A stretch of DNA of 64,000 nt from Sphingobacteriales bacterium (lineage in GTDB: Bacteria; Bacteroidota; Bacteroidia; Chitinophagales; Chitinophagaceae), in contig JACRLZ010000003.1 in the NCBI GenBank assembly GCA_016235125.1, forward strand, positions 1 through 64,000, read 5' to 3'. The position numbers were made by a program, and so were the translations under genes. Shown one piece after another: positions 1 through 64,000 of this stretch. Every line of letters begins with the position of its first letter. Position 1 is the stretch's first letter. A model generated the notes under the pieces. That model searched no databases and was not told where the DNA came from. It saw only the letters and a program-made list of their open reading frames with translations.

Positions 1-129
1 GAAATGAAAAGCGAAGTATTAGCCTGGCAGCAAGAACGAAATAACAAAGAAGCTAAAATTAATTGGCAGTTTACTAACGATAAAGCAAGGCTGAAGCTGA
101 AAAGACTCTATCCGACAATTTTAGATTGA
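1..129 (+). CDS. IS630-type transposase, C-terminal end (partial)
   Basis: Frame 1 is open from the window edge to TGA at 127-129 and encodes 42 residues. The pattern is a Trp-Gln-Gln-Glu-Arg-Asn stretch, then INWQFT, then KLKRLYP. From family knowledge this is the typical last segment of IS630/DDE_3 transposases, where an 'INWQFTT..AR.KLKRLYP' tail closes the DDE domain. The rest of the element lies outside the window. The reading frame overlaps the 3' end of the convergent maf gene by 9 bases, so the right end of the element must lie inside or directly against maf. No terminal inverted repeat can be confirmed because the left end is not visible. Confidence 0.75.
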   Translation, partial: EMKSEVLAWQQERNNKEAKINWQFTNDKARLKLKRLYPTILD

Positions 130-690
130 CATGACACTAGTTAGCTCTCTCACCACCCTGCTCACCGGCAGCCCCATCACATTATAAAAATCTCCGTTGA
201 CTGATTTGATGCCGATCACACCGATCCATTCCTGTATGGCGTAAGCGCCGGCTTTGTCATAGGGTTTGTATTTATCAACATAGAATTCAATTTGCTCCGT
301 ACTCAGATCATGAAACTCCACTTCTGTAATATCAGCAAATGAAATTTCTTCATCACCCCTTCTTATCACAACCCCTGTAATTACTTTGTGTTTTTCGCCT
401 GACAAAGCCATTAGTATGGTGATGGCCTCTTCCCTGTGCACCGGTTTGCCGATAATATGATCGTTCAACACGACAATAGTATCAGCAGCAAGAATAACAT
501 CATTACTGTTTGTCTTTTGTTGCACTGCCATCGCTTTGTTCCTTGCAATGTAAATAGCAATTTCTTCAGGTGTCAGTCCCGGTGGAAAATGTTCATCGGT
601 TTCTGCTACGATCACATCAAATGGTACTTCCGCCCATTCCAGCAATTGTTTACGCCGTGGTGATTGGGAAGCTAAAATGATCTGGTTCAT
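121..690 (-). CDS. maf: Maf-family nucleotide pyrophosphatase
   Basis: 189 residues, the normal family length. The N-terminal LASQSPRRKQLL is the Maf substrate-binding signature and LAADTIVV carries the acidic residue expected for catalysis. Family members hydrolyse non-canonical or modified nucleoside triphosphates (dTTP/UTP in the YhdE type) in the cytoplasm as house-cleaning enzymes. The ATG overlaps the stop of the upstream prenyltransferase gene as ATGA, so the two are probably translationally coupled. The last residues (TSVMSI) lie in DNA shared with the transposase reading frame and extend slightly past the usual Maf end, so this tail may come from the IS junction. Confidence 0.9.
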   Translation of the reverse strand: MNQIILASQSPRRKQLLEWAEVPFDVIVAETDEHFPPGLTPEEIAIYIARNKAMAVQQKTNSNDVILAADTIVVLNDHIIGKPVHREEAITILMALSGEKHKVITGVVIRRGDEEISFADITEVEFHDLSTEQIEFYVDKYKPYDKAGAYAIQEWIGVIGIKSVNGDFYNVMGLPVSRVVRELTSVMSI

Positions 691-1619
691 ATATTAAAAT
701 AGAAAAATAGCATGGAAAGAATGCCGGTAAACATGACCAGCTTTGTGATTGTGCTTAACTGGTGAAAATGCCGGGAGGAGGAACTGCCTTTCAGTTTCAG
801 TAAAACAATGAGTAAGGGAAAAATAATGGTCGCAACGCAATAACTCACAGGAAGCCACCATTGGAATTGCAGCATGTATATCATCACCACAACGATCATG
901 CTTATCAGAACCACCAGCCACACGGCCACATATACCTTGGTCGCATTTACTCCCCACACAAGCGGCATCGTCCGGCAATTGTATTTTGCATCACCCGGCA
1001 TGTCTTCCATATCTTTTATTGCTTCACGGATCAGTGAAATGATAAAAGCGAAACCCGCATACAAAATTGCCAGCCGGAAGAGTTTATAATGGCTTACCGT
1101 ACCTGCACCCACAGCATCTTCAAGATTTACTTTGGAAAAAAAGACGATGAGGATTGTCCATGCAGTGAGCAATGAAATAACAATATTGCCTATTAGCAAT
1201 TGCTTTTTAAAATTCGTGGAATAAAACCAGAGTAAGGCCATGCAAAACATATTGGCAAGTATGAGATACCATTTTTGCGAAAAAGGCAATGCAAGTATTG
1301 TAAACAAAAGTCCTGCTGAGTTAAGCATAAAATGCCAGGCAATGGCCCAGCGCCTGTGAATCACTTTATCCACCACCATGCGACGGGGCTTATTTACTTC
1401 ATCAATATTGATGTCAAAATAATCGTTGATGATATAACCTGCAGCTGCTATAAGCAAGGAAGCAAGGCAGAGAAAAATAAAATTAAGAGTGTCGTTGGCA
1501 GGTACCAATTCTTTGTACATGGGTCGGTAAATACAAAACTGGAACAAGGATTGGGAAAGGGCAATGAAAAAGAGATTGGGCAACCGCACCAGTTTCAGAA
1601 AGGCTGCTATCAATCTCAT
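687..1619 (-). CDS. UbiA-family prenyltransferase (geranylgeranylglycerol-phosphate transferase-like)
   Basis: 310 residues, strongly hydrophobic, with about eight or nine membrane segments. The first aspartate-rich motif is NDYFDINIDEVNKPRR at residues 65-80, and a second Asp-rich motif (DMEDMPGD) lies near residue 200. These are the two Mg-diphosphate-binding motifs of UbiA enzymes. Bacteroidota members next to Maf and KdsC-like genes are usually labelled geranylgeranylglycerol-phosphate geranylgeranyltransferases, although the true acceptor in bacteria is uncertain. The gene lies between the HAD phosphatase and maf on the same strand. Start MRLIAAFLKLVRLPN is chosen because the first membrane helix follows at once. 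Confidence 0.8.
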   Translation of the reverse strand: MRLIAAFLKLVRLPNLFFIALSQSLFQFCIYRPMYKELVPANDTLNFIFLCLASLLIAAAGYIINDYFDINIDEVNKPRRMVVDKVIHRRWAIAWHFMLNSAGLLFTILALPFSQKWYLILANMFCMALLWFYSTNFKKQLLIGNIVISLLTAWTILIVFFSKVNLEDAVGAGTVSHYKLFRLAILYAGFAFIISLIREAIKDMEDMPGDAKYNCRTMPLVWGVNATKVYVAVWLVVLISMIVVVMIYMLQFQWWLPVSYCVATIIFPLLIVLLKLKGSSSSRHFHQLSTITKLVMFTGILSMLFFYFNI

Positions 1620-1644
1620 GAATAAAATTTGCTGAAAGATAGTA

Positions 1645-1680
1645 AAGAAGTCGGAAGTCTGAGGTCAGAGGTCTGATCTT
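1645..1680. repeat. Heptad-type AAGTCNG repeat
   Basis: Between the prenyltransferase start and the HAD stop, the sequence runs as near-perfect 7-base units of the form A(A/G)GTC(T/A/G)G, four in a row around 1651-1678. The same word returns at 2531-2591. Units like this are common dispersed intergenic repeats in Bacteroidota; no function is known to me. Confidence 0.6.
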
Positions 1681-2200
1681 ACCTCGAAGTGACATCTACC
1701 CTGTAGTGCCAGTGATCATTCAGCTTCAGCACTTTTTCAATTACATCTCTCACACAGGCCTGTCCGCCGTTTACAGGTGAAATATATTTTGCAACATCCT
1801 TCACCTCACTCACTGCATCAGCCGGGCAACAGGGTAAACCCACAACTGACATGGCAGGAATATCAGGCAGGTCATCTCCCATATACAAAACCTGTTCGGC
1901 CTTCAGGTTATTGGCAGCCATATATTCATTCACCAATGCCTTTTTATCCAGCACAGACATGTGAACATCCATTATCCCCAATCTATTCAGCCTGTCCACA
2001 ACTTGTGTCGAATTACTTCCCGAAATAACCAGGACTTTGTACCCACTCTTTTGTGCCATCTGAAGTGCGAAGCCATCCTTGATATTCATACGCCTTGCCT
2101 GCACTCCGTTTTCCATGACGATAACTGTACCGTCAGTGAGAATACCATCCACATCAAAGATGAAGGTTGTGATTTTTTGAAAGAGTTCAAGTACGTTCAT
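1679..2200 (-). CDS. KdsC-like HAD-superfamily phosphatase
   Basis: 173 residues, typical of the small cap-less HAD C0 phosphatases. Motif I is FDVDGILTDG (residues about 15-24), motif II is VISGSNS, and motif III/IV is MGDDLPDIPAM. The pattern VDG.LTDG is specific to KDO-8-phosphate phosphatase (KdsC)-like proteins, which dephosphorylate KDO-8-P in lipopolysaccharide core synthesis. No other KDO gene is present here, so the substrate is inferred. A perfect TATATTTG element (2254-2261, minus strand) lies 54 bases upstream of the ATG. The gene heads the HAD-prenyltransferase-Maf run. Confidence 0.85.
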   Translation of the reverse strand: MNVLELFQKITTFIFDVDGILTDGTVIVMENGVQARRMNIKDGFALQMAQKSGYKVLVISGSNSTQVVDRLNRLGIMDVHMSVLDKKALVNEYMAANNLKAEQVLYMGDDLPDIPAMSVVGLPCCPADAVSEVKDVAKYISPVNGGQACVRDVIEKVLKLNDHWHYRVDVTSR

Positions 2201-2205
2201 ATCCT

Positions 2206-2290
2206 AAATCCCTAAAGGGACCTTCGAAATTTTCTGATTATATAATGATTCCTCAAATATAGTAAAAGCTGTTAAGCCCCTTTAGGGGTT
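2206..2290. repeat. Inverted pair of CCCTAAAGGG repeats
   Basis: Two copies of the short palindrome lie in opposite orientation: TCCCTAAAGGGACC near 2208-2222 and CCCCTTTAGGGG near 2277-2288 with its GTTTGGGG flank. They bracket about 55 bases of AT-rich DNA that contains the likely promoter of the HAD gene. The right-hand copy runs into the iscX coding region and encodes its last codons. The layout resembles a very small MITE-like element. No transposase or target duplication can be seen. Confidence 0.6.
2254..2261 (-). promoter_or_regulatory. -7 element (TATATTTG) for the HAD-prenyltransferase-maf run
   Basis: A perfect match to the Bacteroidota -7 consensus TAnnTTTG on the minus strand, 54 bases upstream of the HAD ATG. 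No clear TTG -33 element is seen at the expected 17-23 base spacing. Confidence 0.5.
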
Positions 2291-2529
2291 TGGGGTTGAT
2301 TATCCCTCCACTCGTACACCCATGCACTTTGTATCATTTCCAGGTGACCCTCATTGCTTTCTTCCCTTTTTCCGGCAAAGCCGGGGATCTGCAATATCCA
2401 TTCGAGCAGATCAGTAAAGCGGATGCGGTAAATCTTTCCTTCATTGAAGTCATGGCCAAAACGTTCATACAGTTTTTGCGCTATGTCTTCGTAATCGTTC
2501 CAATGTATCGGTGGTTCAAAATGGCTCAT
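2272..2529 (-). CDS. iscX: IscX-like Fe-S assembly protein
   Basis: 85 residues. The pattern IHWNDYEDIAQKLYERFG, then IRFTDLLEWI, then SNEGHLEMIQSAWVYEW matches the small acidic IscX/YfhJ fold: W-x-D-x3-IA-x2-L at the front, RFTDL-x2-W in the middle, and N-E-x2-LE-x-I-x3-W at the end. IscX binds IscS and iron and tunes Fe-S cluster assembly. A 2Fe-2S ferredoxin gene lies directly upstream, as in isc operons, though no iscS or iscU is nearby. The last residues (PQTPKGA) are encoded by the CCCTAAAGGG repeat, so the C-terminus appears to have been rewritten by repeat insertion. A typical IscX ends about ten residues earlier. Confidence 0.85.
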   Translation of the reverse strand: MSHFEPPIHWNDYEDIAQKLYERFGHDFNEGKIYRIRFTDLLEWILQIPGFAGKREESNEGHLEMIQSAWVYEWRDNQPQTPKGA

Positions 2530-2530
2530 A

Positions 2531-2591
2531 TCAGAAGTCAGAAGTCTGAGATATGATGTCGGAGGACAGAATTCAGACTTCTTACTTCTGA
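2531..2591. repeat. 19-bp inverted repeat made of AGAAGTC units
   Basis: The left arm at 2531-2549 and the right arm at 2573-2591 are reverse complements with one mismatch, separated by 23 bases. Both arms are built from the AGAAGTC heptad seen near 1650. The hairpin fills the iscX-ferredoxin gap and could stall or terminate transcription, but there is no clear T-run. Confidence 0.65.
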
Positions 2592-2606
2592 CCTCTTACT
2601 TCGGTT

Positions 2607-2942
2607 TTATTCTCCCAAAAATTGTGTCTGATCAGGTAAAGTTACTTCAATCTTACCGTCACCATCCAGCAAAAGTGACTGGCAACCCAATCTTGAATTC
2701 AGTTTTGGATTGACGGCCCGGTCAATAAAATTTTCTTCCCTGTCGCTTAACTCATCAATATGCTCCATCCCTTTTTCTATATACAGATGGCAGGTGGTGC
2801 AGGCGCAAACACCGCCGCAGTTGTGATGAAGTTCAATATCATTTTTTAAAGCAAGTTCCAGCAAACTCTGGCCGGCTTCAACATTTTCAAGTGTTACTGG
2901 CTCCAATCCTTTCTGTTCAAAATTAAATCTAACCGTGTACAT
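2607..2942 (-). CDS. 2Fe-2S ferredoxin, adrenodoxin type
   Basis: 111 residues from the ATG at 2942 (MYTVRFNFEQ). The longer upstream frame adds low-complexity sequence that does not belong to the fold. Cluster ligands follow the adrenodoxin pattern C-x5-C-x2-C and a distal C: NCGGVCACTTC at about residues 50-60, then RLGCQ near residue 92. Such ferredoxins supply electrons for Fe-S cluster synthesis or to redox enzymes in the cytoplasm. Its place beside iscX supports the Fe-S assembly role. The stop is followed by the AGAAGTC inverted repeat. Confidence 0.9.
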   Translation of the reverse strand: MYTVRFNFEQKGLEPVTLENVEAGQSLLELALKNDIELHHNCGGVCACTTCHLYIEKGMEHIDELSDREENFIDRAVNPKLNSRLGCQSLLLDGDGKIEVTLPDQTQFLGE

Positions 2943-3107
2943 CCAATCTGCTATTTGAGACGCAAAAATATTGGAAAAACACCCAATAGGTTTACTGGTT
3001 TGGGAAAACCAGGGTAATAATGAAAATTGAACAAGGAATGCCAGATACCGAACCAGGCAAACCCGGACTTCATTATTCAATATCCTTGTTTGTCTGTCCT
3101 GTATTTC

Positions 3108-3869
3108 CTATTTCATCTGCTGAATGCTTCCGGTAAGCAGCACATAAATATTTTTCAACTGAGGATGATTCTTTAGTATCTCAAGATGCTTTTGTATAGT
3201 TTCAGTATCCTGTCTGATAGCAGGGCCTGTTTGTGCTTCTTTTGGAGAAATGGCTTTTATCCTTGAAGCCGTTTCCTCAATTAGCGGCAATAACTGTTTA
3301 AAATCAAGACCTTCTTTGCGGCAATATTCCTGTGCCAGCACATATAAATGATTGGTGAAGTTGCTTACAATTACAGCGGCTACATGCAATTTCAGTCTTC
3401 CATCATCACCCGCTTCCACTACCTTTTCATCTGAAATGGAATGAGCCAGTTTTTCCAAAGTCTTTTTTGTCATTTCATCGCTACCGTCAAAGTAAATTGG
3501 AATTTCAGGCAGCTCACTCATATCTTTTCGCAGGCTTTGCAAAGGGTAAAATACTCCGTAATGATCCGTCACACCTTTTAAAATTTCCATCGGTACAGAT
3601 GCAGCTGTGTGAGCTACCACTTTGCCCTGCAATTTCTGATCATCGGTAACATCAGCAATGGCGTTATCGCTTACCGCCACGATGTATACATCCGCATTTT
3701 TATTTACCAGGCTTTTGTAGTTTGTGGATTCTGTATCCCATTCATAAGCCAGCGCCGAAGCAGCAGAGGCTTTACGGCTGAACACCTGGGCTATGTGATG
3801 CCCGGCAGCCTTGAATTTTCTTCCCAGTACGGCGGCCACATTTCCCGAACCAATGATTACAATTTCCAT
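3108..3869 (-). CDS. DUF2520 / Rossmann-like NAD(P)-binding oxidoreductase
   Basis: 253 residues from the ATG at 3869, which follows a purine-rich GGGAGAAAAAAAG. The upstream 13 codons are an open-frame extension and were rejected. MEIVIIGSGNVAAVLGRKF is the dinucleotide-binding loop. The C-terminal half (GDDGRLKLHVAAVIVSNFTNHLY) matches the DUF2520 helical domain that resembles ketopantoate/pyrroline-carboxylate reductases. The substrate is unknown. Within Bacteroidota this gene is often found near a KdsC-like HAD gene, UbiA and maf, as here, but the functional link is unclear. Confidence 0.8.
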   Translation of the reverse strand: MEIVIIGSGNVAAVLGRKFKAAGHHIAQVFSRKASAASALAYEWDTESTNYKSLVNKNADVYIVAVSDNAIADVTDDQKLQGKVVAHTAASVPMEILKGVTDHYGVFYPLQSLRKDMSELPEIPIYFDGSDEMTKKTLEKLAHSISDEKVVEAGDDGRLKLHVAAVIVSNFTNHLYVLAQEYCRKEGLDFKQLLPLIEETASRIKAISPKEAQTGPAIRQDTETIQKHLEILKNHPQLKNIYVLLTGSIQQMK

Positions 3870-3884
3870 ATTCTTTTTTTCTCC

Positions 3885-3933
3885 CACAAAGTACGCTAAG
3901 CAACACAAAGTAATTTCTTAGTTGTCTTTGTGT
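3885..3933. repeat. CACAAAG inverted repeat in a divergent promoter region
   Basis: ACACAAAG at 3903-3910 is the exact reverse complement of CTTTGTGT at 3926-3933, and another CACAAAG lies at 3885-3891. It sits between the DUF2520 gene and the hydrolase gene and overlaps the TTG element of the latter. It belongs to the dispersed 'CTTTGTGTCTT' type of intergenic repeat. Confidence 0.55.
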
Positions 3934-3955
3934 CTTACCTGGATACCTATTTTTG
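3928..3955 (+). promoter_or_regulatory. Promoter: TTG - 17 bp - TATTTTTG
   Basis: TTG at 3928-3930 and a perfect TAnnTTTG at 3948-3955, spaced 17 bases, match the Bacteroidota promoter. The ATG starts at 3961, only five bases past the -7 box, so the transcript would be leaderless or almost so. Confidence 0.7.
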
Positions 3956-3960
3956 CACTA

Positions 3961-4803
3961 ATGAAGTTATCTCAACGCCTTGCTCTCAGTTATGTCAGGA
4001 CAAAGTTCAAACTTCTGACCTCCATATCCAAAAAGAAAGCGGCTGAAAAGGCTTTTGAGATGTTCTGTACTCCCCAACGCCGTGTTAAAAAGGAGATGCC
4101 CAAAATTTTTGAACATGCAGAACAACTTCATTTTACTATCGATGGTATCCGGGTGCATGGATGGCAATGGAACAAAGGAGGGATAAGAAAAGCATTGATC
4201 CTACATGGCTTTGAATCTTCATCTATCAATTTCGACCGGTACATCAGGCCCCTGATGAAAAAGGGATATGAAGTGCTTGCATTCGATGCACCGGCGCATG
4301 GCAGCAGCGGAGGCAGGCAGATAAATGCTCCACTATACAAAAGAACAATTCTTGAAATAATAAAACATTATGGCCCGGTACAGTCCTATATGGCTCATTC
4401 GTTCGGTGGGCTTGCCATATGTCTTGCGCTGGAAGAAATATCTCATACCACTGACTATCGGATTGCCCTGGTAGCTCCGGCTACTGAAACTACCACCGCC
4501 ATTGATTTTTTCTTTCGGTTTCTGTGGCTTGATCCGGCGATCCGCCCCGAATTTGATAAAATAATAGTTAAGAAAGGAGGAATGAATCCCGAATATTATT
4601 CCATTCGGCGTGCAATGAAGCATATCAGGGCAAAAGTTCTCTGGCTGCATGATGAAGATGATGATACAACACCTATCGGTGATGTGCTGAAAGTAAAAGC
4701 TGAAAACTATCCCAATGTAGAATTCGTAATTACAAAAGGGCTTGGACACCGAAGGATATACCGGGATAACAAAGTTGTAAAAATGACTGTTGATTTTCTA
4801 TGA
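3961..4803 (+). CDS. Alpha/beta hydrolase
   Basis: 280 residues from the ATG at 3961 (MKLSQRLALSY), chosen because a good promoter ends five bases upstream. The fold markers are ALILHGFESSS (oxyanion region), YMAHSFGGLA (nucleophile elbow with Ser), WLHDEDDDTTP (acid Asp) and GLGHRRIYRD (catalytic His). There is no signal peptide, so it is cytoplasmic. Substrate unknown; members of this group act on lipid or small esters. The stop overlaps the ATG of the next gene as ATGA, which implies coupling with a second esterase-like protein. Confidence 0.8.
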   Translation: MKLSQRLALSYVRTKFKLLTSISKKKAAEKAFEMFCTPQRRVKKEMPKIFEHAEQLHFTIDGIRVHGWQWNKGGIRKALILHGFESSSINFDRYIRPLMKKGYEVLAFDAPAHGSSGGRQINAPLYKRTILEIIKHYGPVQSYMAHSFGGLAICLALEEISHTTDYRIALVAPATETTTAIDFFFRFLWLDPAIRPEFDKIIVKKGGMNPEYYSIRRAMKHIRAKVLWLHDEDDDTTPIGDVLKVKAENYPNVEFVITKGLGHRRIYRDNKVVKMTVDFL

Positions 4804-5483
4804 AGCTGTTGATATTATTTCTTCTCTTTATTTTCACGCCATCAAAAAAACTGACTTATTTGACCAATATGACTCATTTGACCTATTTAGCACTGGGTGA
4901 TTCTTATACCATTGGCGAGCAGGTGCCTGCAGAAGAAAATTTTCCCCACCAGGTTACTGCCATGATGAAAAGCGATACCATCGATTTTCAATTGGAAAGA
5001 ATCATTGCCACCACCGGCTGGACAACGGATGAACTGGAGGCTGGAATCATTGAATCAAACAAAACAAAACCATTGCTGCCTGCTTATGACTTTGTTTCAT
5101 TATTGATTGGTGTTAACAATCAGTACCGCGGCAGATCGGTTGATAATTATAAAATAGAGTTTGAAGAGTTATTGAAGAAAGCCATTCATTTTGCCGGCAA
5201 CAGACCTGAACGGGTTGCTGTTTTGTCAATTCCGGATTGGGGAGTTACACCTTTTGCTGCGGGAAGAGACAGGGAGCAGATAGCAAAGGAAATTGATGCC
5301 TATAATGCCGCCAACAAAGAAATCAGCGAACGATACAACATACATTATATATATATCACTCCATGGACAAGGGAAGCCGCTGCTGATAAATCGCTGCTGG
5401 CTTCTGATGGACTGCACCCCTCAGGTAAGGAATACAAACGCTGGGCAGAAAAAATAAAAGTGTGGATGAATTCTAAAATCTGA
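4800..5483 (+). CDS. SGNH/GDSL-type hydrolase
   Basis: 227 residues with a hydrophobic N-terminus that may serve as a signal peptide or anchor. Block I is LALGDSYTIGE (nucleophile Ser), block III is LIGVNNQYRG (oxyanion Asn), and block V is SDGLHPSGKEY (Asp-His pair). These define lipase/acylhydrolase SGNH enzymes. It is coupled to the alpha/beta hydrolase before it. A second Met before the GDS block (MTHLTYLALGDS) could be an internal start giving a cytoplasmic form; the ATGA overlap favours the longer one. Confidence 0.85.
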   Translation: MKLLILFLLFIFTPSKKLTYLTNMTHLTYLALGDSYTIGEQVPAEENFPHQVTAMMKSDTIDFQLERIIATTGWTTDELEAGIIESNKTKPLLPAYDFVSLLIGVNNQYRGRSVDNYKIEFEELLKKAIHFAGNRPERVAVLSIPDWGVTPFAAGRDREQIAKEIDAYNAANKEISERYNIHYIYITPWTREAAADKSLLASDGLHPSGKEYKRWAEKIKVWMNSKI

Positions 5484-6107
5484 TTAGCGACAACCATTAT
5501 TATAAATAACAAAAATGTCGTTCAGGTAACTGCCGTTTTTTCGGATTGCCTTGCGTATTTGCGAATCTTTTTTGTCAATCATTTCCATCGCCTTAGGACA
5601 ATCCTTCACATATTTAATAATATCCTTTTGCCCTGCAATGGGGTTTAGTTCACCGTCATCACCTACCTGTACATAATGTGTACATGTTGGTCTTTCCCTG
5701 AATGTTGTTACTCCCGTCCTGCTGTTAGTAGATGCCACGGTTACTGTTCCCTCGGTATAATACACATTTAGTTTGCCATGTATGATACGTTTGGCATAAC
5801 TGCCACCAATCCGGCCATAATAATTACCATTCTTAAAATAACCCCGGGTATCTTTTATTTTTATTTTCTCTCCATCCACTTTTATCAGATCTTTTAAGAT
5901 AAGCCCGGTCTGCCAGCTTATCTCCTCACCATAAATCTTCTTTCCATCATTCATTTCAACATAGCCTCGCCCATTCCCCGGTTCTTCGCTGGAATTAAAA
6001 TAACTAAATGCCCCGCAGTGTATCTTATTTATTTTGGCGCTTCCTGCTGCCAGGAAAACAAACACAGCAACAGACATGAATGAGATAATGTTCTTTTTGA
6101 GTTTCAT
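5484..6107 (-). CDS. Hypothetical exported protein
   Basis: 207 residues. The N-terminus has lysines followed by a hydrophobic run and an Ala-Ala-Gly-Ser-Ala region, which reads as a signal peptide or single anchor. The rest is polar, with a repeated beta-like pattern (YGEEISWQTG, GKLNVYYTEGTVTV) and a few cysteines (IHCGAF, PTCTHY, KDCPKA, NNGCR) that could form disulfides outside the cytoplasm. I do not recognise the family. Its ATG overlaps the stop of the upstream membrane-protein gene as ATGA, so the two form a small operon. Confidence 0.6.
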   Translation of the reverse strand: MKLKKNIISFMSVAVFVFLAAGSAKINKIHCGAFSYFNSSEEPGNGRGYVEMNDGKKIYGEEISWQTGLILKDLIKVDGEKIKIKDTRGYFKNGNYYGRIGGSYAKRIIHGKLNVYYTEGTVTVASTNSRTGVTTFRERPTCTHYVQVGDDGELNPIAGQKDIIKYVKDCPKAMEMIDKKDSQIRKAIRKNGSYLNDIFVIYNNGCR

Positions 6108-6469
6108 ACTCGATGATTTGATTGAAATAATTTTATATAATATTTATTAGTCAGTAGTCCGGTTAGAATAAAGATTGCGTACATCAAAAAATCAAAAGCA
6201 TCAGCTGTTCCTGGCATCAGCCCGAAGTATTGAAGTAATTCAATGGAAAGAGCTGCAACAAAAGCGATAATAATCCAGAAAATATTTATTTCCCGATTCC
6301 ATACAATAAGCAATGCTGAGGTAAAAGAATAGGCCCACAGTCCGTCGGGTAAATAATTTTTTATCATTGGATTTATAAAACCATTCTCTCCGGCATAATA
6401 GATAAAATACCCAATGAGGAGTGGGAAAAGTACATTAACAATTATGTCAAAACTTCTGCTGATTTTCAT
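6104..6469 (-). CDS. VanZ-like small membrane protein
   Basis: 121 residues from the ATG at 6469 (MKISRSFDIIV), preferred over a longer frame because the first membrane helix starts there. Four hydrophobic helices are visible. The pattern SIELLQYFGLMPGTADAFDFLMYAIF resembles the VanZ-like family signature (E-x-Q near a helix, then D-x3-N/F-x3-G). Function in this subgroup is unknown. It is coupled with the exported protein downstream. Confidence 0.6.
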   Translation of the reverse strand: MKISRSFDIIVNVLFPLLIGYFIYYAGENGFINPMIKNYLPDGLWAYSFTSALLIVWNREINIFWIIIAFVAALSIELLQYFGLMPGTADAFDFLMYAIFILTGLLTNKYYIKLFQSNHRV

Positions 6470-6553
6470 TTTAATAGTGCTTCTAAAACTACGTTCGGAA
6501 ATACAATTTGGCAACTTTCTCCAAAAATTTATTATCCTTGTCCTAACTTGCGG

Positions 6554-6602
6554 CCGCTGAAAAGCGGTTTCTTCGTCCGCCGTAGCTTTAAGCGAAGGCG
6601 GA
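6554..6602. repeat. GAAA-loop hairpin and TCCGCC palindromic repeat upstream of topA
   Basis: CCGCT-GAAA-AGCGG (6554-6567) is a 5-bp stem with a GNRA tetraloop. It is followed by a 27-base imperfect palindrome, TCCGCC at 6576-6581 and GGCGGA at 6597-6602, with a CGTAGCTTTAAGCGAA core. The second is a variant of a palindrome widely dispersed in Bacteroidota and some other genomes. Both lie in the topA upstream region. Confidence 0.65.
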
Positions 6603-6627
6603 TGTGTATTATTAGATACAACCCATT

Positions 6628-9207
6628 ATGGCTAAAAATTTATTGATAGTCGAGAGCCCTGCGAAAGCGAAAACGATTGAAAAAATACTGGGAAGTGATT
6701 TCCAGGTAAAGAGTTGTTTTGGCCATATCCGTGACCTTGCCAAGGCCGATATGGGCATTGATACCGACAAAAATTTTGAACCCACCTATATTATCCCGGC
6801 AGAAAAAGAAAAGGTTGTGAACGAATTGAAAAGGCTGGCTGATAAAAGTTCTGAAGTATGGCTGGCAACGGATGAGGACCGGGAAGGAGAAGCCATCAGC
6901 TGGCATCTCTGCGAAGTGCTGGGTCTCGACCCTAAAAAAGCGAAACGTATCGTATTTCATGAAATTACCAAACCGGCTATAAAAGAAGCGGTAGCCAATC
7001 CCCGCAAAGTGGATATGAACCTGGTGATGGCGCAGCAGGCACGAAGGATTTTGGATCGAATTGTTGGATTTGAACTTAGCCCTGTATTATGGAGAAAGAT
7101 AAGCGTAAGGAATAATCTCAGCGCCGGACGGGTACAGAGTGTGGCAGTACGATTGATCGCTGAAAGAGAAAGGGAGATAAACGCATTCACTCCTGCAAGC
7201 ACATTTAAGATCGAAGCTTTATTTACTGCCAAAGATGTTTCAAATAAACCGGTTACATTTTCAGCCGAAGGCAAAAAACAAAATTCAGCTGAAGATGCTG
7301 AAACTTTTCTCAACAGTTGTATCGGCGCCGATTACAAAGTGACCGATATACAGGTAAAACCGGGAAAGCGAAGCCCCGCCCCACCCTTCACCACATCAAC
7401 ACTGCAACAGGAAGCCTCGAGGAAACTGGGTTATGGTGTTTCAAGAACTATGCTGATTGCACAAAAACTTTACGAGAACGGTTACATTACTTATATGCGT
7501 ACCGACAGTGTGAACCTGAGCAATACAGCATTGGGTGACATTACTAACACGGTGAAGCGCATGTATGGTGGTGAATATCACCAGTTCCGCAAGTATAAAA
7601 CCAAAAATGAAAGTGCTCAGGAAGCACATGAAGCAATCAGACCAACTTATATGAGCAATCCCACTGTGCCCGAAGCCGAGTGGGCAAAGTTGTATGAGCT
7701 GATCTGGAAAAGAACCATGGCCTGCCAGATGGCCGATGCAGAACTGGAGAAAACAACTGCTAAGATTGAAATTTCAACCAACAGAGAAGAACTCACCGCA
7801 TCCGGTGAGGTTTTAAAGTTTGATGGATTCCTTAAAGTATATCGTGAAGATAAAGATGAGGATGAACTGGAGGAAGAAGCAAATGAGGGAATGTTGCCTC
7901 CCCTTTCAGCCGGACAGAATTTGCCTTTAAAAGAAATGAAGGCCACAGAAAGATTCAGCCGACCACCTTCAAGATATACTGAAGCATCGTTGGTAAAAAA
8001 ACTGGAAGAACTGGGTATTGGCCGCCCCTCCACTTATGCTCCTACTATCTCCACTATTTTAAAAAGAGGATATGTAGAAAAACGGGATAAAGAAGGAGTG
8101 CAGCGATTCTACACTGTTTATTCATTGATAAATGATTCAGTGAATAAAAAACTGGACAGCGAAATTACCGGCGCAGAAAAATCAAAGCTGTTTCCATCTG
8201 ACCTGGGATTGGTCGTTACTGACTTTCTCAATAAATATTTTGACGACATCATGGATTATGGTTTCACTGCCCGCATTGAGGAAGAATTTGATGAAGTGGC
8301 TGAGGGTAAGATGAAGTGGAATGCTATGATCAAGGATTTCTACAATCCCTTTAAAAAGGATGTAGAGAAAACAATTGAAATAGCCGAAAGGGCAACCGGT
8401 GAAAGAGAATTAGGTATAGATCCCGAAAGCGGCAAACCGGTGGTAGCAAGAATGGGCCGTTATGGCGCCATGATACAGATCGGTGAATCAAACGAAGAAG
8501 AAAAACCCCGCTTTGCAAAAATCCCGACAGGGCAAAGTATTGAGACCATCACTTTTGAAGAAGCGATGAATCTTTTTGGCGCACAGGGAACGATGGGGCA
8601 ATATGAAGGAAAAGATGTTTCGGTGAATGTAGGCCGCTTCGGGCCCTATGTGAAATGGGGTGAAGATTTTATTTCATTACCGGGAGGAACCGACCTGGGA
8701 ACTGTTACCCTGGAAAAAGCCATTCAAACCATAAAGGCAAAACAAATTGCTGATGCACCTGTTGGAACTTATGATGGCAAACCGATAACAAAGGGAACGG
8801 GACGTTTTGGTCCTTACATTAAATGGGATGGAATGTTCATCAATGTACCAAGGCGTTACAATTTTGCGAATCTCTCACAGGTGGAGATGAATGAACTGAT
8901 AGAAGCCAAGGTGAAGAAAGAAGCCAACCGTTATATTCAAAGATGGCCTGATGAAAAAATTACTGTGGAAAATGCCAGATGGGGGCCCATCATAAAATTT
9001 GGAAAGAAAATAATCCGGCTACCCAAAAAAGCTGATGATTCAAAATACAGTGCTGAAGAAGCTGCTGTATTTACATTAGAGCAGGTAAAACAGTTTATTG
9101 AAGCAGAGGTACCGGGGGCATTTGCTAAGAAGGGAAAAAAGATCACAGCTAAAAAAACCAGTTCAAAGAAACCTGCTGCAAAGAAGAAAGTTTCAAAGAA
9201 AAAATAA
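6628..9207 (+). CDS. topA: DNA topoisomerase I (type IA)
   Basis: 859 residues. The TOPRIM domain starts with LLIVESPAKAKTI (Glu9), and Asp82/Asp84 in TDEDREGEA complete the metal site. The nucleophile is Tyr289 in YITYMRTDS. After about residue 590, three or four topoisomerase C-terminal repeats follow (GRYGAMIQIG, GRFGPYVKWG, GRFGPYIKWD, ARWGPIIKFG). These lack the zinc-finger cysteines of the E. coli enzyme. The tail is lysine-rich (KKPAAKKKVSKKK) and probably binds DNA. It relaxes negative supercoils in the cytoplasm. No strong promoter match is seen upstream. Confidence 0.97.
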   Translation: MAKNLLIVESPAKAKTIEKILGSDFQVKSCFGHIRDLAKADMGIDTDKNFEPTYIIPAEKEKVVNELKRLADKSSEVWLATDEDREGEAISWHLCEVLGLDPKKAKRIVFHEITKPAIKEAVANPRKVDMNLVMAQQARRILDRIVGFELSPVLWRKISVRNNLSAGRVQSVAVRLIAEREREINAFTPASTFKIEALFTAKDVSNKPVTFSAEGKKQNSAEDAETFLNSCIGADYKVTDIQVKPGKRSPAPPFTTSTLQQEASRKLGYGVSRTMLIAQKLYENGYITYMRTDSVNLSNTALGDITNTVKRMYGGEYHQFRKYKTKNESAQEAHEAIRPTYMSNPTVPEAEWAKLYELIWKRTMACQMADAELEKTTAKIEISTNREELTASGEVLKFDGFLKVYREDKDEDELEEEANEGMLPPLSAGQNLPLKEMKATERFSRPPSRYTEASLVKKLEELGIGRPSTYAPTISTILKRGYVEKRDKEGVQRFYTVYSLINDSVNKKLDSEITGAEKSKLFPSDLGLVVTDFLNKYFDDIMDYGFTARIEEEFDEVAEGKMKWNAMIKDFYNPFKKDVEKTIEIAERATGERELGIDPESGKPVVARMGRYGAMIQIGESNEEEKPRFAKIPTGQSIETITFEEAMNLFGAQGTMGQYEGKDVSVNVGRFGPYVKWGEDFISLPGGTDLGTVTLEKAIQTIKAKQIADAPVGTYDGKPITKGTGRFGPYIKWDGMFINVPRRYNFANLSQVEMNELIEAKVKKEANRYIQRWPDEKITVENARWGPIIKFGKKIIRLPKKADDSKYSAEEAAVFTLEQVKQFIEAEVPGAFAKKGKKITAKKTSSKKPAAKKKVSKKK

Positions 9208-9213
9208 TTCTTC

Positions 9214-9266
9214 ATGAAATGTTCCTGCTGGGGGAAGATTACTCCTTCTATAAAGAAGAAATATTT
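9214..9266 (+). pseudogene. Decayed copy of the 5' end of the downstream methyltransferase gene
   Basis: Bases 9214-9266 align with the first 54 bases of the methyltransferase gene at 9785-9838. By hand alignment about 41 of 53 positions match, with one single-base deletion. In translation MKCSCWGKITPS, then (after the frameshift) YKEEIF, mirrors MKRSYWEKMAPS-YNDEIF. The match stops where the promoter/operator of the toxin-antitoxin cassette begins. It is a remnant of a duplicated or replaced methyltransferase gene. Confidence 0.7.
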
Positions 9267-9282
9267 AGTACCTTGTACTAAA
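9264..9282. promoter_or_regulatory. Inverted-repeat operator over the toxin-antitoxin promoter
   Basis: TTTAGTAC-CTT-GTACTAAA is a perfect 8-bp inverted repeat with a 3-base spacer. It overlaps TACCTTGT (9269-9276), a near match to the -7 element, and ends 8 bases before the antitoxin ATG at 9291. This is the expected layout for autoregulation by an antitoxin or toxin-antitoxin complex; binding is inferred. Confidence 0.6.
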
Positions 9283-9290
9283 ATAAGCCC

Positions 9291-9473
9291 ATGTTAACCA
9301 AAGCAGAAGTTATTAAATCTTTACAAGCATTGCCTAGTCAATTTCAGGCTGAAGAAGCTATAGAAAGGATTGTTCTATTGGAAAAGATCAGGATTGGGCT
9401 TAAACAATCCAACGAAAATAAAGTGTTAACTAAGGGGCAAGTAAAAAATCGCCTGAAAAAATGGCTGAAATAA
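9291..9473 (+). CDS. Small antitoxin of a type II toxin-antitoxin pair
   Basis: 60 residues, charged and mostly helical. The pattern EEAIERIVLLEKIRIGLKQS and the tail VKNRLKKWLK are typical of short antitoxins found directly before ParE/RelE-type toxins in Bacteroidota. No separate DNA-binding domain is obvious, but a perfect inverted repeat overlaps its promoter. The 3' end overlaps the toxin gene by 13 bases, which would couple their translation. Confidence 0.75.
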   Translation: MLTKAEVIKSLQALPSQFQAEEAIERIVLLEKIRIGLKQSNENKVLTKGQVKNRLKKWLK

Positions 9474-9781
9474 AGTTTACTGTCCAGGCAATTGATGATC
9501 TGGCCGATATTGCTGCCTATATAAGTAAAGAATCAGTCTACTACGCAGGTTTGCAGATCGAAAAATTGATAGGAAGAACTGATATACTTACAGATTTTCC
9601 AAAAATAGGTCGTGTAGTCCCCGAATTAAATGTAAAATCAATCAGAGAAATAATCGAAGGTAACTATCGAATAGTTTACAGAATAGTGAACAAAGAGTTG
9701 ATACATATCCTTACTTTCCATCACTCAAAAAGGAGATTTAGGCGTTCTGCTGTAAGGAGAATAATTAAAAAGAGCAAGTAA
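9461..9781 (+). CDS. RelE/ParE-family toxin
   Basis: 106 residues. IKFTVQAIDDLADIAAYISKES at the N-terminus, FPKIGRVVPEL in the middle, and IREIIEGNYRIVYRI near the C-terminus are the conserved blocks of the ParE/RelE plasmid-stabilisation fold. ParE members inhibit gyrase and RelE members cut mRNA on ribosomes; sequence alone does not decide which applies here. The Gly-Arg-Val-Val-Pro-Glu block and R-x-Y-R-x-V-Y are closer to ParE-like proteins. It overlaps the antitoxin gene and sits against the methyltransferase gene (3-base gap). Confidence 0.85.
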   Translation: MAEIKFTVQAIDDLADIAAYISKESVYYAGLQIEKLIGRTDILTDFPKIGRVVPELNVKSIREIIEGNYRIVYRIVNKELIHILTFHHSKRRFRRSAVRRIIKKSK

Positions 9782-9784
9782 AAT

Positions 9785-10531
9785 ATGAAACGTTCCTACT
9801 GGGAAAAAATGGCTCCTTCCTACAACGATGAGATATTCGATGTGCTGCACAATGACAAGAAAGCACTGATCCGTTCAGCGATTGAAAAATATGCGTCAAA
9901 AAACAAAACAGTTATAGATATTGGCTGTGCAATCGGCAAATGGCTGCCGGTACTCTCCCCTGCTTTTAAAAAAGTATATGCAGTTGATATTTCGGCCAAA
10001 AACCTGGAAATAGCCCAACAACTGTACCCTCAATACAAAAATGTGGAATATATCCGGGCGGATATGAGTGGAAAGAAAACCAAAACTCCGATGTGTGACT
10101 TCGGTATTTGCATCAATGCGATTCTTACTGCCGATCTCAAAGACAGAAATATTTTCTTTCAATCACTTACTGCCTGTGTGAAAAAAGGTGGGAGAATAGT
10201 TATTACCATTCCTTCATTGGAATCATACCTGCTTACAAATATTGTTCAGCAGCAATGGAAGATTGACAGAACTCTTTTTTCAAAAACAATCAACGCAAAG
10301 GAAGCATTGAAGAAATGGAATAATATCCGGCAGGGAAATGCAGATATTGACAGCGTTCCTCATAAACACTATCTGAAAGAAGAGCTGCAATTGCTTTTAG
10401 CAAATGTTGGTTTTGCAGCAGAAGATTTTCAAAAGATTGAATATACCTGGGATACTGAATTCTTAAAGCCACCCAAATGGCTGAAAGATCCAAAGCCCTG
10501 GGATTGGATGGTGGTTGCGAAAAAGAAATAG
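9785..10531 (+). CDS. Class I SAM-dependent methyltransferase
   Basis: 248 residues. VIDIGCAIGKWLPVL is motif I for S-adenosylmethionine binding, VYAVDIS gives the acidic residue after beta 2, and FGICINAILTADL is motif IV-like. The C-terminal part ends with a Trp-rich PPKWLKDPKPWDWMVV. The target is unknown; the Cys after DIG suggests a small-molecule type. There is no signal peptide. The start ATG lies 3 bases after the toxin stop, and a decayed copy of the first 54 bases lies on the other side of the toxin-antitoxin cassette. Confidence 0.8.
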   Translation: MKRSYWEKMAPSYNDEIFDVLHNDKKALIRSAIEKYASKNKTVIDIGCAIGKWLPVLSPAFKKVYAVDISAKNLEIAQQLYPQYKNVEYIRADMSGKKTKTPMCDFGICINAILTADLKDRNIFFQSLTACVKKGGRIVITIPSLESYLLTNIVQQQWKIDRTLFSKTINAKEALKKWNNIRQGNADIDSVPHKHYLKEELQLLLANVGFAAEDFQKIEYTWDTEFLKPPKWLKDPKPWDWMVVAKKK

Positions 10532-10540
10532 CCACTTAAT

Positions 10541-10585
10541 CACAGAAACATTGAATTCTTTTTTCTGTGATTCAGTGTTTCTGTG
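10541..10585. repeat. 16-bp inverted repeat, CACAGAAACA family
   Basis: The arms at 10541-10556 and 10570-10585 are reverse complements with one mismatch. An outer GCCAC/GTGGC pair at 10531-10535 and 10583-10587 extends the hairpin. The loop holds a T-run. It starts within the stop codon of the methyltransferase gene. A close relative lies at 14183-14240. Confidence 0.7.
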
Positions 10586-10693
10586 GCATAAAATTTTGGC
10601 ATCTTCAGCAAAAACTTCTGTTCTCCACTACTGTGGAAAAGTTTAACTATTTTATCTCGGCTTCTGTATTGATCTTGTGGACGAATCGCTACC

Positions 10694-11563
10694 ATGGAAA
10701 CAACAAAGGAATTAACGGCCCTGTTTACTCTTATTGACGACCCGGATGAAGAGGTCTTTGGCGCTGTATCCAATAAAATCGTTGACTACGGAAAAAACAT
10801 CATTCCCAACCTTGAACACCTCTGGGAAACCACCCCTGATGAAGAAACACAAACCCGGATAGAATTACTGATCCACCGTCTGCATTTCACGGATCTGACT
10901 GAAGACCTGCGGCAATGGAGTATTTCGGGTCATCATGATCTGATGCTGGGCGCCATGCTTGTGGGCAAATTTCAGTATCCTGATCTTTCCAGCGCATCAA
11001 TGATGCAGGAGATAGAAAAAGTGCGCCGCAATATCTGGCTTGAGTTGAATAATTACCTTACTCCCCTTGAACAAATCAATATCGTCACCAGCATTTTATA
11101 CAGTTATTATGGTCTCAAGGGAGGTGAAACAAATTATAAAGAGCCAAACGAATTTCTGTTGCATAAAACCCTTGAAGCAAAAAGGGGGAACCAGATAAGT
11201 AACGGCATTCTTTACCTGGCGCTGTGTGAACTACTGGATATACCTGTAAGAGCTATTCATATACCCAAGCAATTTATTATAGCATATTTCAAACCGGGTT
11301 ATTCAGATGAATCTTTACCCAACCCCGTTCATAAGATTGAATTTTTTATTGATCCCACCAGCGGGCAGGTATTTACACAGCATGATGTGGAGAATTATTT
11401 TAAAAGAATTTCTGTTCCGCCTGTGGGCTCTTACTTCAAGCCCCGGAAAAATAAACAGGTGATTCAGCAACTGCTGGAAGAATTCAGCAAATGTTTCTCA
11501 GATGAAAAAGATATTTTCAAGAGAAACGAATTGATAGCGTTGGCAAAATTGCTGGATCAATAA
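10694..11563 (+). CDS. SirB1 / transglutaminase-like (Transglut_core2) protein
   Basis: 289 residues. An N-terminal helical, HEAT-like part (LTALFTLIDDPDEEVFGAVSNKIVDYG) is followed by the core: LNNYLTPLEQINIVTSILYSYYGLKG, then LLHKTLEAKRGNQISNGILYLALCELLDIPVRAIHIPKQFI. This matches the SirB1/Transglut_core2 family, in which the usual catalytic Cys is often replaced; here the position reads NQISNGI. The biochemical role is unknown; proteins of this group are cytoplasmic. A clean Bacteroidota promoter was not found in the 160-base upstream gap, which holds the CACAGAAACA repeat. Confidence 0.75.
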   Translation: METTKELTALFTLIDDPDEEVFGAVSNKIVDYGKNIIPNLEHLWETTPDEETQTRIELLIHRLHFTDLTEDLRQWSISGHHDLMLGAMLVGKFQYPDLSSASMMQEIEKVRRNIWLELNNYLTPLEQINIVTSILYSYYGLKGGETNYKEPNEFLLHKTLEAKRGNQISNGILYLALCELLDIPVRAIHIPKQFIIAYFKPGYSDESLPNPVHKIEFFIDPTSGQVFTQHDVENYFKRISVPPVGSYFKPRKNKQVIQQLLEEFSKCFSDEKDIFKRNELIALAKLLDQ

Positions 11564-11631
11564 ATGCAGTTTAGGCCAAACACTTTCAAGAATATTTGCA
11601 CAGATCCGGAAAGAAAGAACCAATCCCTGCC

Positions 11632-12369
11632 CTATCTCAGGGCTTCTTTCAGAAGAATTACATCCCGGCTGGAAATAGAATTATTATAGTAACTTTCTTC
11701 TGACTCAGGAAAACCCGGATGGATAAATTGCATAGAACTTTTAACTTTTCCCCGAAGTGAAGAATGAAATTCGGTACAGCCTGTTTTTTCTGCCAGCATT
11801 TTAATATTTTCTTTTCTTACACCGCTGCCGGGCATGATGATGATACGGTCATCAGCTTTTCTATTTAATTCAGCAATCAACTCAACTCCATCAGTCACCG
11901 ATGGCCGCTGGCCGGATGTCAGAATTCTTTCACATCCAATTTCTATTAATTGCTCCAATGCTTCGAAAGGTTCTCTGCATCTGTCAAATGCCCTGTGAAA
12001 AGTGACACCCATCGGATAAGCAACTTCAATAAGTTGTGCTGCTCTCACAATATCGATCGTTCCGTCCATATTCAGCAAGCCAATTACCACACCATCGCAA
12101 CCAAGCTGTTTGCAAAGCTTCACATCATTCATCATTATTGCAAACTCATCTTTGCTGTATAAAAAATCGCCACCCCTCGGCCGGATGATCGGGTACAACA
12201 ACACATTAAAGGCCTCCCGGCATTGTTTGATGGTTCCATAAGAAGGAGTAGTTCCGCCTTCGGCAAGATTGGCGCAGAGTTCAATGCGATCAGCGCCACC
12301 TTCCACTGCAGATTTAGTTGTTGAGAAATCGGAAGTAGCAATTTCAATGATGTAGCCTGAATCAGTCAT
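11632..12369 (-). CDS. cutC: CutC-family protein
   Basis: 245 residues forming a TIM barrel: IEIATSDFSTTKSAVEGGADRIELCANLAEGGTTPS at the front, IIRPRGGDFLYS, VTFHRAFDRC, RILTSGQRPS, and IMPGSGVRKENI. These are the signature blocks of CutC. The family was linked to copper homeostasis in E. coli, though its direct role is debated and it may be an enzyme. The gene overlaps the upstream glycosylasparaginase gene by 8 bases and is probably cotranscribed with it. Confidence 0.93.
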   Translation of the reverse strand: MTDSGYIIEIATSDFSTTKSAVEGGADRIELCANLAEGGTTPSYGTIKQCREAFNVLLYPIIRPRGGDFLYSKDEFAIMMNDVKLCKQLGCDGVVIGLLNMDGTIDIVRAAQLIEVAYPMGVTFHRAFDRCREPFEALEQLIEIGCERILTSGQRPSVTDGVELIAELNRKADDRIIIMPGSGVRKENIKMLAEKTGCTEFHSSLRGKVKSSMQFIHPGFPESEESYYNNSISSRDVILLKEALR

Positions 12370-13390
12370 TAAACAAACTCTTTGATTTTATCATTCTTTC
12401 ATCAGTTCCGCTTTTCAAAGCATACTCAAACCCCCGATGCAGCGCAAATGCACCATGCTGCCCTTTGTTGTTGATAGCAAGAAATGCAACCTGAATTTCT
12501 TTTGCCTTAGCACCTTTTATTTTAGCTATACGTTGAATGATTTTTTTACAGGCTGCTTCCGGGGATAGACCCTGCCGCATCAACTCAACCACAGAATGTG
12601 AACCCGCAACACGGATCACATCTTCACCTTGCCCTGTGGCAGTACAAGCTCCCACTTCATTGTCCACAAACAATCCTGCACCGATGATAGGTGAGTCACC
12701 CACTCTGCCCCTCATTTTAAATCCTGCGCCACTGGTAGTGCAACTGCCGCTTAAGTTTCCGTTCGAATCCATTGCTACCATGCCAATCGTGTCATGATTC
12801 CATTCGCCATTTACTTTTGAAGGGGCAAAAGGGCCATGTTCGCCTTTCTCCACATTAATAGCCGGTGGTTTATATTCAGATTTCCTGAGCCAGTTTTCAT
12901 AATTCTTTTGTGCATCAGTTGAAAGTTTTTGTTCTTCCAAAGGAAACCCTTCTGAAACGGCAAACTGTTGCGCCCCACTGCCCACCAGCATCACATGCGG
13001 TGTCTTTTCCATTACTCTTCTTGCAACCGAAATGGGATGTTTTATCCTTTCTAAAAAAGCTACACTGCCGCAATTAAAGTTTTCATCCATGATGCATGCA
13101 TCGAGTGTCACATATCCATCCCGGTCGGGACTAGCGCCAAGCCCCACACAACAACTTTGCTCCGACTCAGTCTGCATCACTCCTTTTTCTACAGCATCTA
13201 ATGCCTTTCCGCCTTTACCCAACACGTCCCAGGCGGCTTTGTTGGCATTTAGCCCAACATTCCATGTTGAAATAACAATGGGTTTGCCCTTAACAGCCAT
13301 TGTGGATCCATTTCCTGAAGCAACTTTACTTAAAGCAATTGCTGCCGTACTTAAAGCAGAAGTTTCAATAAATTTTCTCCGATTGATCAT
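12362..13390 (-). CDS. N4-(beta-N-acetylglucosaminyl)-L-asparaginase (glycosylasparaginase)
   Basis: 342 residues from the ATG at 13390 (MINRRKFIETSALSTAAIAL), which gives an RR-containing Tat-like signal; the longer frame adds 12 codons before it. The Ntn-hydrolase autocleavage site is HD-TIG with Thr201 as the new N-terminal nucleophile, followed by RGRVGDSPIIGAG and TGQGEDVIR. It removes GlcNAc from asparagine in glycoprotein breakdown, probably in the periplasm. This fits the GlcNAc-handling genes 4-8 kb downstream (GH20, NagB). It forms a unit with cutC. Confidence 0.92.
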   Translation of the reverse strand: MINRRKFIETSALSTAAIALSKVASGNGSTMAVKGKPIVISTWNVGLNANKAAWDVLGKGGKALDAVEKGVMQTESEQSCCVGLGASPDRDGYVTLDACIMDENFNCGSVAFLERIKHPISVARRVMEKTPHVMLVGSGAQQFAVSEGFPLEEQKLSTDAQKNYENWLRKSEYKPPAINVEKGEHGPFAPSKVNGEWNHDTIGMVAMDSNGNLSGSCTTSGAGFKMRGRVGDSPIIGAGLFVDNEVGACTATGQGEDVIRVAGSHSVVELMRQGLSPEAACKKIIQRIAKIKGAKAKEIQVAFLAINNKGQHGAFALHRGFEYALKSGTDERMIKSKSLFND

Positions 13391-13471
13391 CTCTTTTTTT
13401 ATTGTAATCGAAATTAAAGTTTTCAAAACAAAAACATTGTAGAATTAGTTTGACCTATTTTAGCCGAAAAT

Positions 13472-14179
13472 ATGAAAACAATACTTCACAAAGCTGATAC
13501 GAGAGGCCATGCAGACCATGGTTGGTTGAATGCATGGCACAGTTTCAGTTTTGCCGGATACTACGATCCTTCGAGAGTTCATTTTGGTGCACTAAGAGTT
13601 TTAAATGATGATACCATTGCTGCGGGAATGGGTTTTGGTACGCATCCGCATGATAATATGGAGATCATTACTATTCCATTGTCCGGTCAGCTGGAACACA
13701 GGGATAGCATGGGCAATACTGGTATCATCAGCAAAGGTGAAGTACAGGTGATGAGTGCAGGCACCGGCATACAGCATTCTGAGAAAAATAAAAATTCAAA
13801 GGAGCTTTTGAAGCTTTTGCAGATATGGGTGTTTCCCGATACAAAAAATGTTAAGCCTCGTTACGACCAGAAAGCATTTGACCTGAATGCGGCAAAAAAC
13901 AATTTGGTAAATATTATTTCACCAATGAGCATCGCAGAAGGGCTGAACATTTACCAGGATGCATGGTTCCATCTTGGGCAATTAGACAAAGGAACAGCTA
14001 TCAGTTATGAACTGAAAAATAAAGAACACGGCGTTTATGTTTTTTTAATTGAAGGTGAAGTAACCATAAACCGAGAAAAGCTGAATAAAAGAGACGGCTT
14101 GGGGGTTACTGAAACCGATAAACTGGAAATAACTGCTGAGGATGATGCAGAGATATTATTAATGGAAATTCCGGTATAG
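13472..14179 (+). CDS. Pirin-family cupin protein
   Basis: 235 residues. HADHGWLNAWHSFSFA..YDP, then GFGTHPHDNMEIITIPLSG, LEHRDSMGN, and GEVQVMSAGTGIQHSE are the pirin N-terminal cupin blocks, including the iron ligands HPHDN-E and H. The C-terminal half is the second cupin. Some pirins (YhhW) have quercetinase activity; the physiological substrate is unknown. A TTG-N16-TATTTTAG promoter-like pair lies at 13437-13463, ending 8 bases before the ATG. Confidence 0.92.
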   Translation: MKTILHKADTRGHADHGWLNAWHSFSFAGYYDPSRVHFGALRVLNDDTIAAGMGFGTHPHDNMEIITIPLSGQLEHRDSMGNTGIISKGEVQVMSAGTGIQHSEKNKNSKELLKLLQIWVFPDTKNVKPRYDQKAFDLNAAKNNLVNIISPMSIAEGLNIYQDAWFHLGQLDKGTAISYELKNKEHGVYVFLIEGEVTINREKLNKRDGLGVTETDKLEITAEDDAEILLMEIPV

Positions 14180-14182
14180 ATA

Positions 14183-14240
14183 TGCCACTGAGGCGCTGAA
14201 ACACTGAATAGAATCTCTGTGATTCTGTGTTTCAGTGGCA
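14183..14240. repeat. Inverted repeat TGCCACTGA...TCAGTGGCA
   Basis: Outer arms TGCCACTGA (14183-14191) and TCAGTGGCA (14232-14240) are exact reverse complements. Inner arms GAAACACTGAAT (14198-14209) and ATTCTGTGTTTC (14222-14233) match with one mismatch. It lies between the convergent ends of pirin and the SnoaL-like gene and shares its inner words with the repeat at 10541-10585. Confidence 0.75.
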
Positions 14241-14246
14241 ATTTCT

Positions 14247-14726
14247 TCAAAATGTATTTTTCTTCTCAATAAACGCAACCAGGTTCTTTCTCGCATTGTT
14301 CTGAATCTTCCTCTTCATCCACCCCATCCAGCCAAATAGTTGTCCTTTCCATCCCAGCGCCTGCGATGCCCATTTGCTGAGTTTGAATGCATCGCTGTGT
14401 TCAACGATCTTTCCGTCTTTTAGTTTCATAAATGCCTTGATGTGATTGACCACTTTTCTTCCTGTCCTGGAAAAAGTATAAGAAGCCGTCCAGTTACAGG
14501 TAGCATATTCTTCATCCAGTAACTGAATATTGGAAAAGGTCAACGAGAAATCTTTGGCATTTTTGCACAGCATCTCCCACATACATTTTACCTCATCACC
14601 CCGCAACAAACCAAAAGCCGGGTCACTGAAAACAATATTATCGCTGTAACAACTATTCATGGCTGCATAATCCCTTTTTTGAAAGGCAGTATAGAAATTG
14701 GCAATTACTTCAGCATTCGTTTGCAT
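14247..14726 (-). CDS. SnoaL / NTF2-like fold protein
   Basis: 159 residues from the ATG at 14726 (MQTNAEVIANFYTAFQKRDY). A start 14 codons upstream at 14768 is possible. The pattern NFYTAFQKRDYAAMNSCYSDNIVFSDPAFG, then a WEML helix and a VNHIKAFMKLKDGKIVEHSDAFKL strand region, is the NTF2/SnoaL-like cone fold. Such proteins may be isomerases, hydrolases or binding proteins; nothing here specifies a ligand. It is divergent from the CocE-type hydrolase gene and convergent with pirin. Confidence 0.75.
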   Translation of the reverse strand: MQTNAEVIANFYTAFQKRDYAAMNSCYSDNIVFSDPAFGLLRGDEVKCMWEMLCKNAKDFSLTFSNIQLLDEEYATCNWTASYTFSRTGRKVVNHIKAFMKLKDGKIVEHSDAFKLSKWASQALGWKGQLFGWMGWMKRKIQNNARKNLVAFIEKKNTF

Positions 14727-14782
14727 AAAAGAGTTTGAAGTGAAACCAGAATCAGTAAATTTAGCCATTCAAAACAATTTGC

Positions 14783-16669
14783 ATGAAAAAAATAACTGCA
14801 TTATTTGCCTATGTGCTGTTTTTATTGACTGCGACAGCACAGACCGATCAGGATTCGCTATGGATACGGGATAACTATACCAAGATGGAAATAAACATAC
14901 CCATGCGGGATGGCATCAAACTTTTTACTGCCGTTTATCTTCCAAATGATAAAAGCGAAAAGCACCCGATACTGATGAACAGGACGCCTTATTCCTGTTT
15001 CCCTTATGGAAAAAATTTTTCATCAAGGCTCTGGGGCAGCCACTGGAAATATTATTGCCGGGAGAATTATATTATTGTCATCCAGGATGTGCGGGGCAGA
15101 TGGATGAGTGAAGGTGAATTTGTGGATATCCGCCCTTTTAATAAAAGTAAAACCGGTACTGAAATAGATGAAGCCAGCGATACCTATGATGCTATTGACT
15201 GGCTTATAAAAAACATTCCCAACAACAATGGCAATGTCGGTGCATTCGGCATTTCCTATCCCGGCTTTTATGCCACCATGTGTGCAGCAAGCGGACATCC
15301 TGCATTAAAAGCTGTAAGTCCCCAGGCGCCGGTTACAGAATGGTTTTTAGGTGACGATTTCCATCATAACGGCGCTTTTTTTCAAATGGATGGTTTTGCA
15401 TTTTATTCCGGCTTTGGCAAACCAAGGCCAAAACCAACCACTATCGGTTCAAGAGGATTTGAATTTCCGGTAAAAGATAACTATCAATTCTATTTGCAGA
15501 ACCCACCCTCAAAATTGATGGAACTGATGAAAGACAGTGTTGCATTCTGGAAAGACCTGTATGCACATCCCAACTATGATGATTGGTGGAAGGCAAGAGA
15601 TGCCCGCAGGGCAATGTATAATATTAAACCGGCAATGCTTACCGTCGGAGGTTTATTTGATGCAGAGGATTGTTACGGAGCATGGAACCTGTACAAAGCG
15701 ATTGAAAAACAAAATCCCGGAATAAAAAACAATTTGGTCATGGGGCCGTGGAGCCATGGTCAGTGGAGCAGCCGGGATGGCAGCAGCATGGGTAATATAA
15801 AGTTCGGAAGCAATACAGCCTTCTGGTACCAGAACAATATTGAGATCCCTTTCTTCAATTATTACCTGAAAGGAAAAGGTGATGTTTCAAACATCAGCGA
15901 AGCAAATATATTCATCAGCGGCGCCAATGAATGGAAAAAATTTGAACAATGGCCGCCGAAAGAAACACAACCAAGAGATATATACCTTGCTCCCGATAGA
16001 GCTCTTTCATGGAATCTGCCTGCTTATGTTAAGGCAGGAAGCTATACAGAATATATCAGTGACCCGATGCATCCGGTTCCTTACACAGAAGATGTGCATG
16101 AACGCCGTACTGCAGCTTATATGAACGATGACCAGCGATTTGCTTCAAGAAGACCGGACGTATTAACATTTGAAACATTTCCATTAGAAGAAGATTTGAC
16201 ATTGGCAGGCGTTGTTACAGCGAATCTTAAAGTCAGCATCAGCGGAACAGATGCAGACTTTGTGGTGAAAGTAATTGATGTATTTCCGGAAGATTTTAAA
16301 TACCCCGGCGAAGTATCTGCACAAGGCCGTGGTGGTGGAGGTTCTTATCTCATGGCTGGTTACCAAATGCTGGTGCGGGGAGAAATTATGCGGGGAAAGT
16401 TCAGGAACAGTTTTGAATATCCTGAACCTTTCAGGCCCAATAAAATTGAAACAGTGAAATTTGATCTGCCGGATATTGCACATACTTTTAAAAAAGGACA
16501 TAAGCTGATGATACAAATACAAAGCAGTTGGTTCCCTTTAGCAGACCGCAACCCGCAGCAGTTCATGAATATTTATGAAGCAAAAGAAGCCGACTATAAA
16601 AAAGTTACTATCCGGATTTATCATGACGGGACAAATGCATCATCTATTACTTTGCCAATAATGAGATAA
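14783..16669 (+). CDS. CocE/NonD family hydrolase (X-Pro dipeptidyl-peptidase S15-like)
   Basis: 628 residues with a signal peptide (about residues 1-20, ending TATAQ). IPMRDGIKLFTAVYLP, RGRWMSEGEF and GAFGISYPGFYATM (Ser158 nucleophile) are the S15/CocE core. GGLFDAEDCYGAW carries the Asp and GPWSHGQW the His. The C-terminal jelly-roll (ANLKVSISGTDADFVVKVIDVFP) is the usual third domain. Members cleave X-Pro dipeptides, glutaryl-acyl or ester bonds; the substrate is unknown. The next gene, GH20, starts 10 bases downstream, so the two are likely cotranscribed. An ACAATTTGC element directly before the ATG is a weak -7 match. Confidence 0.92.
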   Translation: MKKITALFAYVLFLLTATAQTDQDSLWIRDNYTKMEINIPMRDGIKLFTAVYLPNDKSEKHPILMNRTPYSCFPYGKNFSSRLWGSHWKYYCRENYIIVIQDVRGRWMSEGEFVDIRPFNKSKTGTEIDEASDTYDAIDWLIKNIPNNNGNVGAFGISYPGFYATMCAASGHPALKAVSPQAPVTEWFLGDDFHHNGAFFQMDGFAFYSGFGKPRPKPTTIGSRGFEFPVKDNYQFYLQNPPSKLMELMKDSVAFWKDLYAHPNYDDWWKARDARRAMYNIKPAMLTVGGLFDAEDCYGAWNLYKAIEKQNPGIKNNLVMGPWSHGQWSSRDGSSMGNIKFGSNTAFWYQNNIEIPFFNYYLKGKGDVSNISEANIFISGANEWKKFEQWPPKETQPRDIYLAPDRALSWNLPAYVKAGSYTEYISDPMHPVPYTEDVHERRTAAYMNDDQRFASRRPDVLTFETFPLEEDLTLAGVVTANLKVSISGTDADFVVKVIDVFPEDFKYPGEVSAQGRGGGGSYLMAGYQMLVRGEIMRGKFRNSFEYPEPFRPNKIETVKFDLPDIAHTFKKGHKLMIQIQSSWFPLADRNPQQFMNIYEAKEADYKKVTIRIYHDGTNASSITLPIMR

Positions 16670-16679
16670 AAAATATTTT

Positions 16680-19016
16680 ATGAAATTATTTTCTTGCTTA
16701 TTAGCCATGATGTCGGTGACAATCATCAATGCACAGACAATAAATATCATCCCTCAGCCGAAATTAGTAAAGCAATCAGCAGTTACCGGTAATTTTAATA
16801 TAACGTCTGCAACACAAATTGTTCTTGAAGGAAGTGGTCTGGAAAATTCTGTCAATTTTCTAAATTCTCATCTTCAGAAATATTACAGGTTAAAATTGAA
16901 AACGGTAAATACATCAGCCAGTAAAAATGTTATCCGGCTCAATTATGAAAGACTGGACAATCCTTTGCCAGGTGCATATAACATGACCGTTGATGAAAAC
17001 GGGGTTTACATTACAGGTGATAATGAAACAGGAGTCTTCTACGGTATTCAATCATTGATCCAGCTTCTTCCAACGTACGGAAAATTAACCATACCCTATG
17101 CTTCCATCGAAGATGCTCCCCGCTTCGGTTACCGCGGTATGCACCTCGATTGCGGCCGACATTTCTGGCCGATTGATTATATAAAAAAATATCTCGATTA
17201 CCTGGCGCTGCATAAAATCAACATATTTCACTGGCACCTCACAGAAGACCAGGGCTGGCGGGTTGAAATAAAGAAATATCCTGAATTAACAAAAGTTGGC
17301 GCATGGAGAAACGGTACTATCATTGGTCGCTACCCCGGAACCGGGAATGACAATATTCGCTACGGGGGTTATTACACACAGGAAGAAATAAAACAGGTAG
17401 TGCAGTATGCGAAAGAACGCTACGTTGAAGTGATACCTGAAATTGAAATGCCCGGTCATTCATCTGCAGCAATTGCATCCTATCCCTGGTTGAGTTGCTT
17501 CTCTCAAAAGTCAACTCCTGTTCCTGCAAACATGATCTCAAAGAAAAGTGTGGAGGAACAAAAGAATGGCCGCATCAAACTGGTGCAGGAAACATGGGGA
17601 GTGTTTGATGATGTGTTTTGCGCCGGCAGTGATTCCAGTTTTCTATTTCTGCAAAATGTGATTGATGAGGTAATTGGTTTATTTCCTTCCAGATATTTTC
17701 ATATCGGCGGAGATGAATGTCCCAAAACGCATTGGAAGATATGTCCCAAATGCCAGCAACGGATGAAAGTGAATAACCTGAAAGATGAACATGAACTGCA
17801 AAGCTGGTTTGTACAGAGAATTGAAAAATACCTGAACAGCAAGGGCAAAATCCTGATCGGATGGGATGAGATACTGGAAGGCGGCCTTGCTCCCAATGCC
17901 GTTGTGATGAGCTGGCGGGGTGAGCAGGGAGGTATTGACGCAGCAAAGCAAAACCATGATGTGATAATGACACCGGGCAATCCTGTTTACTTCGACCATA
18001 CACAAAGCGAAAATGAAGACAGTGTAACCATTGGTGGATTCAATCCCATAGAAAAAGTTTATGCGTATGAGCCGGTACCCAAAGAACTGAATGCAGAACA
18101 AGCCACACATGTACTCGGCGCACAGGCCAACATATGGACAGAATATATGGGCAATACAAGAAAAGTTGAATACATGCTATTCCCAAGACTGAGTGCCTTA
18201 AGCGAAGTGCTTTGGAGCCCGAAAGAAAACCGTAGCTGGGATGATTTTCAGAAAAGACTACTGAAACAGTTTAATAGATATGATTTGTGGAAGGTGAATT
18301 ACAGCAAGGCTTATTTTGATTTGAAAGCGACCGTAATACCAACAGAAAATAATTCAGGGGTCTTATATAAGTTAGAAAGTAAATTAGGAAATGATAGCAT
18401 TCTATTTGCACCTGGAGGCGGAAATCCTAAACCACAATTTTATAAAACTCCCATTTTAGTTACACAATCCAGAATTATTAATGCATTTCAAAGGGTCTCT
18501 GGGGGAATTTCAAATATCATTTATCAAAAATTTTCCTTCAACAAAGCCACTGGCAAAAAAATAACCCTCACCAATCCTGCATCTGACAAATATCCGGGTG
18601 ATGGTGCATTCACTTTAGTAAACGGAGTTATCAACGAAAAAGGATTTGCAAGGTCAAGGGAGTTTTTAGGATTCAACGGAACAGATTGTGAAGCCATTAT
18701 TGATTTGGGAGAAATACAACCCATCAGCTTTATAGTAATTAATTGCCTCAACAGAACATCAAGCTGGATATGGCGGCCACTCACAGCTGAAGTACTTGGT
18801 TCCTCCGACGGGCAAACATGGTATTCATTAAAACTTACGGATGATTTTGAAGAAAGAGATAAGAATACAGGAAAAGGAGTAATGACCATGTCATTCAAAC
18901 AAACCTATACCCAATATGTAAAAGTGATAGTGAAAAATTGGGGAGAAATTCCTGACGGCTATCCCGGCGCCGGACATAAGCCCTGGTTGTTTGTGGATGA
19001 GATAGAAGTCAATTGA
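16680..19016 (+). CDS. GH20 beta-N-acetylhexosaminidase
   Basis: 778 residues with a signal peptide ending near INAQ. An N-terminal GH20b domain (about 20-145) precedes the barrel: RGMHLDCGRHFWPIDYIKKYLD, HWHLTEDQGWR, and the catalytic pair Asp345-Glu346 in HIGGDECPK, followed by VMSWRGEQGG and ANIWTEY. The C-terminus (about 650-778) resembles an F5/8 type C carbohydrate-binding domain (SREFLGFNGTDCEAIIDLGE). It releases terminal GlcNAc or GalNAc from chitin oligomers or glycans outside the cytoplasm. It follows the CocE-type gene by 10 bases and precedes nagB. Confidence 0.95.
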   Translation: MKLFSCLLAMMSVTIINAQTINIIPQPKLVKQSAVTGNFNITSATQIVLEGSGLENSVNFLNSHLQKYYRLKLKTVNTSASKNVIRLNYERLDNPLPGAYNMTVDENGVYITGDNETGVFYGIQSLIQLLPTYGKLTIPYASIEDAPRFGYRGMHLDCGRHFWPIDYIKKYLDYLALHKINIFHWHLTEDQGWRVEIKKYPELTKVGAWRNGTIIGRYPGTGNDNIRYGGYYTQEEIKQVVQYAKERYVEVIPEIEMPGHSSAAIASYPWLSCFSQKSTPVPANMISKKSVEEQKNGRIKLVQETWGVFDDVFCAGSDSSFLFLQNVIDEVIGLFPSRYFHIGGDECPKTHWKICPKCQQRMKVNNLKDEHELQSWFVQRIEKYLNSKGKILIGWDEILEGGLAPNAVVMSWRGEQGGIDAAKQNHDVIMTPGNPVYFDHTQSENEDSVTIGGFNPIEKVYAYEPVPKELNAEQATHVLGAQANIWTEYMGNTRKVEYMLFPRLSALSEVLWSPKENRSWDDFQKRLLKQFNRYDLWKVNYSKAYFDLKATVIPTENNSGVLYKLESKLGNDSILFAPGGGNPKPQFYKTPILVTQSRIINAFQRVSGGISNIIYQKFSFNKATGKKITLTNPASDKYPGDGAFTLVNGVINEKGFARSREFLGFNGTDCEAIIDLGEIQPISFIVINCLNRTSSWIWRPLTAEVLGSSDGQTWYSLKLTDDFEERDKNTGKGVMTMSFKQTYTQYVKVIVKNWGEIPDGYPGAGHKPWLFVDEIEVN

Positions 19017-19020
19017 TGGG

Positions 19021-19101
19021 AACACGGATTTTTATCTTAAGAAATTACTGCTAAGAGTAAAAAAATCAGTGATAATCCGTCCAATCAGTGTCATCCGTGT
19101 T
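19021..19101. repeat. AACACGGAT inverted repeat
   Basis: AACACGGAT (19021-19029) and ATCCGTGTT (19093-19101) are exact reverse complements around a 63-base interior. The interior repeats parts of the word (GATAATCCGT at 19071-19080). It fills most of the gap between GH20 and the nagB fusion and is of the common 'ACACGGAT' dispersed type. Confidence 0.6.
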
Positions 19102-19172
19102 TCTATCACTCCGCATAAACCGGCAAATTCCTTCAATTCTATTTTTTATCTTTACAACTCAATCACAATTTA

Positions 19173-21116
19173 ATGGCGAAACAAACTGCCCCGATTGACC
19201 TCTCTGACAGTTTTGAAAAAATACCGGTAAAAATCTTTGCTTCACTTGATGATGGTTCCGCTTTTGTTGCCCGGCAGATCGCTTCTCTGATACGGGAAAA
19301 ACAAAAAGCAAGGCAAAAATGTGTTTTAGGTCTCGCCACCGGCTCTACCCCAAAATCATTATACGCTGAGTTGGTAAGAATGCACCGGGAAGAAAAGCTC
19401 AGCTTTAAAAATGTTATCACTTTCAACCTTGATGAGTATTACCCGATTGATAACAATGCACTGCAGAGTTATAATCGTTTCATGCGGATCAATCTGTTTG
19501 ACCATATTGACATCAATCCAAAAAACATTCATATCCCCGACGGCGAAACGGCAAAAGAGAACATTAAGGAATATTGTCGCAAATATGAAAAGATGATTAA
19601 AGATGCAGGAGGAATTGATCTGCAAATTCTCGGTATAGGCAACAATGGTCATATCGGATTTAACGAACCGGGATCTGGTATTTATTCCAAAACAAGATTG
19701 ATCACTCTCGATAATTCAACGAGGATTGCTAACTCCTACGAATTTGCCAATATATCACAGGTACCAAGACTTGCCATCACGATGGGCATCAGCAGCATCA
19801 TGCAGACAAAAAAGATCGTCCTGATGGCATGGGGAAGCAGTAAAGCTCTTGTTATAAAAAAATCGGTTGAAGATGATGATACAGAACAGGTGCCAGCATC
19901 CTTGCTGCAAAATCATGATGATGTAACATTTGTAGTGGATGAAACAGCTGCATCTGAACTCACCCGGAATAAATCACCCTGGCTTACAGGCGACTGTGAG
20001 TGGACCCCAAAAATGGTGAAGAAGGCTGTGGTGAATATGGCACTGAAGCTGAAGAAGCCTGTGTTGAGCCTCACAAATTCCGATTACAATGAATATGGAT
20101 TAAGCGACCTGCTGGTAGAAAAAGGCGATGCTTATGAAATAAACCTGCAGGTTTATTATATGCTCCGTGATTCCATTACCGGATGGCCCGGAGGTAAACC
20201 ACAGGCAGAACTGCCTACTCATCCCGAACGTTCTTCACCTTATCCAAAAAAAGTTGTCATCTTCTCCCCTCACCCGGATGATGATATAATTTCCATGGGT
20301 GGAACATTTCAGCGATTACACGACCAGGGACACGATGTGCAGGTGGCTTATCAAACCAGCGGCAACATCGCTGTTACGGATGAATTTGTAACAAGGTTTC
20401 TTGATTTCGCTGTTGGCTTTGAACAAATAGCCGGTATCGACACAAAAAAGACCGGACAGATACTTGAAAATGCAAGAAGATTTCTTGCCCGTAAAAAATC
20501 AAACCAGGTGGATACACCTCCTATCCGTTCAATAAAAGGATTAATACGCCAGGGCGAGGCAAAAGCCACCTGCCGCTATGTTGGCATTAAAGAAGAAAAT
20601 GTTCACTTTCTCAATCTACCCTTTTATGAAACAGGTACGATTGAAAAAAAACCGATGAGTGAAAAAGATATAAGGCTGACCATGGAACTGCTAAAAAAAG
20701 TAAAACCGCATCAGGTATATTGTGCCGGTGATTTTGCCGACCCGCATGGCACCCATATTGTTTGTTTCAATGTGGTTGTGGAATCTCTGAAACGGATAAA
20801 AAAAGAAGCACTGGGTTCTCCTCATTATGAATGGATTAATGACTGCTGGCTCTGGTTGTACAGGGGAGCATGGCAGGAATGGAACATTGAAGAAATAGAA
20901 ATGGCCATACCCATGAGTCCTGACCAGGTATTGAAAAAACGATTTGGAATTTTTATTCACCAGTCACAAAAAGACATGGTTCCCTTCCAGGGCAGCGATT
21001 CTAGAGAATTCTGGCAAAGAGCTGAGGAAAGGAATGCTCATACTGCCAATATCTATGCTGACCTGGGTCTTACTCATTATGCGGCAATGGAGGCATTTGT
21101 GAGATATCACTATTAA
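19173..21116 (+). CDS. nagB: Glucosamine-6-phosphate deaminase fused to a LmbE/PIG-L deacetylase domain
   Basis: 647 residues. The N-terminal half (about 15-270) is NagB: LGLATGSTP (phosphate loop), FNLDEYYPI (Asp87-Glu88), and GIGNNGHIGFNEPGS. From about residue 360 a second domain begins with IFSPHPDDDIISMGG, the zinc site of LmbE/PIG-L N-deacetylases, and continues with YCAGDFADPHGTH. NagB converts GlcN-6-P to Fru-6-P. The second domain would suit deacetylation of GlcNAc-6-P or a related amide, but this is inferred. The fusion is known in Bacteroidota. A TATCTTTA -7-like element lies at 19147-19154. Confidence 0.95.
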   Translation: MAKQTAPIDLSDSFEKIPVKIFASLDDGSAFVARQIASLIREKQKARQKCVLGLATGSTPKSLYAELVRMHREEKLSFKNVITFNLDEYYPIDNNALQSYNRFMRINLFDHIDINPKNIHIPDGETAKENIKEYCRKYEKMIKDAGGIDLQILGIGNNGHIGFNEPGSGIYSKTRLITLDNSTRIANSYEFANISQVPRLAITMGISSIMQTKKIVLMAWGSSKALVIKKSVEDDDTEQVPASLLQNHDDVTFVVDETAASELTRNKSPWLTGDCEWTPKMVKKAVVNMALKLKKPVLSLTNSDYNEYGLSDLLVEKGDAYEINLQVYYMLRDSITGWPGGKPQAELPTHPERSSPYPKKVVIFSPHPDDDIISMGGTFQRLHDQGHDVQVAYQTSGNIAVTDEFVTRFLDFAVGFEQIAGIDTKKTGQILENARRFLARKKSNQVDTPPIRSIKGLIRQGEAKATCRYVGIKEENVHFLNLPFYETGTIEKKPMSEKDIRLTMELLKKVKPHQVYCAGDFADPHGTHIVCFNVVVESLKRIKKEALGSPHYEWINDCWLWLYRGAWQEWNIEEIEMAIPMSPDQVLKKRFGIFIHQSQKDMVPFQGSDSREFWQRAEERNAHTANIYADLGLTHYAAMEAFVRYHY

Positions 21117-21169
21117 CAAGCCTGATTTCTGAATTCTCCTTATTTTTATATCCACAAAAAAAATCAACT

Positions 21170-21925
21170 ATGGCATTTTTTAAATCAAGTAACCCGACAT
21201 TACAGGAAAAGTCGTTCCAGGGAACAGTACTGGAAGGCATCAGCACCGGTCAGGAAATGACGGTAAAAGGAACCATGAATAAATTTGGTTTCTTAATGTT
21301 GATGGTAATCGGAGGTACATTATTCTCCTGGGATCAATTCAATAAAGGCAGCAACCCTATGACATTAATGATGGTTGGCGTTTGGGGTGGCCTCGCATTG
21401 GCGATTGTTATGGCATTCAAAAAACAATGGTCGCCTTACCTGTCTCCTGCATATGCAATACTGGAAGGTCTTTTTGTAGGATCTATTTCTGCTTATTATG
21501 ATTATGTATATCCGGGTCTTCCGTTGCAAGCCGTGGCGCTTACACTACTGGTGACTTTAATTATGTTTTTGGTTTATCGCTATCGCATCATTAAAGTAAC
21601 CAATAAGCTCAGAACAGTGGTTGTAGTAGCTACGATGGCCATTGGTATTTTTTATCTGCTTCAATGGATTACATATTCTTTTGGAGGTTCAGCTATCGGG
21701 TATTCACTCACTAATTCTACTTCGCCTATCAGCATTGGTTTTTCCATACTGGTCACCGGTCTTGCTGCATTTAACCTGCTACTGAATTTTGATACCGTTG
21801 AAAAAGGAGTTGAAATGAGGGCCGCCAAATACATGGAATGGTATTGTGCTTTTGGTTTATTGGTAACTATTGTATGGCTGTATCTGGAAATACTTCGCTT
21901 GCTCTCTAAGTTTCAGCGGAATTAA
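21170..21925 (+). CDS. Bax inhibitor-1 / YccA family membrane protein
   Basis: 251 residues with about seven membrane helices after a 40-residue soluble start. KGTMNKFGFLMLMVIGGTLFSW, SPAYAILEGLFVGSISAYY and AFNLLLNFDTVEKGVEMRAAKYMEWYCAFGLLVTIVWLYLEILRLL are typical of the long YccA-like subgroup. The conserved Asp in NFDTVE is the proton/Ca-sensing region of the TMBIM fold. Bacterial members may leak Ca2+/H+; the role here is unknown. A strong terminator follows. Confidence 0.9.
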   Translation: MAFFKSSNPTLQEKSFQGTVLEGISTGQEMTVKGTMNKFGFLMLMVIGGTLFSWDQFNKGSNPMTLMMVGVWGGLALAIVMAFKKQWSPYLSPAYAILEGLFVGSISAYYDYVYPGLPLQAVALTLLVTLIMFLVYRYRIIKVTNKLRTVVVVATMAIGIFYLLQWITYSFGGSAIGYSLTNSTSPISIGFSILVTGLAAFNLLLNFDTVEKGVEMRAAKYMEWYCAFGLLVTIVWLYLEILRLLSKFQRN

Positions 21926-21943
21926 TTGTAAAAATATTTCATG

Positions 21944-21972
21944 AAAACTCCGGATAACGTCCGGAGTTTTTT
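21944..21972 (+). terminator. Intrinsic terminator after the Bax-inhibitor gene
   Basis: A perfect 11-bp stem, AAAACTCCGGA (21944-21954) and TCCGGAGTTTT (21960-21970), with loop TAACG and a T-run that continues to 21972. Confidence 0.9.
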
Positions 21973-22009
21973 ATGCGTTCTACTTCAAAGTGGGTTGCTG
22001 ATTTTGACC

Positions 22010-22017
22010 TATATTTG
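22010..22017 (+). promoter_or_regulatory. -7 element (TATATTTG) before tRNA-Arg
   Basis: A perfect TAnnTTTG match, 25 bases upstream of the mature tRNA 5' end. The nearest TTG (21995-21997) is too close, so the -33 element is weak or absent. Confidence 0.6.
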
Positions 22018-22042
22018 CAGCCTTCTGGACATAATGAAAAAT

Positions 22043-22116
22043 GGCCCCGTAGCTCAACTGAATAGAGCATCTGACTACGGATCAGAAGGTTTCAGGTTTG
22101 AATCCTGACGGGGTCA
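22043..22116 (+). tRNA. tRNA-Arg(ACG)
   Basis: A full cloverleaf was folded by hand: acceptor GGCCCCG (22043-22049) with CGGGGTC (22109-22115), including one G-U pair; D arm GCTC...GAGC; anticodon stem TCTGA/TCAGA with loop CTACGGA, anticodon ACG at 22077-22079; T arm TCAGG-TTTGAAT-CCTGA; discriminator A at 22116. CCA is not encoded. ACG reads CGN arginine codons after A34 deamination by TadA. Confidence 0.95.
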
Positions 22117-22149
22117 CTAAAAGGTCAGCAGTTAGCTGGCCTTCCTTGT

Positions 22150-25100
22150 TTACTGGTTTCGCCAGCCAGGCACATATTTATCCAGCAGATCCTGAAACCC
22201 TTTCAGGTTTTTCAGGCTGCTTAAATCGGGATCAGTAAGTAATGCTTCTGTGTTTTTATATCCTCTTTGATAAGCCTGGTTAAGATAAAGTATGGCTTGG
22301 TCAGATTGATTGCTCATGGCATAGCTGCAAGCCAGCTCAAAATATACTTTTCCTTTCCCGGGATCTTTGCGAATTGCCTTTTGAATATAGACGATGGCCG
22401 AATCATATTTCAAAGCAGCATGATAAGCGAGACCCAGCCCATGTAATGCAGAATAGGAATTGGAATCCAGTTGCACCGCTTTCTTCAGGTAAACAATGGC
22501 CGAATCAGTCATTTCAAGAGATAAGAATGCATTACCGGTACGGGCATAAGGCGCTGCATAATCCGGCTTCACCCTCATTACCTGTTTGTAATAGGCAATG
22601 GCTGAATCATACACTTTGATATCTGTAAAGAAATTGCCGATATTCTGGAATGCTTCCGCTTCAGGTACATCGGGGCGAAGAATGATCTTCTTGTAATAAT
22701 AAGCGGCTGAATCAAGTTTTTTCAGCTGCTTAAATACTCCGGAAAGATTCTGGGCAAATACAGGATTATTCGGCATCATCCGCATGGCTCTTTGCATATA
22801 TGTTTTTGCAGAATCGTATTGCTTCATTCCCTGAAGTACCAATCCCATATTATTAAACCATTGGGGATTGTTTGGCTCTTTCGTAATGGCCCGCCGCATA
22901 TATATCCGTGCCGAGTCAAATCTTTTCTGTTCAAAGAATGTCATCCCCATATCGTTCATAAATGACGGGCTGTTGGGATCAAACAGAGATGTACCTTTTA
23001 TAAAATTAGTGATTGAATCAAGCTGATTTAATTCTCTGAAAATAAGCATCAGGTTTTTGGAGGCGGGTTTGTAATCCGGTTTTACAAATAATGCTTTTCG
23101 GAAATATTGTTTAGCCGAATCATAATTCTTGTCCTGCCCATACACCACTCCAAGGCTGTTGAGAATGGAGGGATTTCCTGGTTCAAGTCTCACTGCCTGC
23201 TGGAAATAGAAATAAGTGGAATCGGGAATTTTCATTTCTTTAAACACCATTCCAATATTGATCAGGGCAAAAGCAGAATATGGATTGGCCACCAGTGCTC
23301 TCCGGTAATAATAATTAGCAGAATCCAACTGCTTTAACGCAAAACTTGAACGACCAAGATTGTTATAGGCTTCTTCATAATTGGGATCAAGCTGTGCAGC
23401 CATGCGGTAATAAACTTTTGCTGAGTCATAAGCTTTCAGATCCCTGTAAAAATTGCCGATATAGTTATTTACAATTGATTTGTCCTGGTAATTGGCAAAT
23501 GCTTTTGAATAGTATATTCTTGCCGAATCATATTCTTCCATTTCAAAAAAGGTCTTGCTGATACCATTGTAGGCGTTGATAAATTTCGGGTCGGCGTCAA
23601 TGGCCCTTTTGAAATAGACTATCGATCTTTCATAATCTTTCCTGTCGTGATAGAGCCAGCCAAGATTATTACTTGCATACACATTACGGGCATTTATCTT
23701 CAGTGCTTTTTCATAATAAACAATGGCAGAATCACCTTTCCCAAGCGAGTAGTAGTAATGACCGAGGTCAACCCAGGCATCGGCATTTTCAGGATCCAGT
23801 TCAACAGACTTACCATAATATTTTATAGCTGAGTCGGGTCTGTTGAGTGTCTTGTAACAAAATGCCAGTGTAACATACGGGTATCGCCATTTTGGAGCAG
23901 CTACTATCGCCTTACCTGCATAAAAAATTGCGCTGTCATACCGGTTATTATCGAGGTGCAGGTTTGAAAGTGTATTCAGGATATAAGCAGCATTCTTATC
24001 TGCTGCATAAGCAGTATAGGCATATTCAAATGCTTTATTGATGTCAACAGTTCTTCTGTTTCTTCCAAAATATCCTCTTGCCTTAAAAAAATACATCCGT
24101 CCCATCAGGGATTTGGCAAAGTCAGGATCATCTTCTTTAATAATGTTGATTGCCTTTTCAAGCATATTTCCCACTTCATAAAATTCCTGCTGGGCCACTT
24201 TTTCCATTCTGTCGAGGCTGCTGGTTACTTCATCCATCTTTTCATCTTCATCAATCTGAGCCCTCAGTTTCTGAACTGATGATGCGTCTTTGCAATCGAG
24301 GTACAGGTTAATTTTACTCTGGGCAAAATTGATGAACTCTACTGCCAGTGTTGACTGTGCATCTATGGTATACGAATTGCCAGGAAAATTGCGGGCCATA
24401 ATATCATAATAATATTCAGCAGATTCCCTGCCAATAAGACGGCTATCTTTTACCGCCTGGTTAAAATAATTATAGGCTTCGATCAGCAAGGTATCAGCAG
24501 TAAATCCAAGTCCCCTTCCGCGGGGTGAAACGGCAGCCGTGCCTGCATTCTTAGATTGCAGTTGTTTTAATTCAATCCACTTTTTTAAATACACGGTATC
24601 AACAATACTCACAATCTTGCTGCTGTTATCATTGCAGCAGAAAAAAGGGTCCTGCTTTCTTTTGAATCGTTGCTGTGCAATAGCAGGTACATTTTTATCT
24701 ACATATTTCTGTATCTCGTCGAGGGTAATTTTATTATCTGCTGAACCTTCTTTATCCGCTTCCCCCGTCAATCCATCAACTAAGTAGTAAGTAAATAAGC
24801 CATGCCCTGCTCCGATAGTGGCATCTTCGAGTGATTCCTGTCCTGCCCCGGTAGCCAGCATAATGATCTCGCCTGCTCTTTTTTCTGAAATGGCAGAGTT
24901 CAGAAAATTCTGTCCTTCCGAACCACCCGGTAATTCACTGGTGCGGCAGGCATCCATTATAAAATAGACCTCCACTCCTTTTGCTGTTTCAGATGCTATT
25001 TTTTTCTTCAAATTGAATAGCTGTATGGCGCCACCCACCAGGTAATTATTTTTATCGCCGGCCGGATTACAGTCATAAGCCAGGTAAAAAAACTGGTCTT

Positions 25101-25479
25101 CATCAATAGCATCACCGTGCCCTGCCAGGTAGATAAAAAGCCGGTCCCCCTGCTGAAGTTTTTTGACTTTCAACCATTGAAATCCTTTTGAATAAAAATT
25201 GGCAAGAGTGGCCTGTTCATTCAGGAGGCAGTATATATTATCATCAGGCAATTTGCCTCCGCCGGGTGACTTCAGGAAATCCCTGAACATTTCAGCATCC
25301 TTGTCAGCGTAAGTCAATGGTCTTACAAATTTGTAATTGGAAATGCCCATGATCATAGCAAAGGTCTGGGGCCCTGCGATGGTTGAATCCCTTGGTTTAG
25401 GCGGCGCCTGTCCATAAATGGATTGACCAGTGACCGCAAATAAAACGCAGCCAAGAATTATGGAAAGGTTTTTTGGCAT
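22150..25479 (-). CDS. Secreted caspase-fold (C14) protease with long TPR array
   Basis: 1109 residues. A signal peptide (about 1-23, ending SIYGQA) implies export. Residues about 40-260 form the caspase p20-like domain: AMIMGISNYKFV, DRLFIYLAGHGD with catalytic His121, and VYFIMDACRTS with catalytic Cys178; both catalytic residues are intact. A linker (about 300-430) leads to well over a dozen TPR units of the form YDSA..YY.KA up to residue ~1090. TPR arrays usually bind partner proteins. The gene is divergent from the CHASE2 and FecR-like genes with a 144-base gap, which suggests a shared role. No peptide target can be deduced. Confidence 0.9.
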   Translation of the reverse strand: MPKNLSIILGCVLFAVTGQSIYGQAPPKPRDSTIAGPQTFAMIMGISNYKFVRPLTYADKDAEMFRDFLKSPGGGKLPDDNIYCLLNEQATLANFYSKGFQWLKVKKLQQGDRLFIYLAGHGDAIDEDQFFYLAYDCNPAGDKNNYLVGGAIQLFNLKKKIASETAKGVEVYFIMDACRTSELPGGSEGQNFLNSAISEKRAGEIIMLATGAGQESLEDATIGAGHGLFTYYLVDGLTGEADKEGSADNKITLDEIQKYVDKNVPAIAQQRFKRKQDPFFCCNDNSSKIVSIVDTVYLKKWIELKQLQSKNAGTAAVSPRGRGLGFTADTLLIEAYNYFNQAVKDSRLIGRESAEYYYDIMARNFPGNSYTIDAQSTLAVEFINFAQSKINLYLDCKDASSVQKLRAQIDEDEKMDEVTSSLDRMEKVAQQEFYEVGNMLEKAINIIKEDDPDFAKSLMGRMYFFKARGYFGRNRRTVDINKAFEYAYTAYAADKNAAYILNTLSNLHLDNNRYDSAIFYAGKAIVAAPKWRYPYVTLAFCYKTLNRPDSAIKYYGKSVELDPENADAWVDLGHYYYSLGKGDSAIVYYEKALKINARNVYASNNLGWLYHDRKDYERSIVYFKRAIDADPKFINAYNGISKTFFEMEEYDSARIYYSKAFANYQDKSIVNNYIGNFYRDLKAYDSAKVYYRMAAQLDPNYEEAYNNLGRSSFALKQLDSANYYYRRALVANPYSAFALINIGMVFKEMKIPDSTYFYFQQAVRLEPGNPSILNSLGVVYGQDKNYDSAKQYFRKALFVKPDYKPASKNLMLIFRELNQLDSITNFIKGTSLFDPNSPSFMNDMGMTFFEQKRFDSARIYMRRAITKEPNNPQWFNNMGLVLQGMKQYDSAKTYMQRAMRMMPNNPVFAQNLSGVFKQLKKLDSAAYYYKKIILRPDVPEAEAFQNIGNFFTDIKVYDSAIAYYKQVMRVKPDYAAPYARTGNAFLSLEMTDSAIVYLKKAVQLDSNSYSALHGLGLAYHAALKYDSAIVYIQKAIRKDPGKGKVYFELACSYAMSNQSDQAILYLNQAYQRGYKNTEALLTDPDLSSLKNLKGFQDLLDKYVPGWRNQ

Positions 25480-25623
25480 AATTTCGACCGACTAATTTAC
25501 GGATTTACAGGGGAATGTCAGCTACTACTTACAGGTAAAAATCAGCATTGGCTAAAGCCATGTTGCGTTAAAGAGCTGAATGGTTGCAGCCCAACAGATG
25601 TTTATCAAATCATTAAAAAGTTT

Positions 25624-26895
25624 ATGAGCCATAACCACGAAAGCGAACAAGCACCTCAAAAAAGAAAAGGCTTCAAACACCATGCAAAAAAAGTGCATGG
25701 GCGGGTTACCAAATACCTTACAGAAAGGGATACAATTCTGGCAACTATCTGGGTGTTTGTATTCATAATAGCATTAGGCTCCATTCCACTGAACCTCGGG
25801 ATCATGAATCCGGTAAAGCTGGGTTTGAAAGACTTTGATTTCAATGATATTACTTATTCCAAACTGGGGAAGGGAGAAAGAACACCGGTTGACAGCAATA
25901 TTGTTATAGTCAATATCGGATATGCCAACCGGGAAGAGCTGGCTATGATGATTGATGCAGTTGGTGCCATGAACCCAAAAGTAATGGCCCTTGATGCACT
26001 TTTTTATGGTCCGAGGGATCCGCACCAGGACTCTTTATTAAGCGAAACATTCAGAAAATATAAAAACCTGATTGTAGCAAGAAGACTCGAGTTGCATGGT
26101 AAGGAAGGTGATACAGTATCCTTTGCAGGAGATTATTTCAATACCGCTTCACAATATGCACATGTTAATCTTTTCACTGATTCAATATCAAGTGTACGTT
26201 CATTCGAACCTTTTTTTGAAGACTATTCGCATAAAAGATACCCTTTTTTTGCAACAGCCATCGTCAAGGCATTTGATTCTGCTGCCTACAAAAAACTGGA
26301 GAATTACGGAACCAAGAAAGTGATCATTAATTATACCCGGCATGTTGGCCGATACCTGTTACTTCAGTTTGAGGATATAATTGCCGGAAATATTGAAGAA
26401 AAAGCAATCGGAGGTAAAATAGTCCTTTTGGGATTTGTAGATAATAACAGGGACAACCTCGAGGATAAATTTTTTACTCCTATGAATGAAAGGTTTGCAG
26501 GCAAATCCATTCCGGACATGAGTGGTATTGTTATCCACGCCAATATTATTTCCATGGCACTTGCAAAAGATTATATTAAAAAAGTACCTTTATGGGGCAA
26601 TTTACTGCTGGCCATCCTGGTATGCTGGATACATATGTCATTTTTTATCCATTATTACCTTGAAAGCCATATATGGTTTCACCTTGCGGCAAAAATTGCA
26701 CAAGTTCTTTCTGCCATCCTTTTTGTGTGGTTAGGCATCTATTTGTACGACAGGTATCGTCTGAAAGTGGATATGAAGCTTAGCATTGTGGTAATTGTTA
26801 TGGCTGTTGACGTAATTTATTTTTATGAGGCATGGGCTGTGTGGATGCATAAAAAATTTAATTTCAGAACTGTTTTCAAACCTCATCACCATTAA
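25624..26895 (+). CDS. CHASE2-domain membrane sensor without output domain
   Basis: 423 residues. A His/Lys-rich cytoplasmic N-terminus (about 1-35) precedes TM1 (about 38-58). The extracytoplasmic CHASE2 domain runs about 65-320: DITYSKLG, NIVIVNIGYANREELAMMI, PKVMALDALFYGPRD, GGKIVLLGFVD, and MSGIVIHANIIS. Three further helices follow (about 323-345, 355-375, 383-403), then a short tail ending HHH. CHASE2 domains sense unknown ligands and normally feed kinases or cyclases; none is attached here. It is in an operon with the FecR-like gene (28-base gap) and divergent from the caspase-TPR gene. Confidence 0.9.
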   Translation: MSHNHESEQAPQKRKGFKHHAKKVHGRVTKYLTERDTILATIWVFVFIIALGSIPLNLGIMNPVKLGLKDFDFNDITYSKLGKGERTPVDSNIVIVNIGYANREELAMMIDAVGAMNPKVMALDALFYGPRDPHQDSLLSETFRKYKNLIVARRLELHGKEGDTVSFAGDYFNTASQYAHVNLFTDSISSVRSFEPFFEDYSHKRYPFFATAIVKAFDSAAYKKLENYGTKKVIINYTRHVGRYLLLQFEDIIAGNIEEKAIGGKIVLLGFVDNNRDNLEDKFFTPMNERFAGKSIPDMSGIVIHANIISMALAKDYIKKVPLWGNLLLAILVCWIHMSFFIHYYLESHIWFHLAAKIAQVLSAILFVWLGIYLYDRYRLKVDMKLSIVVIVMAVDVIYFYEAWAVWMHKKFNFRTVFKPHHH

Positions 26896-26923
26896 TAACT
26901 ATTTGATATTAACCTTAAACAAA

Positions 26924-27820
26924 ATGAAAAAATTGAAATTCTTTATCCCCTTACTGGTCTTTGCAGCAACTGCCGGAGCACAAAGCGATTTTCTCCTTTA
27001 TAGTCTTAAAGGAAATGTATCCGTGGTAGAAAATGGAGTTGAAACTAAAGCCAAAATCGGCAAAATGCTTAACAGCGCAGCCACACTTAAGATTGCAACC
27101 GGAGGTACAGCCACGCTGATTTGTAATGAATCAGCTATGTTTACTATTTCAAAGGCTGGCAATTATCCTCTTAGCAAGTTTGGCGACTCCTGCAAAGTAA
27201 CCGGAGGCTCTGTCAGCGCCAATTATGTAAAATATGTCTGGGCTTCTATGACCAAATCGTCCGGCACACCCGGCAGCAACAGAAAAGCATTCATGAATAC
27301 AGTGGGTGCTGTAAGCAGATCAATCAATAACGTCTGGATTGACCCAAGACTTGATACTGTGAACTATTCCGGCGGTGATTTTCCGCTTTCATGGAAATCA
27401 TATGCTGATGCAAAAGAATTTGAGTTCCTGCTCTACAACAATGATAATATCACTGAACCGGCTTATAAAACAACCGTCACAAAGCTTAAAATACCTATCC
27501 CGGACATATGCAAGCTAATGTCAGCAGGAAAAAGTTATTACTGGACTGCTGCTGTAAAAGGAGAAGAAAATGATGAGCTGAAAGTGTTGAATTTTGTAAG
27601 CAAGGAAAGCTTTGAAAAAACACTTGCAGGTTTCAAATCTTTCGGCGCACCCGGAGAAACCCCGGCGCAACAGGCTTACCGTGTGGCTTTCATGCTGGAA
27701 GATGCCCATTACCTTTCTGAAGCCTACCAGCATTACAGTAAAGCGGCTACACTGGACTCATCAAATGTTTTGTACCGTTCTACCCTGATGTCATTTAAAA
27801 AAGATTATGAAATAAAATAA
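26924..27820 (+). CDS. FecR-like exported protein
   Basis: 298 residues from the ATG at 26924 (MKKLKFFIPLLVFAATAGAQ), which gives a clear signal peptide; the longer frame before it was rejected. Residues about 22-100 (YSLKGNVSVVENGVETKAKIGKMLN, LKIATGGTATLI) look like the beta-sandwich FecR domain. The middle resembles an Ig-like strand region (FPLSWKSYADAKEFEFLLYN), and the end (YRVAFMLEDAHYLSEAYQHYSKAATLDSSN) looks like one TPR unit. Probably periplasmic. It is cotranscribed with CHASE2. Function unknown; context suggests it belongs to a signalling or stress module with the caspase-TPR protein. Confidence 0.75.
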   Translation: MKKLKFFIPLLVFAATAGAQSDFLLYSLKGNVSVVENGVETKAKIGKMLNSAATLKIATGGTATLICNESAMFTISKAGNYPLSKFGDSCKVTGGSVSANYVKYVWASMTKSSGTPGSNRKAFMNTVGAVSRSINNVWIDPRLDTVNYSGGDFPLSWKSYADAKEFEFLLYNNDNITEPAYKTTVTKLKIPIPDICKLMSAGKSYYWTAAVKGEENDELKVLNFVSKESFEKTLAGFKSFGAPGETPAQQAYRVAFMLEDAHYLSEAYQHYSKAATLDSSNVLYRSTLMSFKKDYEIK

Positions 27821-27838
27821 ATTCCTGATAATGTTTTG

Positions 27839-27868
27839 AAAGCCGTTGCATTTTGCAGCGGCTTTTTT
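27839..27868 (+). terminator. Intrinsic terminator after the FecR-like gene
   Basis: An 11-bp stem with one G-U pair, AAAGCCGTTGC (27839-27849) and GCAGCGGCTTT (27855-27865), loop ATTTT, then further T's. It ends just 10 bases before the rlmH ATG. Confidence 0.85.
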
Positions 27869-27875
27869 ATTTTCG
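27846..27875 (+). promoter_or_regulatory. Possible rlmH promoter inside the terminator
   Basis: TTG at 27846-27848, then 19 bases, then TATTTTCG at 27868-27875 (one mismatch to TAnnTTTG). The ATG of rlmH is at 27879. The -33 element lies in the terminator stem and the -7 element overlaps its T-run. Confidence 0.4.
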
Positions 27876-27878
27876 GTC

Positions 27879-28352
27879 ATGAAAATTTCCTTTTGGGCAA
27901 TCGGTAAAACAAACGAAGCTTATGTTAAGCAAGGTGTGGAAGAATTTACCCGCCGTATCTCAAAATATTTTAAAGTAGAATGGACCCTCATTCCCATGCC
28001 GAAAAATGCCGGAATGATGAGTGAAATGGACCTGAAGAAAAAAGAGGGTGAAATGATATTAGAGTGGTTGGATAAATCAGATTACCTGGTAGCATTGGAC
28101 GAAAAAGGAAAACAACTGAATTCTAGCGGGCTGGCAAACTTCATTCAACTGAGGGCAAATGAAAGTGTAAAGAATCTTGTATTTGTAATTGGCGGCGCAT
28201 TTGGTTTACATGAAGCTGTGCTGATGAGAGCTGATTTTAAATGGAGTCTTTCATCGCTTACATTCCCCCATCAGTTAGTGCGGCTGATACTGGCGGAACA
28301 GGTTTACCGGGCCTGTACCATTTTACGAAATGAAAAATATCACCATAGTTAG
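27879..28352 (+). CDS. rlmH: 23S rRNA (pseudouridine1915-N3)-methyltransferase RlmH
   Basis: 157 residues from the ATG at 27879 (MKISFWAIGKT). The SPOUT knot is visible: LVALDEKGKQLNSSGLANFI, VFVIGGAFGLHE, then LSSLTFPHQLVRLILAEQVYRA and the invariant tail LRNEKYHHS. It methylates pseudouridine 1915 in helix 69 of 23S rRNA. The start codon lies 10 bases after the terminator of the upstream gene, so the message should have almost no leader. Confidence 0.97.
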   Translation: MKISFWAIGKTNEAYVKQGVEEFTRRISKYFKVEWTLIPMPKNAGMMSEMDLKKKEGEMILEWLDKSDYLVALDEKGKQLNSSGLANFIQLRANESVKNLVFVIGGAFGLHEAVLMRADFKWSLSSLTFPHQLVRLILAEQVYRACTILRNEKYHHS

Positions 28353-28376
28353 ACATATAAGATATAAATTTAAAAG

Positions 28377-29033
28377 ATGAACGAAATTCAACAATATCCC
28401 ATTACCATCGCCCTGATTGCAGCTAATGTCATCATTTCATTGGTGGCAATGAATAACCAGGATGTTTTGTCAAAAACCATCATGTGGCCTTATGGCGTGA
28501 AAAAATACAACCAGTTCTACCGGTTTATCACCAGTGGTTTTATTCATGCCGACTACATGCATCTTTTCTTTAACATGTTCACACTTTTTTTCTTCGGGAA
28601 AGCAGTTGAGCCTGCTTTTGAAGTCCTTGGTTTGGGTGGCGCCATATCCTACATTGCTCTTTATTTTATCGGGCTTATCATTTCAGATATTCCAACCTAC
28701 CTGAAACAAAAAGATAATTATAATTATCATTGTCTTGGGGCTTCCGGTGCTGTATCAGCGGTGGTTTTCGCTGCAATTGTTTTTAATCCATGGGGCAGCA
28801 TTTACATTTATGGCGCTATAAAGATCTCAGCCTTTGTATATGCCATCCTGTATATCTTTTATTGTGTAGCCATGTCGAGGCGGGGCGGCGATAATATAAA
28901 CCATGATGCCCATTTATGGGGTTCCGTTTTCGGGCTTGGCTTTACCATCACACTCATTGCTGCCATGCAACCCTGGATGTTTGATATAATCCTTGAAGAA
29001 CTGAAGCATCCGAGCTTATTTGGCCGGGGTTAG
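28377..29033 (+). CDS. Rhomboid-family intramembrane serine protease
   Basis: 218 residues, six membrane helices. HADYMHLFFNMFTLFFFG carries the conserved His and Asn, GASGAVSAVVFA has the catalytic Ser123, and NHDAHLWGSVFG has the catalytic His179. It would cleave membrane proteins near helix ends; the target is unknown. It follows rlmH by 24 bases and its 3' end overlaps the convergent tilS 3' end by 18 bases. Confidence 0.93.
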   Translation: MNEIQQYPITIALIAANVIISLVAMNNQDVLSKTIMWPYGVKKYNQFYRFITSGFIHADYMHLFFNMFTLFFFGKAVEPAFEVLGLGGAISYIALYFIGLIISDIPTYLKQKDNYNYHCLGASGAVSAVVFAAIVFNPWGSIYIYGAIKISAFVYAILYIFYCVAMSRRGGDNINHDAHLWGSVFGLGFTITLIAAMQPWMFDIILEELKHPSLFGRG

Positions 29034-30386
29034 TTGAATACAAAGGACTTTTTTTGTTTTATCCGTTACTTTGAATCTTTCATCAATCCGGTAACCTACC
29101 ACCCAGATGATTCGCTGGTTGCTTTCCATCACCCATACTTTTTCTTTTTCAGTCTTTGACAGTTTTTGATCAATAAAGAAGCGGGACAGTTTTTTCTTTC
29201 CCTGCCTGCCGGCAGGCAGGTTCTTCATGCCAAGAGGATAAAAATAATCCCCGGTCTTCCATTTACGCAGAAGCAAGGGGAAGCCTATTTCTTTCATATC
29301 CAGGCAGGCTGCTGAGTTTGAAACCGGTAATTTGCATTTTTCACCCGGAAGCTGTTTAAATTCCAAACTGCCCATTGCGAATTGCAAATTTTTATCTCCT
29401 TCTTCAATAATAATATTTTCCGAATCAATTGCTATACCGGGACTAATGATAAACCAATGCCGGTGCCGGATGATCCGGTATTCTCCGGAAGGTGATTGAG
29501 TATATTTTCCGGATTCACTCTCCGAAAGCTTTATTACTTCATCTACCTGCTTTTCAGTAAACCCATAATTGGAAATAATTTCATAAATAAGAGCTTTGTT
29601 ATCGTAACCCATTAATTGTTTAACCGGGATATAAAGCTCCTTCCCTTTTACTTTGCATAGTTTCTTTATGATAGCATCAGCACCAAGCCTGTACAATTTC
29701 TCAATTTCCCTAAATCGGTCGATATTGTCTGCGAGATTTCTCTTTACCTGTGGATACACTTTGGTAATGGCTGGAATGATTTCATTGCGAAAAACATTAC
29801 GGGTGTATTTGGATGACTTATTGGATGAATCTTCCACCCAATCCAGTTTATTTTCCCTGGCAAACGCAACCAGCTCTTCTTTTGAAAATTCAAGCAATGG
29901 TCGGCGGATATAGCCTGATTTTTCAGGGATCCCTGTCAAACCAGATAAGCCAGTTCCTCTGAAAAAATTCATCAGAACTGTTTCAATATTATCATCCCTA
30001 TGATGAGCCGTAAGGAGATGGTTAATTGGTTTATCAGTTAATTCGTTAATTAGTTCTTTAAACCAATTGTACCTTAACTCTCTGGCCGTTTCCTGAATTG
30101 AAAGTTTGTTTTCAGCAGCATACTTCTGTGTCTCAAATCTCTCAACCTTAACCTCAACCCCATACTTACTTCCCAGTGACTTCACAAACGCCTCGTCCCT
30201 TTCACTTTCCTCATCTCTTAGCTGAAAATTGCAATGGGCAATTGTAAAATCATATCCTGCCTGTTTACATAGCTCACATAGCACAACAGAATCTACTCCG
30301 CCGCTAACAGCGAGGAGCAATTTATCTTTTGGGGAGAAAAGATCAGCAGATTTAATATGTTCTGTGAACCGCAGTTTTAAATTCAT
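29016..30386 (-). CDS. tilS: tRNA(Ile)-lysidine synthase TilS
   Basis: 456 residues from the ATG at 30386 (MNLKLRFTEHI). The PP-loop is LLAVSGGVDSVVL (SGGVDS at 28-33), followed by HCNFQLR, TAHHRDDNIET and RPLLEFSKEEL. The C-terminal TilS domain has the KWKTGDYFYPLGM block. It modifies C34 of tRNA-Ile(CAU) to lysidine, an essential step. After PLGM the usual KGKKK is interrupted by NLPAGRQ, encoded by a perfect 20-bp palindrome at 29201-29220. The frame is kept, so the enzyme is probably active. Confidence 0.95.
   Translation of the reverse strand: MNLKLRFTEHIKSADLFSPKDKLLLAVSGGVDSVVLCELCKQAGYDFTIAHCNFQLRDEESERDEAFVKSLGSKYGVEVKVERFETQKYAAENKLSIQETARELRYNWFKELINELTDKPINHLLTAHHRDDNIETVLMNFFRGTGLSGLTGIPEKSGYIRRPLLEFSKEELVAFARENKLDWVEDSSNKSSKYTRNVFRNEIIPAITKVYPQVKRNLADNIDRFREIEKLYRLGADAIIKKLCKVKGKELYIPVKQLMGYDNKALIYEIISNYGFTEKQVDEVIKLSESESGKYTQSPSGEYRIIRHRHWFIISPGIAIDSENIIIEEGDKNLQFAMGSLEFKQLPGEKCKLPVSNSAACLDMKEIGFPLLLRKWKTGDYFYPLGMKNLPAGRQGKKKLSRFFIDQKLSKTEKEKVWVMESNQRIIWVVGYRIDERFKVTDKTKKVLCIQLTPAK
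29201..29220. repeat. 20-bp perfect palindrome inserted in tilS
   Basis: CCTGCCTGCC followed by its exact reverse complement. It encodes the LPAGRQ residues within a conserved part of TilS. It is much richer in GC than the surrounding sequence. Palindromes of this kind are dispersed in some Bacteroidota genomes. Confidence 0.85.
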
Positions 30387-30414
30387 GAGACTTAAAACAC
30401 AAAGAAACAAAATG

Positions 30415-30422
30415 TATTTTTG
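30415..30422 (+). promoter_or_regulatory. TATTTTTG element next to the start of the small membrane protein gene
   Basis: A perfect TAnnTTTG match, 3 bases before the ATG at 30426. With transcription starting a few bases downstream, the message would begin at or inside the start codon. No TTG partner is seen, so a different true start or promoter is possible. Confidence 0.4.
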
Positions 30423-30425
30423 ATT

Positions 30426-30749
30426 ATGACAGAGACAACGAAAAGAGACAAACAGTTGAATTGGCTTTGCAGGGTTTTAATAATTGGGGATATCGCCGTT
30501 ATATTATCAGGCTATTTCTCCTGGTTTCAAACAAAAAATCAACTCATTAGTCGACTCATTCCTAAAAGAATTATTTATGAAATTTTCAGCGATGACGGAG
30601 ATATGAGGTTTAAAATTTCGATAATTGCAGCAGTAATTTTTCTGGCTGGCCTCTTGCTTTATTCATTCAGAAAAATGCTGTTTGCCATCATTTTATTCAG
30701 TACTGTCATAATCTTTTTTTTCTTTCATGAGTTTCTTCTCAAAATGTGA
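30426..30749 (+). CDS. Small membrane protein, unknown
   Basis: 107 residues from the ATG at 30426. Two hydrophobic helices (about 12-32 and 62-105, the second probably a pair) flank a basic linker (LIPKRIIYEIFSDDGDMRFK). The tail is unusually Phe- and Ile-rich (ILFSTVIIFFFFHEFLL). I do not recognise the family. It is divergent from tilS and its 3' end overlaps the convergent TPR gene by 11 bases. Confidence 0.55.
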   Translation: MTETTKRDKQLNWLCRVLIIGDIAVILSGYFSWFQTKNQLISRLIPKRIIYEIFSDDGDMRFKISIIAAVIFLAGLLLYSFRKMLFAIILFSTVIIFFFFHEFLLKM

Positions 30750-31050
30750 GTTCCTCATACGCTGCCCTCAACTCATTATAGGAATGATTATCCCCCGCTT
30801 TCTTCGCTTCTTCCATCCCTCCCTCATAAACTTTTATAGCTTCATCTGTGTTATTAATCCGTTCCAGCAATTTTGCCAGATGATAATAGCTACCGATATA
30901 ACCCGGTTCCCGGCTTAAGATCTCTTCAAACAATTCCCTGGCATCTTTATCATTACCCATCTTTATATACTCCAGCGCCAATGCATGTTTGATGAAACTG
31001 TCATTGGGATTTTCGGTTAAAAATTCCTTCAGTTTTGCAATTCTGTCCAC
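30739..31050 (-). CDS. Small TPR protein
   Basis: 103 residues with a GTG start (no ATG is available before an upstream TAA). Two to three TPR units are visible: HALALEYIKMGNDKDARELFEEILSREPGYIGSYYHLAKLL, then NNTDEAIKVYEGGMEEAKKAGD. Cytoplasmic, a likely protein-binding adaptor of unknown partner. It is divergent from etfB. Confidence 0.75.
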   Translation of the reverse strand: MDRIAKLKEFLTENPNDSFIKHALALEYIKMGNDKDARELFEEILSREPGYIGSYYHLAKLLERINNTDEAIKVYEGGMEEAKKAGDNHSYNELRAAYEELTF

Positions 31051-31098
31051 CCTGAAAAATTCTTAGTTATTAATTCCATAAATATTGGCCTTCTGCCT

Positions 31099-31106
31099 TA
31101 TCTTTG
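31099..31106 (+). promoter_or_regulatory. -7 element (TATCTTTG) for etfBA
   Basis: A perfect TAnnTTTG match 45 bases upstream of the etfB ATG. The only nearby TTG (31085-31087) is 11 bases away, shorter than usual. Confidence 0.55.
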
Positions 31107-31151
31107 CTTAGTTGCATAAACAACCATTTATTAAAAGACTTAATTCCCGTA

Positions 31152-31895
31152 ATGAAAATTTTAGTTTGTATAAGCAAAACACCTGACACCACAGCAAAAA
31201 TAGCCTTCACCGATAACAACACGAAATTCGACGGTAACGGGGTGCAGTGGATCATCAATCCATACGACGAATGGTATTCATTGGTCAGAGCCATTGAACT
31301 GAAAGAAGCAGATGCTTCTGTGGTTATTCACCTGGTAACAGTTGGCGCTGCAGATGCTGACCCCATAATCCGTAAAGCCCTTGCACTCGGCGGTGATGAA
31401 GCTATAAGAGTGAATGCAGACAGCCACGACAGCTATTATGTAGCTTCTCAAATAGCAGAAGTGGCAAAACAAGGAAGTTATGATCTGGTATTTACCGGAA
31501 AAGAGACAATTGATTATAATGGCTCATCCATTGGCGGTATGCTGGCTGAACTGCTTGACCTGCCTTATATAGCCTTAGCTTCAAAATTTGAGCTAGCAGG
31601 CACTAAAGCTATCGTTACAAGAGAAATTGAGGGGGGCGAAGAAACCTGTGAAGTGGCACTGCCCGCCGTCATCAGTTGCCAGAAAGGAATGGCAGAGGCA
31701 AGAATTCCTAATATGAGGGGAATAATGGCTGCCCGAACAAAACCGTTGAAAGTGGTGGAGCCTGTATCAGCTGATTCATTAACGGGCATTCAAAGCTTTA
31801 GCTTACCTCCTGCCAAGGCCGGAGTTAAACTGGTGGATCCAGAAAATGTAAGCGAACTGGTACGATTGCTACATGAAGAAGCAAAAGCCATTTAA
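31152..31895 (+). CDS. etfB: Electron transfer flavoprotein, beta subunit
   Basis: 247 residues from the ATG at 31152 (MKILVCISKTPDTTAKIAF). IIRKALALGGDEAIRV, LVFTGKETIDYNGSSIGGMLAELL and the later MRGIMAARTKPLKVV are ETF-beta blocks; the last resembles the EtfB signature and AMP site. With EtfA it carries electrons from acyl-CoA dehydrogenases to the quinone pool. etfA follows after 29 bases. Confidence 0.95.
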   Translation: MKILVCISKTPDTTAKIAFTDNNTKFDGNGVQWIINPYDEWYSLVRAIELKEADASVVIHLVTVGAADADPIIRKALALGGDEAIRVNADSHDSYYVASQIAEVAKQGSYDLVFTGKETIDYNGSSIGGMLAELLDLPYIALASKFELAGTKAIVTREIEGGEETCEVALPAVISCQKGMAEARIPNMRGIMAARTKPLKVVEPVSADSLTGIQSFSLPPAKAGVKLVDPENVSELVRLLHEEAKAI

Positions 31896-31924
31896 ACCTA
31901 ATTAAAAAAATTCAAAATTATTAT

Positions 31925-32890
31925 ATGTCAGTTCTGGTTTATATAGACACAGCAGATGGCCATGTTAAAAAAGCCTCTCTTGAAGCAATGACTTACGGTT
32001 CCAAAATAGCTGAGCAGATTGGTACATCGGCTGAAGCCGTTGTCCTGGGTCCAGTTAATGACGACCTCACTTCGCTGGGTAAATATGGAATTAAAAAAAT
32101 ATATAATGTTGCCAATGACTCGCTGAACCATCTCGATGCACAGGTTTACACAAAAGTGGTGGCCCAGGTTGCTGATGCAGCCGGTGCCAAAGTGATCGTC
32201 TTTTCAAACAATACAAATGGAAAAGCTATTGCTCCACGCCTTTCTGCAAGGTTAAAAGCAGGCTTTGTTTCCGGTGCAGTTGCACTGCCGGAGACCAGTC
32301 CCGGATTTACTGTGAAGAAAAGCGTTTTCTCCGCTAAAGCCTTCGCCAATGTTTCTGTTAACACAGATATTAAAATAATAGCCCTTAACCCCAATGCATA
32401 CCAAACCATAGCTACCGATGGAACTGCAGAAGTTATAAGCTTCAACGCAAATGTTGATCCCCCAAAAGTAAAAGTTACGAATGTAACCAAAGCAAGCGGC
32501 GAAGTGCCGCTTACAGAAGCGGAGATTGTAGTAAGCGCCGGCAGAGGAATGAAAGGCCCCGAAAACTGGGGAATGGTGGAAGAACTTGCCAAAACTTTGC
32601 ATGCCGCTACTGCCTGCAGCCGTCCTGTGGCAGATGCACATTGGCGGCCACATAATGAACATGTGGGACAAACAGGTATTGCCATTGCACCCAATCTTTA
32701 TATCGCTATCGGCATTTCAGGGGCAATACAGCATCTCGCCGGGGTGAACAGAAGTAAGGTGATCGTAGTGATCAACAAAGACCCCGAAGCTCCTTTTTTT
32801 AAAGCAGCCGATTATGGTATTGTTGGCGATGCTTTTGAAGTGGTTCCAAAATTTACTGAAGCCATAAAAAAATTAAAGGGAGTTTCCTAA
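31925..32890 (+). CDS. etfA: Electron transfer flavoprotein, alpha subunit
   Basis: 321 residues. The N-terminal domain is an adenine-nucleotide-hydrolase-like fold (VLVYIDTADGHVKKASLEAM). The C-terminal FAD domain has VVSAGRGMKGPENW, VADAHWRPHNEHVGQTG, LYIAIGISGAIQHLAGV and VVINKDPEAPFFKAADYGIVGDAFEVV, the EtfA signature. It forms the soluble heterodimer with EtfB. Confidence 0.97.
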   Translation: MSVLVYIDTADGHVKKASLEAMTYGSKIAEQIGTSAEAVVLGPVNDDLTSLGKYGIKKIYNVANDSLNHLDAQVYTKVVAQVADAAGAKVIVFSNNTNGKAIAPRLSARLKAGFVSGAVALPETSPGFTVKKSVFSAKAFANVSVNTDIKIIALNPNAYQTIATDGTAEVISFNANVDPPKVKVTNVTKASGEVPLTEAEIVVSAGRGMKGPENWGMVEELAKTLHAATACSRPVADAHWRPHNEHVGQTGIAIAPNLYIAIGISGAIQHLAGVNRSKVIVVINKDPEAPFFKAADYGIVGDAFEVVPKFTEAIKKLKGVS

Positions 32891-32970
32891 GGCAATTTAC
32901 CTGCAGAAGCCTTTTGATTTGTGGTTGTGGTTTTTTCTTGCCAACTTAGAGAGGTATTTTTATAACCCCA

Positions 32971-33825
32971 ATGAAAAAAGCCGCCTCACTCCTGATCCTG
33001 TTATTCCTGTGCAGTAGCATTCATGCTCAAAAAAAGAACAAGGGAAAATCTGTTCCTGTAGTGACGGATTCTACTGCCAATTATGTTGTATCCGACAAAA
33101 AAAGTAAAGGGAAAAAGGATTCGCATGCAATAGCCGACTCAACCGGCAATGTAAAATCGGATAAGAAAGACAAAAAGGATGATAAGAAGGATAAAAGAAA
33201 TGTCAGAAAATCAGAAGTGATTGATGTAAACTATACTCCTGATGTGATCATGCCGGTTGCTGATTCCTCAAAACAGTTCACCGGTATCATAAAATACAGG
33301 ATGACAACAGATGATCCGGTTGACAAAGATTCCATATTCATCATCTTTGGTGAAAATAAGATCCGGGTTACCATGTTTCAACCTGGTTACCGGGAAGACC
33401 AGGTATTTGAAACCAATATGATCGCTGATTTAAAGGACAGCACTTTCTATGAACTGAATACAAGAAACATGACTTACACAACTGAAAAATTAAATAGCCG
33501 GAATGAAGGAACAGAATTTGCACTCAGAAACAGTAAAAAAACCGGACAGATAATGAACCTCAGCTGCCAGGAATATACTGGAGAAATGACAACCAAAGAA
33601 GGCGATGTTTTTCAAACCGCCTGTCTTATCAGCAACCAGCATTCGTACATATATACCATGGATTATAATTTTATGAATATACATCCGCTTGTGTTAGGGT
33701 ATAAAATTGTATTGGGATTCAGAACCCGGTCTTCAGATAATGAAAACACTTATATCATTGCTTATAAAATTGAACAGGGCAATACCAGCAGTTACTTTGA
33801 CCTGAGCCAGTATCATCCGAAATAA
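32971..33825 (+). CDS. Exported protein, unknown (DUF4412/GLPGLI-like)
   Basis: 284 residues. A signal peptide (MKKAASLLILLFLCSSIHAQ) is followed by a very Lys/Asp-rich low-complexity part (about 20-75), then a beta-rich domain from about 100: FTGIIKYRMTTDDPVDKDS, FIIFGENKIRVTMFQPG, DLKDSTFYELNTRNMTYTTEKL, and YKIVLGFRTRS. The pattern resembles DUF4412/GLPGLI-type periplasmic proteins of Bacteroidota, without certainty. A TATTTTTA element (32955-32962) lies 8 bases before the ATG. Confidence 0.6.
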   Translation: MKKAASLLILLFLCSSIHAQKKNKGKSVPVVTDSTANYVVSDKKSKGKKDSHAIADSTGNVKSDKKDKKDDKKDKRNVRKSEVIDVNYTPDVIMPVADSSKQFTGIIKYRMTTDDPVDKDSIFIIFGENKIRVTMFQPGYREDQVFETNMIADLKDSTFYELNTRNMTYTTEKLNSRNEGTEFALRNSKKTGQIMNLSCQEYTGEMTTKEGDVFQTACLISNQHSYIYTMDYNFMNIHPLVLGYKIVLGFRTRSSDNENTYIIAYKIEQGNTSSYFDLSQYHPK

Positions 33826-33869
33826 AGCAGTAGCAATTTTATTTTTTATGGCTTAATTTCGTATTTCGA

Positions 33870-34478
33870 ATGAAGAAAATAGAACTTGAAATAGTAGCAC
33901 TCTCCCATAGTATAACACAAACGCATTCTTATGCGGTAGTGTTGGGTGAAATGAATGGGCTCCGCCGCCTGCCTATTGTTATTGGCGGTTTTGAAGCACA
34001 GGCAATAGCCGTAGCATTGGAAAAAATGCAACCCAGCCGGCCGCTTACGCATGATCTGATGAAAAATTTCATGAATGGCTTTGCCATTGACCTGCATGAG
34101 ATCATTATTTGTGACCTGCAGGAGGGCATTTTTTATTCAAAACTGGTTTGTGCTTCAGAAAATGATACAATAGAAATTGATTCAAGAACATCCGATGCAA
34201 TTGCGCTGGCTGTTCGTTTCGGATGCCCGATATATACCTATGAAAATATTCTGGACAGCGCCGGCATTCTGATGGAAGATACAGGCTCCGGAAGTAAAAA
34301 GAAAAAAACAAAACAGGAGGTTATGGTGGAAGATGAAGGCCTGACCGGCAAAGAAGACCTGAAAACGATGACCCTCGAAGAACTGAATAATATGCTGAAT
34401 GAAGTCCTAGAAAGAGAAGATTATATCCGTGCCATTGCCATCCGTGATGAAATAAACAGCCGCAGCAGGAAAAAATAA
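33870..34478 (+). CDS. Bifunctional nuclease family protein with UVR motif
   Basis: 202 residues. ALSHSITQTHSYAVVLGEMNGLRRLPIVIGGFEAQAIAVALE and SRTSDAIALAVRFGCPIYTYENIL are the DUF151/BFN core; plant members cut RNA and DNA. Residues about 165-200 (TMTLEELNNMLNEVLEREDYIRAIAIRDEI) form a UvrB/UvrC-type helical hairpin, common in the Bacteroidota version. Role here unknown, cytoplasmic. A TAATTTCG near-match to the -7 element lies just upstream. Confidence 0.88.
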   Translation: MKKIELEIVALSHSITQTHSYAVVLGEMNGLRRLPIVIGGFEAQAIAVALEKMQPSRPLTHDLMKNFMNGFAIDLHEIIICDLQEGIFYSKLVCASENDTIEIDSRTSDAIALAVRFGCPIYTYENILDSAGILMEDTGSGSKKKKTKQEVMVEDEGLTGKEDLKTMTLEELNNMLNEVLEREDYIRAIAIRDEINSRSRKK

Positions 34479-34515
34479 TCCGGTTCTTTTCCCCTGAACA
34501 TTTTTAATCTTTTCA

Positions 34516-35364
34516 ATGATAGTTTTTCCCAACTGTAAGATCAATCTTGGACTGAATATAATCCGGAAAAGGAATGACGGTTTCCATGAACTTGAAACCG
34601 TATTTTATCCCCTCCCCCTTTATGATATTCTCGAAATCGTTTACCTGAAAAAAATGACCGGCGAACCGGGGGTACCTTTTTCCCAAAGCGGATTGAAAGT
34701 TTCAGGTGAACAGGGAAATAATCTTTGTATGAGGGCATTCTGGCTACTTAAGAAAAAATTTCCGTCGATGCCCTCCATTCAAATGCATCTGCACAAGCAA
34801 ATTCCTGCCGGAGGTGGCCTGGGTGGCGGCAGCGCCGACGGCGCTTTTACATTGAAGGTGCTTAATGAACTCAGCAATCTTCAACTCAAAGAAGAACAGC
34901 TATTAAAGTTTGCGGCTCAGTTAGGCAGTGATTGCCCTTTCTTTATTATTAACAAACCCTGTTTCTCAAAAGGAAGAGGTGAAAAGCTGGAAAGAATTCA
35001 AATTGATCTTTCATCTTATAAATTCCTGTTGGTTAATCCGGGCATTCATATAGACACCGGGGCCATGTTCAGCCGCATCAAACCGGCAAAGCCTGAAAAA
35101 TCACTGAAAGAAATTATTGTAAATCCCATTGAAACATGGAAGACCGGAATGAAAAACGATTTTGAGGCAATTGCATTTCCGCTTCATCCGGAAATAAAGA
35201 AAATAAAAGAAGACCTGTATAATGCAGGAGCAATATATGCGTCCATGAGTGGCAGCGGAAGCTCTGTTTACGGCATCTTTTCAAAACAACAAAACATCAA
35301 TATTAATTTCCCTTCGAAATACTTTGTAAAGGAATTAGCCGGCCAAATGCAAAAGACTTTTTAA
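34516..35364 (+). CDS. ispE: 4-diphosphocytidyl-2-C-methyl-D-erythritol kinase IspE
   Basis: 282 residues. CKINLGLNIIRKRNDGFHELETVFYPLPLYD at the front and the GHMP ATP loop PAGGGLGGGSADGAF (about 97-111) identify IspE; GSDCPFFI and SGSGSSVYGIF complete the fold. It phosphorylates CDP-ME in the MEP isoprenoid pathway. Its 3' end overlaps the convergent VOC gene by 30 bases, which is unusually long. Confidence 0.95.
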   Translation: MIVFPNCKINLGLNIIRKRNDGFHELETVFYPLPLYDILEIVYLKKMTGEPGVPFSQSGLKVSGEQGNNLCMRAFWLLKKKFPSMPSIQMHLHKQIPAGGGLGGGSADGAFTLKVLNELSNLQLKEEQLLKFAAQLGSDCPFFIINKPCFSKGRGEKLERIQIDLSSYKFLLVNPGIHIDTGAMFSRIKPAKPEKSLKEIIVNPIETWKTGMKNDFEAIAFPLHPEIKKIKEDLYNAGAIYASMSGSGSSVYGIFSKQQNININFPSKYFVKELAGQMQKTF

Positions 35365-35871
35365 GTCTAACGCTTCTGTTACCATCAGCAGGTTACCCTT
35401 TTCATCCTTCGGCCATTGGTCAACTGGCTTATCCCAATAAAGTTCGACGCTGTTTTTGTCAGGATCATCCAGGTAAATAGCTTCTGAAACACCATGATCA
35501 GCAGCCCCGGTTAATGGATACCCGGCATCAACCAATCTTTTTAGGATATCTGCCAGGTCTTTTCTTGTAGGATATAAAAAAGCAGTATGATACAATCCTG
35601 CTGCCCTGACCGGAGCCGGCCCGGCATTTTTGCTGTGCCATGTATTTAAGCCAATATGATGATGGTACCCGCCGGCTGAAATGAATACAGCGCTGTCACC
35701 ATAATACTGTTGCACTTCAAAACCTAATAAATCACGATAAAACTTAAGCGACCGTTCCAGGTCACTAACTTTCAGATGCACATGCCCGATTCTTGTGCCT
35801 GCGGGAATGGTATAATCCATAAAATATTTTTGAAGCTGTTTAAAATCAGTTTTCGGCAGATAACGGTCCAT
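35335..35871 (-). CDS. VOC (glyoxalase/dioxygenase fold) family protein
   Basis: 178 residues from the ATG at 35871 (MDRYLPKTDFKQLQ). The longer frame runs back into the queD gene and was rejected. RIGHVHLKVSDLERSLKFYRDLLGFEV gives the first metal His, FISAGGYHHHIGLNTW the HHHIGLNTW motif, and GVSEAIYLDDPDKNSVELYWD the closing Glu. This is the catechol-2,3-dioxygenase-like (CatE) subgroup of VOC proteins. Substrate unknown. It is divergent from queD, whose -7 box starts one base beyond this ATG. Confidence 0.85.
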   Translation of the reverse strand: MDRYLPKTDFKQLQKYFMDYTIPAGTRIGHVHLKVSDLERSLKFYRDLLGFEVQQYYGDSAVFISAGGYHHHIGLNTWHSKNAGPAPVRAAGLYHTAFLYPTRKDLADILKRLVDAGYPLTGAADHGVSEAIYLDDPDKNSVELYWDKPVDQWPKDEKGNLLMVTEALDLKSLLHLAG

Positions 35872-35879
35872 TACATTTG
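35872..35879 (+). promoter_or_regulatory. -7 element (TACATTTG) for queD
   Basis: A perfect TAnnTTTG match, 12 bases before the queD ATG and directly against the divergent VOC start codon. The -33 region would lie inside the VOC coding sequence; only TTT/TTC words are found there. Confidence 0.6.
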
Positions 35880-35891
35880 CTGAAAACAAAG

Positions 35892-36248
35892 ATGGAAATT
35901 TACAAAGAGTTTGCTTTTGATTCGGCTCATTTTCTTCCAAACGTACCGCCGGATCATAAATGCCGGTCAATGCATGGACATACCTACCACCTCAGAGTTT
36001 ATGTGAAAGGCATGCCGGACAAGGAAAAAGGATGGATCGTTGACTTTAAAGAATTAAAGGACATCATCATGCCTTTAATTGATAAATTGGATCATAAACT
36101 TCTTAATAAAGTGCAGGGACTTGAAAATCCGACCGCAGAAAATATTACAATCTGGTTCTGGAACCACCTGAAAACCATGGTTCCGGGTATCAGTAAAATT
36201 GAACTGAAAGAAACCCCCACCACAGGAGTAATATATAGCGGGGAATAA
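35892..36248 (+). CDS. queD: 6-carboxy-5,6,7,8-tetrahydropterin synthase (QueD)
   Basis: 118 residues from the ATG at 35892 (MEIYKEFAFDSAHFLP). Zinc ligands are His13, His28 and His30 (SMHGHTYHL), with catalytic Cys24 in DHKCRS. DKLDHKLLN and ENPTAENITIWFW are further PTPS blocks. The first step of queuosine/7-deazaguanine synthesis uses this enzyme; no other que genes are in the window. Confidence 0.93.
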   Translation: MEIYKEFAFDSAHFLPNVPPDHKCRSMHGHTYHLRVYVKGMPDKEKGWIVDFKELKDIIMPLIDKLDHKLLNKVQGLENPTAENITIWFWNHLKTMVPGISKIELKETPTTGVIYSGE

Positions 36249-36269
36249 AAAATTTCCGCTCTTCTTTTG

Positions 36270-36356
36270 TATCTTGCATCCGATATGCATTCTGCAGTTG
36301 CTTATATAAAAGGTTTCCTTTCTTCCAACCTCGACCTTCTCAATCACCGAAGATAG
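36270..36356 (+). other. Short leader ORF with promoter-like TATCTTGC
   Basis: TATCTTGC at 36270-36277 is followed by ATG at 36285 and a 23-codon frame (ending ...LLNHRR) to TAG at 36354-36356. A hairpin with a T-rich tail comes 11 bases later and the ornithine aminotransferase gene after that. The last sense codons are two arginines. It may be a leader peptide; expression is not shown. Confidence 0.35.
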
Positions 36357-36366
36357 TCTGCCGTTG

Positions 36367-36390
36367 CGGCCACATCGGGCCGTTTATTTT
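36367..36390 (+). terminator. Terminator-like hairpin in the ornithine aminotransferase leader
   Basis: CGGCC (36367-36371) pairs with GGCCG (36378-36382) around a 6-base loop, followed by TTTATTTT. It is 34 bases upstream of the first in-frame ATG (36424), so it could act as an attenuator. Confidence 0.5.
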
Positions 36391-36423
36391 GCATTTCTAT
36401 TATTCATTTTTAGATCTTCTTTT

Positions 36424-37659
36424 ATGTTATCACCTATATCAATGACAGAAAAAACGCAATACTATCTTGAGCTTGAACAAAACAGTGGCGCACAGAATTA
36501 TCATCCTGTTCCCGTTGTATTGAATCGTGGTCAGGGAGTATTTGTATGGGATGTGGATGGAAAAAAATATTTTGATTTCCTGAGCGGCTATTCTGCCGTC
36601 AACCAGGGACACTGCCATCCGGTAATTGTGAAAGCTTTTATTGAACAGTCACAAAAACTTACACTTACCAGCCGTGCTTTTCACAGCGATTTGCTGGGGG
36701 AGTTTGCAAAATACATTACAGATTATTTCGGCTATGATAAGGTGCTGCCGATGAATACCGGCGCTGAAGGCATAGAAACGGCCATAAAACTATGCCGCAA
36801 ATGGGCCTATGAAGTAAAAGGCGTTGAAGAAAACAAAGCTGTGATAATTGTTTGCAACGGAAATTTTCACGGCCGCACCTCCACCATCATTTCTTTTAGC
36901 AGTGATCCGAATGCGAAAAGAAATTTCGGACCCTATATGCCGGGGTTTATTTCTATTCCTTATAATGACAGATCAGCATTAGCAAATGCGCTTCAGGATA
37001 AAAATGTAGCAGGCTTCCTTGTGGAACCCATACAGGGTGAGGCCGGAGTAGTTGTGCCTGATGAAGGTTATATTGCTGATGCCAAAGAACTTTGTGAAGA
37101 AGCAAATGTCTTATTCATTGCTGATGAAATACAAACTGGTCTTGCCCGGACAGGTAAAATGCTTGCCTGTGACCATGAAAACGTAAGGCCGGATATTTTG
37201 GTTCTCGGCAAAGCATTAAGCGGCGGCATGATGCCGGTAAGTGTTGTGCTTTGTAATGATGAAATAATGATGACCATTAAACCCGGCGAACATGGTTCCA
37301 CTTATGGTGGCAATCCCCTGGCATGTAAGGTATCCATGACAGCCCTCCGGGTTTTACAGGATGAAAACATGGCGGAGAATGCAGCGACAATGGGTAAACT
37401 TCTCAGAAATAAATTACAATCACTTCAATCAAAGCATATAGCTGCCATCAGGGGAAAAGGATTATTAAATGCCATAGTAATACAACATGCTCATAAAGAT
37501 GCAGCATGGGAATTATGCCTTGAACTGAAAGAAAACGGCTTACTGGCAAAACCCACACATGGTGATAAGATACGATTGGCCCCTCCCCTTATCATTACAA
37601 AAGAACAGATAGATGAATCTGTTGAGATCATCAGTAAAAGCCTGAAAGTATTAGATTGA
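36424..37659 (+). CDS. rocD: Ornithine--oxo-acid aminotransferase
   Basis: 411 residues from the ATG at 36424; a second ATG at 36442 ([13 protein letters not shown]) is equally plausible. [45 protein letters not shown] is the classic OAT start. PLP sites are [24 protein letters not shown] (Asp) and [11 protein letters not shown] (Lys, about residue 263). It transfers the delta-amino group of ornithine to 2-oxoglutarate, linking arginine, proline and glutamate. The leader carries a short ORF and a terminator-like hairpin. Confidence 0.95.
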
Positions 37660-37681
37660 GTTTTATGGATTGACGATAATC

Positions 37682-37717
37682 AACCAGCAGCCTGATTACT
37701 GCTGGTTTTATTTTTTT
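37682..37717 (+). terminator. Intrinsic terminator after rocD
   Basis: A perfect 9-bp stem, AACCAGCAG (37682-37690) and CTGCTGGTT (37699-37707), 8-base loop, then TTATTTTTTT. Confidence 0.92.
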
Positions 37718-37738
37718 CAAAAAACCTATCTTCATTGC

Positions 37739-38455
37739 ATGGACACACATCTTCACCATGATATAACGCCGCACAAGGAAGAACACCTTAAAAGCAGCGA
37801 AACACTCCGTGATATCGTAATCGGAATGAGCGACGGGCTTACTGTTCCATTTGCATTGGCAGCAGGTCTAAGTGGTGCAGTTGATAATACTTCGGTTATC
37901 GTTATTGCAGGTATAGCTGAAATAGCTGCGGGTTCTATTGCCATGGGCCTTGGTGGATACCTGGCAGGTAAAACAGAACAGGATCATTACAACTCGGAAG
38001 AAAAAAGAGAATATTACGAAGTGGATAATCTGCGCTATAGGGAGATCGAGGAAACAAAAGAATTTTTTGCAAGTATCGGATTAAGTAAGGAACTGCAGGA
38101 TAAGGCCACTGAAGAAATTGCCCGTGATAAAAAACAGTGGGTTGATTTTATGATGAAATATGAGCTTGGCCTGGATAAACCCGACCCAAAACGGGCAAGA
38201 AAATCCGCTTTAAATATCGGATTGTCTTATATAGTTGGCGGATTGGTTCCCCTAAGCCCATACTTTTTTGTATCCTCTCCTCTTGATGGTTTAAAAATTT
38301 CTTTACTTGTTACACTGATCTGTTTATTTGTCTTTGGATACTTTAAAAGCAAAATGACAGGTGTCAGTGCATGGATGGGGGCTCTCCGTGTTATGCTTAT
38401 TGGCGCTGCGGCGGCAGGTGCTGCATTTGGAGTAGCTAAGCTGTTTGAAGGATAA
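37739..38455 (+). CDS. VIT1/CCC1-family metal transporter
   Basis: 238 residues from the ATG at 37739 (MDTHLHHDITPHKEEHLKSSETL). The His-rich start could bind metal. RDIVIGMSDGLTVPFALAAGLSGA, then GIAEIAAGSIAMGLGGYLAGKTEQDHY, are the VIT1/CCC1 signature helices, with a cytoplasmic helical metal-binding domain in between and three more helices at the end. Members export Fe2+/Mn2+ from the cytoplasm. TATCTTCA (37727-37734) just upstream is a near-match to the -7 element. Confidence 0.9.
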   Translation: MDTHLHHDITPHKEEHLKSSETLRDIVIGMSDGLTVPFALAAGLSGAVDNTSVIVIAGIAEIAAGSIAMGLGGYLAGKTEQDHYNSEEKREYYEVDNLRYREIEETKEFFASIGLSKELQDKATEEIARDKKQWVDFMMKYELGLDKPDPKRARKSALNIGLSYIVGGLVPLSPYFFVSSPLDGLKISLLVTLICLFVFGYFKSKMTGVSAWMGALRVMLIGAAAAGAAFGVAKLFEG

Positions 38456-38458
38456 ACA

Positions 38459-38866
38459 CTATCGATTCTTTTTCTTCTCAACCTGGTTTAATGAAATGTC
38501 AGGTAACATGGCTGAAACCAGCATCAGCACTGATGCAAGAACTACAAGGTAGATACTGCTTTTCTTTTCAGGGCATTCGCCACCAGAACAAGCTGAAATG
38601 ATAAAATAATTACGCACTGCCCAACCAATATTTAATGCTGTGATAAGAAGGTTGGCCCTTTTAGCCCATATTTTTTGAACAAAATTGAAGACAAGAAATA
38701 AACCAGTCATGATGAAATGGAAATAACCGGGCTTTCCGAAATTGGTTCCTGTTGCATCAATACCGCTCACGGTAATATTTTTAGAATCAATGATTACCCA
38801 TGTATTAAAGCAGGACACAACCAAAAGCATTGCTGCCGCCAGACCGATCCATTTCATATATCGCAT
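38459..38866 (-). CDS. Small four-helix membrane protein, unknown
   Basis: 135 residues, four hydrophobic segments (about 5-25, 47-65, 70-95, 105-122), with a cysteine pair in SACSGGECPEKK before the last helix. I recognise it only as a common conserved hypothetical of Chitinophagaceae-type genomes. Convergent with the VIT1 gene (3-base gap). Confidence 0.6.
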   Translation of the reverse strand: MRYMKWIGLAAAMLLVVSCFNTWVIIDSKNITVSGIDATGTNFGKPGYFHFIMTGLFLVFNFVQKIWAKRANLLITALNIGWAVRNYFIISACSGGECPEKKSSIYLVVLASVLMLVSAMLPDISLNQVEKKKNR

Positions 38867-38986
38867 GGCTGCAAGTTAATTGAATGAAGTATTACTTAAG
38901 AAATTGATCCGTCTGCTTTTTGTAACTTACAACTGCATAAGCAGCCAAAAGTTTGTTTTTCCCGATTAAGCTGCTACCAATTGCAG

Positions 38987-40990
38987 ATGAGAAACAAAAT
39001 CTTTTTTTATTGCATTTGTTCTCTGAGTTTTTTGCATGTTTCATCTCAAACATGCACAATACCGGGGCAAACACCAGTTACAGCCAGATTGGTCTGCAGC
39101 TCCGAATCATATTATCAAACCACACCTTCTTTTTGCGGCCAAACCAATATTCCGGTTCCCTGTTCGGATGGAATCGTGTATCAAAACACCAATCCCTATT
39201 ATTTTAAAATGGGCTGTTTTAGTTCAGGCACCCTCGGCTTTGTGATAACACCCGATATCGCAAATGATAATTATAACTGGCAGTTGTTCGATATTACTGG
39301 CACCAATCCCTTCGACATCTTCAGCAACCCCTCCCTTTTTGTCGCATGCAATTGGAGCAGTGAGCCGGGTGAAACGGGAGCTTCCTCAGACGGCACTAAC
39401 CTGATTGAATGTTCCGGTTCGTTGAAACCCACATTTAGCAAGATGCCTGATATTGTTCAGGGACGTTCCTACTTACTTATGATTTGCAATCAAAATGCCT
39501 CACCCGCTGGTTTTCAGGTAGTATTCACTGGTGGCACAGCCAGCATTACGGACCCAACAGTGCCACAGATCAAGCAAACCAGCTTAAGCTGCAATGCCAG
39601 CAAAATACTGGTGAAGCTGAATAAGAAATTAAAATGTGAAACCATTGCTTCAGATGGCTCTGATTTTTCTTTAAGCGGGGGAATTGGAATTACCAACGCT
39701 GCACCCGGCGATTGCTCAGTTTTAGGAACCGACAGTATTTATTTGACACTTAGCCAGCCGCTGCCGCAGGGAAATTACACATTGACCATTAAGACGGGCA
39801 TTGATGGCAACACATTAATTGATATTTGCGGTCTAAGTATTGCTGATGGAGAAACTGTACCCGTTGTTGCCGGGCCATTGATACCTACTCCTGTTGATAG
39901 TGTGAAACCAACAGGTTGCAGCCCTTCTTATATTGAACTAATTTTTAAGAAACGTATCCTGTGCAGCTCCATAATGCCTGATGGAAGTGACTTTGTGATC
40001 AACGGACCTCAAACTGTTTCTGCAGTAGTTTCTCCAACCAATTGTGCAAATACAGGAAGTACGTCTGTGATTAGGCTTAATCTGTCAACCCCGCTTACTG
40101 TCGGTGGAATTTATTCTGTTCAGGCAAAAAATGGAAGCGACGGAAACACACTGATTGACGAATGTGGGCTGATGACTCCGGCTGGTTCTTCTGTTGCATT
40201 TACTGTCAAACCTGCTGTATCAGCTGATTTTAATTATTCTGTAAAATCATCCTGTAAAACCGATACGGTTTCTTTTTTTCATGCTGGAAATAACGGAGTG
40301 AATCAGTGGAATTGGAATTTCAGTAACAATTCAACCAGCACTAGTCAAAGCCCTATAAAGATTTTTACTGACACAGGGCGATACAATGTAAGGTTAATAG
40401 TAAATAACGAAAGTTGCTCAGATACAATTACAAAATTACTTACCCTGCAAAACAGGATATATGCTGCCTTTACTACACCCCCGGCTGTTTGCCCGGGCGA
40501 TTCTGTTTTTATTATCAACGAAAGCACCGGTAATATAACCAACTGGTCATGGAATTTTGGAAATGGGAGTAGCAGTAATTTATCATACCCCCCTTACCAG
40601 GTTTATGCATCAGGTGGAAGAGATGTGACTTATAATATCAGGCTGATAGTTACCAACGCACAAACAAATTGCAGTGATACAATTCAGAAATCAATAAAAG
40701 CATTGGCGGAATGCTATGTAATGGTGCCATCCGGATTCACTCCAAATGCTGATGGATTAAATGACTATCTCGGCCCATTAAATACCAAAAAGGCAATCAA
40801 TCTTGAATTCAGGGTGTATGACCGTTCAGGGCAACTCGTATTTAAATCAACAGGCGATGGAAAGAGATGGGATGGAAAAATAGATGGCATTTTGCAAAAC
40901 AGCGGCATTTACGGATGGTTGTTGATCTATACCAACAAAGACACTGGGAAAAAAGTGATAAGAAAAGGCACTACCCTGCTCTTAAGATGA
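38987..40990 (+). CDS. T9SS cargo with Ig/PKD domains and gliding-motility C-terminal domain
   Basis: 667 residues from the ATG at 38987 with a signal peptide (MRNKIFFYCICSLSFLHVSS). After an all-beta N-terminal part, two SbsA-like Ig domains (about 190-400: KILVKLNKKLKCETIASDGSDF, YIELIFKKRILCSSIMPDGSDF) precede two PKD domains (FSNNSTSTSQSPIKIFTDTGRYNVRL; NWSWNFGNGSSS). The last ~85 residues (MVPSGFTPNADGLNDY ... FRVYDRSGQLVF ... GKRWDGK ... LLLR) are a type B T9SS C-terminal domain. Secreted or surface bound; binding partner unknown. Its 3' end overlaps the convergent permease by 9 bases. Confidence 0.88.
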   Translation: MRNKIFFYCICSLSFLHVSSQTCTIPGQTPVTARLVCSSESYYQTTPSFCGQTNIPVPCSDGIVYQNTNPYYFKMGCFSSGTLGFVITPDIANDNYNWQLFDITGTNPFDIFSNPSLFVACNWSSEPGETGASSDGTNLIECSGSLKPTFSKMPDIVQGRSYLLMICNQNASPAGFQVVFTGGTASITDPTVPQIKQTSLSCNASKILVKLNKKLKCETIASDGSDFSLSGGIGITNAAPGDCSVLGTDSIYLTLSQPLPQGNYTLTIKTGIDGNTLIDICGLSIADGETVPVVAGPLIPTPVDSVKPTGCSPSYIELIFKKRILCSSIMPDGSDFVINGPQTVSAVVSPTNCANTGSTSVIRLNLSTPLTVGGIYSVQAKNGSDGNTLIDECGLMTPAGSSVAFTVKPAVSADFNYSVKSSCKTDTVSFFHAGNNGVNQWNWNFSNNSTSTSQSPIKIFTDTGRYNVRLIVNNESCSDTITKLLTLQNRIYAAFTTPPAVCPGDSVFIINESTGNITNWSWNFGNGSSSNLSYPPYQVYASGGRDVTYNIRLIVTNAQTNCSDTIQKSIKALAECYVMVPSGFTPNADGLNDYLGPLNTKKAINLEFRVYDRSGQLVFKSTGDGKRWDGKIDGILQNSGIYGWLLIYTNKDTGKKVIRKGTTLLLR

Positions 40991-42424
40991 AATCTTTTTT
41001 TGTTTCCTGTATTTGCTTTTGTAATAAAAATAAAATGGCAAACCCAGTGCTGTAATCAGCAATCCAAGCAACGAATTTATTACAGGCTGCTGATGATGAA
41101 TATAATTATTGATATCATTGTAAATTGTAGTAATAAGATAAAAAGCGGAAAAAGAGATAAATAAAATTGTAATAATCGGATGTCCCCATATTTTATATGG
41201 TCTTTCAGCATCAGGCATCTTTTTCCTCAACATAAAAATACCCACTGCCCCAAGCCCATATGCAATCCATGTGATGAATACAAACATATCGGCCAGCATA
41301 TCAAAGGAGCCGCTGATAATAAAAACACAAGTCCAGATGCCATGCAGCCATAAAGCATTTCCCGGAGTTTGAAACTTTGGATGCTCCCTGCCTGTCCATG
41401 CTGCAAAAACTTTATCCTTACCCATCGCATAGGTAATTCTTGTTGTTGCCATCACATTGCCGTTGAGTGCCCCAAATGTGCATACAACGATCATAGCAGC
41501 AATAATGGCTCCCCCTGTATTTCCCAAAGCAACAGCAATGGCATCAGCAGCAACTAAACCGGAAGCAGCTACTTTTTCAACCGGCAATACATACAGATAA
41601 GCCTGGTTCACCAGCACATAAACTGCAATACATACAAAAACCCCAAGCCATAAGCTTTTCGGAATATTTTTCTGAGGCTGCTTAACCTCGCCGGCCATTG
41701 AAGCAATATTGATCCATCCGTCATAGGCGAAAAAAGCGCCGGTCATGGCAGCTATGATACCGCTTAGTAATGCTCCGCCATGTTTTGGCGAATCAGCATG
41801 CACAAAGTTTTGCAATGAACCCTGCCCGGAAAAAAATATGCCGAATACCAAAGCAGCAATGACTGCAATTTTTATAACTGTTGAAACAACCTGTAAATAG
41901 CTTCCGGCTTTTACACTTACATAATTCAAAAAAGTAAGGCCCACTACTAAAGCTATCGCAAGCATCTTAACGCCAAAATTCTGCAATGGATACAAGTCTC
42001 CGATAAACGGAATATGCCATACATAACCCTTCACCACTGCTTCTGAAAATCCAGGCAGATGCAGAAAATAATTGGCATAATCAGCACAAACAAAGGCAAT
42101 AGCTGCCACAGCAGCCGTATTGATCACTGAAAATGCCGCCCAGCCATAAAGAAACGCAGCAAAGTCGCCGAACATTTTGCGGAAGTAAACATAAATGCCT
42201 CCGGTTTCAGGCATCATGGCGCCGAGTTCGGCATAAACCAAAGAACCGAATAATGAAAATAAACCGGCAATTACCCAAACAATCGTAAGCCATACCGGCG
42301 AGCCCAACTGCTCTGCCATGGATGAGGGTTTCATAAATACACCCGAACCGATAATACTACCGATGATGATGGAAGTGGATGACCAGAAGCCGATTTTTCG
42401 GGCAAGGGATGAAGCAGCAGGCAT
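40982..42424 (-). CDS. APC-family amino acid permease
   Basis: 480 residues, 12 hydrophobic helices. IGFWSSTSIIIGSIIGSGVFMKP is helix 1 with the unwound GSGVF motif; ELGAMMPETGGIYVYFRKMFGD is the helix 3 block; FFAYDGWINIASMAGEVKQPQKNIPKSL is the helix 6-7 amino acid-binding region. This is the LAT/AdiC-like type. The exact amino acid is unknown. A TATATTTA-type promoter for the next, divergent gene lies in the 147-base gap. Confidence 0.9.
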   Translation of the reverse strand: MPAASSLARKIGFWSSTSIIIGSIIGSGVFMKPSSMAEQLGSPVWLTIVWVIAGLFSLFGSLVYAELGAMMPETGGIYVYFRKMFGDFAAFLYGWAAFSVINTAAVAAIAFVCADYANYFLHLPGFSEAVVKGYVWHIPFIGDLYPLQNFGVKMLAIALVVGLTFLNYVSVKAGSYLQVVSTVIKIAVIAALVFGIFFSGQGSLQNFVHADSPKHGGALLSGIIAAMTGAFFAYDGWINIASMAGEVKQPQKNIPKSLWLGVFVCIAVYVLVNQAYLYVLPVEKVAASGLVAADAIAVALGNTGGAIIAAMIVVCTFGALNGNVMATTRITYAMGKDKVFAAWTGREHPKFQTPGNALWLHGIWTCVFIISGSFDMLADMFVFITWIAYGLGAVGIFMLRKKMPDAERPYKIWGHPIITILFISFSAFYLITTIYNDINNYIHHQQPVINSLLGLLITALGLPFYFYYKSKYRKQKKISS

Positions 42425-42571
42425 ATTGATCGAGGAAGATATGAAAGTGGCTGTAAATGAAAAAAGTTATGCGTTAATTATTTTGTTTTAGCTGATAACA
42501 ATGGAATTCACTTTTTTAAAGTACCCGGTTTATATTTACATTTTTTATCAGCAGTAATGAGCCGGTGAATT

Positions 42572-45490
42572 ATGCGAATAAGTTTCATTATACTATTTTT
42601 CATCTCACTTTCGTTGGCTTCTCCTGGCCAGGGAGTTGCCCCTTTGGGTCAATCGCCCCCAAGCATTAAATGGAACCAGATACAAACGAAGCATTTCAGG
42701 ATAATCTTTCCGGTTGAAATAACGACCGATGCACAACGCATCGCCAATGCGCTGGACAATGCCTATCACGATGTGGCAGCATCCCTGAAATCTTTTCCGA
42801 GAAAGATCCCAATCGTAATGCAAAACCAGACGGTTGACAATAATGCGTTTGTTTCTTCGGAGGGAAGAAGAGCTGAATTCTTTTCCACGCCTCCGCAAAA
42901 CCCCAACAATATGGGTCTAAATAACTGGTACGATGAACTTTCCTTACATGAATACCGGCATGTGGCACAAATGGATCAAACAAGAACGGGTTGGGGCAAA
43001 TACATCTTTTATCTCTTTGGGAATTCCGGTACATCCGTAATGCAGGGCCTTACCAATCCCTGGTGGTTTTGGGAAGGCGATGCCGTAGGTTGTGAAACTG
43101 TAATGGGCTATGGTGGCAGAGGCCGGATACCTTCTTTTGATCTTACATTCCGAACCCAGCTGCTGAGTCGTGGTGCATTTCCTTATTTGAAATCAGCTTG
43201 CGGCTCTCTGAAGAATGCAATCCCTAATCATTACCTGCTGGGTTACCTGATGACCACTTATGCTAAAAATCATTACGGCGCTGATGTGTGGAGTAAAATA
43301 CTTACCCGGACTTATAAGAAACCTCCTGTACCATTCTCCTTTTCACAGAGTATAAAAAAAACTACCGGGTTGAATGCGCAGGAAATGTATAATGAAATGA
43401 CAAAAGAGTTGAAAACCATGTGGAGCAAGCAACTTGACAGCATAAAAGAGACACCCGTTACAAACCTGCATACACCAAAAGAAAAAGTGTTTACCAATTA
43501 TAAATTCCCTCAATATCTGCCCGATGGAAGCATCATAGCTCAGAAGTCAGGACTTGAAACAGGAAGTTTCCTGGCTTATAAATCAAGCATTGTAGATCAG
43601 TCCTTGTTTGTACGGATAACCAAAGATGGAAAGGAAGAAAAAATCAGAATGTCCGGTGTTCTGGATGACAATGCCGTATTAAGCAGTTACCAGGATAAAG
43701 TTGCATGGACTGAATATACCTATGACCCCCGCTGGGGCGCCAGGAACTATACAGTAATAAAAATTCTTGATGTAAAAACAAAAAAGATCACTCAACTAAC
43801 CCGGCGCAGCCGGTATCATGCTCCTTGTTTTTCACCAGATGGAAAAACAATTGCAACAGTGGAAACAACAACGGGCAATAAATTCTTTCTTGTCTTGCTC
43901 GATTCTGAAACCGGCCAGGTAATAAAAAAATTTGACAACCCGGATAACCAGCAATTCCTTCAACCGCATTTCACAGCCGAAGGAAAAAACATATTGCTGA
44001 TATACCAGGTGCCGGGTTACAAAAGCATTGTAAAGCTGAATATCGAATCCGGCAAAGTGACAACTCTGTTGAATCCTGTTCCGGAAAATCTTTCGGCCCC
44101 GGTAGACTATAAAAATTTCGTTCTTTACAATTCTCCCCAGGCAGGTATTGACAATATTTATGCAGTGGATACGGCTACAGGCAATGTCCACAGGGTCACT
44201 GACAGAAAATTTGGAGCCTTCAACCCATGCCCGTCATCTGACGGAAACAAAATCTGTTTCCAGGATTTCACTGTTGATGGATTCCGAATTGTTGAAATGC
44301 CTGCCAAACCCGAAGAATGGATTATGGTGAAATACCAGAATGACACAACAAGAAAAGTGGAGTATTTTAGGAACTACTCTCATCAGGAAGCCGGTAATAT
44401 ATTAACACGGATTCCCGACTCGACATATCCCACTACACCATATAAAAGAATCTGGAATGCAATAAAAGTTTTTGGATGGGGCGTTGACCCTGTGACTAAT
44501 CTGCCGCAGATAAGCCTTGGAATACGATCCGTCGATATGCTCAGCACTACTTCCATGCAGGCGGGTATCAAGTACAATAGCAACGAAAGAGAGCTGACAA
44601 AATATTTTATGATGAGTTATCAGGGTTTGTACCCGCAATTCTTTTTCACTTTTTTTGATGGCAGACGAAGAACCATTTTTCCTGAAAAGCAGGGCGGAAC
44701 TAATGTGAATGGAATTTCCTATGATCGCATTCATTACCGGAATTATAATCTTGGGACTCAATTACCGCTTAATCTTTCATCAGGCCCTTATATCCGCAAA
44801 ACCAATATGACAATACAGGGAGGGTATACTGATTTTTCAACTTTGAATCGAAGCACAAATAGCAACGGCTATGACAAAAACAAGCTTGGTAATTTTTATT
44901 CCATGTCTTATGATATCTATTTTGAAAACAGGCTCCGGCAAAGCATGAGAGATGTTGGGCCCAGGTTTGGTTCCATCCTGCAATTCAGTTTCCGCAATAC
45001 ACCGTTTAAAAGTTATTTCCAGGCAAAACAGCAAGCGGCTGATGCTATTTTATACCTTCCCGGATTCTTCAAACATCATTCTGTTCGTTTGCGTTACAAC
45101 TGGCAGAAAGATGATAACAGCACCTATCATTTTGAAAACAGGTATGATTTTGTAAGGAATAAAAGAGATCAATTATTCAGCCGGTGGAATCTATGGTCAA
45201 TAGATTATAAACTGCAATTGGGTTATCCCGAAGCTCCTTTTCTGAATGGCCTGCTCTATTTTCAACGAATTAAAGCAGCGTTCTTTGCTGAATATGGGAT
45301 AGGTAAATTCTCATTTATAAATACAAATCCCAAAAACAGATATTACACTAATCTTGGAGTCGAACTTACATCTGATGAAAACCTGCTCAGATTTCTTGTA
45401 CCTTTTGATGCAGGCATCCGTGTTTCTTATCTTACCCAAAACAAGTCAGTACTTTTTGGAGTGATTGTAAAAGCGCCGAATATCTTTTGA
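42572..45490 (+). CDS. Exported HExxH protein with TolB-like propeller and barrel-like C-terminus
   Basis: 972 residues with a signal peptide (about 1-17). Residues 120-175 carry HEYRH (His126, Glu127, His130) and WFWEGDAV (Glu169), the HExxH...E pattern of gluzincin metallopeptidases. Residues about 290-580 contain TolB/WD40 propeller blades (KVFTNYKFPQYLPDGSI, RYHAPCFSPDGKTIA, AFNPCPSSDGNKICF). From about 640 to the end, alternating strands with aromatic girdles (YFMMSYQGLYPQFFFTFFDG, FYSMSYDIYFENRL) look like an outer-membrane beta-barrel. Family not firmly recognised. TATATTTA lies at 42531-42538. Confidence 0.7.
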   Translation: MRISFIILFFISLSLASPGQGVAPLGQSPPSIKWNQIQTKHFRIIFPVEITTDAQRIANALDNAYHDVAASLKSFPRKIPIVMQNQTVDNNAFVSSEGRRAEFFSTPPQNPNNMGLNNWYDELSLHEYRHVAQMDQTRTGWGKYIFYLFGNSGTSVMQGLTNPWWFWEGDAVGCETVMGYGGRGRIPSFDLTFRTQLLSRGAFPYLKSACGSLKNAIPNHYLLGYLMTTYAKNHYGADVWSKILTRTYKKPPVPFSFSQSIKKTTGLNAQEMYNEMTKELKTMWSKQLDSIKETPVTNLHTPKEKVFTNYKFPQYLPDGSIIAQKSGLETGSFLAYKSSIVDQSLFVRITKDGKEEKIRMSGVLDDNAVLSSYQDKVAWTEYTYDPRWGARNYTVIKILDVKTKKITQLTRRSRYHAPCFSPDGKTIATVETTTGNKFFLVLLDSETGQVIKKFDNPDNQQFLQPHFTAEGKNILLIYQVPGYKSIVKLNIESGKVTTLLNPVPENLSAPVDYKNFVLYNSPQAGIDNIYAVDTATGNVHRVTDRKFGAFNPCPSSDGNKICFQDFTVDGFRIVEMPAKPEEWIMVKYQNDTTRKVEYFRNYSHQEAGNILTRIPDSTYPTTPYKRIWNAIKVFGWGVDPVTNLPQISLGIRSVDMLSTTSMQAGIKYNSNERELTKYFMMSYQGLYPQFFFTFFDGRRRTIFPEKQGGTNVNGISYDRIHYRNYNLGTQLPLNLSSGPYIRKTNMTIQGGYTDFSTLNRSTNSNGYDKNKLGNFYSMSYDIYFENRLRQSMRDVGPRFGSILQFSFRNTPFKSYFQAKQQAADAILYLPGFFKHHSVRLRYNWQKDDNSTYHFENRYDFVRNKRDQLFSRWNLWSIDYKLQLGYPEAPFLNGLLYFQRIKAAFFAEYGIGKFSFINTNPKNRYYTNLGVELTSDENLLRFLVPFDAGIRVSYLTQNKSVLFGVIVKAPNIF

Positions 45491-45494
45491 CAAA

Positions 45495-45522
45495 AACCCC
45501 CTGACAATGTTGTCAGGGGGTT
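45495..45522. terminator. Strong hairpin after the HExxH/propeller gene
   Basis: A perfect 12-bp stem, AACCCCCTGACA (45495-45506) and TGTCAGGGGGTT (45511-45522), loop ATGT. On the plus strand only TT follows; on the minus strand it is followed by a T-run, so it should act better on that strand but may also slow plus-strand transcription. Confidence 0.75.
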
Positions 45523-45752
45523 CAATACATTTCATTTCCTCTGGTTTCAACCCGAATCATCCCGCTTTGCGGAATCATACCTTCCGGCCGGATACAGATT
45601 TTTCCCGGAAGGATTAACAGGCGCAGTAGGAATGGATCACGGTGGCAATTGCCTGAAAAAACAAGATAGAAAGAAGATTTTTGAATGTCAATACTTCTGC
45701 AAATCTTTTTCCGGATTAGTGTGGCAACCGGGCATTTACTATGCCCGTTTTT
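45523..45752 (+). ncRNA. Candidate structured RNA or leader ending in a terminator
   Basis: The gap between two genes (45491-45791) has no ORF but several hairpins: CCGC-TTT-GCGG (45562-45572), CCTTCCGG/CCGGAAGG (45580-45587 and 45605-45612), GGC-AATT-GCC (45644-45653), AAGATTT/AAATCTT (45674-45680 and 45701-45707). It closes with a clean terminator at 45729-45752. TACATTTC (45526-45533) is a one-mismatch -7 element. It could be a small RNA, or a riboswitch/attenuator for the next gene, although that gene has its own promoter-like TACCTTTA after the terminator. I do not recognise the RNA family. Confidence 0.4.
45729..45752 (+). terminator. Intrinsic terminator upstream of the second gliding-type cargo gene
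   Basis: CGGGCAT (45729-45735) and ATGCCCG (45741-45747), loop TTACT, then TTTTT. There is no coding gene between it and the hairpin at 45495-45522. Confidence 0.85.
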
Positions 45753-45791
45753 ATCCCGTAAATTCTACCTTTAGGATATAAACCGGGGTCA

Positions 45792-47768
45792 GTGCATCAT
45801 TCAGCGATAAAAAATATTTCAACCCAATGGCTTTGCTTAAAAAAGGTATTGGTATTGCTTATATTTTTTTTGCATGGCTGTTATTTTTTAAAAGCCCAGA
45901 ATTGTCCTGCCAATATTGATTTTGAAGCAGGTAATTTCAATGGATGGACCTGCCATACAGGTTCTGTTGCAGCGGTTGGCTCCGATAATGTTATATCTCT
46001 TTTTGCTTCAGGTGGTCCTGTTTATGATCAGCATACTATGTTTTCGGCAGCTTCGGATGCTGGGGCTAGGGATTATTATGGTGATTTCCCTGTATTGTGT
46101 CCGAATGGCAGCAGGTATTCTGTAAAACTGGGTAACACAAGCGGGGGAGCACAGGCCGAAGGTTTATCTTATGAGTTCACCATTCCTGCCAATCGAAATA
46201 CCTATTCATTAATTTATCACTATGCTGTGGTTTTCCAGGATCCTGCACACCAACCCTTTCAGCAGCCAAGGCTTGTGCTGGAAGTATGGAACGTAACCGA
46301 TAACGAACTGATAGATTGTTCTTCTTTTACTTTTTTCCCGAATGGTTCTCCCCTGCCGGGTTTTTTCATGTCGCCAAGGTCTGATTCAACACCGGTGTGG
46401 TGCAAAGACTGGTCGGCAGTAAGCATCAACCTGAATCAAAAAGCCGGAAAAACGATCAAACTTTTTTTTAAAACAGCAGACTGTACTTTCCGCCGGCATT
46501 TTGGCTATGCATATATTGATGTGAATACGGAATGCAGCAGTGAGTTCACCGGAGCGACTTATTGTCCGGATGATACGGCTGTCTTTGTTACAGCTCCCTA
46601 TGGATATCAAAGCTATACATGGTTTAATAGTACGTTTACACAGGTTTTGGGTAATCAGCAAATCATTTACCTGAACCCTCCACCACCCCCGGGATCAGTG
46701 CTTGCAGTGGAACTGGTACCTTATGATGGTTATGGATGCAGGGATACCCTGTACGCCAACATGATTGATACATTGAAGCTAAAAGCCGATGCCGGGCCAG
46801 ATGTTTTGTCCTGCAATCAGCAATCTGTTTTTATCGGCGCAGTGCCTGCGCCGGGAATTAGTTATTCATGGAGCCCTCCAACGGCTTTATCCAATCCACA
46901 GGTTGCAAACCCAAAAGCCAGCCCCCCGGTAACTACGCAATATGTTCTTACCGTCCGAAGTTTGGGAGGAGGTTGTGTTAATACTGACACTGTAATTGTT
47001 ACTGCATCATTTGTGGATACAACCCTGATACTGGATGGCAAGTCCCTCTTTTGTATTAACAACGGCGATAGCGCTGTCCTGAAAGTTCAACCATCAGCTT
47101 CTGTTCAATGGGCCAGGAATAATAATATTATATCCGGCGCAATTCAGCCAGTTTACCGGGTGACACAATCCGGAAGTTATTTTGCAATCATTACTAACAG
47201 CGATGGCTGCAGTGTAAAAACCCGGACTGAGCAGATAGATATAGAGACTCCCCGTCCCGGAATTATTTATCCGCTTCAGTATGTAGTAAAGAATATTGCC
47301 ACGCCGCTGCAGGCAAGAACATTTGGCATATCTGTTTTATGGAAGCCATCTGTGTGGCTCGATGATCCCACAAGTGTTAACCCAATATTCAAAGCCCCGT
47401 CAGAACTTGAGCAGTTTTATACCATTGACATCAGAACGGCTGCTGGTTGTCTTACAGTAGATACGCAAATGGTAAAAGTGATCAAGGAAGTGAAAGTGTA
47501 TGTACCCACTGCATTTACTCCCAATAACGATGGATTGAATGACTATATCAAACCCATAATGATTGGTATAAAAGAACTACAGTATTTCAAAATCTTTAAC
47601 CGGGGAGGGCAGGTTGTTTACAACAGCAGCAGCCAGAACCAGCGGGGATGGGATGGAAAAATAGGTGGCGAAATTCAACCCACCGGCGTCTTTGTCTGGA
47701 TGTTTAAAGGAATCGGGTGGGACAAACAGGAGTATATACAGAAAGGAACAATCGTGTTGATACGCTGA
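45792..47768 (+). CDS. T9SS cargo with gliding-motility-associated C-terminal domain
   Basis: 658 residues. The start is GTG at 45792; no in-frame ATG precedes the signal peptide (LKKVLVLLIFFLHGCYFLKAQ), and a TACCTTTA -7-like element lies at 45766-45773. The N-terminal part (NIDFEAGNFNGWTCHTGS ...) is a jelly-roll-like domain common in such proteins. Ig-like strands follow (ISYSWSPPTALSNPQVANPKASP). The last ~85 residues (YVPTAFTPNNDGLNDYIKP ... FKIFNRGGQVVY ... RGWDGKIGG ... VLIR) are a type B T9SS C-terminal domain. Function unknown, surface or secreted. Confidence 0.85.
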   Translation: MHHSAIKNISTQWLCLKKVLVLLIFFLHGCYFLKAQNCPANIDFEAGNFNGWTCHTGSVAAVGSDNVISLFASGGPVYDQHTMFSAASDAGARDYYGDFPVLCPNGSRYSVKLGNTSGGAQAEGLSYEFTIPANRNTYSLIYHYAVVFQDPAHQPFQQPRLVLEVWNVTDNELIDCSSFTFFPNGSPLPGFFMSPRSDSTPVWCKDWSAVSINLNQKAGKTIKLFFKTADCTFRRHFGYAYIDVNTECSSEFTGATYCPDDTAVFVTAPYGYQSYTWFNSTFTQVLGNQQIIYLNPPPPPGSVLAVELVPYDGYGCRDTLYANMIDTLKLKADAGPDVLSCNQQSVFIGAVPAPGISYSWSPPTALSNPQVANPKASPPVTTQYVLTVRSLGGGCVNTDTVIVTASFVDTTLILDGKSLFCINNGDSAVLKVQPSASVQWARNNNIISGAIQPVYRVTQSGSYFAIITNSDGCSVKTRTEQIDIETPRPGIIYPLQYVVKNIATPLQARTFGISVLWKPSVWLDDPTSVNPIFKAPSELEQFYTIDIRTAAGCLTVDTQMVKVIKEVKVYVPTAFTPNNDGLNDYIKPIMIGIKELQYFKIFNRGGQVVYNSSSQNQRGWDGKIGGEIQPTGVFVWMFKGIGWDKQEYIQKGTIVLIR

Positions 47769-47776
47769 TAATCTGA

Positions 47777-49432
<1,656 letters not shown>

Positions 49433-49526
49433 TTAAAACAGGGTTCTGCCGAAACGAAATGCAAGAAAAAACTGCCAATTGCGTTGTTGAATCGCAGCTT
49501 GTTATAATTTACGGTAAATAAGAAAT

Positions 49527-50375
49527 ATGAAACCCCTCTTCCTGGCTTTGGCAATACTCTCCTCTTCCTTATCGGGAAACTCCCAGCATAAAGAAACTTT
49601 TTCTGTGTACTTTGATTTTGACAAATATGTTCTTGCAAAAAACGCAATTGAAAGCATTGACAGTTCCTTACAAAATAATAAACCCGGGTTAACATCATTG
49701 CAGTTCGAATTGAAAGGCCATTGCGATAACAGGGGAACAGATGAATACAATTATACCCTTTCTGAAAAAAGAGTATTGGAGGTAAAAAGATATTTACTCG
49801 ATCATGGCGTAATCAATGAATTGATTCTCTCGGCAGTGGGTCTTGGAGAATCAGCACCAATGAATGAAAATAAAACCGAAGATGAACAGCAACTCAACCG
49901 AAGGGTGGATATTACAATCCGTAAACCCGTAGTTACTGCAGCAGCCAGTAATGAACCAGTTCAAACACTGAAAGAAAAAATTGCAGACACAACGGTTAAA
50001 AGCGGAACAAATATCATATTGCATAATATCAACTTCGTTGGCGGCATGCACCAGTTTCTTCCGGAATCAATACCGATGCTTAGTGAATTGCTGGATGCCA
50101 TGAGAATCTATCCATTGCTTGTGATACGGGTGGAAGGTCATATCTGCTGCATTGCAGGGGAAGGTGATGGGCCTGATCTTGAAACAGGATTGAATAATTT
50201 ATCCGAAGCAAGGGCAAAAGCTGTAATGGACAATCTTATTTCAAATGGGATTGATGCAAAAAGAATATCCTTCAAAGGATTTGGTCATTCATCGCCATTA
50301 TATTCTTTCCCTGAAAAATCAGAAGAGGAAATGAAACTGAACCGCAGAGTGGAAATAAAGATCATCAGCAAATAA
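49527..50375 (+). CDS. Exported protein with two OmpA C-terminal-like domains
   Basis: 282 residues with a signal peptide (about 1-19). The first OmpA-like domain (about 25-130) has VYFDFDKYVLAKNAIESIDSSLQ, LKGHCDNRGTDEYNYTLSEKRVLEVKRYLL and LNRRVDITI. The second (about 155-280) has a shifted version: INFVGGMHQFLPESIPMLSELLDAMR, VEGHICCIAGEGDGPDLETGLNNLSEARAKAVMDNL, and LNRRVEIKII. Such domains bind peptidoglycan. No membrane barrel is present. The Cys pair in GHICC is odd at the place where the first domain has GHCDNRG. Confidence 0.85.
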   Translation: MKPLFLALAILSSSLSGNSQHKETFSVYFDFDKYVLAKNAIESIDSSLQNNKPGLTSLQFELKGHCDNRGTDEYNYTLSEKRVLEVKRYLLDHGVINELILSAVGLGESAPMNENKTEDEQQLNRRVDITIRKPVVTAAASNEPVQTLKEKIADTTVKSGTNIILHNINFVGGMHQFLPESIPMLSELLDAMRIYPLLVIRVEGHICCIAGEGDGPDLETGLNNLSEARAKAVMDNLISNGIDAKRISFKGFGHSSPLYSFPEKSEEEMKLNRRVEIKIISK

Positions 50376-50377
50376 AA

Positions 50378-50405
50378 ACTCCCGCTTCTTTGCTGAAACG
50401 GGAGT
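50378..50405. terminator. Terminator between convergent genes
   Basis: ACTCCCG (50378-50384) and CGGGAGT (50399-50405) with a 14-base loop. A-rich upstream and T-containing downstream flanks let it work on both strands; the minus strand has the better T-run. Confidence 0.8.
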
Positions 50406-50429
50406 CTTATTTATACAACCTGGTTGAAT

Positions 50430-53400
50430 TTATCTTATATGAACTTTTCCTTCGGCCAGTTTTTTACCTGTGTTGTCAAATACTTCAACGATGTGAATTC
50501 CTGTATTTCCCCGTTGCATATCAATATTCAACAGAGTATAAGCTCCGCTGATGCTGAACTGCCTGTCATACGCCTTTTGTCCGCTTGAATTGAAAATGAT
50601 TATTCTTCTTTGAGTGCTTCCTCCTCCACTGTTGTAGTAAGAAACCACAAAGTTTCCGTTATTAGGGCTGGGGAAAATAAACAGCTTATCACTTGCTGTT
50701 GCAGTAATAGTAACAACAGGTGATTGATTGGAGCATACCAGTGTGCTGGGCCATGTTTCCTGTATCCTTACCTGGTAGTCGCCTACCTGTTCTACGTTCA
50801 CCACTCTTGTATTTCCTGTATTGCTGATAGCAGAACCGTTGAAATACCATGTTGCTGAAAGGGTACCGCCGGTAGAGGCACTTGGTGTTGAAGTCAAAGT
50901 TGTGGTTTGGCCAGGTAATAAAGTTGTTAGCGGCGCTGCAGCAAGACCAACAGATGGCAACTGGCGAACCGTTAATATTCCTGAACCAGAAACGGTAGGC
51001 GTGGTACAGGTTGCATTTGATAACATGCAACGATATCTGTTTGCACTCATGGACGCTGTGGCGCCTGTTATTGTCAATGTCGCTGTTGTAGCGCCGGAAT
51101 AAACTCCTCCATTTGAAACATTATTCCATGAAGCCCCGCCATCGGTGCTTACCTGCCATTGGTAAATGATAGTTTGCGTACTCGACCCGGCAACAGTAAA
51201 ACTGGTATTGCTTCCTGAACAGAGTTCAGCATTGCCCGGTTGTGATGTGATGGCAACGGGTGCAATTACTGTTAATATTGCCCCGGTGGAAGTGGCAGGC
51301 GGAGAACAAGCCCCTGTTACAATACAACGATACCTGTAACCATTCATTCCGATGGTTGCACCGGAAACTGTATAGGTTGATAAAGTAGCTCCCCCTATAT
51401 CATTGTAATTTGCGCCCCCATCGGTACTAAGCTGCCATTGGTAAGAAAGTCCACCTCCTGTTGCAGTAACTACGAAAGCATTGCTACCCCCCACACAGAC
51501 GGTGGCATTTTGCGGCTGACTTGTTACAACGGGACCCGTATTAACCGTCAGAATAGCGGCGTTTGAATTCGTACTTCCGCACTGAACACTCACCATACAA
51601 CGATACTGATTGTTATTCATTACGGCAGTGACACCATTGATCGTATAAGAAGAAGTTGTTGCCCCTGCGATATTATTCCAGTTGGCTCCACCATTAGTAC
51701 TTAATTGCCATTGGTAAGTTGGCGATCCGGCTGAAGTAGCTACAGTAAAGGTTACATTTCCACCTTCGCACAAAGCCTGTGAAGAAGGATGAGTAGTAAT
51801 GGTTGGCCCGGTTCCTGGATTTATTGTAAACACAATATCTCTTGTTTGTGTTGGAGCGCCACTTGAAGTTCCGGTAACGGTAATTGTATAAGATCCCGGA
51901 GATAGTGTGTTTGCATTATTCAGGGTTACCGTAGTAGACGGCGATCCGGTTGTAAGCGGATTGTTGCTAAAGGTCACATTTGTTCCTCCCGGTGCGCCGC
52001 TTGCAGTAAGGTTGATATTATTTGTATGTCCTCCAAAATAAGTGGCGGTGAGATTGGTTGAGGTCATCGTTGCCGGTGCAGGACAATCAGCGACTACTGC
52101 CGCAGGGCTATTGAAATTAAACCCTGCAGGAACAAGAATTGTAAAGTCTGCATTAGAAATATCAAAGAAGATATTGCCAAGTGCTTCAACTTTTACCTTT
52201 GCAGTTGTAGTCGCAACGGCTGGAACAATAAAAGTTTCTGTTCCGTCATTGGCTGTGCTTGCAAATATTACAATTGGATATGTCAATCCTCCATCAGAGG
52301 ATAGAGAAATTTTTACGTTCGCAACACTTACAGGAGAGGAATTGGTTCCCGCCACATCCCATGTTATGGTCTGGGTTGCTCCTGCTGTATAAGTTTCACC
52401 TCCATTAGGTGATGTAACGGTAAAAGGAGTAGTACCTACAACATTAATCTGAAAAACAGCTGAGCTTTGGCAACCTGATCCGGCAGAAACCACACCCCCG
52501 CCGCCTGCACGGTTATCTCTTACAGTAAGCCGGAATTTCATTGGACGGGCAACAGGAGAAAGTGTTTCTCCTTTTAACCCCCCCATAACGGCAGGAGGAT
52601 TAGCAGGATAACCCGCAAGAATAACAGCTATATCGGGAAACATTCTTGTACCGTTTGTTTTTGGTATCCTTGATTTGAATAATGGATAAGTGTTGCCAAC
52701 AGGGCCGGTGGCTCCGGCATTCCAGCTAACACCTCCGCCAGAATTAAAATCCCATTGCTCCCAGCAATAAGTCAATGGATCACCGTTAGCATCAGAAGCA
52801 GTTCCCGTCAAAACAAAAGGTGTACTGGGTGGAATACTAAGTCCGTTGTTCGGTAATGGATCAATTACAGGTAATGTATTTCCGGTAGAAGTAACGACAG
52901 CACAGGTACCTCCTGCCCCATTAACAAAATCACTTATTTCGTCAAAACTTATAGCATGAAAGAAAGGATCGCTATGAGGCTGTATGTCCTGAGAACCACA
53001 AATGCCTGCATATGCCTGAATGGTGGTACCGCTTCCTACTTCATATTTTGTACTAACAGGCGAAGAACCGCAACCAGACATTGAGTGATTGCCTCCAAAC
53101 TGGTGACCCATTTCATGGGCCACATAGTCAATATCATAAGGATCGCCTGTCGGGTTGGGGCTACCCGTAATTCCTCTTGCTTTGTTAGAACTACACACAC
53201 AGGATAACTGAGCTAATCCACCACCGCCAGTGCTGAATGTATGGCCTATGTCATAGTTTGCAGAACCAATATTGGCATCTATCACCGTTTGGCTCTCATT
53301 AATTAATACATTTGCATTATTATTTCCTGTAAAAGGATCTGTAGCGGCATCGAGGAACTCAACCAGATTATTATTAGCTACGAGGATCATTCTCACTGCA

Positions 53401-54140
53401 ACTTCCTGTTCGTAAACTCCAACCACCCGGTTAACTGATGTTACAATCGCAGCATGCAATATTGCAGGGTTTGAACCCGCATTGATTCCCGGCGCCTGTG
53501 CATATTCGCCTGTGCATGCTACCGCTAAACGATACGTTCTAAGCTCTGTGCCGAGGCAAACAGCCTGGGTTTGCTCTGGCCTGTATGTATTCGGATTTTC
53601 AGGAACCTCACATAAAAATGTTCCGGTTTTAATGAAATTTGAACGGTAATAACTGATATACTGATCTGTTACACCTCTTGCATAGGGGTCGATGTAATAA
53701 GTGCCGTTAACGGTTAATACCTGTGCATGAAAACCATTTGGACCAAAGTCCATCCGGACAGTTGCATAAGGATCGTCAATCCCCTGGCCAATAAAAGTTT
53801 TTATTTCCGGAAACTTTGCAGCCAGTACCGGCTCCTGAATGCTGCTTTCCCAAACATGAAATTTTGCCTGCTTCCCATCTGGCATCAATAGGGTCATTAC
53901 TGGTGTAATTCTTCTGTTTGTAATATTTTTTTCAGATGGAAGAGACCACAAGAAATTTTTCATTGCCTGAACATCCATTCCTGCTGCACGGAATTTCTGA
54001 GGTATAATAACTCTTGCCCCGGTAGTGGATAGCAAAGTATTTTCACCAGCATCAGTAAAAAAATAGTTTTGTGAAAACCCGCTTGTTGTTATCATGAGCA
54101 CAATCAAAGCGGAAACACTAAGCCTGTAAAGCTTTTTCAT
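50430..54140 (-). CDS. Reprolysin-like zinc metalloprotease with Ig-like repeats and T9SS C-terminal domain
   Basis: 1236 residues. A signal peptide (about 1-23) and a propeptide (to about 195) precede a metallopeptidase domain with HEMGHQFGGNH (His342, Glu343, His346, His352), the HExxHxxGxxH site of M12B-type metzincins. After it come an Ig/fibronectin-like region (LPVIDPLPNNG), a WD-like 'PNGGETYTAG' Big-domain, and three to four repeats of about 90 residues with YQWQ(L/V)STDGGA and (R)YRC motifs (Ig-like). The last ~80 residues (KLFIFPSPNNGNF ... GIHIVEVFDNTGKKLAEGKVHIR) are a type A T9SS C-terminal domain. Secreted protease; substrate unknown. Paralog of the next gene. Confidence 0.93.
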   Translation of the reverse strand: MKKLYRLSVSALIVLMITTSGFSQNYFFTDAGENTLLSTTGARVIIPQKFRAAGMDVQAMKNFLWSLPSEKNITNRRITPVMTLLMPDGKQAKFHVWESSIQEPVLAAKFPEIKTFIGQGIDDPYATVRMDFGPNGFHAQVLTVNGTYYIDPYARGVTDQYISYYRSNFIKTGTFLCEVPENPNTYRPEQTQAVCLGTELRTYRLAVACTGEYAQAPGINAGSNPAILHAAIVTSVNRVVGVYEQEVAVRMILVANNNLVEFLDAATDPFTGNNNANVLINESQTVIDANIGSANYDIGHTFSTGGGGLAQLSCVCSSNKARGITGSPNPTGDPYDIDYVAHEMGHQFGGNHSMSGCGSSPVSTKYEVGSGTTIQAYAGICGSQDIQPHSDPFFHAISFDEISDFVNGAGGTCAVVTSTGNTLPVIDPLPNNGLSIPPSTPFVLTGTASDANGDPLTYCWEQWDFNSGGGVSWNAGATGPVGNTYPLFKSRIPKTNGTRMFPDIAVILAGYPANPPAVMGGLKGETLSPVARPMKFRLTVRDNRAGGGGVVSAGSGCQSSAVFQINVVGTTPFTVTSPNGGETYTAGATQTITWDVAGTNSSPVSVANVKISLSSDGGLTYPIVIFASTANDGTETFIVPAVATTTAKVKVEALGNIFFDISNADFTILVPAGFNFNSPAAVVADCPAPATMTSTNLTATYFGGHTNNINLTASGAPGGTNVTFSNNPLTTGSPSTTVTLNNANTLSPGSYTITVTGTSSGAPTQTRDIVFTINPGTGPTITTHPSSQALCEGGNVTFTVATSAGSPTYQWQLSTNGGANWNNIAGATTSSYTINGVTAVMNNNQYRCMVSVQCGSTNSNAAILTVNTGPVVTSQPQNATVCVGGSNAFVVTATGGGLSYQWQLSTDGGANYNDIGGATLSTYTVSGATIGMNGYRYRCIVTGACSPPATSTGAILTVIAPVAITSQPGNAELCSGSNTSFTVAGSSTQTIIYQWQVSTDGGASWNNVSNGGVYSGATTATLTITGATASMSANRYRCMLSNATCTTPTVSGSGILTVRQLPSVGLAAAPLTTLLPGQTTTLTSTPSASTGGTLSATWYFNGSAISNTGNTRVVNVEQVGDYQVRIQETWPSTLVCSNQSPVVTITATASDKLFIFPSPNNGNFVVSYYNSGGGSTQRRIIIFNSSGQKAYDRQFSISGAYTLLNIDMQRGNTGIHIVEVFDNTGKKLAEGKVHIR

Positions 54141-54263
54141 GGCATTTTATTTAAATGATATAATTTGTAAACCATACACAATGACACAAGAACCCCGGAA
54201 ATGCTGTTAAAATTAAAAAGATTTTTCAAGCCCGCAATCGTAAAATTTCTCACATATGTAAAT

Positions 54264-54296
54264 AAAAACTCCCGTTCCATTACTGAAACAGGAGTT
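54264..54296 (-). terminator. Terminator after the second reprolysin-like gene
   Basis: AACTCC (54267-54272) pairs with GGAGTT (54291-54296), extended past one mismatch by GTT/AAC. On the minus strand it ends in TTTTTATTT, 18 bases past the stop. Confidence 0.75.
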
Positions 54297-54313
54297 ATCA
54301 AATATTTTATAGC

Positions 54314-57300
54314 TTAATGGATATGAGCTTTGCCCTGTGCAATTATTTTACCATTGACATCGCCGATAAATACCATATAAATCCCTGTACTTACATGTTG
54401 CAGATCAACGGGCATTAAAGTATAAGGACCGGATACATTGTATTGGCGGTTATAAACCTGAACTCCGGCCATATCATAGATCATTAAAGTCCATTTTGAA
54501 TCGGCGCCTGAAACATTGAAATAAGAAACAGTAAAATTGCCGTCATTCGGGCTGGGGAAAATAAATATTCCCGGACTTTGGCCTGCCTTAATCGAAACAA
54601 TGGCTGATTGATTAGAACATACCAACCCGCTGGGCCATGTTTCACGGATCCTGGTCTGATAATCTCCGGTTTGCTGAACCGTTACAACCCTCGTATTGCC
54701 GGAATTAGAAATCGCTGATCCGTTAAGATACCATGAGTATGAGAGTGCCCCACCTGTTGAAGCAGTCGGAGTTGCCGTCAAAGTAGTGATTTGTCCGGGT
54801 AATAAGGAAGCAAGCGGAGCAGCAGATAAACCAACAGCAGGTAACTGATGAACCACCAATAATGCTGAACCTGAAACGGAAGGAGTTGTACAGGCTGCAT
54901 TTGACAACAGACAACGATACCTGTTGTTACTTAACAAAGTTGTTGCGCCTGTGATTGTTAATGTAGTTGTAGTGGCGCCTGAATAAACACCACCGTTGGT
55001 AACATTATTCCAGCTGGCCCCTCCATTTATGCTTTCCTGCCATTGATAAACTATCGGTTGAGTGCTTGTACCGGAAACAGACATGCTTATATCGCTACCG
55101 GAACAAATTTCAGCGCCTGCAGGTTGACTGCCGACAGAAACAGGAGCTATTACTGTTAACATCCCTGCATTGGATGTTACAGGTAAAGTGCAAAAACCGG
55201 ATACAATACAGCGATAAAGATTTCCATTCATACCAAGTGTTACGGCAGAAGCGGTATAGGCAGATGCGTTTGCTCCGGCAATATCACTGTAGGATGCACC
55301 GCCATTGGTACTAACCTGCCATTGATAGGTGATTGCACCCGTTGCTGATACAGCAAATGGTGCATTGGTTCCAGCACAAACCGTCTGGTCAGCAGGCGGA
55401 GTATTAACAACAATTGTTACAACAGGATTAATTGTAAATACAATATTCTGTGTTTTTGGTGGCGCTCCTGCAGCCACCCCTGTTACAGTAATAGTGTATG
55501 ATCCTGGCGCCAGGATATTTGCATTATTTAAACTCACAGTAGTGGAACCGGATCCTGTTGTAAGTGGATTAGTACTGAATGTAACATTGGTACCCGGAGG
55601 AATTCCACTGGCAGAAAGAGTAATATTATTGGTGAAACCGCCAAAATAAGTTGCCGTAAGACTTGATGATGTCATTGTAACAGGAACAGGGCAATTGGCT
55701 ACAACCGCCGGAGGATTATTAAAATTAAAACCTGCTGGCGGTACTGCCAGTGTGAAATTTGCATTGGAAATGTCAAAAAAGATATTTCCGATGGCCTCAA
55801 TTTTTATCCGTGCGGTAGTAGTAAGTATAGCAGGAAAGGTTACAGACTCTGAACCATCATTGGGGGTACTTGCCAGCAATACAGTAGGAAATGTGTTTCC
55901 GCCATCCGTTGATAATAAAATTTGGACGTTAGCTGCATTTATGGGCGCACCGTTTGTTCCATTTACATTCCATGTTACGGTTTGTATGGAACCAGAAGGA
56001 TAATTTTCTCCACCATTCGGAATGCTAACTGCAAACGGTCCTGCAGCATTAGTTACATTCACCACAACATTTGTAAAATTGGTTTGCCCCACTTTAATTG
56101 GCGGAGTTGAACTATATGGAACATTATCCCGTACTGTCAGCCGGAAATTCAATGTCCTTGTAACGGAACTCAATGCTTCTATGTTACAAATCGGATCACC
56201 ACCCGGTAATGTAGGCGTTATCAATAAACCAGCCAGAACAGTTGATAATTTAGGGAAAAGCCGGGTTGGAGAAGTTGTGGCAGGAAAGGTTAGCCAATTT
56301 GGGCCAGTCGGTTTAGCAGCATATGCAACACTGTTACTTCCGGTCTGCCCGCCATGAACATCATTTTGCTCCCAGCAATAAGTGAGTACATCGCCCGGAT
56401 TGGGATCAGAGGCAGAGCCTGTGAGAGCAAAAGGCGTTGAGATTGGAATAGTATAAGGGCCTTGCGGATTGACAACCGGCGTTGCATTATCAGCTGTGAT
56501 ATTTGTAGTAACAGGACAGGTTTTTGTTGCCATGTTAACCTGTATCTGTTGAATGGAGGCTTCGTGAAAAATATCAATTGAATGAGGAGCAGGATCGTAA
56601 CTTGTAATGCCGGCATATCCCATAATTGTTATATCTGCGCCTACTCCCTTTTGCGCCTGGGTACCTTCGTTTGAAAACGTAAAAGTATGGTTACCGCCCA
56701 TCTGATGCCCCACTTCATGGGCCACATAGTCAATATCAAAATTATCTCCCTGTGGAATACCATCAGCTGGGGAAGTAATTCCTCTACCTTTGGTAGATCC
56801 GGTGCCTGAGGCAACTCCATCTACGCAAACACAACCTATGCAACCAGCATTTCCACCTCCTCCAGAGGCTCCAAACATATGGCCAATATCATAAGCGGCA
56901 TTGTTGGCCGCTAATGGTGTTGCCGGTCCGGTTAACATTGTATTCAGGGTTACTTGCAATTGAGTATTCCAGTTTCCCAATGTTGTATATGGATCGGTAG
57001 CAGGATCGTAAAAGATTACATTGACTGTTTCAGCTACCAGGTTCAGGTGTATAGCCAGATCTTTTTCATAACAACCATTACAACGTGTAAGTGTGGCATT
57101 GAATGCCGCCAGCACCAATGCCACCTGGCTTGCGTTGAAAGCACCGAACCAGTTAGAATATTCGCCATTGCATGATTGCGCCAGACGCATTGTTTTTAAT
57201 TCACCGGTATTACTTTCAATGATATTGCTTTCATTAACCCTGGAATTTAATTCGGAAGCCAGTTGTTGATCAGGAGTAGAACATACCCAAGGCAATTCTC

Positions 57301-57802
57301 CTCTATTTCTTTGGGATTTAAAAACAGCATAAACAATATGATCCCGGGAATAAGGTTCAATATATTCATTTGGACCATTGGTTCTGAAAACCATTGTTTG
57401 AATTCCCTGTGGAGAGATACTCAGCTTCAGCGTTGCGGACTTATCAGTTATCCCTCTTCCTGAAAATGCTCTTATTTCGGGAAACCGTGCTTGCAATGCA
57501 GGTTCGAAATTGGAAGCTTCATTCACTTCAAATTGTTCAAAATTTCCATCGGCACCGGGCAAAGTAATAACCGTTGTGTGCTTTATCCTGTTATCTGTTA
57601 CTGTAAACAACTCCTGCCGGAGAGGCTCAATATTTAAGGTAACCAGCCTGAACTCTTTTGGAAAAGATATTCTTGCCACGGCTTTATCAGTTACTATTCC
57701 GCTTTTATCAGCTCTGAAAGACCAATAATCTTGCTGTGCGGAAACGAGTAAAGAGTTACTCATCAGAATAACAAGTAGTATAAACTTGTAAAATTTGCTC
57801 AT
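54314..57802 (-). CDS. Reprolysin-like zinc metalloprotease paralog with T9SS C-terminal domain
   Basis: 1162 residues with a signal peptide (about 1-22) and propeptide. HEVGHQMGGNH (His362, Glu363, His366, His372) is the active site. The insert before it (GGGGNAGCIGCVCVDG) has clustered cysteines. The following domains match the downstream paralog closely: PNGGENYPSG region, then FNFNNPPAVVANCPVPVTMTSS, two Ig-like YQWQVSTNGGAS / YQWQESINGGAS repeats, then a type A T9SS domain (IFIFPSPNDGNF ... AQGKAHIH). It has about one Ig-like repeat fewer than the neighbour. The pair likely arose by tandem duplication. TAACTTTA upstream is a near -7 match. Confidence 0.92.
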   Translation of the reverse strand: MSKFYKFILLVILMSNSLLVSAQQDYWSFRADKSGIVTDKAVARISFPKEFRLVTLNIEPLRQELFTVTDNRIKHTTVITLPGADGNFEQFEVNEASNFEPALQARFPEIRAFSGRGITDKSATLKLSISPQGIQTMVFRTNGPNEYIEPYSRDHIVYAVFKSQRNRGELPWVCSTPDQQLASELNSRVNESNIIESNTGELKTMRLAQSCNGEYSNWFGAFNASQVALVLAAFNATLTRCNGCYEKDLAIHLNLVAETVNVIFYDPATDPYTTLGNWNTQLQVTLNTMLTGPATPLAANNAAYDIGHMFGASGGGGNAGCIGCVCVDGVASGTGSTKGRGITSPADGIPQGDNFDIDYVAHEVGHQMGGNHTFTFSNEGTQAQKGVGADITIMGYAGITSYDPAPHSIDIFHEASIQQIQVNMATKTCPVTTNITADNATPVVNPQGPYTIPISTPFALTGSASDPNPGDVLTYCWEQNDVHGGQTGSNSVAYAAKPTGPNWLTFPATTSPTRLFPKLSTVLAGLLITPTLPGGDPICNIEALSSVTRTLNFRLTVRDNVPYSSTPPIKVGQTNFTNVVVNVTNAAGPFAVSIPNGGENYPSGSIQTVTWNVNGTNGAPINAANVQILLSTDGGNTFPTVLLASTPNDGSESVTFPAILTTTARIKIEAIGNIFFDISNANFTLAVPPAGFNFNNPPAVVANCPVPVTMTSSSLTATYFGGFTNNITLSASGIPPGTNVTFSTNPLTTGSGSTTVSLNNANILAPGSYTITVTGVAAGAPPKTQNIVFTINPVVTIVVNTPPADQTVCAGTNAPFAVSATGAITYQWQVSTNGGASYSDIAGANASAYTASAVTLGMNGNLYRCIVSGFCTLPVTSNAGMLTVIAPVSVGSQPAGAEICSGSDISMSVSGTSTQPIVYQWQESINGGASWNNVTNGGVYSGATTTTLTITGATTLLSNNRYRCLLSNAACTTPSVSGSALLVVHQLPAVGLSAAPLASLLPGQITTLTATPTASTGGALSYSWYLNGSAISNSGNTRVVTVQQTGDYQTRIRETWPSGLVCSNQSAIVSIKAGQSPGIFIFPSPNDGNFTVSYFNVSGADSKWTLMIYDMAGVQVYNRQYNVSGPYTLMPVDLQHVSTGIYMVFIGDVNGKIIAQGKAHIH

Positions 57803-57886
57803 AACCGCTTCGGTTTAAGGTGGAAAAAGGCGGCTAAAGTTAAGTTATTTAAATAACCCTTTACCGGTTTTTTATAAACTGAAATG

Positions 57887-57918
57887 AAAAATCCCATCCC
57901 GAAATAACAGGATGGGAT
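57887..57918 (-). terminator. Terminator after groEL
   Basis: ATCCCATCC (57891-57899) and GGATGGGAT (57910-57918), 10-base loop; on the minus strand it runs into TTTT. It separates groEL from the metalloprotease gene. Confidence 0.88.
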
Positions 57919-57959
57919 TATTTCTTTTTATTAAATCCAAACAATTGGGTTTCTGAATA

Positions 57960-59594
57960 TTAATAACCCATGTCGCCCATACCGGGTGCGCCATGATTAT
58001 GGGGCGCTTCTTCTTTTTTGGGTTTATCGGCTACAACGGCTTCAGTGGTTAACAGCATGCCTGCGATAGAAGCTGCATTCTCCAACGCAATACGGGTAAC
58101 CTTGGTGGGGTCAATTACGCCTGCTTTGAAGAGATTTTCATACTCCTCCTCTTTGGCATTGAATCCAAAATCACCCTTACCTTCTTTTACTTTCTGAACA
58201 ACGATGGATCCTTCTATTCCTGCATTAGCAACAATCTGGCGAAGCGGCTCTTCCAATGCTCTTTTTACAATAGCAATACCCGTATTCTCATCATCGTTGC
58301 TGCCTTTTAATTTATCAAGTGCTTCTATTGCACGGATAAAAGCAACACCGCCACCCGGAACAATTCCTTCTTCTACGGCAGCTCTTGTAGCATGTAATGC
58401 ATCGTCAACCCTGTCTTTCTTTTCCTTCATTTCAACTTCTGTGGCAGCTCCAATGTATAATACGGCTACACCACCACTGAGTTTTGCAAGACGTTCCTGT
58501 AATTTTTCTTTATCGTAATCAGATGTAGTAGTTTCTATTTGCGCTTTGATCTGGTTTACTCTGGCAGTAATATCTTCTTTCTTTCCTTTGCCGCCAACAA
58601 TTGTGGTATTGTCTTTATCAATTGTTACTGTAGCAGCCTGGCCGAGATAGCTGATATCAGCATTCTCCAGTTTGTATCCCTGCTCCTCGCTGATAACAAT
58701 TCCCTTTGTAAGTGTGGCAATATCAGTGAGCATTTCTTTTCTGCGGTCACCAAAGCCTGGTGCTTTTACTGCTGCTACTTTAATGGTGCCCCGGAGTTTG
58801 TTTACAACCAATGTAGCCAAGGCTTCTCCTTCCAGGTCTTCAGCAATGATCAGCAAGGGACGTCCGCCCTGTGCTACTTTCTCGAGTATATGCAGGATGT
58901 CCTTCATATTGCTGATCTTTTTATCATAGATCAGTATATAAGGGTTCTGCAATTCTGCTTCCATCTTTTCGCTGTTGGTAACGAAGTAGGGAGAGATATA
59001 ACCCCGGTCGAACTGCATACCTTCCACCACATCAACGGTTGTATCTGTACCTTTTGCCTCTTCAACTGTGATAACACCTTCCTTACCTACTTTTTTCATT
59101 GCTTCAGCAATCAGTTTACCAATTTCATTGTCATTATTTGCAGAAATAGAAGCTACCTGCTGAATTTTATTGCTGTCATTGCCTACAGTCTGGCTCTGGC
59201 TTTTTAAGTTCTCCACTACTTTTACCACGGCTTTTTCAATACCTCTTTTCAGATCCATAGGATTAGCGCCGGCAGCTACATTTCTCAGGCCTTCGCTGAT
59301 AATGCTCTGTGCCAAAACGGTTGCAGTGGTAGTTCCGTCACCTGCAATATCAGCAGTTTTGGACGCCACTTCTTTTACCATCTGTGCACCCATATTCTCA
59401 ATGGGGTCTTCCAGTTCAATTTCTTTCGCCACAGTTACACCATCTTTGGTTATAGATGGAGCGCCGAATTTTTTTTCCAGCACCACATTACGGCCTTTCG
59501 GGCCGAGTGTTACTCTTACAGCGTTGGATAAAGCATCCACCCCTTTTTTCATTTTATTTCTTGCTTCTAAATCGAAGAATATTTGTTTTGCCAT
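57960..59594 (-). CDS. groEL: Chaperonin GroEL (Hsp60)
   Basis: 544 residues. [44 protein letters not shown], the [14 protein letters not shown] loop, the [21 protein letters not shown] apical block and [18 protein letters not shown] are all present. The C-terminus ends [13 protein letters not shown], a short form of the Gly-Met-rich tail. It folds proteins as a double ring with GroES, whose gene is 96 bases upstream on the same strand. Confidence 0.99.
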
Positions 59595-59690
59595 AGTATT
59601 TAATTTGATAATTAGTTAATTTGATAATTTGCTAATGAGGTTAAAACCAGGCTGCGCATTAGCACATCAGCATATAAGTTCATTGACACA

Positions 59691-59972
59691 TTATACTATT
59701 GCCAATATATCTGACTCTCTCATGATAAGGTAGTCTTCGCCATCAATCTGGATTTCTGTGCCGGCATATTTGCCATAGAGAACTGTGTCGCCGGTTTTTA
59801 CTGTTACCGGCTCATCTTTTTTGCCAGGACCTGCGGCAATTACAACGCCACGTTGTGGTTTTTCTTTAGCTGTATCCGGGATAATGATGCCTCCTGCTGT
59901 TTTCTCCTCTGCAGCGGCAGCTTTCACAATTACCCTGTCGTGAAGCGGGGTAACGCTTACTTTCTTAGCCAT
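59691..59972 (-). CDS. groES: Co-chaperonin GroES
   Basis: 93 residues from the ATG at 59972 ([29 protein letters not shown]); the longer open frame before it is leader sequence. The mobile loop ([21 protein letters not shown]) and the barrel block [35 protein letters not shown] match the family. It caps GroEL. Its leader starts near a GC-rich palindrome and a perfect TACTTTTG promoter element; no CIRCE-type repeat was seen. Confidence 0.98.
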
Positions 59973-60011
59973 AGTTTTACTGATTTTTGAGTTTTTGAAT
60001 TTTTGGACTCG

Positions 60012-60027
60012 TCCGCCATCCGGCGGG
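60012..60027. repeat. GC-rich palindrome in the groES leader
   Basis: CCGCC (60013-60017) pairs with GGCGG (60022-60026) around ATCC. It lies a few bases downstream of the -7 element, so a hairpin would form at the very 5' end of the groES-groEL message. It resembles the dispersed CCGCC...GGCGG repeats. Confidence 0.6.
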
Positions 60028-60030
60028 CGG

Positions 60031-60038
60031 CAAAAGTA
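60031..60038 (-). promoter_or_regulatory. -7 element (TACTTTTG) for groES-groEL
   Basis: A perfect TAnnTTTG match on the minus strand, 58 bases before the groES ATG. A TTG (CAA at 60063-60065 on the plus strand) lies 24 bases upstream, one more than the usual range. Confidence 0.6.
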
Positions 60039-60151
60039 CAGGAAATAATGTGCCGTTAAGGACAAAAAAGACAAATTTTCAGGTAAATGGAATTAACTGG
60101 CAGTAACCCGGCGAGAATCGCAATCCTGATAGACAAAATTTCATCAGTAAT

Positions 60152-60184
60152 AAAAAAGGCCGCTCTGGGAAAACCTGAGCGACC
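60152..60184 (-). terminator. Terminator after the BNR-repeat gene
   Basis: GGCCGCTC (60158-60165) pairs with GAGCGACC (60177-60184) with one mismatch; on the minus strand it is followed by TTTTTTA. It lies 23 bases past the stop. Confidence 0.8.
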
Positions 60185-60207
60185 CATAAACTTAGAAATG
60201 ACTGCCC

Positions 60208-63129
60208 TTAATTCCTGATCACTTTGGCAGTATAAGACCGGCCATTGATAGTTGCATTCAGAATATATGCTCCGGATGAAACCATAGGTATATTAAACTG
60301 TAGCTGCTGCTCGCCCTGGCCGATGGTTCTTCTTGCCACAAGATGTCCGTTTATATCCATCAGGCGAAGCTCTCCTTTTGCTTCAGGCGGCTTCATGAAA
60401 CGAATGACAAGAATATTATTTCTGAACGGGTTGCCCAACACCTGTATGTCCTGTTGTGCCCCGCTCAGTTTTACCAGTACTACATTGCTCAACTTGCTTT
60501 CATTGTCAATATCTACTGTTCTAAGGCGGTAGTAATTTTTTTCCGTCAGCGATCTGTCTGTATAGCTGTACTCCCGGATGGTATTACTGTTTCCGGCTGC
60601 CCCAATAGTTGCAATCCTGCTGTAATGAATTCCGTCAAAAGATTTTTCCAGTTCGAAATGCTTTGTATTGTATTCTGATGAAGTGGTCCATTGAAGCAAA
60701 GTTGTTTTATTATTTTGAAGTGTTCCCGTAAATTCGGTAAGCTCCACAGGAAGCGGAACCAAACTTAACATGGTGTACCACATTCCATAGCCATGTGTAC
60801 CCACCAATAGCTTGCCATCGCTTGGACGGAATGACATAGATGATACAACAGCATTTCCTATTTCACCTGCTCCCTCCTGTGACCAGGAAACAGAACCCGG
60901 TAATCCCGTAGAACGATATAATCCAACTGAAGTACCTACAAAATAATGCACCTCCGGAGAATTGGGAACCGCATGTATGGCGCAGCTTCTGTAAGAAGGT
61001 AATGTCAAACTTCCTTCTACAGACGTCCATGTAGGTGTGGCAGAATTGGCTGTCCCTGTCCACCATACGCTGGTGACTCCATAATTAGAAAATGTTACCA
61101 GAATGGTATCATCATTCCTTGGGTTTACGGCGATACTGCTTACATATGCTCCTGCCGGAAAAGATGCCCCGGTAATATCTACGGGTGAAGTGGCCGCAGG
61201 CGCCAATGCAGGGTCATCAAGGCGATATACTTTTCCACCCGATGTGCCAAAAAATAAACTGGATGTGGCAGCACTGTATCCTCCCCGGGAAACTGCAAGC
61301 GCTGAAATAGTGGTGGTAACAGCGGCGCTTATTCCAGTCATATCTGTCCATGATACGGTACTAACCGTAGAAGCAGATAGTGTACGGTATATTTTGTCAT
61401 CATTGGCATAGTAGAGAAACTCAGAATTATCGGCATCGAGTTTAAATAAGGTAACAAATAAACCGGTACCTGCCTCACCAATGGGAGTAATAGTAGTTGA
61501 AGATCCCAAAGCTGTCGGAGCGCTTCTTCTGTTTATAGAGCCCGCCTGAGACCCTACATATTCATATTGAGTACCGCTGGTGGCAGCCGGATCATTAAGA
61601 CCAACGGAAACACCATCGCCTCCCCATACCATTTCAAAGCTGGTTCCTGTTCCCCCGGTATTTCTTGTTGATCCGTTATCCTGTGCTCCTCCAATTACTT
61701 TATCGTTTGAGGTTCGGGGGTCAATATCCACATAATAATATTGGTATGTTCTGTATCCGGTATTTATCTGTGTCCAGGCCACTGTTCCGGCAGTATTATC
61801 GGTTGTTCTCTGAATGCCTCCGTCGTTTCCGCAAAGCATAGTGGTTGAACTGGTCGGCGGAAAAGCAATAGAATGTATGTCGGGGTGTGAACTGGTATAT
61901 AAGGCATAACTGGCTGAACTTGCATAGCCGCCGATTCTTGTCCATGTTGATCCGGCATCAGTAGAACGATAAATATTCGTACCGCCAATAAATACAGTAC
62001 CTGATGCATCGGGCTTTACTGCCACTACAAGGTCATATCCTCCCTGAACGGCAAAGGGGTCATTACCGGCTAAACAACCTGATTCGTCCGGTAGAGTTGC
62101 AGATACATCCGTCCATGTGGATGTACCATCATCCCAGTAATAGAATTCAGCCTCAACTAATCCCGGAGTACAAGAACTTGTTACCCCATTCCAGTATAGT
62201 GCATATACCCTGCTCTCAAGGCTTGGAGCATAAGCCAGTACTACCCTGCCAAATGCTCCGGCGGCATTCCATCCGGCAGGACTTGTGCCAGATGTAGGGC
62301 CGGCAATTTTTGTCCAGCTACCATCTGCACCTGTAGTAGATGTCCACACACCGGGTAGATTTAAAGTGGGTCCCGTATTAGCTCCACCGGCAAAAGATGC
62401 ATAAAATCTGCCAGTAGAAGTAACAATAATATCAGATACGTCATCGCTTCCATAGCCACTGGAACCTGAAGTAAGTACAATACTCCAGGATGTGCCTCCA
62501 TCAGTTGAACGGTAAATAGCATCCATTGCACCCATATATACATTACCATTTGTAGGATCAACCACTAATTTGGTAATATAGTCTGCCCGGTGATCAAAGC
62601 TTTCATAAGTACCGGTGTTGGAAGCCGGAAGGTGTGACCATGTTTCTCCATTATCTGTAGATTTAAATACTCCTTTGCCCCGGTAAGGGGCAGTGGTGCC
62701 GTGGGCGCTGGCGCTGTTTCCTGTCCATTCACCACCCGCATAATACCATGTGTCCCTGGATCCAACTCTTATATCCTGGGCTAAAGCAGAAACATTCTGC
62801 AAATCACCTGCAGGGCTTTTTCTGGTCCATGTGGCGCCATCATCCGTGCTTTTATACAATGCCCCGCTTACTCCTCCGGCAAAAATGGTAAAGTTGGCTA
62901 CGCCATCGTAACGTATATCATAGGCAAGTGCCCGGGTTCTTCCTCCCAGGTTATTAGGACCCTGAAATGTGTAAGCATTCGCTTCGATCCTTTCTGTGAG
63001 CATTTGTTTTGCTAATATTTCTCTTGCCTGCAGCAACTCCGCATCCCGAATACCATCCGGAATCTTTCCCGTTGTTGGATTTTTCAGCATGTTGAACTCA
63101 TACTCAATAGCTCCGTTAATATCTGTCAT
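60208..63129 (-). CDS. BNR/Asp-box-repeat T9SS protein, 5' end frameshifted
   Basis: 973 residues in the main frame. At least four Asp-box motifs (STDDGATWTR, STDNGETWSH, STDGGTSWSI, STDAGSTWTR) indicate a sialidase/VPS10-like propeller fold. A fibronectin-like or adhesive domain follows (PLPVELTEFTGTLQNN...), and the end is a type A T9SS C-terminal domain (VLGNPFRNNILVIRF ... SSGAYILNATINGRSYTAKVIRN). The frame begins MTDINGAIEYEFNMLKNPTTGKIP, which is not an N-terminus for an exported protein. The signal peptide sits just upstream in another frame (63126-63266). One extra A in the A8 run at 63142-63149 would join them. Either a sequencing error, a mutation or slippage-controlled expression. 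Confidence 0.85.
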   Translation of the reverse strand: MTDINGAIEYEFNMLKNPTTGKIPDGIRDAELLQAREILAKQMLTERIEANAYTFQGPNNLGGRTRALAYDIRYDGVANFTIFAGGVSGALYKSTDDGATWTRKSPAGDLQNVSALAQDIRVGSRDTWYYAGGEWTGNSASAHGTTAPYRGKGVFKSTDNGETWSHLPASNTGTYESFDHRADYITKLVVDPTNGNVYMGAMDAIYRSTDGGTSWSIVLTSGSSGYGSDDVSDIIVTSTGRFYASFAGGANTGPTLNLPGVWTSTTGADGSWTKIAGPTSGTSPAGWNAAGAFGRVVLAYAPSLESRVYALYWNGVTSSCTPGLVEAEFYYWDDGTSTWTDVSATLPDESGCLAGNDPFAVQGGYDLVVAVKPDASGTVFIGGTNIYRSTDAGSTWTRIGGYASSASYALYTSSHPDIHSIAFPPTSSTTMLCGNDGGIQRTTDNTAGTVAWTQINTGYRTYQYYYVDIDPRTSNDKVIGGAQDNGSTRNTGGTGTSFEMVWGGDGVSVGLNDPAATSGTQYEYVGSQAGSINRRSAPTALGSSTTITPIGEAGTGLFVTLFKLDADNSEFLYYANDDKIYRTLSASTVSTVSWTDMTGISAAVTTTISALAVSRGGYSAATSSLFFGTSGGKVYRLDDPALAPAATSPVDITGASFPAGAYVSSIAVNPRNDDTILVTFSNYGVTSVWWTGTANSATPTWTSVEGSLTLPSYRSCAIHAVPNSPEVHYFVGTSVGLYRSTGLPGSVSWSQEGAGEIGNAVVSSMSFRPSDGKLLVGTHGYGMWYTMLSLVPLPVELTEFTGTLQNNKTTLLQWTTSSEYNTKHFELEKSFDGIHYSRIATIGAAGNSNTIREYSYTDRSLTEKNYYRLRTVDIDNESKLSNVVLVKLSGAQQDIQVLGNPFRNNILVIRFMKPPEAKGELRLMDINGHLVARRTIGQGEQQLQFNIPMVSSGAYILNATINGRSYTAKVIRN

Positions 63130-63266
63130 CCTTTCACCGGCTTTTTTTTCCCGAAAAATATGTTTTCACTTTCCTGGTTATTTTTCTGCATGGGCTGGCA
63201 GGAGGTAAACAGGAGTGAAAAAATAACTGCAGCAAGGAAAGATGCTGATAAAATTTGCTTTCCCAT
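63126..63266 (-). CDS. Detached signal-peptide segment of the BNR-repeat protein
   Basis: 46 codons from the ATG at 63266. MGKQ, then ILSASFLAAVIFSLLFTSCQP, is a signal peptide with a Cys that could be a lipobox. The frame runs through an A8 tract and stops at TGA, which overlaps the downstream ATG as ATGA. With nine A's it would read ...GKKKAGERMTDINGAIEYE..., matching the family pattern of an exported BNR protein. Confidence 0.7.
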   Translation of the reverse strand: MGKQILSASFLAAVIFSLLFTSCQPMQKNNQESENIFFGKKKPVKG

Positions 63267-63437
63267 AGCAAAGGTTTTTAAGGTTATATCATCATATACA
63301 GAAAGGTAAGGAATTCGGGTAATATAATAACTGATTCTTATCCCCCTCTTTTTAATACCCGTGGGTGTAGTGGAAGACAGCCAGGCCCAAGTTGAACCAT
63401 TAATACCATGCCCATAATGTTATATTCCTTTTTACTT

Positions 63438-63445
63438 TACATTTG
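63438..63445 (+). promoter_or_regulatory. -7 element (TACATTTG) for nusB
   Basis: A perfect TAnnTTTG match 20 bases upstream of the nusB ATG; no clear TTG at the usual distance. Confidence 0.55.
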
Positions 63446-63465
63446 CTCTTAAAGTTCTTACAGCA

Positions 63466-64000
63466 ATGATCAGCAGAAGAAATATCCGTGTGAAAGTGAT
63501 GCAGACCCTTTATACCGTATCCACACTGGAAAAAGAAATAAAACCAGGTGAACCGCAGCAAATCCTCCAAAAACTTTTTGACCAGACCCGGTCCCTTTTT
63601 ATTTATCTCATCTATTTTCTAACTGAAACGGCCCGTTATGCCGAAACGGATGCTCATCAACGGGCTTCCAAGCATTTACCCACTCAGGAGGACCTGCATG
63701 TAAACACCAAAATAACCGGCAACGAGGTGTTATTAAAAATGGTAAATGATCCCGCCTTGAAAGAACAATTATCAAAACAAAAACCAGGGCAATTTTGTGA
63801 TAAAGAATTACTGAGAAAGATTTATCACCTCCTGGCGGAGTCTCCGGAATACAAATCGTATATAACCCATCCTGCAAGAGAAAGGGCAGATGAGAAAAAG
63901 ATTCTTGAATTCATTCTGAATGACCTGCTGCTGGCCAATGAATCTTTTGTGGCACATGTGGAAGAAGTTTTTTCCAACTGGGATGATGATGGCGAAATGC
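63466..64000 (+). CDS. nusB: Transcription antitermination factor NusB, partial
   Basis: 178 codons are visible before the window edge. MISRRNIRVKVMQTLYT is the NusB start, followed by a long Bacteroidota-specific insert (HQRASKHLPTQEDLHVNTKITGNEVLL...). The usual core helix bundle (L-x-ILNDLLLANESFVAHVEEVFSNWDDDGEM) begins near the edge. NusB with NusE binds boxA and supports rRNA antitermination. The promoter TACATTTG lies 20 bases upstream. Divergent from the BNR gene. Confidence 0.88.
   Translation, partial: MISRRNIRVKVMQTLYTVSTLEKEIKPGEPQQILQKLFDQTRSLFIYLIYFLTETARYAETDAHQRASKHLPTQEDLHVNTKITGNEVLLKMVNDPALKEQLSKQKPGQFCDKELLRKIYHLLAESPEYKSYITHPARERADEKKILEFILNDLLLANESFVAHVEEVFSNWDDDGEM

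Follow-up and report, generated by a model that had tools for sequence, protein, structure and literature searches.

The sensor domain CHASE2 is widespread, whereas for the majority of bacterial caspase-type proteases no regulator is known to have been assigned. Several described systems come close to the locus studied here. In magnetotactic bacteria, MtxA is encoded beside a CHASE2-adenylate cyclase gene, and in the section cited here deletion of mtxA gave no phenotype under standard conditions (PMC4439547). For Nostoc, the cited excerpt gives one CHASE2-DUF928-WD40 cluster (PMC5587647). Caspase-type proteases are named among the effectors of bacterial conflict systems in the extract cited (PMC8195603).

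Here we describe a locus in a 64,000-nucleotide stretch of a Sphingobacteriales bacterium contig (JACRLZ010000003.1; the whole stretch is called the window), in which a gene for a caspase-type protease diverges from the genes of a CHASE2 protein and a FecR-like protein. Among the matches listed in one open-access library, we found no published description of this three-gene module.

Results

A caspase-TPR gene diverges from a CHASE2 gene

All three genes that an earlier note on this DNA had reported were confirmed, a C14 caspase-TPR gene diverging from a CHASE2 and FecR-like pair. The first (22150..25479, minus strand) was assigned from its open reading frame and translation, Pfam and orthologues, and encodes a protein of 1109 aa with a signal-like N-terminus. 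Its caspase domain (residues 40-286; 24622..25362, minus strand) matches the Peptidase_C14 profile with E=3.5e-14 and 53.5 bits against a cut-off of 21.4. Inside this domain lie His121 (codon 25117-25119, minus strand), within AGHGD, and Cys178 (codon 24946-24948, minus strand), within DACR. TPR families cover approximately residues 500-1105 (22165..23982, minus strand; limits approximate). The His/Cys dyad is invariant across nine aligned proteins, and among 59 C14 domains (L074-L139) the His was found in 57/57 and the Cys in 55/55 rows in which the column is filled. Pfam and alignment therefore agree with the earlier description of a caspase fold with an intact dyad and a long TPR tail. By profile and dyad, the protein is a member of the C14 family, with proteolysis as its predicted activity. 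When the caspase domain was compared with the PDB by phmmer, nothing was found at E 0.1. The N-termini at issue look like Sec signal peptides when judged by eye, and export is predicted.

Using PADLOC, the caspase matched generic models, both of caspases and of TPRs (with 1.6e-10 and 3.6e-10 as best E values), whereas the CHASE2, FecR-like, rhomboid and Bax-inhibitor-like proteins matched nothing at E 0.01. A known anti-phage defence system was rejected as an assignment, since the system partners are absent and only these generic models were matched.

Across a divergent intergenic gap of 144 bp (25480..25623) lies the gene for the CHASE2 protein (25624..26895, plus strand; 423 aa), which was assigned from Pfam and a structural model. 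The Pfam match (25927..26625, plus strand) has E=3.2e-23 and 83.1 bits against a cut-off of 26.3. As claimed earlier, the protein has no output domain: CHASE2 is its sole Pfam family at E 0.01, and a kinase, cyclase or other output domain is absent. The model (pLDDT 88, pTM 0.86) contains helices at residues 35-52, 323-347, 349-378 and 385-412, which fit one plus three membrane passes and point to a membrane protein. For CHASE2, no solved relatives were found by sequence, and Foldseek gave no match below E 0.07; the best Z was 5.5.

The third protein combines a predicted FecR-like beta domain with a DUF928-like part

The gene for the FecR-like/DUF928-like protein (26924..27820, plus strand; 298 aa, predicted to be exported) was defined by its open reading frame, alignment and model. 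Its start is most likely at 26924, which is Met34 of the listed open reading frame, 26825 being too early; the gene thus does not overlap the CHASE2 gene and begins 28 bp downstream of it. In the model (pLDDT 86, pTM 0.57), the N-terminal beta domain forms the FecR-like part (residues 22-90; 26987..27193, plus strand) and matches 5ix9 with Z 10.3 (74 aligned residues, rmsd 2.6, model residues 19-94). The DUF928-like part (residues 126-298; 27299..27817, plus strand), supported by hhalign and a fold match to MtxA, comprises a G-A-V-x-R motif, a Fn3-like domain and TPR-like helices. The MtxA fold was matched by model residues 137-298 with Z 10.6 (145 aligned, rmsd 5.1).

Pfam assigned no family to this protein, neither FecR nor DUF928. 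FecR was also absent among the families listed (25 of 44) for 66 relatives, and the beta domain was seen in the model only. DUF928 (PF06051) was matched in 5/66 relatives at E up to 1, with 0.021 as the best value. FecR was consequently not adopted as a family name for the protein. Of the earlier description as a FecR-like protein with a TPR-like end, the model shows TPR-like helices and a FecR-like beta domain; the name FecR is not supported by Pfam.

When the C-terminal part was compared by hhalign with 12 cyanobacterial DUF928 proteins, a match with a probability of 91.8% and a score of 49.0 over 164 columns was obtained, while 60 column shuffles reached at most 16.3 and the reversed profile 11.3. 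Without the TPR end, the score was still 41.1. CHASE2 as a control gave 14.0 and no match. The caspase alignment, intended as a negative control, matched through its TPRs (41.6 over 31 columns), because both the FecR-like profile and the caspase hold TPRs. Judged by these profile comparisons, the C-terminal part is related to cyanobacterial DUF928, with Fn3-like and TPR-like parts.

The three genes are linked in Bacteroidota

We surveyed 66 named Bacteroidota CHASE2 loci, one of which (L119) was not evaluable for the FecR-like gene. CHASE2 is accompanied by a FecR-like gene in 62/66 loci, showing that CHASE2 and the FecR/DUF928-like protein are encoded by an almost inseparable gene pair. The earlier proposal that CHASE2 and caspase genes are neighbours holds in the window's clade, where 45/49 evaluable loci have a C14 gene no more than 10 kb from CHASE2, but not at distant loci: for 12/14 of these, the stretch examined showed no C14 gene, some of the contigs being short. 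In 36 loci of the window's clade, C14 is both adjacent to CHASE2 and divergent from it. Two cultivable relatives, Lacibacter cauensis (L107) and Lacibacter luteus (L103), also carry the locus. The chance expectation is about 2%, based on 109 C14 genes found in 25 genomes that total about 114 Mb, or about 4% in the eight caspase-rich ones (67 genes, about 35 Mb). Moreover, in a sample of 147 genomes from the same family, CHASE2 occurred in 11 and the FecR-like gene in nine, in every case immediately downstream of CHASE2; in eight, a divergent gene for a caspase with at least 55% identity stands beside CHASE2.

On the far side of the caspase, only 5/26 full-length cases have the same next gene as the window, whereas the caspase-CHASE2 junction is kept in the 36 loci mentioned above. 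We also considered the Bax-inhibitor-like gene (21170-21925) as a caspase partner and rejected it, as it is the next gene in only 4/26 evaluable loci.

In a C14 tree, the linked genes are spread over several separately supported clades. This was a quick tree with long branches flagged, in which L137 was labelled unlinked, possibly adding one change. The tree excludes rows shorter than 140-150 aa, L032-L035 and the duplicates L054-L058 and L060-L063, but includes the paralogue locus L056. A C14-labelled fragment of 138 aa (L121), which has neither dyad column, was not counted as a caspase.

In the three Maribacter-type Flavobacteriaceae loci, a papain-family (C1) protease is found in place of C14. 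In 3/3 it lies one small gene away from CHASE2, with a signal-like N-terminus and the Cys, His and Asn motifs present. These data show that the linkage of caspase, CHASE2 and FecR-like genes is not accidental, that an exported-looking caspase-TPR protease is inherited with the CHASE2/FecR-like pair in the window's clade, and that elsewhere the CHASE2/FecR-DUF928 pair adjoins other exported-looking cysteine proteases.

The pairwise distances of the CHASE2, FecR-like and caspase proteins correlate at 0.79-0.90 over 20 loci. This result is weakened because the flanking control genes also correlate poorly with each other (at most 0.20), and we therefore rejected it as proof of contact and regard it only as consistent with contact.

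The caspase is missing at the locus in L100 and L116, which are close relatives, and none of the five C14 genes in their genomes falls inside the divergent clade. In Pedobacter L104 and L109, the stretch examined likewise showed no C14 gene, and C14 is wholly absent from 6/25 searched genomes. The CHASE2/FecR-like pair therefore does not require the caspase and may have its own output. CHAT was present in 15/17 genomes, picked mainly because a caspase is lacking next to CHASE2; with a local profile built from two sequences, L123 was the only one of the 66 loci in which CHAT was found at most 10 kb from CHASE2.

Cyanobacterial loci combine CHASE2 with DUF928 and CHAT

The earlier note had mentioned cyanobacterial loci joining CHASE2, FecR-like and CHAT proteins. 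We verified such CHASE2/CHAT loci among 12 plasmid loci (from 12/21 plasmid records; L141 was found via CHASE2 itself), where the partner is, however, a DUF928 protein. DUF928 is found no more than 10 kb from CHASE2 in 11/12 loci, compared to about 9% expected. CHAT, which belongs to the caspase clan, was found within 10 kb in 10/12 loci, either separate or fused to CHASE2; CHAT is common on these records (32 matches in 3.1 Mb), and about 20% would be expected near any gene. Separate CHAT proteins carried TPRs in 8/8 scanned. The CHASE2 proteins had an extra fused part (kinase, CHAT or AAA) in 8/9 scanned, CHAT being fused in 5/9.

Discussion

We give an even chance to the explanation that the caspase, CHASE2 and FecR-like genes work together as a single module that carries out regulated proteolysis in the envelope, in which the linkage is observed and we infer contact, activation and substrate. 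The CHASE2 protein would sit in the inner membrane, its sensor domain facing the periplasm, and would assemble with the FecR/DUF928-like protein into a receptor complex. The TPR-like end of the latter and the TPR array of the caspase may recruit the protease to this complex. A ligand or an envelope state would alter the complex and turn the protease on, probably via local concentration or release from inhibition. Because the CHASE2 protein of the window has no kinase or cyclase, the output would be cleavage of an envelope substrate. It might equally be right or wrong that CHASE2 and a FecR/DUF928-type exported protein constitute an old receptor platform with an exchangeable exported cysteine protease, which in Bacteroidota would have no cytoplasmic output domain and would respond by envelope proteolysis.

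It is unlikely, although conceivable, that the caspase instead cleaves CHASE2 or the FecR-like protein, in which case the pair would be the substrate and would signal inward via the three C-terminal helices and the conserved tail. A YFYE stretch is conserved in the last membrane-type helix of CHASE2, with Y401 invariant in 40 sequences, which would fit such signalling, as would the pairs without nearby C14 and the further domains fused to most cyanobacterial CHASE2 proteins. However, we saw no obvious cytoplasmic partner in the Bacteroidota gene orders, where most neighbours have no annotation, and many loci have no linked protease, so that cleavage of the pair cannot be a general step.

Maturation or release of surface proteins, with the exported protease processing an adhesin or another exported client, appears rather improbable. 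Genes of two-partner secretion (ShlB/FhaC-type or filamentous haemagglutinin) are annotated in 6/12 cyanobacterial loci, and in L057 and L059 the interval from the FecR-like gene to RlmH contains M16 protease genes (two in L057, at least one in L059). Yet no obvious adhesin or secretion gene was seen by the Bacteroidota loci, again with most neighbours lacking annotation.

RlmH lies at most four genes from the FecR-like gene in 32/48 evaluable loci, which means that part of the linkage is vertical inheritance. The caspase could thus be a mere neighbour that shares a regulatory region and a conserved chromosomal position with a separate CHASE2-FecR system, as L100, L116, L104 and L109 manage without it. 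We consider this quite improbable, since a similar pair is linked to C14 genes of several lineages, to a papain-family protease and, in cyanobacteria, to CHAT, the caspase-side flanks vary while the junction holds, and five of the nine CHASE2 proteins scanned from cyanobacteria have CHAT fused to them. A suicide or anti-phage device with a receptor that triggers a lethal caspase is highly improbable: caspase-type proteases are conflict-system effectors in the extract cited above (PMC8195603) and this one matches the generic PADLOC caspase model (E 3.6e-10, residues 37-202), but its signal-like N-terminus makes action outside the cytoplasm expected, neither of its partners matches PADLOC, and rlmH neighbours most of the evaluable loci.

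If envelope proteolysis by one module is the right explanation, an exported caspase, CHAT or papain-type protease would be tied to a CHASE2 receptor with a single defined partner, giving both CHASE2 and caspase-type proteases a concrete, testable connection. Envelope sensing would then lead to proteolysis without a kinase, cyclase or sigma factor, and DUF928 would gain a proposed role. The joint inheritance of the three genes in these bacteria and the related trio in cyanobacteria suggest a little-studied way to switch on envelope proteases.

Comparison with known systems

The proposed range of the platform covers Bacteroidota and Cyanobacteria from the loci described here, and Proteobacteria via MtxA (PMC4439547) and BiofilmReg (PMC5192318), as far as the cited sections go. 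The proposed exchangeable effectors are C14 in Chitinophagaceae and relatives, papain-type C1 in Maribacter-type Flavobacteriaceae and CHAT in Cyanobacteria.

MtxA resembles the FecR-like protein of the window as an exported partner with an Ig/Fn3-like plus TPR fold and an adjacent CHASE2 gene; there, in contrast, CHASE2 has a cyclase output, and the section cited mentions no protease (PMC4439547). The Burkholderia BiofilmReg operon, as described in the excerpt cited, likewise encodes an exported FecR-domain protein with a CHASE2 membrane sensor, but has a LysM-FecR protein, a histidine-kinase output and a response regulator and, unlike the window, no protease (PMC5192318). The metacaspase-CHASE2 fusion of Trichodesmium also combines a caspase with CHASE2, which is preceded by a single membrane helix and followed by three. 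In the parts cited, it differs as a single polypeptide with a protease predicted to be cytoplasmic and no DUF928 partner described (PMC3501461, PMC2853523). In this and the cyanobacterial fusions, the caspase-clan domain comes before CHASE2 and is expected in the cytoplasm, in contrast to the window.

The cyanobacterial loci differ in that the protease is CHAT and not C14, that most CHASE2 proteins carry a kinase, CHAT or AAA part and that several loci contain sigma-factor, DUF1822 or two-partner-secretion genes. Like the window, however, they encode a DUF928 protein and a caspase-clan protein with TPRs (CHAT) in the vicinity of CHASE2, and some of their N-termini look signal-peptide-like by eye.

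A caspase, a CHASE2 protein and a FecR-like protein share one locus

The earlier note had placed three genes at this locus, and ORFs and domain scans recovered all of them in the window. On the minus strand at 22150-25479 lies the gene of a C14 caspase-TPR protein of 1109 residues, whose N-terminus looks signal-like by eye. Its C14 domain contains His121 and Cys178, and its TPR array spans about 600 residues. A divergent gap of 144 bp separates it from the gene of a 423-aa membrane protein (25624-26895), in which domain searches detected CHASE2 and no second domain. The FecR-like gene (26924-27820) begins 28 bp after the CHASE2 gene; it probably starts at Met34 of the listed ORF. The caspase and the FecR-like protein, both predicted to be exported, would each have an N-terminal Gln if cut at a plausible signal-peptide site read by eye, which fits the Bacteroidetes Q-rule (PMC5837995).

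On one side the locus borders a Bax-inhibitor-like gene, on the other rlmH, a rhomboid gene and tilS. The gene of this Bax-inhibitor-1-like membrane protein (21170-21925) is convergent with that of the caspase. Their proximity is probably a coincidence, since only four of 26 loci have such a gene next to the caspase.

The three genes are linked above chance expectation

CHASE2 relatives were found in 11 of 147 genomes sampled from the same family. Nine genomes encode the FecR-like protein, and in all nine its gene lies directly downstream of CHASE2. A divergent caspase of at least 55% identity adjoins CHASE2 in eight of the 147; two close paralogues are located elsewhere, in genomes that also have the linked copy. 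Scanning genome contigs with a CHASE2 alignment gave 66 named loci, nine of which overlap with the family search. CHASE2 comes with a FecR-like gene in 62 of them (after a second CHASE2 gene in L128 and L132); L124, L126 and L139 have none and L119 stops at a contig edge.

Of the 52 loci closest to that of the window (L074-L125), 45 have a C14 gene, or 45 of the 49 evaluable ones, L079, L091 and L124 being left out with less than 300 bp upstream. No C14 gene was found in the available stretch of L100, L104, L109 and L116, which extends upstream for 2.2-2.4 kb in L100 and L104 and 3.7 kb in L116. The caspase is divergent and adjacent to CHASE2 in 36 of the 45. In L114, L120 and L123 it immediately precedes CHASE2 in the same orientation, and in L121 a single small ORF separates the two; it lies 2.9 kb off in L111 and less than 3 kb away in L112, L115, L118 and L122. 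By chance, about 2% of genes would have a C14 gene within 10 kb, because C14 genes number 109 across the roughly 114 Mb of 25 chosen genomes (17 mostly without and eight with a linked caspase); for the eight caspase-rich genomes (67 in about 35 Mb) the expectation is about 4%.

A tandem pair of FecR/DUF928-like genes follows CHASE2 in L076 (11362-13165), and likewise in L130 and L133. Two further loci encode CHASE2-like proteins of about 250 aa (L068:8179-8937 and L069:8444-9187) with 30-33% identity to the window protein; they are too short for three C-terminal membrane helices, and their N-termini resemble lipoprotein or signal sequences.

The FecR-like partner is related to DUF928

An alignment of 66 relatives was used to model the FecR-like protein (pLDDT 86, pTM 0.57). 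In the model, residues 22-90 form a beta domain; helices, an Fn3-like domain at about 140-225 and TPR-like helices make up the rest. Because of the pTM value, the arrangement of the domains is less sure than the domains themselves. With a second aligner, model residues 137-298 matched the fold of MtxA (Z 10.6, 145 aligned, rmsd 5.1), a protein of magnetotactic bacteria whose gene is followed by one that encodes a CHASE2 domain and resembles adenylate cyclase (PMC4439547).

The DUF928 Pfam model matched only five of the 66 relatives (best E 0.021). Profile comparison with 12 cyanobacterial DUF928 proteins scored 49.0 (probability 91.8%, 164 columns), against at most 16.3 for 60 column shuffles and 11.3 for the reversed profile; with the TPR end removed it still scored 41.1. 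The N-terminal beta domain did not match the DUF928 profile (14.2). Both families have a G-A-x-x-R stretch containing the invariant Gly128 and Arg132. At the level of profiles, these data show that the FecR-like partner is homologous to DUF928.

Different proteases adjoin a conserved CHASE2/FecR pair

Inheritance of the FecR side is largely vertical, since rlmH is found no more than four genes away in 32 of 48 evaluable loci. The gene beyond the caspase is the window's Bax-inhibitor gene or its neighbour in only five of 26 evaluable loci; the caspase-CHASE2 junction is kept in 36 loci while these neighbours vary. In a C14 tree of 124 domains (a quick method, with long branches flagged and one row mislabelled), the divergent caspases form one clade, together with three close copies from elsewhere in genomes. 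The remaining linked C14 genes fall into separate, mostly well supported clades that also contain unlinked ones. Explaining the unlinked label on this tree takes 14 changes, and supported branches force at least 11 of them. This topology indicates that different C14 lineages came to adjoin the pair. None of the five C14 genes found in the L100 and L116 genomes belongs to the divergent clade, so that, as far as the assemblies go, both seem to do without the divergent caspase. Across 59 aligned C14 domains of L074-L139, all 57 filled rows of the His column hold His and all 55 of the Cys column hold Cys, the four gapped rows being three contig-cut genes and one fragment.

Among the more distant loci (L126-L139), only the two Spirosoma loci showed a C14 gene, and C14 was absent from the whole genome in six of 25 genomes searched; the CHASE2/FecR pair can therefore exist without a linked caspase. 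Maribacter-type Flavobacteriaceae instead carry, upstream of a CHASE2-FecR-CHASE2 array and one small gene from CHASE2, a protein of 481-493 aa with a signal-like N-terminus (L127:7955-9400, L131:8032-9477 and L135:7582-9063). All three match papain-family Peptidase_C1, with Cys, His and Asn motifs seen by eye, followed by DUF4384 (above the curated cut-off in L127 and L131, just below in L135). The C14 proteins of L062/L115 and L114 also show DUF4384, below cut-off. A trypsin-PDZ protein is encoded next to CHASE2 in L062/L115, in the interval separating caspase and CHASE2 in L112, and two genes away from CHASE2 in L138. At L062 (3192-16143), three C14 proteins and the trypsin-PDZ protease surround one CHASE2-FecR pair; the C14 proteins differ in architecture (TPR tail, C-terminal caspase and DUF4384-like tail). 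For most of the Cytophagales loci, scans covering a minority of the neighbours recognised no protease beside the pair.

A candidate signalling route

Beyond the demonstrated gene linkage, intact active-site residues, domain make-up and DUF928 homology, we propose that CHASE2 and its FecR-like partner may form a periplasmic receptor complex. The protease would be brought in through TPR contacts, a signal would alter its activity, and an envelope protein would be cleaved as a result. Over 20 loci (19 in a first version of the test), pairwise distances of CHASE2, FecR-like protein and caspase correlate at 0.79-0.90, highest for the FecR-like protein with the TPR array (0.90), versus 0.04-0.36 for the trio against the flanking RlmH, TilS and rhomboid. 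These values are consistent with coupling but no proof of contact, because the control genes do not correlate among themselves either (at most 0.20).

Comparison with known systems

Single cases are in print of CHASE2 with a FecR-type partner (PMC5192318), with DUF928 (PMC5587647) and with mtxA (PMC4439547), and of a metacaspase fused to CHASE2 (PMC3501461, PMC2853523). In one open-access library we found no union of these cases into one module, nor the DUF928 relationship of the Bacteroidota partner, an output-less CHASE2 with an exported caspase, or protease-family exchange beside the CHASE2 pair.

On cyanobacterial plasmids, a CHASE2 search reached a Pseudanabaena plasmid with the order ShlB-CHASE2-haemagglutinin-CHAT-DUF928. 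A DUF928 search returned 21 plasmid records, of which 12, mostly annotated ones and including this plasmid, were analysed. By annotation and domain search, 11 of the 12 have CHASE2 no more than 10 kb from DUF928 (all except L144; stops interrupt the L145 copy), where about 9% would be expected from 14 CHASE2 genes in about 3.1 Mb. A CHAT domain is present in the stretch of ten records (nine separate, in L147 only fused; none in L143 and L149); its expectation is higher, about 20%, because the 3.1 Mb contain 32 matches, a few of which may count as pieces of one another.

A Kovacikia plasmid encodes a TIR-domain protein also containing CHASE2 (L149:5603-9648), divergent from a DUF928 gene. Sigma-70 factor and DUF1822 genes stand beside CHASE2, DUF928 and CHAT at L142:2882-8056 and L145:5023-7837, the latter with the broken CHASE2, which suggests a transcriptional arm at these two loci.

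Nine scanned cyanobacterial CHASE2 proteins carry an N-terminal CHAT domain (five), a kinase (two), AAA (one) or nothing else (one). His and Cys are present in 14 of 14 aligned CHAT domains, five fused and nine separate, including one from Bacteroidota (L063). All eight scanned separate CHAT proteins contain TPRs, and in this the cyanobacterial proteins are like the caspase of the window.
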